Made by a program: the position numbers and the translations under genes. DNA of 40,704 nt. Origin: Alistipes sp. Lineage in GTDB: Bacteria; Bacteroidota; Bacteroidia; Bacteroidales; Rikenellaceae. The stretch's first letter is position 1, and every line of letters begins with the position of its first letter. The notes under the pieces are model-generated. The model worked only from the letters and a program-made list of their open reading frames with translations, had not been told where the DNA came from and searched no databases. The stretch spans positions 1 to 40,704 of the forward strand of contig JAGBCX010000028.1 of the NCBI GenBank assembly GCA_017937805.1, given 5' to 3'. Shown here one piece after another: positions 1-40,704 of this stretch.

Positions 1-1302
1 AGGAATCTTCATCTTGCCACTCGTGACCATCTTCATCATCTTGCGCATATCCTCGAACTGCTTAATCAGGCGATTGACCTCCGCCATCGAAGTTCCCGAG
101 CCTTTCGCAATGCGCTCACGGCGGCGAGCATTCAGAATTTCGGGTTTCTCACGCTCCAACGGTGTCATCGAGCCGATAATCGCCTCGGTATGTTTGAAGA
201 CATCATCGCCAATCTCCACATCACGCAACATCTTACCCATACCCGGAATCATCGAGGCAACATCTTTGAGGTTACCCATCTTCTTCACCTGGTCAATCTG
301 CGAGAGGAAGTCGTTGAAGTCGAACTTGTTGGTCATCACCTTCTTGGTCAGACGGCGAGCCTCCTGTTCATCATACTGCTGCTGCGCGCGCTCCACGAGC
401 GAAACAACATCGCCCATACCCAAAATACGGTCTGCCATACGCTCGGGGTGGAAGACCTGCAAAGCGTCCATCTTCTCGCCACTCGAAATAAACTTCAACG
501 GCTTATTTACCACCGAACGAATCGAAATCGCAGCACCACCACGGGTGTCGCCATCGAGCTTTGTCAAAACTACGCCATCGAAATCGAGGCGGTCGTTGAA
601 CTCACGAGCTGTATTTACGGCGTCTTGACCTGTCATCGAATCGACCACAAAGAGTGTTTCGCAAGGGTTGATAGTCGCCTTGATTTGAGAAATCTCCTGC
701 ATCATCGCCTCATCAACCGCCAAACGACCTGCGGTATCGACAATAACAACATTGTAGCTGTTCTGACGAGCATATTTAATGGCATTCTCAGCAATCTCGA
801 CAGGGTTTTGGTTGCCCTCCTCGGTATATACCGGCACGCCAATCTGCTCGCCCAAAATCTTCAATTGGTCGATAGCGGCAGGACGATAGACATCGCCTGC
901 AACGAGTAACACCTGACGACCTTTTTTGCTCTTTATGAACGATGCGAGTTTCCCCGAAAAGGTTGTCTTACCCGAGCCCTGCAAACCTGCAATAAGAATT
1001 ACAGCAGGTGAGCCTTCGAGCTTGATGTCGGTAGCCTCGCCACCCATCAGCGCAGCCAACTCGTCACGCACAATCTTGGTCATCATCTGACCGGGCGATA
1101 CCGCTGTGAGGACATTCTGGCCGAGAGCCTTCTGCTTAACCTCGTCAGTGAACTGCTTGGCAACTTTGTAGTTTACATCGGCATCAATCAGCGCACGGCG
1201 AATCTCTTTGAGCGACTCGGCAACATTTATCTCGGTGATGCGACCTTGACCTTTCAGGATTTTGAACGACCGTTCGAGGCGGTCAGTAAGTTTTTCAAAC
1301 AT
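1..1302 (-). CDS. ffh: Signal recognition particle GTPase Ffh, C-terminus cut by window edge
   Basis: Reading the minus strand from the ATG at 1302 gives 434 codons open to the window edge. The product is the SRP54/Ffh GTPase, which binds 4.5S RNA and signal sequences and delivers ribosomes to FtsY at the membrane. The N domain begins MFEKLTDRLERSFK. The G domain shows Walker A GLQGSGKTT, the DTAGRL motif and TKLDGDTRGG. The methionine-rich M domain has started (MIPGMGKM, MRKMMKMVTSGKMK) but its end lies outside. A TACCTTCG -7-like box (minus strand, 1344-1351) with TTTG about 20 bp upstream (1372-1375) is a likely promoter. Housekeeping gene; nothing odd seen. Confidence 0.96.
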   Translation of the reverse strand, partial: MFEKLTDRLERSFKILKGQGRITEINVAESLKEIRRALIDADVNYKVAKQFTDEVKQKALGQNVLTAVSPGQMMTKIVRDELAALMGGEATDIKLEGSPAVILIAGLQGSGKTTFSGKLASFIKSKKGRQVLLVAGDVYRPAAIDQLKILGEQIGVPVYTEEGNQNPVEIAENAIKYARQNSYNVVIVDTAGRLAVDEAMMQEISQIKATINPCETLFVVDSMTGQDAVNTAREFNDRLDFDGVVLTKLDGDTRGGAAISIRSVVNKPLKFISSGEKMDALQVFHPERMADRILGMGDVVSLVERAQQQYDEQEARRLTKKVMTNKFDFNDFLSQIDQVKKMGNLKDVASMIPGMGKMLRDVEIGDDVFKHTEAIIGSMTPLEREKPEILNARRRERIAKGSGTSMAEVNRLIKQFEDMRKMMKMVTSGKMKIP

Positions 1303-1385
1303 ATATATTTTTGTTTATTCTCTATAATTGCATAATTGCGCTGCGAAGGTACGAAAAATATCTATTTTACGCAAACCTCGCTCCG

Positions 1386-1757
1386 TTATCCCAACTTTGC
1401 CAAGAATTTTTCTCTGTTTACGATAAATCGTGTGTGCGTTCCTTCGCCGATGATACTAACCTCGTCACGGGCTGCGATATTGAACTTCAATTCACGCCCG
1501 TTAATCTCTGTAAGTACGGCAGTTGCGGTGATTATCTCACCTACTTTTGTAGCTTTGGAATGTTCGATATTCAGAGCCGTTCCGACAGTTGTATTTCCCT
1601 CCTCCAAGTGGGGTGCAACTGCCATCATTGCGGCATTCTCCATCAAGGCACACATCGCAGGCGTAGCCAAAACTGCCAAGTCGCCCGAGCCGATATACTC
1701 TGCCGTAACCTCCGGCGTAACTCGCATTGTTGCGGTAAATGATAATCCTTCTTTCAT
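1386..1757 (-). CDS. FlK-like hotdog-fold acyl-CoA thioesterase
   Basis: A 123-aa single-domain protein resembling fluoroacetyl-CoA thioesterase FlK and its many relatives of unknown substrate. The FlK catalytic residues Thr42, Glu50 and His76 have counterparts here at a constant offset: Thr32 (LATPAM), Glu40 (ALMENAA) and His66 (NIEHSKAT). The GTALNIEH segment is typical of the fold. It probably hydrolyses a small acyl-CoA in the cytoplasm; fluoroacetyl-CoA is not implied. It has its own promoter, divergent from the DUF4294 gene, and ends 84 bp before ffh. Family call is firm, substrate unknown. Confidence 0.85.
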   Translation of the reverse strand: MKEGLSFTATMRVTPEVTAEYIGSGDLAVLATPAMCALMENAAMMAVAPHLEEGNTTVGTALNIEHSKATKVGEIITATAVLTEINGRELKFNIAARDEVSIIGEGTHTRFIVNREKFLAKLG

Positions 1758-1777
1758 ATTTTTTCTATTTTATGGGG

Positions 1778-1815
1778 CAAATGTACTCAAAATTTCCGCT
1801 AAATCGTTATATTTG
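1778..1815. promoter_or_regulatory. Divergent Bacteroidota promoters between thioesterase and DUF4294 genes
   Basis: The minus strand reads TACATTTG at 1785-1778 (-7 box facing the thioesterase). The plus strand reads TATATTTG at 1808-1815 (-7 box facing the DUF4294 gene, which starts at 1827). Both fit the TAnnTTTG consensus of the Bacteroidota primary sigma factor. The -33 elements are weaker. Confidence 0.6.
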
Positions 1816-1826
1816 CGGAAAGAATT

Positions 1827-2405
1827 ATGAAAAATAGGGTAGTCATATTGCTGTTGCTTATCGCATTTGTTGTGCCGAACGTGTCGGCGCAAAGGCGTGG
1901 CCGTGGTTTCTATCATCAGGAGTGGACGGTAGAGAATGGCGACTCGATACCTCATATCCATATTCTGCCAATTCGCAAATATGCTCGCAAGCCAGATATG
2001 CGCCGTTATCAGCGACTTATACGCCAAGTGAAGAAGTGCTATCCGTTAGCAAAGCAGGCTCGTTTGGAGATGGAACGAATGGAGCGACAACTGCTTGCCG
2101 TGAAGGATAAAAAGGAGCAGGAGAAACTCGCAAAGGAGTTGCAGAAACAACTTATCAAGCAATATACGCCCGTGATTCTCAAAATGACAATTTCGGAGGG
2201 CAAGGTGTTGTTAAAACTTATTGACCGCGAAACGGAACAGACGGCATATCAGATAATTAAAGATTTTCGAGGTGGCTTTGTTGCGGGCTTTTGGCAGATG
2301 TTCGCCAAGATGTTCGGCAACAACCTAAAACTCGACTACCAACCCGAAAAGCGTGATAAACTGCTCGAACAGATTGTGACCTATTACGAAATGGGGTGGC
2401 TGTAA
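1827..2405 (+). CDS. DUF4294 family exported protein
   Basis: A 192-aa protein of unknown function. It opens with a signal peptide (MKNRVVILLLLIAFVVPNVSAQ, cleaved near residue 21). The middle is highly charged and probably helical, with residues 60-115 rich in Lys, Glu and Gln. The phrases ILPIRKYARKPDMRRYQRLIRQVKKCYPLAKQ and FWQMFAKMFGNNLKLDY are characteristic of DUF4294, which is restricted to Bacteroidota. It is transcribed from a TATATTTG promoter just upstream. Expected in the periplasm; no catalytic motif is seen. Confidence 0.8.
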   Translation: MKNRVVILLLLIAFVVPNVSAQRRGRGFYHQEWTVENGDSIPHIHILPIRKYARKPDMRRYQRLIRQVKKCYPLAKQARLEMERMERQLLAVKDKKEQEKLAKELQKQLIKQYTPVILKMTISEGKVLLKLIDRETEQTAYQIIKDFRGGFVAGFWQMFAKMFGNNLKLDYQPEKRDKLLEQIVTYYEMGWL

Positions 2406-2415
2406 AATCGTTCTG

Positions 2416-2513
2416 CTTGACTCTTTTTGCACGAGCCGGCGGATAGCAAAATGCTCACATAGGCTTACTATGCTCCGCTTTTGCTCCCTTGCCTCGCACA
2501 AAAATAGTTCAAG
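2416..2513. repeat. 98-bp imperfect palindrome, MITE/REP-like
   Basis: The ends CTTGACTCTTTTTGCACGAG and (reverse complement of the far end) CTTGAACTATTTTTGTGCGAG match over about 20 bp. Inner segments AGCAAAATGC and GCTTTTGCT also pair, so the whole 98 bp can fold as one long hairpin. It lies between the DUF4294 stop and tRNA-Gln. It could be a non-autonomous mobile repeat, or serve as the terminator of the DUF4294 gene. No second full copy was noticed here. Confidence 0.6.
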
Positions 2514-2602
2514 CATATTCGATTTTATGAACGGAATAATCTTTTATTTCGATTTTTTACAAACTTTTTGCGTTTTGCATTTTGCATTTTGAAATTTATT
2601 TG

Positions 2603-2610
2603 TACCTTTG
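2603..2610 (+). promoter_or_regulatory. Promoter -7 box for tRNA-Gln
   Basis: TACCTTTG lies 21 bp before the tRNA 5' end, preceded by a tandem TTTTGCAT run (2571-2590) that supplies TTTG at -33. This is a textbook Bacteroidota promoter. Confidence 0.7.
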
Positions 2611-2631
2611 CACCGCTTACGAGCAACGGAT

Positions 2632-2702
2632 TGAGCTGTGGTGTAATGGTAACACAGCAGATTTTGGTTCTGTCGTTCTGGGTTCGAGTCCCGGCAGCTC
2701 AA
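2632..2702 (+). tRNA. tRNA-Gln (anticodon TTG)
   Basis: The acceptor stem TGAGCTG pairs with CAGCTCA over 7 bp. The anticodon stem GCAGA/TCTGT encloses the loop TTTTGGT, with anticodon TTG at 2664-2666, reading CAA and CAG. The T arm has GGTTCGAGTCC. The 3' CCA is not encoded. It has its own promoter and a strong terminator downstream. Confidence 0.93.
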
Positions 2703-2709
2703 CACAACA

Positions 2710-2749
2710 AAGAGCCTATCTAACAAGAGAAAAAGTTAGGGAGGCTCTT
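2710..2749 (+). terminator. Rho-independent terminator of tRNA-Gln
   Basis: AAGAGCC (2710-2716) pairs with GGCTCTT (2743-2749), and CTAAC pairs with GTTAG inside it. A T-rich run (TCTGTTTTGG) follows. It sits 8 bp after the tRNA. Confidence 0.7.
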
Positions 2750-2773
2750 CTCTGTTTTGGGGAGGAGTTTTTC

Positions 2774-2926
2774 TTGAGTATTTTGGAGGATTTATCGATT
2801 AAGGAGGTATGTCACAGATGTCATTTTGGAAACCAATCACAATTTACAAGTCGTTTTAAGCGCGAATATGGAGTGACACCGAGACAGTATTGTGAACAGA
2901 ATAAAGTTCGGCTGATAAGCCATTAA
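2774..2926 (+). pseudogene. AraC-family HTH remnant
   Basis: About 50 codons encode the last helix-turn-helix of an AraC/XylS regulator: LSIKEVCHRCHFGNQSQFTSRFKREYGVTPRQYCEQ. This matches the familiar family ending (second HTH, then FKREYGVTPxxY). There is no ATG and no upstream ligand-binding or first-HTH sequence; the frame runs back into the tRNA terminator. It is therefore read as a 5'-deleted gene left beside a tRNA, a common site of integration and deletion. Confidence 0.65.
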
Positions 2927-2962
2927 AAAACAGGTTTTTTACCGAAAATCAGCAATAATCCC

Positions 2963-3070
2963 TTTATTTTGTCATAAAAAAGTATGTATATTTGAAGTGC
3001 TAACAAACAAAGACACAAAGTCTTTTTTACGACATGGCAAAGATATTTTCATTATCTTTGTGCATTGAAT
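2963..3070 (+). promoter_or_regulatory. Two candidate promoters upstream of the alpha/beta hydrolase gene
   Basis: TATATTTG at about 2987-2994, with TTTTG upstream, and TATCTTTG at about 3053-3060 both fit TAnnTTTG. The second is closest to the start codon at 3116. Between tRNA-Gln and the hydrolase this stretch otherwise holds only the AraC remnant. Confidence 0.5.
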
Positions 3071-3115
3071 GCTACTTCGTTATTGTACATAAGGTTTTAA
3101 TAAAAATATCGTAAC

Positions 3116-4495
3116 ATGAGACACTTTGTCCTTTCTGTGGTTTTTATTTTAAGCTCTTGGATTGCTCTTGCACAAGGAGTCAATAATACCACAACTCTGG
3201 CAGGCTCTTGGATTGGAAAACTCTCTTTCGGGTCAAGGGAATTAAATATCGGACTTAATATAGAGCAACAAGACGGATATGTGGTTTGTACTCTTGATAG
3301 CCCGGACCAAGGAGTCAAGGGTATTGGTTGCCACAAAAATACTCTTACGGATAAGAAAATTTCACTCTCTGTGCCTGCTATTGGCGCTTCGTATGAAGCA
3401 GAGTTGGTCGAAGATAAACTTGTTGGAACCTTCTCACAAGGTGGTTTAACCCTCCCACTAACACTTAAACGAGGAGAGTATAAACCTCGTAGACCCCAGA
3501 CTCCGACATCTCCTTTTTCATATACGACCGAAGAGGTGGTATTCACAAATAGAGCTGAGGGTGCTCAACTCTCCGGCACATTGACTTATCCTATTAATTT
3601 CGAGAAGTATAAGGGGGGCTCTGTTCCTGTCGTCTTGATGGTTGCGGGCAGTGGTGGGCAGAATCGTGATGAGGAGATTTTTGACCACAAGCCTTTCCTC
3701 GTTATTGCAGATTTTCTCGCCAAAAATGGAATAGCCTCATTAAGATATGACGATAGAGGGGTTGGTAAATCGACAGGTCCGACAAAAAGTACTACAACCG
3801 AGAATAACCTCGCGGATGCCGAAGCCGGAATCGCATATCTGCGTAGCCTTAAAAAGTTTGGTAAGGTTGGTGCTTTGGGACATAGTGAAGGTGGTACTAT
3901 CGCATTTATGATGGGCGCAAATAAGAGTGTAGATTTTCTTATCTCATTGGCTGGTGCTGCTGCTACTGGTATAGATGTAATTGTTGGTCAAAATAGAGCA
4001 GCAATGAAACTCCAAGGAGTACCCCAAAAGATGATTGACGACTATGCTGTTGCATTGAGGCTTGTATATACAGATAGAATTAGCGGTAAAGAGATTACTG
4101 ACAAGTCTGCATACATTGAAACATTATGCCAAACAAACAAATTGACATTGCCAAATAACTTTAAGTCAAACCTTGTAAAGTGCATCACCTTCGGAGGTAA
4201 CTGGCTGACTTGGTTCTTGAGATATAACCCTGCACAAGCTATTAGCAAGATAGAATGCCCTGTAATGGCGCTAAATGGCACCTTGGATTTACAAGTATTA
4301 AGCACTGACAACTTGCCTATCATCAAAGAGAATTTGCCAAAGAATGAGATGAGCGTAATAAAAGAGTATGATGGTTTGAATCACCTTTTCCAGCATTGTG
4401 TTCCAACTACTGCCCTCAATTATGGCGCGATTGAAGAGACCATATCCGAAGATGTGTTGAAAGATATGGCGAATTGGATAGATACGATAAAGTAA
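3116..4495 (+). CDS. Exported alpha/beta hydrolase
   Basis: A 459-aa protein with a signal peptide (MRHFVLSVVFILSSWIALAQ), an N-terminal beta-rich domain (about residues 25-120) and a C-terminal alpha/beta hydrolase domain of the serine aminopeptidase/dienelactone-hydrolase type. The nucleophile motif is GHSEGG with Ser257. Asp391 (NGTLDLQV) and His423 (GLNHLF) complete a plausible triad. The phrase RYDDRGVGKSTG is typical of Bacteroidota members. It probably acts in the periplasm as an esterase or peptidase on an unknown substrate. It stands alone, with promoters upstream and a hairpin terminator downstream. Confidence 0.85.
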   Translation: MRHFVLSVVFILSSWIALAQGVNNTTTLAGSWIGKLSFGSRELNIGLNIEQQDGYVVCTLDSPDQGVKGIGCHKNTLTDKKISLSVPAIGASYEAELVEDKLVGTFSQGGLTLPLTLKRGEYKPRRPQTPTSPFSYTTEEVVFTNRAEGAQLSGTLTYPINFEKYKGGSVPVVLMVAGSGGQNRDEEIFDHKPFLVIADFLAKNGIASLRYDDRGVGKSTGPTKSTTTENNLADAEAGIAYLRSLKKFGKVGALGHSEGGTIAFMMGANKSVDFLISLAGAAATGIDVIVGQNRAAMKLQGVPQKMIDDYAVALRLVYTDRISGKEITDKSAYIETLCQTNKLTLPNNFKSNLVKCITFGGNWLTWFLRYNPAQAISKIECPVMALNGTLDLQVLSTDNLPIIKENLPKNEMSVIKEYDGLNHLFQHCVPTTALNYGAIEETISEDVLKDMANWIDTIK

Positions 4496-4519
4496 TTTAC
4501 CTATTATTATCTGAATAAC

Positions 4520-4558
4520 AATGGCGACTGCTCTTCGCAGAGTGGTCGCCATTATTTT
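4520..4558 (+). terminator. Rho-independent terminator of the hydrolase gene
   Basis: AATGGCGAC (4520-4528) pairs perfectly with GTCGCCATT (4545-4553), with further pairing in the loop, followed by ATTTTT. It starts 25 bp after the stop codon. Confidence 0.8.
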
Positions 4559-4597
4559 TCGGAATTATATAGTTTAGTATTGCAAACATAAATAAGA

Positions 4598-4642
4598 GCG
4601 TCATTGCGAAGGAGCGTAGCGACTGCGACAATCTCCCACTTT
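4598..4642. repeat. Interspersed GTCATTGCGAAGGAGCG-type repeat
   Basis: The string GTCATTGCGAAGGAGCG followed by TAGCGACTGCGACAATCTCCC has the look of a widespread short interspersed bacterial repeat (GTCATTGCGA...AATCTCCC). It lies in the 455-bp gap before purA and has no coding potential. Recognition is from general familiarity; only one copy is in the window. Confidence 0.45.
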
Positions 4643-4710
4643 TTTTCACTTAAAGAATATATGGAAGATTCCCATGCTAATTTCATTCGCTCGGAATAAC
4701 AATCGCCAAT

Positions 4711-4778
4711 GACCACCGCCGCGATTAAGCGGAGAGCAGAGGTTGCTTGCAAACTATGCCGAAGTGCAGCGGTGAAGA
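4711..4778. repeat. Interspersed repeat RX, copy A (upstream of purA)
   Basis: About 65 bp centred on GAGAGCAGAGGTTGCTTGCA and ACTATGCCGA. It matches 16311-16380 (upstream of pyrB) with a handful of substitutions. No ORF is evident. Both copies precede nucleotide-synthesis genes. See copy B. Confidence 0.7.
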
Positions 4779-4881
4779 CCAAAGGTCAATGGCTAACGGC
4801 TAAAAGCCCATAAGATATGTAAGGTTGAAAAATTGTTAATAAGTGAAATGGTCGCTATATCTCCTATTATTATAGGAAAGT

Positions 4882-4889
4882 GTAATTTT
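4882..4889 (+). promoter_or_regulatory. Candidate purA promoter (-7 box)
   Basis: TAATTTTG about 60 bp before the purA start fits TAnnTTTG; no clear TTTG lies at -33. The direct repeat GAAGACTCA occurs twice in the leader (about 4906 and 4929). No purine riboswitch was recognised. Confidence 0.4.
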
Positions 4890-4950
4890 GTAGTCGTAAA
4901 AATGTGAAGACTCACGCAATTGCATAGGAAGACTCAAAACATTATATAAA

Positions 4951-6216
4951 ATGAAAAAAGTAGATGTAATTCTCGGTCTCCAATGGGGTGACGAGGGTAA
5001 AGGCAAGGTTGTCGATGTATTGACTCCTAATTATCAGGCTGTTGCTCGTTTTCAGGGCGGTCCAAACGCAGGTCACTCACTGAAATTCGAGGGCAAAAGT
5101 TTTGTTTTGCATACCGTTCCATCGGGTATTTTCCGTGACGGCTCAATCAACATTATCGGTAATGGTGTGGTAATTGACCCCGTAATTCTCGCAGAGGAGG
5201 TTGCCGATATCGAGAAGATGGGCGTTGATGTAACCGAGCGTATGGTTATCTCGAAGCGTGCTCACCTTATTCTTCCAACCCACCGTATGCTCGATGCTGC
5301 GAGTGAGGCAGCAAAGGGCAAGACCAAGATTGGCTCGACATTGAAGGGTATCGGTCCTACTTACATGGATAAGACAGGTCGTAACGGCTTGCGTGTAGGC
5401 GATATTTTGATGCCTGACTTCGAGGAGCGTTACAACCGCTTGAAGGCAAAACACGAGGAGATGCTTCGCCAATATGCATACTCTTACGACATCACCGCGT
5501 ACGAGCAGGAGTGGTTCAAGGGTATTGATGTTATCCGCAAATTCAACCTCGTAGATAGCGAGCAGATGGTAAATGAGGCGCTCAAAAACGACACTGCTGT
5601 TTTGGCAGAGGGTGCGCAGGGTTCGTTGCTTGATATCGACTTCGGAACATACCCTTATGTAACATCTTCAAACACGCTCTGCTCGGGCGTATGTAGCGGT
5701 TTGGGCGTTGCTCCAACCCGCATCGGTAATGTATATGGTATCTTCAAGGCTTACTGCACACGCGTAGGTAGCGGTCCGTTCCCAACAGAGTTGTTCGACA
5801 CTACGGGCGAGACTTTGCGCCAGATTGGTAACGAGTTCGGTGCTACAACAGGTCGTCCTCGCCGTTGCGGTTGGTTGGACTTGGTAGCGTTGAAATATAC
5901 CGTGATGATGAACGGTGTAACCGAGTTGATTATGATGAAGAGCGATGTTTTGAATGAGTTTGCTACTATCAAAGTCGCTGTTGGTTACGAGTTGGACGGC
6001 AAGCAGTTGGACTACTTCCCATACGAGTGCACAGACGACATCGTACCTATCTACAAGGAGTTCAAGGGTTGGAACTGCGACATCTGCAATGTCCGCAACT
6101 ATGAGGATTTCCCTGCTGAGTTCAAGGAGTATGTAGAGTTTATCGAGAAGGAGACAGGCGTGCCTGTAAAGATTATCTCGGTAGGTCCGGACCGTGCTGA
6201 GACAATTGTACGATAA
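4951..6216 (+). CDS. purA: Adenylosuccinate synthetase
   Basis: A 421-aa protein of normal family length. It joins IMP and aspartate, using GTP, to make adenylosuccinate, the first step from IMP to AMP. The signature N-terminus (LGLQWGDEGKGKVVD) holds the P-loop and catalytic Asp. The catalytic His region is PNAGHS, and GPTYMDKTGRNGLRVGD, TGRPRRCGWLDL and the GPDR of the guanine-binding tail are present. Cytoplasmic. It is followed 33 bp later by purT on the same strand, so the two are probably co-transcribed. Start ATG at 4951 fits the family. Confidence 0.97.
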   Translation: MKKVDVILGLQWGDEGKGKVVDVLTPNYQAVARFQGGPNAGHSLKFEGKSFVLHTVPSGIFRDGSINIIGNGVVIDPVILAEEVADIEKMGVDVTERMVISKRAHLILPTHRMLDAASEAAKGKTKIGSTLKGIGPTYMDKTGRNGLRVGDILMPDFEERYNRLKAKHEEMLRQYAYSYDITAYEQEWFKGIDVIRKFNLVDSEQMVNEALKNDTAVLAEGAQGSLLDIDFGTYPYVTSSNTLCSGVCSGLGVAPTRIGNVYGIFKAYCTRVGSGPFPTELFDTTGETLRQIGNEFGATTGRPRRCGWLDLVALKYTVMMNGVTELIMMKSDVLNEFATIKVAVGYELDGKQLDYFPYECTDDIVPIYKEFKGWNCDICNVRNYEDFPAEFKEYVEFIEKETGVPVKIISVGPDRAETIVR

Positions 6217-6249
6217 GAAAACCGAAAACCTTAAAAACATTTCGACAAA

Positions 6250-7437
6250 ATGAAGATTGGAACTCCGCTTACGAAAGTGGCAAAAAAAGCGCTCTTGTGT
6301 GGCTCGGGAGAGTTGGGCAAGGAGGTCGCACTCGAACTGCAACGATTTGGCGTAGAGGTTATCGCCCTCGACCGCTATGAGAATGCACCTGCTATGCAGG
6401 TGGCACATCGTAGTTACGTACTCTCGATGCTTGACGGAGAGCGTTTGCGCAAAATTATCGAAACGGAGAAGCCAGATATTATTATTCCTGAGGTGGAGGC
6501 TATTGCAACACCGGTGCTTGTAGAGCTCGAAAAAGAGGGCTACAAGGTTGCTCCAACCGCAAATGCAGTGTGGCTTACGATGAACCGCGAGGGTATTCGC
6601 CGTTTGGCTGCCGAGGAGTGTGGCTTGAAGACCGCAAACTATCGTTTTGCCGACACTCGCGAGGAGTTTGAACAGGCTGTGACAGAGATTGGTATCCCTT
6701 GCGTTGTAAAGCCGATTATGAGTTCGTCAGGACATGGTCAATCGACCATCAAATGCGAGGCTGATATCGATAAAGCGTGGAAAATTGCGCAGGAGGGTGG
6801 TCGTGCAGGAGCAGGTCGTGTAATTGTGGAGAGTTTTGTCAATTTTGACTATGAAATTACACTTCTGACAGTGCGTCATATTGGCGGTACTACGCTGTTG
6901 GAGCCTATTGGTCATCATCAGGTTGATGGCGACTATCGTGAGTCATGGCAACCACAACCAATGAGCGAAAAAGCATATGCAAAAGCACATGAGGTGGCGC
7001 GCACAATTACCGATGCCTTAGGTGGTTACGGAATCTTTGGTGTCGAGATGTTTATCAAGGGTGACGAGGTTATTTTCAGTGAAGTTTCGCCACGCCCACA
7101 CGACACCGGAATGGTAACGATGGCATCGCAGGATTTGTCTGAATTTGCACTCCACGCTCGTGCGGTACTCGGTTTGCCAATACCGTCTGTTCGCTTTATT
7201 GCTCCGAGTGCATCGAAGGCGATTGTTGTGGAGGGCGACACCGACAAAGTAGAGTTCGAGAATATCGAAAAAGTCCTCGAAGAGGAGGGCGTTCAGATTA
7301 GACTCTTCGGAAAGCCGGAGGTTGTTGGACATCGCCGCTTCGGAGTTATTTTGGCTACGGGGGTGTCAGTTGAAGATGCTTTGGCAAAGGCTGAAAGGGC
7401 ATACGCAAAACTCGGAGTGAAGATTTTACCGAGATAA
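6250..7437 (+). CDS. purT: Formate-dependent GAR transformylase PurT
   Basis: A 395-aa ATP-grasp enzyme that makes formyl-GAR from GAR, formate and ATP, an alternative to folate-dependent PurN in purine synthesis. The N-terminus [29 protein letters not shown] is the PurT nucleotide/GAR-binding start. The ATP-grasp core shows [14 protein letters not shown] and [27 protein letters not shown]. It forms a short purine unit with purA. Its use ties purine synthesis to free formate, which is common in anaerobes. Confidence 0.96.
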
Positions 7438-7460
7438 TTGCAAGTTTTAGGATAATTTAC

Positions 7461-7491
7461 TTTGTAAATTGGTGTAAAAATAATATCTTTG
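7461..7491 (+). promoter_or_regulatory. Promoter of the pyr operon leader
   Basis: TTTG (7461-7464), 19 bp, then TATCTTTG (7484-7491) is an excellent Bacteroidota promoter just after the purT stop. Transcription would start near 7497, giving a leader of about 200 nt ahead of pyrC. Confidence 0.75.
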
Positions 7492-7513
7492 CACCTAAAT
7501 AAAGGATAGGGTA

Positions 7514-7642
7514 ATGAAACGATTTACTTTACTTAATGTTAAGTCGTGCCCGACAACGGGCTATGAGAGCGCACAAGTCGCCCCGCAGCCGTTGTTGTCA
7601 AATTGCCGTTACAACTGTTCTATCACTATTTTGACACATTAA
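7514..7642 (+). CDS. Candidate 42-codon pyr leader peptide
   Basis: A short ORF beginning MKRFTLLNVKSCPTTGYES and ending ITILTH, with a GGATAGGG Shine-Dalgarno-like sequence just before the ATG, which is unusual for Bacteroidota. The start lies about 17 nt after the predicted transcription start, and the stop codon is 8 nt before the terminator-like stem. The ORF overlaps the strand that could pair with that stem. These placements are what a transcription-attenuation leader would need. The peptide has no run of one amino acid, so any sensed signal is unclear. It may be a chance ORF in a structured leader. Confidence 0.5.
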   Translation: MKRFTLLNVKSCPTTGYESAQVAPQPLLSNCRYNCSITILTH

Positions 7643-7679
7643 CTATTATCGGGCGACCTGTTTGGTCGCCTGTTTTTTA
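7573..7679 (+). promoter_or_regulatory. Attenuator: terminator stem and competing antiterminator pairing ahead of pyrC
   Basis: The terminator stem is GGCGACC (7652-7658) with GGTCGCC (7664-7670), a 5-nt loop and the run TGTTTTTTAT. An upstream segment ACAAGTCGCCCCG (7573-7585) can pair with CGGGCGACCTGT (7650-7661), 11 of 12 pairs with one bulge. This would occupy the 5' arm of the terminator, so the two folds exclude each other. A further hairpin GCCCG-ACAA-CGGGC lies at 7548-7561. The layout predicts that pyr transcription is set by premature termination. No PyrR-type binding consensus was recognised. Confidence 0.65.
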
Positions 7680-7704
7680 TTAAGTAGGGCATAAAGTGGA
7701 TTGT

Positions 7705-8979
7705 ATGAACGGTAAGTTGCTGATAAAGAGTGGAACTATCGTTGCCGATGGAAAAATATGGAACGGAGATATCCTTGTCGCTGACGGAAAAATCGAGGCG
7801 ATAGGGGAGTCATTGTCGGCCGATGCGCAGACCGAAATATTTGATGCAGAGGGGTGTATCGTGACCTATGGTTTGGCAGATGTTCATGTTCATTTGCGAG
7901 AACCCGGCTACTCTGCGAAGGAGACTATCGCTACGGGAACTCGCGCTGCCGCACACGGCGGAGTAACAACGGTCTGCTCGATGCCTAACCTTCAACCGGC
8001 ACCCGATGCACCGGAAACTATCGCTGTTCAGCAACAGATGATTGACGAGCAGGCTGTGATTGAGGTGCGACCTTTTGCAACAATATCGAAAGGTCGTGCA
8101 AGACGGGAGTTGGCAGAGATTGAGGCTCTGCGCCCATTGTCGGTTGGCTATTCCGATGATGGCAACGGCATTCAGACTGAGGAGTTGATGCGTGAGGCGA
8201 TGCAACGAATTGCAGCGGTAGATGGTATTATTGCAGCGCATTGCGAAGATGACTCGTTGTTACACGCAGGATATATCCACGATGGTGAATATGCTCATGC
8301 TCACGGCCATAAGGGTATTTGCTCGGAGAGTGAGTGGGGGCCTATCAAGCGAGATGTGAAACTCGCTGAGGAGGAGAAGTGCCGCTATCATGTTTGCCAT
8401 ATTTCGACCAAGGAAAGTGTAGCCATTATCCGTGAAGCAAAGCAACACTGCGACCATATTTCGTGCGAAACAGCACCACACTACCTTGTTTTGTGCGACC
8501 AAAACCTCAAAGAGGAGGGACGTTTTAAGATGAATCCGCCATTGCGAGCAGCGGAGGATAGAGCAGCACTTATTGAGGGTATTCAAGATGGAACGATAGA
8601 GGTTATTGCCACTGACCATGCACCACACACTGCTGAGGAGAAGTCGCGTGGCTTGAAGGGTAGTGCAATGGGTATTGTGGGTATCGAAACCTCATTTGCG
8701 ATATGCTATACGCACCTTGTACGCAAGGGTGTTATTACGATTGAAAAACTTATTGCACTGATGTCCGAAAATCCTCGCCGTATATTCCGCTTGGGCGGAG
8801 CATTAAAAGTTGGCGAGAGGGCAGACATCGCAGTTTATGATATTACAAAGCCTTATACAATTGACACTAACGAGTTTTTGTCAATGGGAAAGGCAACGCC
8901 ATTTGAAGGCGAGGAGGTCTACGGACGATGCGTGCTGACACTCTTCAATGGCGAGAAGGTTTGGAGTGAAAACAAATAA
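7705..8979 (+). CDS. pyrC: Dihydroorotase (class I)
   Basis: A zinc amidohydrolase that closes carbamoyl-aspartate to dihydroorotate. From the ATG at 7705 it has 424 aa; an in-frame GTG at 7696 would add three residues. Seen in order: DVHVHLREPG (metal-binding HxH), GGVTTVCSMPN, GYSDDG, IAAHCED, the His of CHIS, and ATDHAPHT with the catalytic Asp. It is the first gene of the pyr operon, 25 nt after the U-tract of the attenuator. carA starts 18 bp downstream. Confidence 0.95.
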   Translation: MNGKLLIKSGTIVADGKIWNGDILVADGKIEAIGESLSADAQTEIFDAEGCIVTYGLADVHVHLREPGYSAKETIATGTRAAAHGGVTTVCSMPNLQPAPDAPETIAVQQQMIDEQAVIEVRPFATISKGRARRELAEIEALRPLSVGYSDDGNGIQTEELMREAMQRIAAVDGIIAAHCEDDSLLHAGYIHDGEYAHAHGHKGICSESEWGPIKRDVKLAEEEKCRYHVCHISTKESVAIIREAKQHCDHISCETAPHYLVLCDQNLKEEGRFKMNPPLRAAEDRAALIEGIQDGTIEVIATDHAPHTAEEKSRGLKGSAMGIVGIETSFAICYTHLVRKGVITIEKLIALMSENPRRIFRLGGALKVGERADIAVYDITKPYTIDTNEFLSMGKATPFEGEEVYGRCVLTLFNGEKVWSENK

Positions 8980-8997
8980 CAACAAAATATAGAACAG

Positions 8998-10089
8998 ATG
9001 AAACAACCCGACAAAAAATTAGTTTTGGAGAGCGGTCAGGAGTTCTTGGGTTACGGTTTCGGTGCAGACACAAATGCAGTGTGCGAAATCGTATTCAATA
9101 CCTCGATGGCCGGCTATCAGGAGATTTTATCAAATCCTGCCTGTACTAATCAGATTGTTGTGATGACCTATCCGACAATCGGTAACTATGGTATTACAGA
9201 CGAGGATTTTGAGGCGAGAAACCTCACAATCGGAGGCTTGGTGGTACGTGAGGAGTGCAAGACACCGAGCAACTTCCGATACACAAAGACTATCTCGGAG
9301 CTGATGGAGGAGAGTGATATTCCGGGCATTAGTGGGGTAGATACCCGCATGCTTACGCGCATTATCCGCGATTCGAAGAGTTGTCGTGCAGCAATCGTTT
9401 CGGCAGAGATGTCGAAAGAGGAGGCTTTGGCACTTATCGCCGCTACTCCTGAGGAGCACAACGCTGTGGAGCGAGTAAGTTGCAAGAAGCGTTGGTATTC
9501 GCGCACACCTAACCACCGCTTTGATGTGGTTTTGGTTGATTGCGGCGCGAAGTTGAACTTGGTGAGAATGTTGAATAAGCGAGGTTGCAATGTTGTGATT
9601 GTACCATTCAACACCTCAATAGAGGAGATTTTGGCGTTCAATCCGCACGGTATTCTTGTATCGAATGGTCCGGGTGCGCCGGCAGATGTGCCTGCTGTTG
9701 TAGAGTTGATTAAGCAGTTGCGTGGTAAGATGCCTATCTTCGGAGTCGGACTTGGTCATCAACTTATCGCCTTGGCGTATGGTGCAGAGGTGTCGCAGAT
9801 TGAGGGCGTACATCGTGGAGGAGGTCACCCTGTACGCAACTTGGAGAGTGGAAAAATTGAGATTACAGCGCAAGGCTCACTCTACTTTATAGATGAGAAA
9901 TCATTGAGCGCAACCCCACTTAAAGTTACCCATCGCAGCGTAATTAACGACACGATAGAGGGTATCGAGAGCAAGGAGGAGAGCGTATTCTCGGTACAAT
10001 ACAATCCGGAGTCGGCTCCGGGAGCGCAAGACAGCGCATATCTTTTCGATAAATTCATTAAATTGATGGAGGAGAATCACAATGCCTAA
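8998..10089 (+). CDS. carA: Carbamoyl-phosphate synthase small subunit, glutaminase residues missing
   Basis: A 363-aa protein aligning by eye with CarA along its length: an N-terminal CarA-specific domain ([25 protein letters not shown]) and a class I glutamine amidotransferase domain. In active CarA the nucleophile motif is GICLGHQ. Here it reads GVGLGHQ, with Gly251 (codon GGA, 9748-9750) in place of the Cys. The catalytic His of GHPE is also changed: QYNPES has Asn336 (AAT, 10003-10005), while the Glu stays (338). The GHHGGNHPV loop reads [10 protein letters not shown]. Glutamine hydrolysis should therefore be impossible. The protein probably serves as a structural or regulatory partner of CarB working on free ammonia. 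It overlaps carB by 8 bp. Confidence 0.93.
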
Positions 10090-13000
10090 GAGAACAGATA
10101 TAAAGAAGGTTATGGTTATCGGCTCTGGTCCAATCGTTATTGGTCAGGCTGCCGAGTTCGACTATGCAGGCACACAGGCTTGTCTTGCACTCAAAGAGGA
10201 GGGTTATGAGGTTATCCTCGTAAATTCAAACCCTGCAACCATTATGACCGACACATTTATTGCGGATAAGGTCTATATGGAGCCTTTAAAGTTGGAGTAT
10301 GTCGCAAAGATTATTCGCTACGAGCGACCAGATGCTATCGTTCCCGGTTTGGGAGGTCAAACAGGTCTGAACCTTGCCGTACAACTCGCCAAGAAGGGCG
10401 TTTTGGAGGAGTGTGGTGTTGAGATTCTCGGAACATCGTTCGAGAGTATCGAGCAGGCAGAGGATAGAGAGTTGTTCAAAGAGTTGTGTATCTCGCTCGG
10501 AGAGCCCGTATTGCCATCGGAGGTTGTAAATACCATCGAGGAGGCTGTCGAGGTTGCCAAGGAGATTGGTTATCCGTTGGTACTTCGCCCTGCATTTACA
10601 CTCGGAGGTACGGGTGGTGGCTTCGTGGATAACGAGGCAGAGTTGCGTGAGTTGATGCGTAACGCTTTGGCTCTCTCACCGGTACATCAGGTGTTGGTAG
10701 AGAAGAGTATCAAGGGCTACAAGGAGATTGAGTACGAGGTAATGCGTGATAAGAACGACACCGCAATTACCATCTGTAATATGGAAAATGTGGACCCTGT
10801 GGGTGTACATACGGGCGACTCTATCGTAGTTGCTCCGTGCCAAACCTTGACCGACAAGGAGGCTCAGATGCTCCGTACCAGCGCATTGAAGATTATTCGT
10901 GCATTGAAGATTGAGGGTGGTTGTAACGTTCAGTTTGCATTGGACCCACTCTCGTTCAACTACTATATTATCGAGGTTAATCCACGAGTTTCACGCTCTT
11001 CGGCTTTGGCATCGAAGGCGAGTGGTTTCCCTATCGCTCGTGTAACAGCAAAGGTTGCTGTGGGTATGACTCTCGACGAGATTATGCTCTCGAATGGTCC
11101 TGCTTGCTCGGAGCCTGCATTGGACTATATCGTAACAAAGATTGCTCGTTTCCCATTCGACAAGTTCAGCGAGGCATCGAACGAACTCGGAACGCAGATG
11201 AAGGCTACGGGCGAGGTTATGAGCATCGGTCGTACCATCGAGGAGAGTTTGTTGAAAGCAGTTCGCTCGCTCGAAACGGGTGTTTGCCACATCTACCACA
11301 AGAAGTTTGATGATATGGCAACTGCTGATATGTTGCAATATATCACTCGTGCTACCGATGACCGCATCTACGCTATTGCAGAGTTGTTGCGCCGAGGAGT
11401 AGACCGTTCGTTGATTTACGACCGCACAAAGATTGATATGTTCTTCTTGAAGAAGATGGATAATATCGTAAACTTCGAGCGCGAGGTTAAGGCTCATAAG
11501 GGCGACAGAGAGGTCCTCTACGAGGCAAAGCGTATCGGCTTTGGCGATAAGTTTATCGGACAGTTGTGGGGTATGACCGAATCGGAGGTGTTCGAGTTGC
11601 GTCAGGAGTTGGGCATTAAGCCTATATATAAGACTATCGACACCTGCGCAGGCGAGTACTCGGGTTATGTACCATACTTCTATTCGACCTACGAGCAGGA
11701 GAATGAGTCGGTGGTTAGCGACCGCAAGAAGATTGTTGTACTCGGTTCGGGTCCTATCCGTATTGGTCAGGGCGTTGAGTTCGACTATTCAACCGTTCAC
11801 TCGATTTGGGCTATCCGCGAGGCAGGATATGAGGCGATTATCATCAACAACAACCCTGAGACAGTTTCGACCGACTTTACCATTTCGGATAAGTTGTATT
11901 TCGAGCCGCTTACTGTGGAGAATGTGATGAACATTATCCGTATGGAGCAACCTGACGGCGTTATCGTGACGCTTGGCGGTCAGACCGCTATCAACCTTGC
12001 TAAACCACTCTCGAAGATGGGTGTAAAGGTTGTAGGAACGGGTATTGAGGCTATCGATAACGCAGAGGATAGAAAGCTCTTCGAGGCAATTATGCGCAAG
12101 GTTGGTATTCCTCAGCCAAAGGCAAAGGCTGTAACCGATATTGAGGAGGGTGTTGCTGCCGCTGCAGAGATTGGCTACCCTGTATTGGTGCGCCCAAGCT
12201 TTGTGTTGGGTGGCCGTGCAATGCAGATTGTTGGTAATGAGCAGGCTTTGCGCCACTACTTGCACAATGCGGTAGAGGTTTCGGAGGATTCACCGGTATT
12301 GGTCGATAAATATATTATGGGTAAGGAGGCAGAGGTTGATGCCATCTGCGATGCCGAGGGAAATGTCTTTATTCCGGGTATTATGGAGCATGTCGAGCAT
12401 ACGGGAGTTCACTCGGGCGACTCGATTAGTGTCTATCCATCGTTCTCGTTGAGCGACAAGGTTAAGGAGAAGATGATTGACTACACCGTACGCCTTGGTC
12501 GCGCAATTGGCATTGTGGGTCTTTACAATATACAGTTTATTGTTGATTCGGAGGAGAAGGTTTATGTGATTGAGGTAAATCCTCGTTCATCGCGTACCGT
12601 TCCGTTCCTCTCGAAGTCTACAAATGTACCAATGGCGAAGATTGCAACCCGAGTAATGTTGGGCGAGACGTTGCCGCAGCAGGGTATAACAGAGGTCTAT
12701 GGCAAGGAGCGCAAGCGTCACTTCGTGAAGGCTCCTGCGTTCTCGTTTGCCAAGATTAAGGGTGTAGATTCGTATCTCTCGCCTGAAATGAAATCTACGG
12801 GCGAGGCTATCGGATATGACGATTCGCTTACTCGTGCATTGTACAAGTCGTTGCAGGCTTCGGGTATGACTATCGTAAATTACGGTACTATCTTCGCAAC
12901 CATTGCCGACAAGGACAAGGAGGCTGCTTTGCCATTGATTCGCCGCTTCTACAACCTCGGTTTCAATATCGAGGCTACGGCAGGTACAGCATCGTTCCTT

Positions 13001-13279
13001 CGTGAGCATGGTATTCGCACACGATTATTGCGCAAAATCAGCGATGGTAGCGATGATATTATAAAGAGTCTTTCGAAGGGACATGTAAGTTATGTAATCA
13101 ACACTATTGATGTAAATCAGCACAATACACGCCTTGACGGCTACGATATTCGTAACGCTGCGGTAGAGAACAATGTGTCGATTATCACCGCGCTCGAAAC
13201 CGTAAGTGCATTGCTTGATGTATTGGAGGAGATTACTCTCGGAGTTTCGACCATTGATGCCGAGTATAGAGCAAAATAG
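10082..13279 (+). CDS. carB: Carbamoyl-phosphate synthase large subunit
   Basis: A 1065-aa protein of full family length. Two homologous ATP-grasp halves follow each other: the carboxyphosphate half starts [23 protein letters not shown], and the carbamate half starts [23 protein letters not shown] near residue 555. Both carry the LGGQT loops, and TLGGTGGGF and [10 protein letters not shown]. The last 130 residues are the MGS-like allosteric domain. It uses two ATP, bicarbonate and ammonia to make carbamoyl phosphate for PyrB. Since its partner CarA lacks glutaminase residues, the ammonia is probably taken from solution. The start overlaps carA, suggesting coupled translation. Confidence 0.97.
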
Positions 13280-13289
13280 AGTATAAAAG

Positions 13290-14027
13290 ATGCAGAGAGT
13301 TATATTAACCGTAACAAAGAACGAGGCTCTGACACCTCTTATCTACAAGATGCAACTTGCAGGTGATGTGTCGGGCGTTACTCGTGCCGGACAGTTTGTC
13401 GAGATTGCGCTCGATGGCTTGTATCTGCGCCGACCAATCTCGGTCTGCAACTACGATGAGGGCGAACTCACTATTATATATAAAGTAGTGGGCAAAGGCA
13501 CCGACTTGATGTCGCAAATGGCAGAGGGTACGCAGTTAGATGTACTTACAGGCTTGGGTAATGGCTTCGATACGGAGCATGAGTGCAACAAACCGCTGCT
13601 TGTAGGCGGTGGAGTAGGTGTGCCGCCATTGTATCGTTTGACACGCGATTTGATTGCACAAGGCAAGGAGGTGACCGTAGTACTTGGCTTCAATACCGAG
13701 TCGGAGATTTTCTATGCCGAGGAGTTCGAGGCGTTGGGTGCTAAGGTTATTCTTGCTACGGCTGATGGTTCGGTGGGCGTAAAGGGCTTTGTTACAGATG
13801 CAATTCGAGAAAGAAGGGTAGAGGCAGACTACTTCTATTCGTGCGGTCCATTGCCGATGTTGAAGGCGTTGTGCAACTCACTTGAAATCAGTGGAGAGGT
13901 GTCACTCGAAGAGCGTATGGGTTGCGGTTTTGGTATCTGCATGGGTTGTTCTATTCATACAACAAAGGGGGCAAAGCGCGTCTGCAAGGATGGCCCCGTA
14001 TTTAAGAAGGAGGAGGTAATATGGTAA
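13290..14027 (+). CDS. pyrK: Dihydroorotate dehydrogenase electron-transfer subunit
   Basis: A 245-aa FAD and [2Fe-2S] protein that passes electrons from PyrD to NAD+ in class 1B dihydroorotate dehydrogenase. The ferredoxin-reductase-like part has the FAD motif RRPISVCNY (about residues 48-56) and the nucleotide-binding GGGVGVPPLYRL. The C-terminal cluster motif is CGFGICMGC with a further Cys in RVCKDGPVF. It starts 10 bp after carB and overlaps pyrD by 7 bp (ATGGTAA). Confidence 0.95.
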   Translation: MQRVILTVTKNEALTPLIYKMQLAGDVSGVTRAGQFVEIALDGLYLRRPISVCNYDEGELTIIYKVVGKGTDLMSQMAEGTQLDVLTGLGNGFDTEHECNKPLLVGGGVGVPPLYRLTRDLIAQGKEVTVVLGFNTESEIFYAEEFEALGAKVILATADGSVGVKGFVTDAIRERRVEADYFYSCGPLPMLKALCNSLEISGEVSLEERMGCGFGICMGCSIHTTKGAKRVCKDGPVFKKEEVIW

Positions 14028-14935
14028 GAGATTTATCTGTTGAGTTGTGCGGTGTTGCACTCGACAACCCCGTAATTCCTGCCAGCGGAACATTCGGTTT
14101 CGGCAAGGAGATGGCAGAGGTGTACGATATCAATATTCTCGGCTCTATCTCGTTCAAGGGAACAACTCGCGATGCACGCTTTGGAAACCCTACACCTCGT
14201 ATTGCCGAGTGCCCAAGCGGACTTATCAACTCGGTAGGTCTGCAAAATCCGGGTGTTGATGCAGTTATTGCACACGAACTGCCCGAACTCCGCAAGATTT
14301 TCCGCAAGCCGATTATCGCAAATATTAGCGGTTTTTCAATTGAGGAGTATGTGGAGTGCTGCTCGAAGTTGGATAAGGAGGAGCAAGTGGCAATTTTGGA
14401 GGTCAATATCTCGTGCCCGAATGTGCATAATGGAGGTATGGCGTTTGGAACATCGCCCGAATCGGCAGCGGCTGTAACTCGCGCAGTTAAGGCGGTTACC
14501 ACAAAGCCCGTATTTATCAAACTCTCGCCCAATGTAACCGATATTGTCGCTATCGCAAAGGCATGCGAAGAGGCTGGTGCTGATGGTATTACGCTCATCA
14601 ACACAATGCTTGGTATGCGTATCGATATCGCTCGCAGAAAGCCCGTAATTGCCAATAAAATGGGCGGTTTCTCGGGTGCAGCAATATTCCCGATAGCGGT
14701 ACGAATGGTCTATCAGGTGGCTCACGCTGTTAAGATTCCTGTTATCGGCTGTGGTGGTGTGGCTACGGCGGAAGATGTTGTGGAGATGATGATGGCAGGT
14801 GCTACGGGCGTTCAGGTGGGTGCCGAGAATTTGCGTAACCCTTACGCCTGCAAGGAGATTATCGAGGAGTTACCGTATGTTATGGAGCGACTCGGCATCG
14901 AGAAATTAAGTGATATAATTGGAATAATTGAGTAA
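14021..14935 (+). CDS. pyrD: Dihydroorotate dehydrogenase, class 1B catalytic subunit
   Basis: A 304-aa FMN TIM-barrel enzyme oxidising dihydroorotate to orotate. The class 1B active-site Cys is in NISCPNVHNGG. FMN-binding phrases include ASGTFGFG, FIKLSPNVTDI, GFSGAAIFPIAVRMV, GCGGVATAEDV and GATGVQVG. It partners PyrK and so depends on NAD+, fitting an anaerobe that cannot use quinone-linked PyrD with oxygen respiration. Followed 13 bp later by pyrF. Confidence 0.96.
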   Translation: MVRDLSVELCGVALDNPVIPASGTFGFGKEMAEVYDINILGSISFKGTTRDARFGNPTPRIAECPSGLINSVGLQNPGVDAVIAHELPELRKIFRKPIIANISGFSIEEYVECCSKLDKEEQVAILEVNISCPNVHNGGMAFGTSPESAAAVTRAVKAVTTKPVFIKLSPNVTDIVAIAKACEEAGADGITLINTMLGMRIDIARRKPVIANKMGGFSGAAIFPIAVRMVYQVAHAVKIPVIGCGGVATAEDVVEMMMAGATGVQVGAENLRNPYACKEIIEELPYVMERLGIEKLSDIIGIIE

Positions 14936-14948
14936 AACATAATAAGTT

Positions 14949-15650
14949 ATGGCAAAAGATGTAATTATTGCGTGCGATTTCAGCAGCAAGGAGCAGACGC
15001 TCTCGTTCTTGGATAAGTTTACAGGTCGTAAGCCTTTTGTAAAGATTGGTATGGAGTTGTTCTATGCCGAAGGACCTGCTATTGTGCGCGAGATTAAGGC
15101 TCGCGGGCACAAGATTTTCCTCGATTTGAAGTTGCACGACATTCCAAACACCGTGCGCAAGGCGATGAGCGTACTCTCGCGCCTTGATGTCGATATGTGT
15201 AATGTTCACGCTGCGGGAACTGTTGATATGATGCGTGCAGGCTTGGAGGGTTTGACACGTGAGGACGGAACTCGCCCGTTACTGATTGCCGTAACTCAAC
15301 TCACCTCGACCAGCGAGGAGCGTATGCAGAAGGAGTTGCTTATTGATGCAACAATCAACGACTGCATCGCAAAGTATGCCGAGAATGCAAAGGAGGCAGG
15401 TCTTGATGGTGTGGTTTGCTCGCCACTCGAAGCATCGCTCGTAAAGGAGCACTGCGGAAAGGAGTTCTTCACAATCACTCCGGGTGTGCGCTTTGCTGAT
15501 AGTTCTAAGGACGACCAAGTGCGCATTATGACTCCTGCACAGGCTCGCGAGATTGGCTCGGACTATATCGTAGTAGGTCGCCCTATCACCGCAGCCGAAA
15601 ACCCTGTGGCTGCATACGAGCGTTGCTGCAAAGAGTTCTTAAATGAGTAA
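14949..15650 (+). CDS. pyrF: Orotidine 5'-phosphate decarboxylase (type 1)
   Basis: A 233-aa TIM-barrel decarboxylase converting OMP to UMP. The catalytic Lys-Asp network is in [13 protein letters not shown]; the phosphate-gripping end is TPGVRF and [10 protein letters not shown]. Length and motif place it in the short type 1 group typical of Firmicutes and Proteobacteria rather than the longer type 2 form. It lies between pyrD and pyrE with gaps of 13 and 22 bp. Confidence 0.95.
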
Positions 15651-15672
15651 TAACGAATAAAAATATACAACT

Positions 15673-16302
15673 ATGGAGAAGAAGATTGCAAAAGAGTTAC
15701 TTTCGATTAACGCAGTATTTTTGCGCCCTGAGCAGCCTTTTACTTGGGCAAGCGGCATTAAGAGCCCAATTTATTGCGACAACCGCCTTATTTTGACTGC
15801 ACCGCGTGTTCGTGAGCAGGTGGAGGCAGGTTTGGCAGAGTTGGTGAAGAAACATTTTCCTGAGTGCGAGGTGTTGATGGGAACTTCGACCGCTGGTATT
15901 GCTCACGCTGCTATTGTGGCTACAATTCTCGATTTGCCAATGGGATATGTTCGTAGTGGTGCGAAGGACCACGGTCGCACAAATCGCATTGAGGGTAAGT
16001 TGGAGAAGGGCCAGAAGGTTGTTGTTGTCGAGGATTTGATTTCGACCGGTGGCTCATGCATCGAGGTTGTCGATGCCTTGCGTGAGGCAGGAGCAGATGT
16101 TTTGGGTATCGTGAGCATCTTCACCTACGGCATGAAACGTGGTGTGGAGCGCATCGCCGAGGCTAATACCGTAAACTACTCTCTCTCAAATCTCGATGCA
16201 CTCGTAGAGGTGGCTGCTGAGGAGGGATATATCGCTCCTGAGTGGAAAGAGCGCATCCTCGCATTCCGCAATAACCCAAGCGACGAGAGTTGGATTAAAT
16301 AA
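15673..16302 (+). CDS. pyrE: Orotate phosphoribosyltransferase
   Basis: A 209-aa type I phosphoribosyltransferase joining orotate and PRPP to form OMP, just before PyrF. The PRPP loop is [13 protein letters not shown] (about residues 116-128). The flexible catalytic loop region is [33 protein letters not shown] is the family N-terminal signature. A 124-bp spacer with repeat RX separates it from pyrB. Confidence 0.95.
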
Positions 16303-16310
16303 ACGGAGAG

Positions 16311-16380
16311 CGGACCGCTGCGATTAAGTCGAGAGCAGAGGCTGCTTGCAGACTATGCCGAGACAGAGCAGTGAAAAGCC
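16311..16380. repeat. Interspersed repeat RX, copy B (between pyrE and pyrB)
   Basis: The core CGATTAAG, then GAGAGCAGAGGCTGCTTGCA and GACTATGCCGAG, corresponds to 4711-4778. CTGC/GCAG segments give it local hairpin potential. It fills most of the pyrE-pyrB gap and may be transcribed as part of the operon mRNA. Confidence 0.7.
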
Positions 16381-16426
16381 CACGCAGTGGGATTAAAACG
16401 GAAAACTTTTAATTTTTTTTACAACT

Positions 16427-17503
16427 ATGAGACATTTGACTGACCCTACGGATTTAACCCGCAAAGAGACCGATGATATTGTCGCTCTGGCACTCGATAT
16501 TATAGCAAACCGTCAGAAATATAGCGAGGTTTGCAAAGGCAAGAAGTTGGCGACACTCTTCTACGAGCCTTCAACCCGTACCCGTTTGAGCTTTACCGCT
16601 GCAATGATGGAGTTGGGCGGTAATGTACTCGGCTTTTCCGATGCAAACTCTTCGTCAGTGAGCAAGGGCGAAACGGTGGAGGATACCGTTCGTGTAGTTG
16701 GTAACTTCGTGGATATTATCGCTATGCGCCACCATATTGAGGGTGCGCCACTCGATGCTTCGATGGTGTCGAAGGTGCCTATCATCAACGCTGGCGATGG
16801 TGCGCATGCTCACCCGACACAGACCTTGACTGACCTCTTGACGATGACTCGTGAGTTGGGACACTTGGACAACCTCACAATCGGCTTCTGTGGCGATTTG
16901 CTCTATGGCCGTACCGTTCATTCGCTTATTAAGGCGATGTCGCGCTACGAGGGGACAAAGTTTGTGCTTATCGCTCCCGATTCGCTTCGTTTGCCTGACT
17001 ATATCAAGCACGATGTGTGCGAGAAGAATGGCATAGAGTATCGTGAGGTATCTTCGCTCGAAGAGGTTATCGGCGAGTTGGATATCCTCTATATGACTCG
17101 TGTTCAGCAGGAGCGTTTCTCGGATAAGGCGGAGTATGAGCGTGTGAAAGATTGCTATATCCTCGATGCCGAGAAGATGGCGTTGGTGAAGGAGAAGATG
17201 GCAGTTTTGCACCCACTCCCGCGTGTGAATGAGATTGCAAAGGAGGTCGATGCCGATCCTCGCGCTGCATATTTCCGTCAGGTGGAGAATGGAAAGTTCG
17301 TGCGTATGGCACTGATGTACACACTATTGAAGTGGAAAGAAGAGGGCGCAGAGCCGTTGCATAACCACGAGGCTGTGGAGGTCGAAGGCTTGGTTTGTCC
17401 GAACAAAAAGTGCATCTGCAACAACGAGCCTGTGGATTATAAGTTCCAACTCTCGGAGGGTGGGGTATATCGTTGCCTCTACTGCTCGACAAAAGCGGAG
17501 TAG
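16427..17503 (+). CDS. pyrB: Aspartate carbamoyltransferase fused to a PyrI-like zinc domain
   Basis: A 358-aa protein. Residues 1 to about 305 are the ATCase catalytic chain, making carbamoyl-aspartate from carbamoyl phosphate and aspartate: [10 protein letters not shown] binds carbamoyl phosphate, [12 protein letters not shown] and MTRVQQERF are also seen. The last 50 residues are extra and carry C324-x4-C329-x20-C350-x2-C353, the spacing of the PyrI zinc domain (C-x4-C-x23-C-x2-C in E. coli) that binds the catalytic chain. The nucleotide-binding allosteric half of PyrI is absent, and no separate pyrI is in the window. The tail may stabilise the holoenzyme without CTP or ATP control. Last pyr gene; strong terminator follows. 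Confidence 0.95.
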
Positions 17504-17524
17504 AGTAGTCGCATAGATAAAGAG

Positions 17525-17555
17525 AGAGGGGAGTGTTACGAAAACACTCCCCTCT
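17525..17555. terminator. Bidirectional terminator between pyrB and the convergent nuclease gene
   Basis: AGAGGGGAGTGTT (17525-17537) and AACACTCCCCTCT (17543-17555) form a perfect 13-bp stem with a 5-nt loop, placed between two converging genes. Confidence 0.88.
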
Positions 17556-17576
17556 GCTATTATTGTATTGTAGAGG

Positions 17577-18683
17577 TTACCACTCGCTCGAATTATAGAT
17601 ATTCTTCGGAGCATTTGGCACATTCGGGAAGAAGGTAAGTCCTGTTTTTTGTTCTATCTCTGCCACTGACATTGTTTGTCGTGGAGCCCCTCCCTTATGT
17701 TCAAACCAAAAACCTGCGCACTTCAACTCGCTTGTCGAGCAGTCGCCTACCCATTTGCCACTGTTGCCCGACTTTGTACGCAGAATAACCTTATAGTAGT
17801 GTGTCGGAACAGCGCAGGCTTTACCCTTGCCCTTATTATCGTATGCGTAGCCATAACCCTCTGCAAAGTGTGCTCCCGTAACAACATAGAGCGTATCGGA
17901 ACATATCCATTTATTGGTTATATCTCCTTCGAGTGAAGCCCAAGTGCCACCATTGAGCGACTGCAACTGTGGAGTCATATTGGTAAAGTAGAAAGTCGTT
18001 GCATTATCCTCGTCCGAAGCCAAACGGTCTGCCGAAGGGAGTTGATGACCTCGTGAGTGGCTATATTTGTCGCCATTTTGCGGATAGTAAGCGTTTTGCA
18101 AATCCGGCTCATACTGATCCTCTATACAGCAAGGGTCGTACGCCCAATCATCGGTACGATGACCATCGCCCTCTATGTAACATTTGTGCAGTGGATAGGC
18201 CACCCACAAAGCGCAATATTTCTCCTTATCAAAGCAGAATGAGTAGTTGCGCAAGCGATTGTTCGATGGCAATTTGTGGTGATATCCGTACTCCAAGTGT
18301 GGAGCTTGCATAATTGCAGGCATTTCAGCCCAACCTTCTGTACGGATTGGTGCAATATAAGCATCTTGCGTCACCATTATCATTCTTGAAATATTGAATT
18401 TCAAATTCGATATCAAGATATAAGCCTTGCGTTTTTTATCAACGTTTGATGGTGTGACAACAACAGTTAAACCATTGTCGTTCTTCGTGTACGACAGCCA
18501 AGAGGCATTTGTATTTACATCATACTCGAAATTTGCGGTAATAGAAACATCTTGTTCTCCACCCTCTGCCGAGAAATTCAGCACTTCGGGAGTGATAGCG
18601 ATATCGGGTGTTGTCGCTTCACTTTGAGTGCAAGAGAGTATAATAAGGCATAGGCCACAAAGATATGGAATAAATCTTTTCAT
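17577..18683 (-). CDS. BACON-domain DNA/RNA non-specific endonuclease lipoprotein
   Basis: A 368-aa lipoprotein (lipobox ILSC, Cys18). Residues 27-106 form a BACON domain (IAITPEVLNFSAEGGEQDVSIT...SWLSYT...VTQDA), a beta-sandwich found in Bacteroidota surface proteins. Residues 125-355 match the His-Me finger NUC1 nucleases: SRGHQLPSADR (His213; the first Asp of DRGH is Ser) and NMTPQLQSLNGGTWASLE with Asn244 and Glu252 as expected metal and active-site residues. It probably degrades nucleic acids at the cell surface, for nutrition or defence. The start overlaps the rlmD stop (ATGA), so it is translated with a housekeeping gene. Confidence 0.87.
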   Translation of the reverse strand: MKRFIPYLCGLCLIILSCTQSEATTPDIAITPEVLNFSAEGGEQDVSITANFEYDVNTNASWLSYTKNDNGLTVVVTPSNVDKKRKAYILISNLKFNISRMIMVTQDAYIAPIRTEGWAEMPAIMQAPHLEYGYHHKLPSNNRLRNYSFCFDKEKYCALWVAYPLHKCYIEGDGHRTDDWAYDPCCIEDQYEPDLQNAYYPQNGDKYSHSRGHQLPSADRLASDEDNATTFYFTNMTPQLQSLNGGTWASLEGDITNKWICSDTLYVVTGAHFAEGYGYAYDNKGKGKACAVPTHYYKVILRTKSGNSGKWVGDCSTSELKCAGFWFEHKGGAPRQTMSVAEIEQKTGLTFFPNVPNAPKNIYNSSEW

Positions 18684-20089
18684 CGTTTTTCGAGTTTTAC
18701 AACATTCTCAACATGGTGCGTATGTGGGAACATATCCACGGGCTGTACCGCCACAACACGATACTTTTCGCTCATCAACGCCAAATCTCGTGCCTGAGTT
18801 GCAGGGTTGCAACTTACATAGACGATACGCTCGGGTGCAGCATTGAGAATTACATCAATAACAGGCTCATCAACACCTGCGCGTGGTGGGTCCAAAATAA
18901 TCACATCGGGGCGACCATTCTTAGCGATAAAGTCGTTATTTAAAACCTTCTTCATATCGCCTGCGTAGAACAACGTATTTTCGATTTTGTTTATTGCGGA
19001 GTTGATTTTTGCATCCTCAATCGCCTCCGGTACATACTCAATGCCGACAACCTTCTTGCAACGCTTTGCGCAGAAGTTGGCAATCGTTCCCGTACCCGTG
19101 TATAGGTCGTAGAGGGTATCGCCCTCTTTCAAATCGGCAAACTCACGAGTAACCTTGTAGAGTTCGTATGCCTGCTTCGAGTTGGTCTGGTAGAACGATT
19201 TTGGACCTACCTTAAACTGTAAGCCCTCCATCTCCTCCATAATATGGTCCTTACCGGCATAGCAGATAGGTGCTAAATCGCCCGTAGAGTCGTTCCACTT
19301 CTCGTTGATGAAATATACAGCCGATGTGATCTGCGGAAACTCCTTCAAAACAGCATCGAATAACGCTGAGATGCGTTTCTTGTCGTTCTCGTTGAAGATT
19401 ATCGTGAGCATAATATCGCCCGTAGAGGCGGTGCGGAGGATAATTCCACGCATCAAACCCTCGTGCGCACGAGCATTATGGAACGAGTAGCCGTTTTCGA
19501 TGCAGAACTGCTTTATGAAGTTGCGAATCTCGTTCGATGGCGATGCCTGCAAGTGGCACTCCTCGATATCGAGAATCTTGTCAAACATATTCGGAATATG
19601 GAAACCGAGCGCAGGCATTGGCGCAATATCGCCCTGCTCGGCAATCTCCTCGTAAGTCAGCCAACGCTTATCGGCAAAGGTGTACTCTATCTTGTTGCGG
19701 TAGTAGAGTTGTTGCTCCGAGCCAAGACAAGGGCGTACTTCGGGAATATCGAGTTTGCCGATACGCACAAGTTGGTCGCACACCTGCTGCGTCTTGTAGT
19801 CAAGTTGTGTTTGGTAAGGGAGATTTTGCCACTTGCAACCTCCGCAGACGCCAAAGTGTTTGCAGATTGGCTCCACACGATTTTCCGACTTATGCACAAA
19901 GCGCACAACCCTGCCCTCCATAAAACGGCGGTGACGCTTTGTAATCTGCACATCGATAATATCGCCCGGAATGGTCATAGGCACGAAAATCACCACCCCC
20001 TCGTGGTGTCCCATCGCCTTACCCTCGGCTGCCAATGTCGTTATCTCTAACCCCTCAATCAGGGGCATAGGTCCCTTTTTTCTTGCCAT
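18680..20089 (-). CDS. rlmD: 23S rRNA (uracil-C5)-methyltransferase RlmD/RumA type
   Basis: An SAM-dependent RNA m5U methyltransferase of the TrmA/RumA family. The ATG at 20089 (MARKKGPMPLIEGLEI) is preferred over one 24 codons upstream, giving 469 aa. An N-terminal TRAM domain (GLEITTLAAEGKAMGHHEG...VPGD-like) is followed by the [4Fe-4S] motif CKHFGVCGGC, SAM-binding LYDLYTGTGTIANF, DPPRAGV and the catalytic-Cys segment VYVSCNPATQARDL. It modifies 23S rRNA; which uracil (1939 or 747) cannot be decided by eye. In line with manA upstream and overlapping the nuclease gene. Confidence 0.92.
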   Translation of the reverse strand: MARKKGPMPLIEGLEITTLAAEGKAMGHHEGVVIFVPMTIPGDIIDVQITKRHRRFMEGRVVRFVHKSENRVEPICKHFGVCGGCKWQNLPYQTQLDYKTQQVCDQLVRIGKLDIPEVRPCLGSEQQLYYRNKIEYTFADKRWLTYEEIAEQGDIAPMPALGFHIPNMFDKILDIEECHLQASPSNEIRNFIKQFCIENGYSFHNARAHEGLMRGIILRTASTGDIMLTIIFNENDKKRISALFDAVLKEFPQITSAVYFINEKWNDSTGDLAPICYAGKDHIMEEMEGLQFKVGPKSFYQTNSKQAYELYKVTREFADLKEGDTLYDLYTGTGTIANFCAKRCKKVVGIEYVPEAIEDAKINSAINKIENTLFYAGDMKKVLNNDFIAKNGRPDVIILDPPRAGVDEPVIDVILNAAPERIVYVSCNPATQARDLALMSEKYRVVAVQPVDMFPHTHHVENVVKLEKR

Positions 20090-20105
20090 CTTTGTCCTAA
20101 ATCTA

Positions 20106-21089
20106 TTATAAATGACTTGCGAGTATTTGTGCCTTGCCCTTGATGACCACCTCGTTGGCAATGGCCGGTATAAGCATCACCTCGCCCGTGCGGAGAGTTT
20201 CGCTCTCCTCGCCATCAAGAACTACTTCTGCATCACCCTCGATACACATATAAATCGTGAACGAGTCACGCTTGCAATAATCCAACTCTGCCTCTCCGTC
20301 TACGAGAAGCATATCAGTCTTGAAAAATTCGCAATCAACTATATTTACCTCTTCGTTTGTCGCCGTAGCGTATGTTCTGCGACACTCCTCGACACCCGAC
20401 TCAAAATCGATGGCATCGACTGCTAATGCTGTGTGCAACTCACGCGATTTACCATTGCTATCAACTCTGTTCCAATCAAAAATGCGATAGGTGATGTCCG
20501 AAGTCTGCTGAATCTCTATCACATTCAGTCCCTTTGCCAAGGCGTGTACAGTACCCGCAGGGATAAAGAATACATCTCCCTTCTTTACGGGTACAGCCTG
20601 CAAAATATCGGCTACCGTACCCTCGGCAACAGCCTTGATATACTCCTCGCGGGTAATTTTCTTATTCTTGAAACCAAGATAGATAATAGCCCCCTCCTCG
20701 GCATCGGCAATATACCACATCTCGGTCTTTCCGAACGAATCATGGCGCTCGGCTGCCAACTCATCGTTAGGGTGTACTTGTACCGATAGGGTGTCGTTGC
20801 AATCGAGGTTCTTAATCAGCAACGGAAACTCCAAGCCAAACTGTTCGAAAACCTCCTCACCGACCAACTCGCCCATATAGACCTCAATAATCTCTTGCAG
20901 GTCATTGCCTTTGAGAAAACCGTTTGCGACCTTTGATATTGAGCCCTTTACGCCCGAAATATCCCAGCTCTCGCCATAAACCTTCGATTTGTCAACCGAA
21001 CGGGAATAGAGCCCCTTCTTTATCTCAAGAAGACGTTTTCCGCCCCAGATATTCTCTTTAAGTTGTGGTCTGAATTTGATAGGATACAT
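20106..21089 (-). CDS. manA: Mannose-6-phosphate isomerase, class I short form
   Basis: A zinc cupin that interconverts mannose-6-phosphate and fructose-6-phosphate. From the ATG at 21089 (MYPIKFRPQLKENIWGG) it has 327 aa, fitting the short Firmicutes/Bacteroidota form; an upstream in-frame start would add 11 unlikely residues. Metal ligands are visible in SVQVHPND and FGKTEMWY, with the substrate loop FIPAGTVHAL and the Arg in YRIFDWNR. It starts 12 bp after the cysteate synthase-like gene and is followed by rlmD, all in one apparent operon. Confidence 0.93.
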   Translation of the reverse strand: MYPIKFRPQLKENIWGGKRLLEIKKGLYSRSVDKSKVYGESWDISGVKGSISKVANGFLKGNDLQEIIEVYMGELVGEEVFEQFGLEFPLLIKNLDCNDTLSVQVHPNDELAAERHDSFGKTEMWYIADAEEGAIIYLGFKNKKITREEYIKAVAEGTVADILQAVPVKKGDVFFIPAGTVHALAKGLNVIEIQQTSDITYRIFDWNRVDSNGKSRELHTALAVDAIDFESGVEECRRTYATATNEEVNIVDCEFFKTDMLLVDGEAELDYCKRDSFTIYMCIEGDAEVVLDGEESETLRTGEVMLIPAIANEVVIKGKAQILASHL

Positions 21090-21100
21090 ATATAAATGTT

Positions 21101-22390
21101 TTATTTGAATAACTCTTCGCACTTGGCCACAACATCGCCTGCATCGGGTGTAAGCGAAAAGATATGGCTCGGTTTGAGATAGTAAATCTCTTTGTCAGCC
21201 TTGTAACGAGCCTCGCCACCACCCGTAATGTTGAGCATAATGGTCGCTTTACGGTCGATATTTCCCGCTTGCACCTCTTTGATAAGGGTTGCCAACGCTA
21301 CGGCAGGTGCAGGGTGAATATCTATGCCCTCGGTTTCAAGGAAGAGTCGGGCAGCCTTCTGTGCCTGCAAGTTTGTCGCCTGCAAGATATCTCCATTTGT
21401 CGCCTTCAATGCATCGTACAATCCTCCGACAATGCTATATGGTGGTTTTCGGTTAGATAAAACTTTTGCATCAATAATAGCTGCATCACGGCGAGCGTTA
21501 TTGTCGTCATAAGGCAACATCGCACGCGAATCGGCACGCCAAGCATCGTACATCGGTACAAACGGAGCATTCTGCGACACCATCAACCGCATAAGGTTTG
21601 TTCCGTAGCGACCATCTTCGATAAGACGCATATTTGCTTCCCATGCAGCGATTGCTCCCGTACCACTTCCAACTGCTTGGAAATAGTAGTCTGGGATACG
21701 ACCGATAGTGGTTACGGCCGACAATACGGTTGTTCCCATACCGTCACGGCGAGCGATATTTTTTGCACCGCCCTCAGCGTAGAACATAGGCGACTTTAAC
21801 GCCAAATTGCTCAAATGTATTGCATCAAAGTAGTCGCCACCCTTTGTACACGCAATCAACTTTACGCAATCATTCAGCGGTGCATCAAACCACAAGGCAT
21901 CGAGATTATCCTCCGGCACTGCCAAAAGAAGTTTTATGTTATTTTCGGAGCAGACCTTTGCGAATGCTCGTGCAGTATTTCCCGCTGAAGCAACCACCAG
22001 AACCTTCTCGTTGTTGGCATCTGTGCGCGCGCAAACACTATACGCCTCGGTCTCCTTGAATGAGCAAGTTGTCATTGTCGCCCCCTTCTCGGGGAAATAG
22101 CCGTTGAAGGTGATGTAGAGATTTTCCAAACCGAGAGCTTTTGCCAAGCCCTCACTCTTGTATGTCGTATGTGTTGCCTTGCAATGAAGCATGCGCTTCA
22201 TAGGCAACCAATCACGGTATTTATAGAGTCCTTTGTCATCGTAAACGGTCAGTTGTTTCTTAGCATACTGCGCACGAATAAGCGAAGGCTTTTCGCAAGT
22301 GGGGTAGTCGAGCGACCAACCATTATCCTCGAACTCCTCACCCGTTGCCACGCAGAGAAGATTGTATTCGGTAGGGTTAAAACCTTTCAT
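21101..22390 (-). CDS. Cysteate synthase-like PLP enzyme (threonine synthase family)
   Basis: A 429-aa fold-type II PLP enzyme. The Schiff-base Lys is Lys112 (CSFKETEA). The substrate loop is SAGNTARAF (135-143), the PLP phosphate loop GSGTGA. The N-terminus resembles cysteate synthase more than ordinary threonine synthase: YAKKQLTVYDDKGLYKYRDWLP recalls the YDWLP region of the archaeal enzyme. Cysteate synthase makes L-cysteate from O-phosphoserine and sulfite. In Alistipes and relatives cysteate feeds sulfonolipid (capnine, sulfobacin) synthesis. No acyltransferase gene is nearby, so the assignment rests on the protein alone. Threonine synthase is the main alternative. Confidence 0.72.
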   Translation of the reverse strand: MKGFNPTEYNLLCVATGEEFEDNGWSLDYPTCEKPSLIRAQYAKKQLTVYDDKGLYKYRDWLPMKRMLHCKATHTTYKSEGLAKALGLENLYITFNGYFPEKGATMTTCSFKETEAYSVCARTDANNEKVLVVASAGNTARAFAKVCSENNIKLLLAVPEDNLDALWFDAPLNDCVKLIACTKGGDYFDAIHLSNLALKSPMFYAEGGAKNIARRDGMGTTVLSAVTTIGRIPDYYFQAVGSGTGAIAAWEANMRLIEDGRYGTNLMRLMVSQNAPFVPMYDAWRADSRAMLPYDDNNARRDAAIIDAKVLSNRKPPYSIVGGLYDALKATNGDILQATNLQAQKAARLFLETEGIDIHPAPAVALATLIKEVQAGNIDRKATIMLNITGGGEARYKADKEIYYLKPSHIFSLTPDAGDVVAKCEELFK

Positions 22391-22446
22391 ATAGTCTCTG
22401 TTATCTACTTTTTGATACTATTTTTATCCTTCAAGGATAAATCATG

Positions 22447-22454
22447 CAAATATA
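22447..22454 (-). promoter_or_regulatory. Candidate promoter for the cysteate synthase-like operon
   Basis: The minus strand reads TATATTTG at 22454-22447, about 57 bp before the start codon. A clear -33 TTTG was not found at the right distance. Confidence 0.5.
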
Positions 22455-22538
22455 GTAAAATAATCCGTAAAGATGAAATGGAGGTAACAAATTGAGTATT
22501 TCTGCGGATAAAACAGACCTAATCACCATAAAAACAAA

Positions 22539-22562
22539 ACGACCACCTTCTTTGGTGGTCGT
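22539..22562 (-). terminator. Terminator, minus strand, downstream of the Fic gene
   Basis: ACGACCACC (22539-22547) pairs perfectly with GGTGGTCGT (22554-22562). On the minus strand it is followed by TTTGTTTTT. It lies between the Fic gene and the next minus-strand operon, insulating them. Confidence 0.8.
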
Positions 22563-22698
22563 TTGCGTGAATCCGCCGGGGCTTCAATACTTTCTCGTAG
22601 CGTACAAACTGTCAAATAGATATACGAGCATTGAGATTTACACTCACTGACTCCTTCTCTGCCCCGCCAGGAGAGAGGGAGGGGCTATCGCTCCGCAG

Positions 22699-22777
22699 GG
22701 GGTAGGGGGTCAAATTCCTTGGGAGGTTTCAAAACATAATCGCTCCCCCAATCGATTACACACACGTGCAGAATTGG
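22699..22777. repeat. Repeat R1, left copy
   Basis: A 79-bp core that differs from 35746-35824 at only two positions. It begins GGGGTAGGGGGTCAAATTCC and ends CGTGCAGAATTGG. A looser match (CCCCGCCA and G-rich runs) extends about 40 bp to the left. In both places it lies downstream of a minus-strand accessory gene. The 450-bp gap 22391-22839 otherwise holds only the promoter and terminator listed. Confidence 0.9.
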
Positions 22778-22839
22778 AGAATTTGAGGTTATATCGAATT
22801 GACCCGGAATAGTTCTTTGAAATATTGAGTAGAAAGATG

Positions 22840-23727
22840 TTAATACTTGATTTTGAAATAATCAAGCATTGCCTTGTAGTTATCCTGTGCAGCAAGACAA
22901 GTATCTAGAAGGTAACCTCTGAGATTGCTCCACTCACGCAGACCGCGATAGTAGAACATTTTGAGTTCCTCGGTGATGATGAATGGTACATAACCATTCG
23001 CCAAGCACTCCTTAAACATCACAAGACGACCGACACGACCATTGCCATCCTGGAATGGGTGTATTGACTCGAAACGCTGATGCAGGTCTATAATATCCTC
23101 AAACGACTTCTGCTTCTTACCGTTGTACTCTTTGAGGAGGGCTTGCATCTCACGATGCACATCTTCGGGTGCAGTGGTCTCGTTGCCACCTACCTCGTTA
23201 GGTAGGCGTTTATAGTCGCCAACGGTAAACCAATCCTTACGACTATCGGAAGTGCCAGATTTGAGAATTAGGTGCAGCTCCTTGATAAGGCTCTCGGTAA
23301 GTCGCTCCTCTGCTCGGTCAATTATAAGGTCGATGCATCGGAAGTGATTTGTCGTTTCAATAATATCATCCACACGAATACTCTCGCCCTCAATACCTAT
23401 GGTGTTGGTCTCGAAGATGTAGCGTGTCTGGTCGTGCGTCAGGCGGCTGCCTTCGATATGGTTGGAGCTGTAGGTAAGGTCGATTTGTGTCTTGTGATAG
23501 ATACTACCTTTGAGCTTCGCCTCTTTCTCCTGGCGCAGAACAACGAGCAATGGCATCGCCTTGCGCTGACGAGGTTTGCGACCAGGCAACTCCGCATCAG
23601 CAGGAATGTTCCAAGTCTTACCCACGAGGGTTGCGCCCTCAATCTTTCCGAGGGAGCAGTAATTACGCGCTGTGCGCTCCGAAATGCCAAATTTTGAGGC
23701 AAACTCTGCAACTGAAATATACTTCAT
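22840..23727 (-). CDS. HTH-Fic domain protein (self-inhibited AMPylase/nucleotidyl transferase)
   Basis: A 295-aa protein. Residues 1-48 form an excisionase/MerR-like winged HTH (MKYISVAEFASKFGISERTARNY...GKTWNIPAD). Fic core: catalytic motif HPFQDGNGRVGR at 223-234 (His223), all key residues present. An inhibitory motif SNHIEG (Ser88, Glu92, Gly93) fits (S/T)xxxE(G/N) and lies N-terminal to the core, so the enzyme should be self-restrained (class II) and needs no separate antitoxin. It probably transfers AMP to its own or another protein; the target is unknown. The HTH and the dyads in its promoter suggest self-repression. It sits between repeats R1 and R2, so it is likely acquired. Confidence 0.9.
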   Translation of the reverse strand: MKYISVAEFASKFGISERTARNYCSLGKIEGATLVGKTWNIPADAELPGRKPRQRKAMPLLVVLRQEKEAKLKGSIYHKTQIDLTYSSNHIEGSRLTHDQTRYIFETNTIGIEGESIRVDDIIETTNHFRCIDLIIDRAEERLTESLIKELHLILKSGTSDSRKDWFTVGDYKRLPNEVGGNETTAPEDVHREMQALLKEYNGKKQKSFEDIIDLHQRFESIHPFQDGNGRVGRLVMFKECLANGYVPFIITEELKMFYYRGLREWSNLRGYLLDTCLAAQDNYKAMLDYFKIKY

Positions 23728-23736
23728 ACGCTACGA

Positions 23737-23799
23737 CTATCGGCAAGTTTTAGACCGATTTTCTGCGCAAATATAGCAATTCTTGCCGATAACGGCAAA
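23737..23799 (-). promoter_or_regulatory. Fic gene promoter with operator dyad
   Basis: On the minus strand TTTG (23799-23796), 20 bp, then TATATTTG (23775-23768) forms a consensus promoter. The dyad TTGCCGATAACGGCAA (23783-23798) covers the -33 element. A third half-site ATCGGCAA (23739-23746) lies between the promoter and the start codon. Three half-sites around one promoter suggest repression, most simply by the HTH of the Fic protein itself. Confidence 0.65.
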
Positions 23800-23854
23800 T
23801 TATACAGGTGTTTTCTGCTATTACACCAAATAATTATACCATAAATAAATGTAT

Positions 23855-23941
23855 ATAACACATTGAAAATAAAGTCGTTATTTGTTGAAAATAAACCCGA
23901 ATTAACTTGCGTGTTCCAAAGTGTGATGTTATGTTTGCACT
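23855..23941 (+). repeat. Repeat R2, left copy (orphan promoter)
   Basis: Matches 36585-36668. The best part, 23899-23941, differs from 36626-36668 at one of 43 positions; TTGAAAATAAAG upstream is also shared. It contains TTG and TATGTTTG (23930-23937), a plus-strand promoter, but no gene follows: similarity stops at the predicted transcription start and a terminator for the opposite gene comes next. Confidence 0.85.
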
Positions 23942-24012
23942 TGGGGCAGCCTGGCGATAATCCCCGAAGCCGATGAGTTCGTAGTGATTGGGTAGCACAA
24001 CAAAAAAAAGAA

Positions 24013-24040
24013 AAGCCGAGATTCTTTCAAACCTCGGCTT
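24013..24040 (-). terminator. Terminator of the fimbrillin/GLUG gene
   Basis: AAGCCGAG (24013-24020) pairs with CTCGGCTT (24033-24040). On the minus strand a TTTTCTTTTTTTT run follows. It lies 19 bp after the stop codon at 24059. Confidence 0.8.
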
Positions 24041-24058
24041 GCTTTAGCATTTTTTTAC

Positions 24059-26596
24059 TTACTGCTTCTTGTTCTCGAAAACGACGGTCAATGCATTTAG
24101 CTTACCATTGTTCGAACCATCAATATAATCCATATAGTTGTCGGCTGTAAGTTCTGTACCTGTTCCCACCCAGGTGCGTGTACCATATACATATATAGTA
24201 CCACTATTTACCGCCTGATTCACAAGTCCGCAAATCATACCCACATTGGAAGTAGTTACAGAGCCTGATGCAGTTCCAATAACTGCACTAACGGCACAGT
24301 TGTCGAATGTTAGACCGGCGACATTGCATCGACCAACAAGTCCTCCGACACGAGTCTTCTTAGTAGAACTATTACTCTGAGTTTTGATAGAGACATCTCC
24401 GAATGACTTATTGTCAATAAGGTTACCCGCCAAGTTGCCAGCAATACCACCGATACCGGACGCCTCAACCTTTGTAGTCCAATATGTTACCTCGCCATTA
24501 TTTGTGCAGTTGGTAATATTTGGACCACCGCCACAAATACCACCTAAGTATACTTTCATATTTTTTGGAGTAATAGCAACCTTTCCGCTATTTGTACAAT
24601 TTTCAACAGTGTTATTGGTAGCATTATCATCACCTTCGCTATAACCCTTACCTACAATACCGCCACCATAAGCAGCGTAAGTAACATTATATGAGCAGAG
24701 AAGTACTTTACCACTATCTGTACTACCATCACCATTTGTGAGGTTCGAGAGAGTGATACCATCAATATCGCACTCGCCTACAACACCACCTACAATAGGA
24801 ATGTTTGCGTCGCTGAGGGCAGAAGATAAAGTTTCGCCATAAGCAGCACTAACTATTCCATAGTTGTAGCAATAAGAAATAGAAGCAGCAGTTACACCAA
24901 CAACACCTCCTACCGCAGGAGTATCGCCAAGAGGAGTGTTAGCCTTGTAGTATATACCGGCATTATTTGTGTTATTATTGATTGTGGCGCTGCTTGTAGT
25001 AGAACCCTCAAGCAAAGCAACACGACCAATAACACCACCTACGGCAATACAACAAATATCTTTACCTCCAAAATCCGTTGTTGCAGAACAGCCGTTTACA
25101 TAGATTGTACCACTGTTTGTACATCCCGATACAGTGTTGTCGATTGCACGACCACAAACACCGCCAATCTGCAAATTCTTGATAGCATTGGTTGCTACAT
25201 TCTCTGCAAGACAGATATGACCGTTGTTTGTAGAATTGGTGATATTTCCTGTAAATGAGTTGTTCCTGTAAGCACGACCACCGCCTGCGGTTAAACCACC
25301 TGCAAAAATTTGTGTATTAACCTCGTTTGCAGTGTTAATCTGAAGGCCTGCATTATTGATACAATTTACCAAATTGCCCTGCAAAGCCACTACAAATGGT
25401 GCTGCATAGCCATCACCATTTATGAAGGTAACTGTCAACTTCGAGTCTGGCTCTGTTGTAAATACTCCAGCATCCGACAATGTACCAGCGCTGTTTCCCA
25501 AAGTGAGATTCTCAACACCGCAACCGTTTGCAATAAAATCGAAGAGCAAAGCCTGCGACTTGGTACCCTCCTTAACAGCTGTAAGGTTGTAAATCTTGTG
25601 TGAGCGACCATCAATAACAGACTTACCATCCTTGAGTGTCATAGCAGGAAGTGTTACACCTGTCATATCGAGGTCGGTATTTACGAGTACACGGCTCTCG
25701 CTATTTGCCCAAGCCGAAGGGCTAACTCCGTGAGCCATATCTACCCAATCCTGCACGCTGTTGATACCGTTGTCAACGGTAGCATTAACCTCAAGTGTAG
25801 GCATATCGATAACTACACCTGCAACAATCTCCTTACCTGCAGAGTACATCTTCTTTATCATCACCTTCTCATTCTCGTCAATCACACGGATAGTGAAGCC
25901 CTTAGCGTAGTTGCCCGCTGGGAGCGCAAAGTAGAGGTCGGTAGCGGTCGAAGAGAGTGCTACGCCCTCGGCGCTTGTGATTGAGATATGAGGAGTGTGA
26001 GCCTCGGTAGTTGTAGTTGCCGCAAGTGAAACACCCTCTGCCGAGTAGGTTGTAGCGAATTCACCCGAGAGATACTCGTAGTTGTTTGCCAAGAGAGCCA
26101 CCTTCTTGATGGTAGTGTTACCTGTAAGTGAGAGGTGGATATAACCGCAAGTGTGCTTCATTGCTACGGTTGCACCCTCAGACTCTGCGTAGCCGAGCAT
26201 AATACCATAACCGTTTGCGAGAGCATCCTGCAAGTATGCCTGCTCGGTAGGGATTTTGATGGTGGTAGCCGATTCATATACCGATGCTGGATAGAGCAAC
26301 TGTGCAGGATATGCGATTTCGCCCTCAACGCTGATAATAGCCGAAGTCGAGCCGTTGTAAGCCTCTGCGATAGGCTGCGAAGCTACGCCGTTTACTGCAA
26401 CTTGGTCATCTGTCTGCCAATAGAGTGTGAGAGTATTCTCGTCCTTCTCCATTGCGCCTACGCGAGTGTTCTCAATTCCGAGGTTGATTGTTGAATAGTT
26501 TTTGGTGTTGATCTGCTCGTTGTTCTCGAAGTCTGCTGTACAAGCCGAGAAGAGAGCAGCAACCATAAGTCCTAATGTTGTAATTCTGTTTTTCAT
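24059..26596 (-). CDS. Fimbrillin-like lipoprotein with GLUG-type repeats
   Basis: An 845-aa surface lipoprotein (lipobox FSAC, Cys19). Residues about 30-275 resemble the N-terminal fimbrillin-family beta-sandwich of Bacteroidota (TLYWQTDDQVAVNG, PASVYESATTIKIPT, YFALPAGNYAKGFTIRV). Residues about 285-830 are a repetitive beta-helix-like region: VENLTLGNS..., then many turns with CTNSGTIYVNG, GGVVGVTA and NCTNNGEVTYW, matching GLUG-type repeats. No catalytic motif is seen; it is probably an adhesin or binding protein. It is the last gene of the minus-strand cluster and follows a 46-aa peptide gene. Confidence 0.8.
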   Translation of the reverse strand: MKNRITTLGLMVAALFSACTADFENNEQINTKNYSTINLGIENTRVGAMEKDENTLTLYWQTDDQVAVNGVASQPIAEAYNGSTSAIISVEGEIAYPAQLLYPASVYESATTIKIPTEQAYLQDALANGYGIMLGYAESEGATVAMKHTCGYIHLSLTGNTTIKKVALLANNYEYLSGEFATTYSAEGVSLAATTTTEAHTPHISITSAEGVALSSTATDLYFALPAGNYAKGFTIRVIDENEKVMIKKMYSAGKEIVAGVVIDMPTLEVNATVDNGINSVQDWVDMAHGVSPSAWANSESRVLVNTDLDMTGVTLPAMTLKDGKSVIDGRSHKIYNLTAVKEGTKSQALLFDFIANGCGVENLTLGNSAGTLSDAGVFTTEPDSKLTVTFINGDGYAAPFVVALQGNLVNCINNAGLQINTANEVNTQIFAGGLTAGGGRAYRNNSFTGNITNSTNNGHICLAENVATNAIKNLQIGGVCGRAIDNTVSGCTNSGTIYVNGCSATTDFGGKDICCIAVGGVIGRVALLEGSTTSSATINNNTNNAGIYYKANTPLGDTPAVGGVVGVTAASISYCYNYGIVSAAYGETLSSALSDANIPIVGGVVGECDIDGITLSNLTNGDGSTDSGKVLLCSYNVTYAAYGGGIVGKGYSEGDDNATNNTVENCTNSGKVAITPKNMKVYLGGICGGGPNITNCTNNGEVTYWTTKVEASGIGGIAGNLAGNLIDNKSFGDVSIKTQSNSSTKKTRVGGLVGRCNVAGLTFDNCAVSAVIGTASGSVTTSNVGMICGLVNQAVNSGTIYVYGTRTWVGTGTELTADNYMDYIDGSNNGKLNALTVVFENKKQ

Positions 26597-26642
26597 AATC
26601 TTCTTTTACTTTTTTGGTTGAACATTTTCGGGCTGTGGATTA

Positions 26643-26783
26643 CTACTCCCACTCACCCTCTTCTCGTTTAAGATTATCGAGGAAAAATCCCCCTTCAGTA
26701 CTTGTGGCAAAGCCTTGCTCTACCTTGATGTCGCAAATAGCGACCTGCGGAGTAATGTACTCCTTCTTTTCAATTTTTTTCAT
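26643..26783 (-). CDS. 46-aa small protein preceding the fimbrillin-like gene
   Basis: ATG at 26783 to TAG at 26643. The protein starts MKKIEKKEYITPQVAICDIK and continues VEQGFATSTEGGFF, ending in an acidic tail. This KKxEYxxPxxxxxxxxxEQGF pattern is familiar from short ORFs next to Bacteroidota surface lipoproteins. It has no signal peptide. Role unknown. It lies between the FAD oxidoreductase and the fimbrillin-like gene, with gaps of 29 and 46 bp. Confidence 0.65.
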   Translation of the reverse strand: MKKIEKKEYITPQVAICDIKVEQGFATSTEGGFFLDNLKREEGEWE

Positions 26784-26812
26784 AGTTTTTTTTGTTTTAT
26801 GATTGTGGAAAA

Positions 26813-28825
26813 TTATCTGTTCTTTGGGATAAACTGCACCGCATCGGCCACGATAGTACCATCAGCACCTTTGTTGGTAAGTTCAACATAAGGTTTTGCA
26901 CCCTCGGCAAAGTGATATGTGCCGAGCAATACCCACTCGCCACGAGTCTGACCGATAATTTTAACATCCTTTGTAGCAATGCTTACTTCGTGCTTCTCTG
27001 TGCCATCAAAGATGTTAAAATTTATAACCGAAGATCCCTGCTTCTGCTTTGGGAAGTAGTAGTAAACATTGTACTCATCAGCCTTCTTCAAATTAGGATG
27101 GAAGAATGCTGACATCTCGCTCCTGCCCATCGAGTTGTCGAAATGACGACAGAATGCATAGCTGTGGCGACTATCGTCGTATGTCCAATCACCAACCAAT
27201 CGTACACACTTCTTGTCTGCATCATCTACAACCACATCAGGTTTGCGATTATCACCCCACGGGCGAGCCTCCAACTCAGCATTGAGCGCTTTAACATCGA
27301 CATCCTGTACTGCGCAGTTGTTATCGATAGCCATCGAAGCAGCGGTTGCTGCCGCCTGCGACAATACCATCGCTACCGGCTCCATACGAATCGAACCAAA
27401 TGCAATGTGCGATGCCGACAAACAGAATGGCACATAGAGATTTGACACCTCTCTACGCTTTGGCACAATCGAAAGGTACGAAATCGGATATGGCTTCACA
27501 TTATCCTTAACCTCGACATTGCCTTCGTTACGAACACAGCCGTTAACTATCACTCGGTCGCAGTTGTGAGAATCCATAGTGTAGGCAGCCAAAGCAATAC
27601 CATCTTTCACAACCTCACGGCCCTGGCAGTGGTGCTGCGTCATTACTACATCGCTAACCATACGGCGAGCCTCACGAACATAAATCTGCGGAGTCCAGTG
27701 ATTGTTGTTCACATACTCATCTTTTGGGTATCCCCACGAAAGCATCTCCTTGCGAATGAACTCAGGAATACGCTCGTCGTGACCAACGAAGTAGAGTAAG
27801 CCCTTTGTGTAATCCTCGTGCTTCTTAACGATGCGTGCACGCTCCTCATAGCTTGCCTCTGGATAGTCCCAGTTCTCGCCAATCATATCGGTTGAAAAAC
27901 CACCTCTATGATTGATATCTGTCTTATTATTCGGCATTCTACTCCAAATAAAGGCGTCAGTCAAACCTTTCCAAGGCTGTTTCTCCTTCAAGCGAATCAA
28001 CAACTCATACTTTGATGGGTCGTAGTTTTCAGGCTTGGTAATAGGTATCATATTCTCCTTATCATTGGTCAAGCAGATGCGGAAGTTGTAGGCCTGCACC
28101 TTCTTGTCGCCCGAACCTGTTGGCAAAACAGACTTTTTGTTGACGCCCCAAAGCAGACCGCTGCTCTTCTTTCCCGGAATAACATAAGGATCTACATCTA
28201 CGGTAAACTGATGCTTGCGTCGAACCTGCACACCGTTGTACTCCTCGTTATAGACCTTATTATCCTCACGACCAACGGTATAAGAAACTCCTGCAAGAGC
28301 CATCAAATCACCCTCATAGGTACAGTCGATAAAGACTTTTGCCTCAACTACAACATTGCCCTTCTTTCCGGGAGCAGCAGAGTCCTCGAGAGTGATATTT
28401 GCGATGCGGTCGCCCTCCTTATTTGCGGCAACAATGCGGCGATTGCACCAAACCTCGATATTCTCCTCGGCAATGTAATCCTTGAAGATTTTCTCGGCAA
28501 CATGTGGCTCGAATACCCACTTCTCCAACGAGCCATAGTGAGTACCAAGTCGACGATAAAAATCAAGGGCAAGACCTTTCACAACATACTTGTTACCGAT
28601 GTCGGTCATTCCCAAACCACCCGACGACATTCCGCCGATGTGGGTAGTAGGCTCGATGAGCAAAACGCTCTTTCCCTGCTTCTTTGCAGTGTAAGCAGCG
28701 ATAACACCGAGCGAAGTTCCGCCATATACACAGATATCCACGCTCTTTGCCACCTCCTTTTTAGGAGCAGCATTTAGCGGTAAAATAAGGCTAATGGCCA
28801 GAATAAATAGCAAAATCTTTTTCAT
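26813..28825 (-). CDS. Exported FAD-dependent oxidoreductase with C-terminal golvesin/Xly-like domain
   Basis: A 670-aa protein with a signal peptide (about 1-20, cut after NAA). Residues 28-510 form an FAD-dependent oxidoreductase (FAD_oxidored family): the dinucleotide fold DICVYGGTSLGVIAAYTAKKQG, HIGGMSSGGLG, FIDCTYEGDLMALAG, and SIRMEPVAMVLSQAAATAASMA near the C-terminal FAD-binding end. Residues about 535-670 are a beta domain ending ELTNKGADGTIVADAVQFIP, like the golvesin/xanthan-lyase C-terminal domain. Substrate unknown; an alcohol or sugar is plausible. It lies in the exported-protein cluster between the LRR lipoprotein and the small ORF. Confidence 0.83.
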   Translation of the reverse strand: MKKILLFILAISLILPLNAAPKKEVAKSVDICVYGGTSLGVIAAYTAKKQGKSVLLIEPTTHIGGMSSGGLGMTDIGNKYVVKGLALDFYRRLGTHYGSLEKWVFEPHVAEKIFKDYIAEENIEVWCNRRIVAANKEGDRIANITLEDSAAPGKKGNVVVEAKVFIDCTYEGDLMALAGVSYTVGREDNKVYNEEYNGVQVRRKHQFTVDVDPYVIPGKKSSGLLWGVNKKSVLPTGSGDKKVQAYNFRICLTNDKENMIPITKPENYDPSKYELLIRLKEKQPWKGLTDAFIWSRMPNNKTDINHRGGFSTDMIGENWDYPEASYEERARIVKKHEDYTKGLLYFVGHDERIPEFIRKEMLSWGYPKDEYVNNNHWTPQIYVREARRMVSDVVMTQHHCQGREVVKDGIALAAYTMDSHNCDRVIVNGCVRNEGNVEVKDNVKPYPISYLSIVPKRREVSNLYVPFCLSASHIAFGSIRMEPVAMVLSQAAATAASMAIDNNCAVQDVDVKALNAELEARPWGDNRKPDVVVDDADKKCVRLVGDWTYDDSRHSYAFCRHFDNSMGRSEMSAFFHPNLKKADEYNVYYYFPKQKQGSSVINFNIFDGTEKHEVSIATKDVKIIGQTRGEWVLLGTYHFAEGAKPYVELTNKGADGTIVADAVQFIPKNR

Positions 28826-28868
28826 GCTAAAAATGTGTTAATGTTTTATTTGCTTATGTTGAATTTCG

Positions 28869-30902
28869 TTAGTTCGTAGAAGCCCAACTTCCGTTTGAGC
28901 CCGTCATATCGTCCGGAGTAGTATTGCCCTGCTGGGTTGTCTTACTCCACTCTGTGTGCTCGTCCTTGAAGAAGCTCGTTGCGATTGAAGCATTAAACCA
29001 ATCGCCTACATCAACTACTTTCAATGCCGAATTACCATCAACAAATAAGTAGCGAAGGTCGCTGTTATTCTTAATATCGAGCGATGTCAAAGCATTGTTG
29101 TTCAGACGCAAGCCACGCAATACTGTATTCTTCGAGAGGTCGATGCCCACAAGTTTTGAGTCGTTGGCATTAATCATCAACAACGCCGTAGCAGGTGCAA
29201 CATCGATAGTTGTAAAGTTGGTAAATGCTGCGTGCAAGTAGTTGAGAGCGGTATTGCCCACAAGTGTCAACTCGCTTACTGGATTATGGCTGATAGCCAA
29301 ACGCTTCAAATTGCTCAAACCGTTAACCTTAATCAACGAAAGGTTATTGCGGGTGCAAGTGAGCGATTTAAGCGATAAGTTGTTGCTTGCATCGAGCTGT
29401 GTCAGCTTATTATCGTCGCACACCAAACGCTCCAATGCCACCAAAGTCGATATATTCAACTCTGTGAGTCCGCAACCATTGCAGTACAATGCCACGAGGT
29501 TGGTATTATTAGCAACATTCAAAGTCGAAACCTTCGAGTATGCACAGTTGAGCATAGTGAGGTTTGAGAGAAGCGACACATCGAGCGAAGTCAATGACTC
29601 ACATCCACGAAGGGAAAGCTTCGAGAGATTTGTGTTGCTGCTCAAATCGAGCGATGCAATCGGAGTACCCGAGAGAACCAACTCCTCCAACTCGGTATTA
29701 TTGCTCAAATCGAGCGATACGATAGCGGTATTTGCGCAGTTGAGCTTGCGGAGTTTAACATTCTTGCTCAAATCAATTGAAGTGAGAGAAGTAGGTACAC
29801 CCTGAATATCCAACTCTTCGAGGCTTGGTAAGTGCTGCAAGTCGCTCAAATCGGCGATATCGTCAGTCTCGAATGTGAAATACTCCTTCTCAACACGACG
29901 CCATAAGGTAATATTCGTAATTGCGTCCAATTCGTCCTGCGAAAACTCACCGTCGTCGTCTGTATCATAATTGTTGTTAAGTAGGAATGCCTTAAAGTTT
30001 GCATTAGTGAATATCACAGCAGGCTTTGCGCCATTCTGTGTTACGGTCAGTGTTACACTCTCTACACCCTCGCCCGACAAGGTGATAGTTGCAGTGCGAG
30101 GTTCAGTAATCTCATTTTTGGCTACGGTAAACACCATCTGATGAGCAGCCATAGCACGGGTTGGCTCTGCCAAAGTAATCCAATCAGCTTCGATTGTTGC
30201 GGTAATCTCGATATTAGTCTTCAAATCAACCACAACCTCTCCTCCTTTGGCGGCAACCTCGTATGTTGTCTTCTCGACAATCAAACCATTGGTCTCGGAT
30301 TGTGTTACTGTCAAAATCTCATCTTTGACGCCTTCTCCTGACAAGGTAATAGTTGCTGTACGAGGTTCGATTGCATTGTTTGGAGCTACGGTGAATGTCA
30401 TCTGACGAGCCTCCAAAGCTCGGGTTGGCTCTGCCAAGGTAATCCAATCAGCGTCAATCTCTGCCGAAAGTTCGGTATTGGTCAGTAAATCAACAACGAT
30501 ATTTCCACCTTCTGCTCCGACCTCATATACGGTCTTCTCAACGAGCAAGCCCTTTGCCGAAGCCTGTGTTACAGGGATATATATCTCCTCAGCAACACCA
30601 TCGCCCTTAATAAGAATCTCGCAGTTGCGCTCTTCTGTTTCCTTATTTGCCAATACCTCAACTTCGATTTCGCCATTGCCTTCGCCGTGGTATACTCTCA
30701 AAAATAGCCACTCGGACTCGCAACTTGCTCTCCATTTTGTATCGCTTGTAACGGTCAAGAAGTATACACCTTTTGCTGCTGTTGCCTTGATTTCGCTCTC
30801 TGCAACACATAACTTCGCAGTAAAGTCAGTGGTGGTGTCGGGAGCACAGGCTGCCAAGCCAAAGAACAATGCTATAATAATCAGATATTTTTTCATAATC
30901 AA
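28869..30902 (-). CDS. BACON-repeat, leucine-rich-repeat lipoprotein
   Basis: A 677-aa surface lipoprotein (lipobox LAAC); MIMKKY gives two possible starts, 30902 or 30896. It carries three BACON domains at roughly 27-113, 118-204 and 207-292. The second and third are near-duplicates (ADWITLAEPTRA, EPRTATITLSGEGV in both). Next comes an EF-hand-like loop DTDDDGEFSQDEL, then a long leucine-rich-repeat solenoid (about 340-640) with units like LRKLNCANTAIVSLDLSNN, similar to InlJ-type Cys-LRRs. A Ser/Thr/Asn-rich tail ends it. Probably a ligand-binding or adhesion protein; BACON often occurs in glycan-related surface proteins. Confidence 0.85.
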   Translation of the reverse strand: MIMKKYLIIIALFFGLAACAPDTTTDFTAKLCVAESEIKATAAKGVYFLTVTSDTKWRASCESEWLFLRVYHGEGNGEIEVEVLANKETEERNCEILIKGDGVAEEIYIPVTQASAKGLLVEKTVYEVGAEGGNIVVDLLTNTELSAEIDADWITLAEPTRALEARQMTFTVAPNNAIEPRTATITLSGEGVKDEILTVTQSETNGLIVEKTTYEVAAKGGEVVVDLKTNIEITATIEADWITLAEPTRAMAAHQMVFTVAKNEITEPRTATITLSGEGVESVTLTVTQNGAKPAVIFTNANFKAFLLNNNYDTDDDGEFSQDELDAITNITLWRRVEKEYFTFETDDIADLSDLQHLPSLEELDIQGVPTSLTSIDLSKNVKLRKLNCANTAIVSLDLSNNTELEELVLSGTPIASLDLSSNTNLSKLSLRGCESLTSLDVSLLSNLTMLNCAYSKVSTLNVANNTNLVALYCNGCGLTELNISTLVALERLVCDDNKLTQLDASNNLSLKSLTCTRNNLSLIKVNGLSNLKRLAISHNPVSELTLVGNTALNYLHAAFTNFTTIDVAPATALLMINANDSKLVGIDLSKNTVLRGLRLNNNALTSLDIKNNSDLRYLFVDGNSALKVVDVGDWFNASIATSFFKDEHTEWSKTTQQGNTTPDDMTGSNGSWASTN

Positions 30903-30920
30903 AATCTTTTGGGGTTATAA

Positions 30921-31553
30921 CTATTTATTAAGCATTGGTTCGAGAATTGGCATTATCGCCTGCTCCATAATGTAGTAGCCCTCGGTTAAAAGGTGGCAGT
31001 TGTCATTTGAGAACTTTGGATCAAGGGAGCCATCTGCTTGTACGAACAACGAATAGTAATCTACATACTCGCAGTTGTTGTTCGCTGCCCACTCCTCGAC
31101 AATGGTGTTCAACTGAGAAATAAAGTTAGCAGGTTCGGCATTTGTATTCCAATTATAACCAGACGATGGAAGCACGCTGCACAACACGACCTTAATACCG
31201 ACCTCCTGCGCCATCTTCGCCATATAAAAGATATTGCTGCTAATCTGCTCGGCTGTTACAAATACGCCATTGTTCTGTGCGATATCGTTAGCGCCAGCGA
31301 GGATAACTACCACCTGAGGGTGCTGGTCAATCACATCGGAAGCGTAGCGTTTAAGCATATCGCCCGTAGTCTCATCATCGATACCCTTACAAAGAAAATT
31401 GTTGGTAGAGAAGAAAGAATCTCTATATTTCCCCCAATTATGGGTGACGGAATCTCCAAAAAACACTACCAGCGGATTGGCGAATACAATGCTCGGCAGC
31501 ACGCACAAAAGTACAGTTGCAAGCATTACTCTAAAAAATCGTTTAATAGCCAT
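30921..31553 (-). CDS. Exported SGNH/GDSL hydrolase
   Basis: A 210-aa protein with a signal peptide (cut near VFA at 25). SGNH blocks are visible: block I FFGDSVTHNWG (Ser35), block III GANDI (Asn89) and block V DNCH (Asp184, His187), giving a complete catalytic set. The block II Gly is probably Gly57. It probably removes acyl (for example acetyl) groups from a glycan or lipid outside the cytoplasm. It lies 45 bp after the phosphoesterase and 18 bp before the LRR gene, so the cluster looks co-transcribed. Confidence 0.87.
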   Translation of the reverse strand: MAIKRFFRVMLATVLLCVLPSIVFANPLVVFFGDSVTHNWGKYRDSFFSTNNFLCKGIDDETTGDMLKRYASDVIDQHPQVVVILAGANDIAQNNGVFVTAEQISSNIFYMAKMAQEVGIKVVLCSVLPSSGYNWNTNAEPANFISQLNTIVEEWAANNNCEYVDYYSLFVQADGSLDPKFSNDNCHLLTEGYYIMEQAIMPILEPMLNK

Positions 31554-31598
31554 TTTTGATATAATTTGTTATATGATTAATTGCATTATTTATTCTGT

Positions 31599-33638
31599 TT
31601 ACCATTCTACCTTCTCCGTGTAGGTAGTACCGAAGTTGTCTTTTACACGAACTTCTCCAGAGCGAACACCCTCGCTTGGCTTGATGCGGAACATATAGCG
31701 TGACTTTGCAGGTTTCGCATAATTAGCCGCTCGACCTTTGAGGTGGCTCAACTTTTCGGTAAAGATCTGCATATAGTCAGGATCAGCTTCGGCAAACTGC
31801 TCGAACTCGCCGACCTTCTTGCCGTTTTCCCACCACTCAACAGTCGACCAATTCGAATCTGGCGAGTAGCTCCAGATGTTAGCTTTCACGTAGCCGTCGC
31901 CCGTGCGAACAGGAGTGTAGGCACGCATCTGATAGCTGCGGTCGTGACCAACGCTCTTGTACCACCACTTAACATCTTCACCATCAACCTCTACGACCAT
32001 ATAGCCATTTGGGCGACCGGCGGCATCCATCTCCATATTCGTGCGCAGAGCACCTACGCAACGACATACCGAGATACACGAGAAATGGCTCATATCCTCG
32101 TAATCAGGCTTTCCTGCATACTCAAACTCATAGTTGGTATGATAGTGACCCGACCACGAATAAACTCGCTTATATGGCTTGATAAGCTCGGTATATTCCT
32201 TATAGTTTACATTGTACTTACCGTAAGAGGCATTAGGGTTGTCACCCGGCTTCTTCCAAAGGTTAGCGTGACCACAAATATAGATTGTATAGTCGTGTGG
32301 AATATAACTCAAATCCTGCTTCAACCATTCCAACTGCTCGTTATCCAAGCCAGAACCATAGTGTTTCTTTGCATTTGCACGGCTGTACTCGATACTGTTT
32401 ACCATCACATAGTGAATCTTGCCAATGGTGAACGAGTAGTAGGTAGGCGACACATACTCCTCGAAGTATGGAGTACCCAACTTACCCTCGAGAATGTTTG
32501 CCTGATCGTAGTCGTGATTACCAATTATATGGCACATAGGGAACGAGAGAGGGGCGCTGATGTCCATATAGTCATCATATCCTGCCATCCAGTTATAAAC
32601 CAAGTCACCAAGGTTGATGGCGAAGAACTCACCATTTGTAGTCTTCTTAAAATCCTCTACATCAGGGAGTACAACATCACGATAACGCTCGCCAGAGCCG
32701 TCGTGACCGAGACCTCGCATCTGTGGGTCGCCGATCATAACTACGGTGTACTTATCGGTAGACTCCGTACGTTTTGCAAGGGTAAAGTTTGCTGTAGCAG
32801 CCTTCTGGTGACGAGGGATACGAGCAAAGTTCTGAATCACACTCTTGCGATGCGGAATTTGATAGCCGTCAGGGATAGAGATAAACACGAAACGAGTATT
32901 TTTCATATCACTCTTCAATGCGTAGTGGCCATTGCTGTCGGTAGCAACACACTGCTTACCGTCCGAAACAACGCAACCAACGATAGGCTCTCCCTGATCG
33001 GTAGCAACACGGCCAAAGATAGTCGAGCCGTCAGCCAAAGGGTCTGCCGCAGTAGCATAGTTGTGGAACTCTCCACCTTGAACATCTACAGTTGTGATGT
33101 AACCGGCGATATTGCCACAACGGCCTGTTGCAGCCTTAACCTCTCCCTTATTTGCGCAGTCAAGGAAGTGTACCGAAGCCTTAGCGTTACCACCGGCCTT
33201 GCCTACAATACCTCCCGTATGGATAGCGTTGTTGTGATTGGCATAGTTGTTACCACCTGAAAGACTCTCTACTTTTCCGTAGTTTACGCAGCGGCGAAGA
33301 TAGGCTGCAAATCTATTCTTATTTGGCGTATAAATCATACCTACTATACCGCCAATGAAAGAGGGCTTTGTAGGGCTTGCACCGATGAAGTGTGCCTCGC
33401 CGCGGTTATTGCAGTTTACGAGGTGAACCTCACGACCGATAGTTGCAGCAATTCCACCCACGTGAGCAGGTGCAGTATTTGCACATTCAACCTTGCCGAA
33501 GTTTGTACAGTCGGCAATAACCATCTTACTGTGTGGCATAGCGCAGATTCCTGCTATATGAGCTGTGCTGATACCCGACGAGAATACAGTCACTTCCGCT
33601 TTAACGAAAACCTGATGAGGGTGGACTTCACCCAACAC
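31599..33638 (-). CDS. Calcineurin-like metallophosphoesterase, 5'-truncated
   Basis: The open frame begins at a GTG at 33638, but only sequence from about 33598 onward looks genuine; the first 14-15 codons are antisense to the RepA fragment. The remaining product, about 665 aa, starts inside GLUG-like repeats (HIAGICA, VGGIAATIG, GGIVGMIY), continues with a carboxypeptidase-regulatory-like fold (GRVATDQGEPIVGCVVSDG), and then a metallophosphatase core: GDPQM, NLGDLVYNW, IGNHDYD, CGHANLW and SWSGHYHTN supply metal ligands. A C-terminal beta domain follows. The signal peptide and first repeats are missing, so it may not be exported or made. Substrate unknown. Confidence 0.8.
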   Translation of the reverse strand: MLGEVHPHQVFVKAEVTVFSSGISTAHIAGICAMPHSKMVIADCTNFGKVECANTAPAHVGGIAATIGREVHLVNCNNRGEAHFIGASPTKPSFIGGIVGMIYTPNKNRFAAYLRRCVNYGKVESLSGGNNYANHNNAIHTGGIVGKAGGNAKASVHFLDCANKGEVKAATGRCGNIAGYITTVDVQGGEFHNYATAADPLADGSTIFGRVATDQGEPIVGCVVSDGKQCVATDSNGHYALKSDMKNTRFVFISIPDGYQIPHRKSVIQNFARIPRHQKAATANFTLAKRTESTDKYTVVMIGDPQMRGLGHDGSGERYRDVVLPDVEDFKKTTNGEFFAINLGDLVYNWMAGYDDYMDISAPLSFPMCHIIGNHDYDQANILEGKLGTPYFEEYVSPTYYSFTIGKIHYVMVNSIEYSRANAKKHYGSGLDNEQLEWLKQDLSYIPHDYTIYICGHANLWKKPGDNPNASYGKYNVNYKEYTELIKPYKRVYSWSGHYHTNYEFEYAGKPDYEDMSHFSCISVCRCVGALRTNMEMDAAGRPNGYMVVEVDGEDVKWWYKSVGHDRSYQMRAYTPVRTGDGYVKANIWSYSPDSNWSTVEWWENGKKVGEFEQFAEADPDYMQIFTEKLSHLKGRAANYAKPAKSRYMFRIKPSEGVRSGEVRVKDNFGTTYTEKVEW

Positions 33639-34274
33639 TTCTCGATACCCGACAATGTTACCTACGATGACTACTTTATTGCATCGCTTGTCGAGCTTAT
33701 CAAGCGCACCGAGGCTCGTGTTGTTGTAATTGACAATATGACAAAACTCATCTCCACAGACACTGACTCGGCAGGTAAAGCGAAGCCTTTGATGGATAGA
33801 CTCTGCGCCTTGAAGATGGACTTCGGCTTGACGCTTATACTATTAGAACATACGCGCAAGTGTGACTCGACACGCCCTATAACTCTCAATGATATCCAGG
33901 GCTCGAAGATGAAGGTAAACTTCGCCGATGCAGTCTTTGCCATAGGTCGAAGCGTTAAGGACACCAACCTCCGCTATATCAAGCAGCTCAAAGTGCGCTC
34001 CTGCGAGTTGGAGTATGGCTTCGAGAATGTGGCGGTATGTGAGATACGCAAAGATAGTAACTTTATCAAGTTTGAGTTTGTGTCGTATAGTAGCGAGGCG
34101 GAACATATTAAAGAGCTAGATGACGATGAGCGTGAAAATAGGCAACAGCGAGCTATTGAGATGCACAATCGCGGAGTGGCAAAAAGAAATATCGCTCGTG
34201 AGCTAGGTGTTTCCGAAGGTGCCATTCGTAAATGGATCAAGCAAGCAGAATCAAGTGCGTACACTGCGTACTAG
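33588..34274 (+). pseudogene. RepA/AAA_25-like ATPase fragment with C-terminal HTH (5' half lost)
   Basis: About 229 codons homologous to the C-terminal half of plasmid/phage RepA-like RecA-fold ATPases. The Walker B strand is VVVIDNMTKL, then LTLILLEHTRK, and NDIQGSKMKVNFADAVFAIGRS. The end is a small HTH (GVAKRNIARELGVSEGAIRKWIKQ). The Walker A half and start are missing: upstream codons are antisense to the phosphoesterase. An internal ATG at 33615 could start a shorter ORF, but ATPase function would be lost. The stop lies inside the iteron-like array. Confidence 0.75.
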
Positions 34275-34319
34275 TGCGTACCAAGTACGCAGTACGCATT
34301 AGTACGCACTGGTACGCAC
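34255..34319. repeat. Iteron-like array of GTGCGTAC motifs, three direct and four inverted
   Basis: Plus-strand units: GTGCGTAC (34255), CTGCGTAC (34264), GTGCGTAC (34274). Inverted units: GTACGCAG (34285), GTACGCAT (34292), GTACGCAC (34302), GTACGCAC (34312). All seven lie in 65 bp, arranged around a centre near 34283, overlapping the 3' end of the RepA fragment and ending 6 bp before the primase gene. This is what a replication origin or a strong operator of a mobile element would look like. Confidence 0.85.
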
Positions 34320-34325
34320 CACTAA

Positions 34326-35309
34326 ATGAAATTAAAACAGATAAAATACAACTTATATATGAAAAATAAATCCCACCTACAAAAGTATTCGGGACCAAAC
34401 TCCCGATATACCTGCCCACGATGTGGCAAGCCAAGAGAACTTGTACTATATATCAACGAAGAGACCGGCCAGCCATATGCACCTAATGTCGGAATATGTA
34501 ATCGCCGAGATAAATGTGGCTACAACTATACACCCTCACAGTTCTTTAGTGACAAGGGAGAGATTAGAGAGGTAGAGATCGTTCCTACACGCCCAGCTGA
34601 CATTATTCATTTTGATACAATAAGCTTCGGAGCTGTTGGGACACTCTTCCCAAATGCCAGGAAGTTGTGGTGTAATCATCGAATACACCTAGCAGCGCTA
34701 TTTGGTGATGATAGAGTATCTAAAATGCACGAGGACTATATGATAGGAGTTTACAAAAACAGAATGAGCATCTTCTGGCAAATGGACGAGAAAGGTGTGG
34801 TCCGCACCGGCAAGATAATGCAGTACGACCCCGAAACGGGACACAACACCGGTATATTTAGGTGGATGCACAAAGAGATTGGCAGACCTGAGTTCGTTCT
34901 CAAACAATGCTTGTATGGTGCCCACCTATTGAAGGGACTTGAATTAACAAGAACTATTCTCCTAGTTGAGAGCTACAAGAATACCCACTTTGTGCGCTGT
35001 CTGACAAGCTTCTTCGTGGTTGTCAGTACCGATAATAAGGGCGGCTTTACAGCAGAGCGATGCAAACCTTTGAAAGGACGCAATGTGATAGTGTTGCCCG
35101 ATTGTGGAGCCTATGATGATTGGGAGAAGAAGGCACGCTACATCTCTCGCGAGGTAGGCTGTTCGATGCGTATGTCCACATTCCTCGAAGAACGAGCGAC
35201 CGAGGAGCAGAAGGCCGAAGGCTATGACATTGCCGACTGGATTCAAGACCAGATACTATTCGGACGAGCACTCGTCGATATCGAGAATGAGTTTATCGAA
35301 GCTGTGTAG
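34326..35309 (+). CDS. Primase/toprim-like protein of mobile elements (DUF6371-like)
   Basis: A 327-aa protein (an alternative ATG at 34359 gives 316 aa). An N-terminal zinc ribbon CPRCGK...GICNRRDKCGYNYTPSQFF (about 34-72) resembles DnaG-type zinc domains. The C-terminal half (about 210-300) is toprim-like: ILLVESYKN replaces the usual VESEKTA, then NKGGFTAERCKPLKGRNVIVLPDCGAYDDW, holding Glu and Asp residues expected to bind metal. It probably primes replication of the element with the RepA-like ATPase. The neighbouring iteron array supports this. Gene looks intact and has its own terminator. Confidence 0.75.
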   Translation: MKLKQIKYNLYMKNKSHLQKYSGPNSRYTCPRCGKPRELVLYINEETGQPYAPNVGICNRRDKCGYNYTPSQFFSDKGEIREVEIVPTRPADIIHFDTISFGAVGTLFPNARKLWCNHRIHLAALFGDDRVSKMHEDYMIGVYKNRMSIFWQMDEKGVVRTGKIMQYDPETGHNTGIFRWMHKEIGRPEFVLKQCLYGAHLLKGLELTRTILLVESYKNTHFVRCLTSFFVVVSTDNKGGFTAERCKPLKGRNVIVLPDCGAYDDWEKKARYISREVGCSMRMSTFLEERATEEQKAEGYDIADWIQDQILFGRALVDIENEFIEAV

Positions 35310-35332
35310 ATAGACTCAATTATATAAACGAT

Positions 35333-35362
35333 ACTATCCTCTCCGTTGCTGGGGAGGATAGT
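35333..35362 (+). terminator. Terminator of the primase-like gene
   Basis: ACTATCCTCTCC (35333-35344) pairs with GGGGAGGATAGT (35351-35362) with one wobble, loop GTTGCT, then TGTTTGTT. It begins 24 bp after the stop codon. Confidence 0.85.
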
Positions 35363-35382
35363 TGTTTGTTATAATAAGACTA

Positions 35383-35418
35383 ACTTGTGGGCGTACTTGT
35401 GTGGGTACTTGTGGGGGA
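35383..35418. repeat. Three tandem 12-bp repeats (ACTTGTGGG...)
   Basis: ACTTGTGGGCGT, ACTTGTGTGGGT and ACTTGTGGGGGA follow one another exactly at 12-bp spacing just after the primase terminator. They may be a second iteron set or a protein-binding site. The rest of 35419-35700 holds AT-rich sequence with two AATTAA-centred segments (about 35511 and 35614) and no gene. Confidence 0.7.
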
Positions 35419-35745
35419 TGGCTGGCGGAAAAAACATCTTGAACAGATCCCGAAATATTCAAAAATCTCGAAAAATTTTAATTCTCTCGATTATGGTTGA
35501 ATGAAGGCACAATTAATTGCAGTGTTAGATATTTAATTTTCAAAGAGTTCAGATTTTGCCATGTGGGCCGAAAAATCGCCGTAACTCTTTGATAAAGGGT
35601 CGCGAAAATGGTGCAATTAACTACGACTTAATTTCGACCTCTTACGGCTCGATACTCCCGACACGATGCGCCTGACACGCAGCATACACGACTCCGCGCA
35701 CCTGCTCCTCCTCTACCCCGCCACGGGAGGGGTATGGCCCGCCAA

Positions 35746-35824
35746 GGGGTAGGGGGTCAAATTCCTTGGGAGGTTTCAAAACATAATCGCTCCCCCAATC
35801 AATTACACACGCGTGCAGAATTGG
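35746..35824. repeat. Repeat R1, right copy
   Basis: 79-bp core with two differences from 22699-22777, same orientation, 13 kb away. It lies downstream of the small lipoprotein gene, as the left copy lies downstream of the Fic gene. An 81-codon frame runs across it on the minus strand, but the left copy does not keep it open, so it is not called a gene. Confidence 0.9.
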
Positions 35825-35943
35825 GAAAATCTGGGGAGCAACAAAGTGTTCTATCGGTAAGTTATAGTTAGCCTTGGTCGCCACCAAGACCTCACGCAGT
35901 CGCCAGGAGGAGTAGATTGTAACGAACTACTAACATCTAAAAA

Positions 35944-35973
35944 CAACAAAACCGACAATTGTCGGTTTTGTTG
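35944..35973 (-). terminator. Perfect 30-bp palindrome, terminator of the lipoprotein gene
   Basis: CAACAAAACCGACAA and its exact complement TTGTCGGTTTTGTTG adjoin without a spacer (hairpin loop formed by the centre). It lies 9 bp after the stop codon at 35982 and ends in T-rich sequence on the minus strand. Confidence 0.8.
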
Positions 35974-35981
35974 ATGCTGTT

Positions 35982-36473
35982 TTATTTATTGAAAACTTCT
36001 TCTAACGCTCGGTTTATCGCAATTCTAATATCGTCAGCTTCAGTAGAGCCCATTCCTTCGGCAGTTGATATACATACAACTTCATGATTATGGGCAGAAA
36101 GGAATTGAAGCGTAATCTCTATTGTATAACCCCAAAATACATTTCGTCTACCACTTTCGCCATAATTAACAATCAAGGTTTGCGATGCTAATTCTGGTTT
36201 AATTTCTGGAACCTGAACAAAACCTCTACGGATCATGTAGCCAGCGATAATATCACTTGGGTTAACACTTTTACTTTGTGTTGAACCATAAACGCCATAG
36301 GTGCCACCATAAACTCCTCCAGAACTTGATGTTAAGCCTGATGTTGGGGTAATATATACATACCGATAATCATCTAATGGAGTGTGACGAGTAACAACTG
36401 CAGGTTGCAATGATGCGCAGCTACTGAAGAATAGCAAACTACAAATTACTGAAAGGAGCTTAAACGATTTCAT
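35982..36473 (-). CDS. Small lipoprotein of unknown function
   Basis: From the ATG at 36473 (MKSFKLLSVICSLLFFSSC) it has 163 aa; the frame extends eight codons further up. The lipobox is FSSC (Cys19). After it come a Ser/Gly/Tyr-rich stretch (TPTSGLTSSSGGVYGGTYGVYG) and a compact domain with IIAGYMIRRGFVQVPE, SQTLIVNYGESGRRNVFWGYTIEITLQF and RIAINRALEEVF. The alternation suggests a small alpha/beta periplasmic fold. No catalytic motif is seen. It has its own TACCTTTG promoter (minus strand 36513-36506). It takes the position that the Fic gene has in the left R1-R2 unit. Confidence 0.7.
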   Translation of the reverse strand: MKSFKLLSVICSLLFFSSCASLQPAVVTRHTPLDDYRYVYITPTSGLTSSSGGVYGGTYGVYGSTQSKSVNPSDIIAGYMIRRGFVQVPEIKPELASQTLIVNYGESGRRNVFWGYTIEITLQFLSAHNHEVVCISTAEGMGSTEADDIRIAINRALEEVFNK

Positions 36474-36505
36474 ATCTTGTACTTGTTTAATAATCAAAAC
36501 CTATA

Positions 36506-36513
36506 CAAAGGTA
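36506..36513 (-). promoter_or_regulatory. Promoter -7 box of the small lipoprotein gene
   Basis: The minus strand reads TACCTTTG at 36513-36506, 33 bp before the start codon. A TTTG lies about 23 bp upstream, slightly far for a -33 box. Confidence 0.5.
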
Positions 36514-36584
36514 AGAATTTTTCTCTTATATGATTTCAAAATGTAAGTTTATTTAAAAAAATAGATATTTCTAAATATGTGTAA

Positions 36585-36668
36585 TATATTGAAAATAAAG
36601 TGCTTAATGTGTTGCAGATTCTTGCGAATTAACTTGCGTGTTCCAAAATGTGATGTTATGTTTGCACT
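36585..36668 (+). repeat. Repeat R2, right copy, containing the promoter of the 238-aa gene
   Basis: Matches 23855-23941 (see there). TTGCG, about 20 bp, then TATGTTTG (36657-36664) is a consensus promoter pointing to the ATG at 36708. Here, unlike in the left copy, a gene follows. Confidence 0.85.
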
Positions 36669-36707
36669 ACAATAAAACGAAGTTAAATACTTAATATAGA
36701 GTGTATT

Positions 36708-37424
36708 ATGACACGCAAAGGAAACCTTTTGATTGAGATTTACAACCTCCGCAACCAGATTTCAGAGATTAAGGGTAACACACTGGTAAACATCGAGGAG
36801 TTCAGCCAGACACGCAAGTTCCGCGATGAGGCTGCAAGCTGGAAGGAGATCGAACTCAAACTCCGAATCGAGCAACTAAAGGACAACCTCGCAAAGGCAA
36901 AGGTCGAGGCTGCACAGCAGGCTGCTGCCGATGCCTTCTACGCAACCGAGCAGGGTCAAGCCTTTAAGCGTGAGTGCGAGGAGAAGCGCATCCTGCTTGG
37001 CAGTGAGTACGACTGCGCAGAGAGTGCAACCCTCGAACTTATCGAAAGCCACCTCCAGGCTTCCCTTGGCAAGCAGTGGCGAGCTAATCGCCTCTCGACA
37101 AGTTATGTGGAGTTTGCGGTGGTAGATGCCGAAAACAAACCAATCTTCGGTCAGAGCGTGTCGATCTACTACGAGAAGAAGTGTTGGCTCGGTGGCGAAC
37201 GCTTCCAGATTAATGTTGGCACATGTGGTAGCCACGACCTGCTCCCAGAGGAGCGCGGCTACACGATGGCTGATTTCTACATTAGCATTGGTAAGCTCCA
37301 TGCAAACACCGAGCTCCTCGAAACAATCAAGGATGCACTTTTCTACTACGCAGAACGAATCGCAGATATTCAGAAAGAGGTGCGTGAGTTGGATGAGCTC
37401 ATAAAGAATCCAACCCGCGCCTAA
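36708..37424 (+). CDS. Protein of unknown function in the mobile region (238 aa)
   Basis: Not recognised. The N-terminal 110 residues are highly charged and probably coiled coil (residues 45-75 rich in Lys, Glu and Ala: KEIELKLRIEQLKDNLAKAK). The centre (about 115-175) is beta-rich and neutral (YVEFAVVDAENKPIFGQSVSIYYEKK). A C-terminal helix runs from about 200 (LETIKDALFYYAERIADIQKEVRELDELI). It has no signal peptide and no enzymatic motif. It is expressed from the R2 promoter and ended by a strong hairpin. Its codon use (many CTC, CGC) looks more GC-rich than the flanking intergenic DNA. Possibly a structural or element-maintenance protein; that is a guess. Confidence 0.6.
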   Translation: MTRKGNLLIEIYNLRNQISEIKGNTLVNIEEFSQTRKFRDEAASWKEIELKLRIEQLKDNLAKAKVEAAQQAAADAFYATEQGQAFKRECEEKRILLGSEYDCAESATLELIESHLQASLGKQWRANRLSTSYVEFAVVDAENKPIFGQSVSIYYEKKCWLGGERFQINVGTCGSHDLLPEERGYTMADFYISIGKLHANTELLETIKDALFYYAERIADIQKEVRELDELIKNPTRA

Positions 37425-37479
37425 ACGACAAACCTAACCCAGGTCTTCGCTGCCTGATGCAAGAATAAGCACGCAGGCA

Positions 37480-37507
37480 GGAGCCGACTTCGCAAGAGGT
37501 CGGCTCC
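37480..37507 (+). terminator. Terminator of the 238-aa gene
   Basis: GGAGCCGAC (37480-37488) pairs perfectly with GTCGGCTCC (37499-37507). A second hairpin (CTGCCTG...CAGGCAG) lies just before it. Confidence 0.75.
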
Positions 37508-37535
37508 ACTCACTTGGAGTGATTGAAAATAGTGC

Positions 37536-38114
37536 TTAACTATTAGTTGAGTGGGGTGGCGTTTCAGGTGCATTATAGAAAATGGCACAAACAATCACAA
37601 GATATTCCGGGAGTAGCCCATCTTTGCCCCACCGAAGTTTAATACCAAAAAGTTCTTGGGATATTAGAGCGACATCAAAGCCATAGGCTTCGAGCGAGGG
37701 ACGGACAAGGTGGGGGTGACGGCACGGCAAGCCACAAACACGAGAACAACTCTCCTCGGCACAATAGTAACATTTGCCCACATAGGAACACGCCAAGCCA
37801 CTATGCTCTTTTTCCAATTCGAGCAGGCGTTTATCAATCCGTCTGCGTTCCGGTAGAATCAACTCTTGTGCAGCATTCAAAGGTAATCCTTGTTCTTTGA
37901 GAGTAATTTTTGTGGCAACCAGCAACACCTCATTATATTGTTTGAGTCGATCTTCCACATCGAAGTCGAACGGTGGACAGCCCCAACTCCGACCAAAGTT
38001 TTCACACTTGCGGCAATAACCACTCACCTCCTCCTCGTTGCGGAAGTGGTGAATTAACTCCTCGGTGGAGATCGTTTGTGTCAACTCCTCTTTATCATAC
38101 TCCTTCATAGCCAC
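37536..38114 (-). CDS. DUF2284 predicted metal-binding protein
   Basis: A 192-aa Cys-rich protein (start 38114, or Met3 at 38108). CRKCENFGRSWGCPPFDFD (about 34-52) is the DUF2284 hallmark; a second cluster CSYVGKCYYCAEESCSRVCGLPCRHP (about 109-134) gives many possible iron-sulfur or metal ligands, followed by SLEAYGFDV. Function unproven. It begins 7 bp after the end of the BtuB-like receptor and is probably co-transcribed with it, which suggests a role in handling corrinoid or metal after uptake; that is inference. Confidence 0.8.
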   Translation of the reverse strand: MAMKEYDKEELTQTISTEELIHHFRNEEEVSGYCRKCENFGRSWGCPPFDFDVEDRLKQYNEVLLVATKITLKEQGLPLNAAQELILPERRRIDKRLLELEKEHSGLACSYVGKCYYCAEESCSRVCGLPCRHPHLVRPSLEAYGFDVALISQELFGIKLRWGKDGLLPEYLVIVCAIFYNAPETPPHSTNS

Positions 38115-38121
38115 AAAGATA

Positions 38122-40185
38122 CTACTTTTTCATCGCTCCCCACTTTGGAGTGATACCTATAAATATCTCGAAGTTGATGCCCGGCATTGGGCGGGAGAGC
38201 ACCGAGAGATACTCCTCGTTGAAGAGGTTGTTAATTGTACCTTTCAGCGAGAGATCTGCCCACTTGAACGCCAGCACCTTTTCGAGCGAGATATTGCTCA
38301 TAAAGTATTTAGGCAGTTTGCCCGTAAGCGAAATATCGTTCGAGGACATTGTGAATCGCTCGGAGTAGTAGCACCATTTATACATAAATGTCCATCTACG
38401 CCACGAGAGGCGACCCGTCACCGATGACGAGTACTCGGGAACATAGGGCAACTGCTTGCCTACCGATTGGTCTGCTGGGGTACGAGGCTCGCCGCAGTTT
38501 ATCGAGGGGGTCCACGAGAAGGTGCCATTCAGCCCCAACTGCCACTCTTTGGCAAAGACAACATCCAAATTTGCCTTCATCTCTACTCCGTAGGCGTGTA
38601 CATCCTTTATGTTGTCGGGCGAGAAGAAGCCTTTTGTGGTAGGCAACCATATAATCCAATCCTTGATAAAGGACTCAAACCAGTTTGCCGAGCCGCTAAG
38701 CGAATATACTCCCTTCTTGCCCACAGCGAACGACAATCCTGCATCGTAGGTCCAGCCACTCTCTTTTCGCAGGTCGGGATTTCCACCCGGGAGGAAGTAG
38801 AGGTCGTTGAGTGTCGGGAAGCGGAAGTTGCGTGAAACAGAGGCTTTGGCTGTTATATTGCCAACTTTCGAAAGCACACCATCAACAAAAAATGCGGGTA
38901 TAATCGGAGTCCACTCCTTGCCGAACATCTCCTCACGAACAACCACCGAGAGTCCCAATCTATCTATTGGTCGCCACTTTGCCGAGAGCGAGCCCGAGAG
39001 TTCGGGACGACCTTTGCGGTAGCCCACAATCGCCTTGTTTCCGTCTTGTCGCAAAATATTTTTATCCTCGCTCTCTACGATATGTTGATGCAGTGAGAGA
39101 TTTGCTGTGAAGAGCCACTTTTTGCCTATATAATACTCGCCATCAACCTGACCGTAGAAAGTGTTGATGCGACTGCGTGAACGAGTCATATGTGCCATTA
39201 CACCATTACCCAAATCACGCTTGTAGTCATATGCCATCCAGGTATAGATGTAGCCTGCTTTTGCACCGAGTTTCCAATTTTTGCGGAGATGATCCCACGA
39301 AAGGACTCCACGGAAGGTCTGCTCACGCTGACGGTTCTCGAAATCGGTTTCGTTACCGTGATCAACGGTCAGCATTGCCAATTCACGATTGGAGTTGATG
39401 TACCACGCATTTAGCCCCAGTCGGTCACCCTTGCCCGTATTGTAGTAGACCTCTTGCAGAAGATGGAAATCTTTATACGCACCGCTGCGGTTTCGCTCTA
39501 CGGGGTAGTATTGGTCGATGATATTCATATACTCATCGTAAACATTCTCCTTCTTGTCGTGGTTGCGGTATTTATAGTCGTTTGGGGATGACGAGAAGAC
39601 CGCACGAGTAGAGGTCTGCCAATGGTCGTTGCCATAGGTTAAACGGAGGAACTCGTCGAAGGTTTTGAACGAGCCTATGCCTTGAATATACTGCAAACCA
39701 AAGCCTTTAGACTCAGCAGGCTTGGTCGAGAGTTTAACCGAACCACCCAGGCCTCCGCCCGTTTCATTTACCGACGAGGTGCCGTGCAGTAGCGAGGCAT
39801 CGTCGATAAAGTAGGATGGAATCATCGAGAAGTCGGTCATTCCGAGCATCGGGTTGTTTATCTTCATTCCGTTCCACGACACCTGTGTATGCGAGGGCGA
39901 TGTGCCACGAAAGGCAACCGTTGAGAGCGTGGCACGACCATAGTTCTTGACAAAGATAGAGGAGTTGAAGGTGAGCACATCGGCCATCGAGAGAGCAATG
40001 TTCTCTTTGAGAGCCACGGTATCAAACTTCGTCTGCTGTGTGCCAATTTCTTTCATTGGTCGCTGCCCATAGACGGTAATCTCTTTGATATGGATTCCTT
40101 TGCGAACCCAATCGTGAGTGTTGGACTCCTGTGCCGACAAAAGTGCAGGGGCAAATAGGCAGAGTATAAATATAAATCTCTTCAT
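38122..40185 (-). CDS. btuB: BtuB-like TonB-dependent corrinoid receptor
   Basis: A 687-aa outer-membrane receptor: signal peptide (1-18), a TonB-box-like KEITVYGQR, a plug domain (LSMADVLTFNSSIFVKNYGRATLSTVAFRGTSPSHTQVSWNGMKINNPMLGMTDFSMIP), then a 22-strand-type barrel ending in the short IFIGITPKWGAMKK. The plug phrasing FRGTS-HT-V-WNG-INNP-LG-TDFS is that of Bacteroides BtuB receptors. No N-terminal carboxypeptidase-like domain, so it is not a SusC. The BtuG-like gene directly upstream (12 bp) supports cobalamin or a related corrinoid as ligand. Any B12 riboswitch would lie beyond the window. Confidence 0.85.
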   Translation of the reverse strand: MKRFIFILCLFAPALLSAQESNTHDWVRKGIHIKEITVYGQRPMKEIGTQQTKFDTVALKENIALSMADVLTFNSSIFVKNYGRATLSTVAFRGTSPSHTQVSWNGMKINNPMLGMTDFSMIPSYFIDDASLLHGTSSVNETGGGLGGSVKLSTKPAESKGFGLQYIQGIGSFKTFDEFLRLTYGNDHWQTSTRAVFSSSPNDYKYRNHDKKENVYDEYMNIIDQYYPVERNRSGAYKDFHLLQEVYYNTGKGDRLGLNAWYINSNRELAMLTVDHGNETDFENRQREQTFRGVLSWDHLRKNWKLGAKAGYIYTWMAYDYKRDLGNGVMAHMTRSRSRINTFYGQVDGEYYIGKKWLFTANLSLHQHIVESEDKNILRQDGNKAIVGYRKGRPELSGSLSAKWRPIDRLGLSVVVREEMFGKEWTPIIPAFFVDGVLSKVGNITAKASVSRNFRFPTLNDLYFLPGGNPDLRKESGWTYDAGLSFAVGKKGVYSLSGSANWFESFIKDWIIWLPTTKGFFSPDNIKDVHAYGVEMKANLDVVFAKEWQLGLNGTFSWTPSINCGEPRTPADQSVGKQLPYVPEYSSSVTGRLSWRRWTFMYKWCYYSERFTMSSNDISLTGKLPKYFMSNISLEKVLAFKWADLSLKGTINNLFNEEYLSVLSRPMPGINFEIFIGITPKWGAMKK

Positions 40186-40197
40186 CGCAAATTATCT

Positions 40198-40704
40198 TTA
40201 TTTCCAACAAAAAGCCCCTGGGATAATGCCGACATAGAAACTATCCAGAAGTTTCTTATCCTTCGAGTAGCGATATACCATTCCCTGCTGCACATAGTCG
40301 ATGGCATCGGCAATGTAGACATCGCCCGTATGCGGGCAGATGGTCAGACCATAATATAAGGTGCCGTCGTAGGGCAAAAAGATCTCGGGTTGTGCATTTT
40401 CTTTGGTCAAATCCAACATCCATACATCATCGTTGAGCCAATAGAGTTTGTCCTTCGTACCATTAAGTTGCACCTCCGAGGGCCAATCGCCAAATTTGAA
40501 TCTAAACTGCTTTTCGATGGTGAAGGTTTCGGCATCAATGCGATAGAGCGATGGGGCTTCGTGTCCATAGGGAGATCCCTCGTAGCCACCATCGGTTACG
40601 GTCCATAGTTTGTTGTTGCAGTCCATAACAAGCGAAGTGGGTTGAATGCCTACAACAAGTTCGTCAACAACTTTGTCGGTCTCGGTATCTATTTTTATAA
40701 TGCG
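40198..40704 (-). CDS. btuG: BtuG-like beta-propeller corrinoid-binding protein, N-terminus outside window
   Basis: The last 168 codons of a protein open to the window edge; the ATG at 40626 is internal. Repeating blade-like units are visible: RIIKIDTETDKVVDELVVG, LWTVTDGGYEG, LYRIDAETFTIEKQFRFKFG, LYWLNDDVWMLDL, GDVYIADAIDYVQQGMVYRYS, and the ending YVGIIPGAFCWK. This is the DUF5074/YncE-like propeller of BtuG, the surface lipoprotein that captures B12 and caps BtuB in Bacteroides. Position directly upstream of a BtuB-like receptor supports this. The lipobox is not visible. Confidence 0.8.
   Translation of the reverse strand, partial: RIIKIDTETDKVVDELVVGIQPTSLVMDCNNKLWTVTDGGYEGSPYGHEAPSLYRIDAETFTIEKQFRFKFGDWPSEVQLNGTKDKLYWLNDDVWMLDLTKENAQPEIFLPYDGTLYYGLTICPHTGDVYIADAIDYVQQGMVYRYSKDKKLLDSFYVGIIPGAFCWK

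Follow-up and report, generated by a model that had tools for sequence, protein, structure and literature searches.

The carA and carB genes of the stretch of Alistipes sp. DNA analysed here (40,704 nucleotides, hereafter the window) most probably encode an ammonia-dependent carbamoyl phosphate synthetase that resembles vertebrate CPS I, arose independently of it and keeps CarA as a structural partner; we put the probability of this reading at roughly 0.86. Judged by its sequence, the window CarAB fails the defining glutaminase features of a bacterial CPS II and most likely works like CPS I. In the proposed mechanism the window CarA would no longer be able to hydrolyse glutamine, and free ammonia would enter CarB directly and react with carboxyphosphate to give carbamate, which the second ATP-grasp half of CarB would turn into carbamoyl phosphate for aspartate carbamoyltransferase and UMP synthesis. 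CarA would be retained as a structural partner, possibly stabilising the tunnel or the assembly. The switch to ammonia would have recurred in the genus, which would more widely have given up glutamine as its direct source of nitrogen. The use of ammonia in the cell, a sufficient ammonia supply and the structural role of CarA are all points that we infer, and the affinity for ammonia is the weak point of the proposal.

Glutaminase site of the window CarA

The gene and the altered positions, numbered after E. coli CarA, are as follows.

8998–10089, forward strand: carA, carbamoyl phosphate synthetase small subunit, 363 aa, predicted from its sequence to be glutaminase-dead
9139–9141, forward strand: codon 48, Ala at the position of Ser47, which is invariant in 56/56 Cys-bearing CarAs of the genus
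9748–9750, forward strand: codon 251, GGA (Gly), where E. coli CarA has the catalytic Cys269 (alignment to E. coli)
9874–9879, forward strand: codons 293–294, Gly-Ser at Asn311-His312, both invariant in 56/56 Cys-bearing CarAs of the genus
10003–10005, forward strand: codon 336, AAT (Asn, in QYNPES), where E. coli has the catalytic His353 (alignment)
10009–10011, forward strand: codon 338, Glu, matching Glu355 of the E. coli triad, retained (alignment)

A preliminary description of this DNA had placed Gly at the position of the catalytic Cys and Asn at that of the catalytic His; codons 251 and 336 bear out both, and the Glu of the triad is kept as stated there. The damage, however, is worse than claimed, with Ser47, Asn311 and His312 altered as well; we take these three to be residues of the glutamine pocket, and their invariance was computed in this analysis. 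The protein passes the NCBIfam models NF009475 (402 bits, cut-off 221) and TIGR01368 (398 bits, cut-off 307), and the solved chain that matches it best by sequence is 1a9x_B, E. coli CarA with Asn at position 353. carA and carB overlap by 8 bases, and both reading frames are intact.

Two candidates were discarded for the genome to which the window belongs (a draft of 1.84 Mb in 89 contigs, 85% complete, so that absence is not proof). A second intact carA, which the preliminary description had raised, was looked for and a single copy was found, and no class-I (PF00117) glutaminase domain was found beyond that of CarA.

CarA across the genus

A carA match was obtained in 161 of 180 genomes of the genus, and 156 CarAs were read (G032, G035, G062, G092 and G104 were left out). 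The Cys position is occupied by Cys in 56, Ser in 32, Asp in 32, Gly in 29, Ala in 3, Glu in 2 and Asn in 2; 100 of the 156 are thus Cys-less, with six different residues replacing Cys. In the clade of the window Cys is absent from 14/14 genomes (Gly 12, Glu 2), His is replaced by Asn in 13/13 readable CarAs, and Glu355 is kept in 13/13 readable ones. The 13 nearest CarAs in the genus (80–94% identity to that of the window) all share the loss of Cys. The nearest one with Cys and His within the genus (G159) is 67% identical to the window CarA, and a named locus with Cys (L044, among the best 80 of 505 matches) is 69% identical. His and Glu are present in all 56 Cys-bearing CarAs, and His is still kept by many Cys-less ones. 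The joint loss of Cys and His considered in the preliminary description holds across the window clade, whereas other lineages of the genus lose Cys yet retain His.

CarA remains under purifying selection in both domains. The dN/dS values of the window clade are 0.059 for the N-terminal domain (64 pairs) and 0.085 for the GATase domain (63 pairs), calculated after Nei and Gojobori as a ratio of sums over pairs with dS of 0.05–1.5 only. Five loss clades range from 0.056 to 0.141 and from 0.085 to 0.152, respectively; Cys-bearing rows give 0.146 and 0.177, in a comparison that mixes deeper clades.

These data bear on a sequencing error, a recent mutation or gene decay in a single assembly. The draft state of the genome speaks for such an explanation, but the same loss occurs in 13 more genomes of the clade, the gene is in frame and both of its domains are under purifying selection, and the Cys-less CarAs elsewhere in the genus carry several different residues at that position, which leaves it a negligible probability. 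The view of the preliminary description that carA and carB are in frame, overlapping and not decaying is upheld by the 8-base overlap, the purifying selection and the clade-wide loss. Since the closest relatives lack Cys and His at these sites, the reading as an error or recent mutation, which it had also mentioned, fails; a pseudogene reading of the window carA is likewise refuted by the related genomes.

Erosion of the pocket was compared with that of other invariant GATase sites. In the window clade 5/8 pocket sites are changed vs 14/70 others (uncorrected p 0.018), and pocket-specific erosion reaches an uncorrected p <0.05 in just 2/9 loss groups.

In four genomes (G136, G147, G176 and G178; L396–L399) a second CarA of about 34% identity with Cys, NHGF and HPE is found beside the Cys-less CarA of the operon. 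The extra CarA of G113 is Cys-less and comes from a bin with 8% contamination.

Repeated change and relatives without carA

An RpoB tree (IQ-TREE) of 28 of 30 chosen genomes requires a minimum of six changes in the presence of Cys by parsimony, counted in either direction over 27 rows with G063 excluded. The changes are read as losses because Cys is the state in E. coli and in the loci outside the genus. Separate lines are formed by the Asp clade beside G018 (Cys) and by G023 beside G168 (Cys), further ones by G091/G106 beside G173 (Cys) and by the carA-less G036/G053 beside G133 and G157 (Cys). With 162 rows (137 genus genomes and 25 outside loci), a carB tree gives broadly the same picture. 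On these trees the glutaminase state has switched repeatedly within the genus.

Among the 19 genus genomes without carA, 13 have a carB match. In five of these (G075, G148, G153, G154 and G166) carB is cut by a contig end, and they are uninformative on carA; near-whole carB without carA is observed in eight, four at 76% identity (G036, G053, G112 and G116) and four at 40% (G041, G061, G063 and G065). Absences of carA, like those of PyrG and GlmS reported below, come from draft genomes. In G036, G112 and G116, carB comes immediately after pyrC and ahead of pyrK, pyrD, pyrF, pyrE and pyrB, with no carA match; the shorter locus of G053 reads pyrC, carB, pyrK, pyrD, again with no carA match between pyrC and carB. 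carA was not found elsewhere in the genomes of G036, G053, G112 and G116 either (drafts 92, 85, 81 and 65% complete). A structural role of CarA would fit the purifying selection, and the question of that role is sharpened by these four relatives, which keep the operon carB without carA.

In G041, G061, G063 and G065 (L329, L330, L339 and L340) the carB is divergent (about 40% identity) and the genome has no carA match; no other UMP gene matches were found near it within 14–16 kb.

CarA could alternatively bind glutamine without cleaving it, as a sensor or allosteric partner of CarB. Gly241 and Gly243 are retained in the window clade, as is Gln273 in 13/14 rows, the GATase domain is under purifying selection, and E. 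coli variants of this type have been solved (1a9x_B, 1c30_B). In contrast, Ser47, Asn311 and His312 are altered and carA is dispensed with in the four relatives, and we regard a sensor as improbable. An ammonia-dependent CarAB with a structural CarA remains the preferred reading, and a genus with at least six changes of glutaminase state, up to the absence of carA, would offer a naturally occurring test case for the conversion of a channelled amidotransferase into an ammonia enzyme, with intermediates of that transition still alive.

CarB and the UMP operon

The remaining genes of the operon are as follows.

7696–8979, forward strand: pyrC, dihydroorotase
10082–13279, forward strand: carB, large subunit, with the checked ATP-grasp catalytic residues and the tunnel gate unaltered (NF003671, 1505 bits)
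13290–14027, forward strand: pyrK, dihydroorotate dehydrogenase electron transfer subunit (best match 248 bits, below the model cut-off of 314)
14021–14935, forward strand: pyrD, dihydroorotate dehydrogenase
14949–15650, forward strand: pyrF, orotidine-5'-phosphate decarboxylase
15673–16302, forward strand: pyrE, orotate phosphoribosyltransferase
16427–17503, forward strand: pyrB, aspartate carbamoyltransferase, the consumer of carbamoyl phosphate

In the window purA and purT (4951–7437) lie ahead of pyrC-carA-carB-pyrK-pyrD-pyrF-pyrE-pyrB, and the UMP pathway is complete within one operon. Past the aspartate carbamoyltransferase model, the match to which ends at residue 301, the pyrB product extends by some 55 residues that include Cys pairs; this tail may resemble a fused PyrI zinc domain.

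The window CarB passes two NCBIfam CarB models. Among the CarBs of the loss groups, 79/79 retain all thirteen positions that we take to be catalytic (R129, R169, E215, Q285, E299, N301, R303, R715, E761, Q829, E841, N843 and R845). The tunnel gate (C232, A251 and A314) is unaltered in 78/78 CarBs with a non-Cys CarA row. Thirty-eight CarB columns with a conservation of 97% or higher among 75 Cys rows are altered in at least two loss groups, and no clustering of these recurrently changed columns is observed (3659 of 5000 shuffles were as low). Among the positions inspected, Phe348 is altered in the window-clade rows and in one Ser-clade row set. The comparison within the genus revealed no CarB change that would account for a better affinity for ammonia.

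Comparison with known carbamoyl phosphate synthetases

With E. coli CarAB, a bacterial CPS II, the window CarAB shares the subunits, the sequence families and the catalytic residues of CarB, while the triad and the pocket of the window CarA are broken. It corresponds to a natural variant at both of the positions changed in two E. coli CarA chains, with Asn replacing His353 in 1a9x_B and Ser replacing Cys269 in 1c30_B. Those are single laboratory changes, whereas the window CarA represents a fixed natural state with further changes in the pocket. In E. coli, glutamine hydrolysis depends strictly on Cys269 and His353, and the large subunit can use ammonia to form carbamoyl phosphate, a reaction said to require very high, likely unphysiological concentrations (PMC6245113). 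For GMP synthetases, Km values for ammonium of 4 to 174 mM are given (PMC10526850).

Vertebrate CPS I (CPS1) likewise has a dead but retained ancestral glutaminase domain with Cys replaced (Ser294 in human) and uses ammonia as donor; it requires N-acetylglutamate, serves the urea cycle and is a single protein of 1500 residues (PMC4655335). Unlike CPS1, the window system consists of separate carA and carB genes in a bacterial pyrimidine operon, with repeated changes in the genus. Nor does the window clade show the tunnel block of CPS1, in which Gln stands at E. coli Gly293: Gly293 is kept in 14/14 of its rows. Over the genus, another residue or a gap occupies that position in 64/100 Cys-less rows vs 20/56 Cys rows. 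Frog CPS1 retains the triad, and in human CPS1 ammonia is thought to come in by another entrance (PMC4655335).

In Blochmannia vafer, which has lost glutamine synthetase, direct use of ammonia by carAB has been proposed by the authors; it stands there as a proposal, and a loss of CarA residues is not reported in the passages concerned, whereas in the window CarA the glutaminase residues are gone (PMC3017870). Glutamine is taken as the donor for all bacterial CPSases (PMC6245113), and all CPS types except CPS1 are stated to use it (PMC4655335); the former statement counts against the ammonia reading. A search of the openly licensed literature, mostly at listing level, returned no published Cys-less bacterial CarA or ammonia-type CPS in Alistipes. 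The E. coli large subunit reportedly synthesises carbamoyl phosphate from NH3 in vivo, going by the title of a study by Rubino from 1987 (cited in PMC3017870).

Other glutamine amidotransferases

A wider pattern in PurF, GuaA, PyrG and GlmS had escaped the preliminary description. PurF of the window's genome (L321, G000:C13; also L292) begins with MSVLAVY at the place of EECGVFG in intact relatives and thus has no catalytic Cys; with HVLYTT in place of HVRYST the RYST motif is lost. PurF is without Cys in 19 of the 24 sequences read and in 11/11 from the window clade, and in G091 it keeps Cys but has lost RYST. The PurF of the window-clade genome G079 (L315, G079:C34) groups with the carA-less clade, by transfer or from a mixed bin.

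In the window clade GuaA is represented by an open frame of 439–484 aa in 10/14 genomes, by a partial one in 1, and is unmatched in 3, the genome of the window included; GuaA frames with the usual profile start measure at least 508 aa. The elbow of the GATase domain and the FHPE motif are absent from 29/29 short GuaAs that were read, as exemplified by the collapsed N-terminal glutaminase domain of L266 and related loci (G083:C18:19286–20218). These 29 form one clade very distant from 15 intact GuaAs, while the genomes that carry them belong to several distant lineages in the RpoB tree. This suggests either horizontal spread of the short GuaA or its persistence from an ancient duplicate.

The states of CarA and GuaA were cross-tabulated for 129 of the 156 genomes, those with a scored GuaA; most were scored by open-frame length alone and 44 by reading (G039 is short on reading despite a frame of 513). 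Cys-less CarA coincides with short GuaA in 48 and with intact GuaA in 35 genomes, Cys-bearing CarA with short GuaA in 0 and with intact GuaA in 46, the rows not being independent; short GuaA thus accompanies 0/46 Cys-bearing vs 48/83 Cys-less CarAs. A sign test on the RpoB tree yields 6 independent contrasts for CarA loss and short GuaA, of which 4 or 5 are concordant and none is opposite (median p 0.0625, short of significance). For CarA loss and missing PyrG the same test is concordant in 2 to 4 contrasts (median p 0.25).

The PyrG synthetase domain (PF06418) was not found in 36/180 genomes, among them 14/14 of the window clade, and 7 of 18 PyrGs read have lost Cys, His or both. In these seven (L254, L255, L256 and L402–L405) the catalytic Cys is replaced by Ser, Asn or Gly, or the His by Asn. 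Without PyrG the clade would obtain CTP otherwise, perhaps by salvage, and carbamoyl phosphate synthesis might then be vestigial altogether, with pyrimidines salvaged. The retention of pyrC, carA, carB, pyrK, pyrD, pyrF, pyrE and pyrB side by side and the purifying selection on carA oppose such a scenario, which we consider very unlikely.

GlmS above the cut-off was found in none of the 13 window-clade genomes tested and was not found in 23/30 tested overall; the weak matches in those genomes correspond to PurF and to proteins about 320 aa long. Reverse action of NagB with ammonia might take the place of GlmS.

PurL keeps its catalytic Cys in the genome of the window and in six other genomes of loss lines, with homology confirmed and with a search pattern that itself included the Cys. 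In G033 PurL was found neither by the pattern in its stretch nor by tblastn. Glutamine hydrolysis is hence not absent from the cell, and another enzyme, a glutaminase or deaminase acting in trans, might hand ammonia to CarB in place of the free pool. As no further PF00117 domain was found in the 85% complete genome, the named genes of the operon all belong to the UMP pathway and no new gene separates pyrC from carB in the carB-only operons, a supply in trans also seems very improbable, and free ammonia is retained as the proposed donor.

Taken with the loss in CarA, these observations form a sound argument that part of the genus has retreated from glutamine. We consider it somewhat more likely than not that most amidotransferases of the whole lineage no longer draw their nitrogen directly from glutamine, and that ammonia goes straight into the synthesis of pyrimidines, purines and amino sugars. 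In that case CarA, PurF, GuaA and PyrG would have lost the glutaminase or the gene in parallel in several branches, GlmS would be gone in some, a short GuaA would have spread between lineages, and CarB without CarA would be the end point. With such parallel losses the nitrogen economy of this gut bacterium would have changed throughout. In the Asp-clade genomes (n=32), however, GuaA is intact in 27/27 scored and PyrG is present in 31. Together with the Cys-less CarAs that keep His and the second intact CarA of four genomes, the intact GuaA of the Asp clade stands against a simple reading; the second-CarA genomes and the Asp clade indicate that CarA loss can come first or alone.

Habitat

Gut ammonia is a plausible driver of the loss. 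The named loci are the best 80 of 505 matches and hence a biased sample; by title, the 44 Cys-less ones among them comprise 34 from ruminant gut, 7 'SIG' isolates whose titles give no source and 3 others. Among the 36 Cys-bearing loci of these best 80 matches, no ruminant is mentioned in the titles of six Alistipes or Bacteroidales, and the titles of the Prevotellaceae L044 and L102 name no host. The ruminant gut may favour the loss of Cys without forcing it: within the same best 80 matches, the Paludibacteraceae L068, L077 and L089 keep Cys though they come from roe deer or water buffalo.
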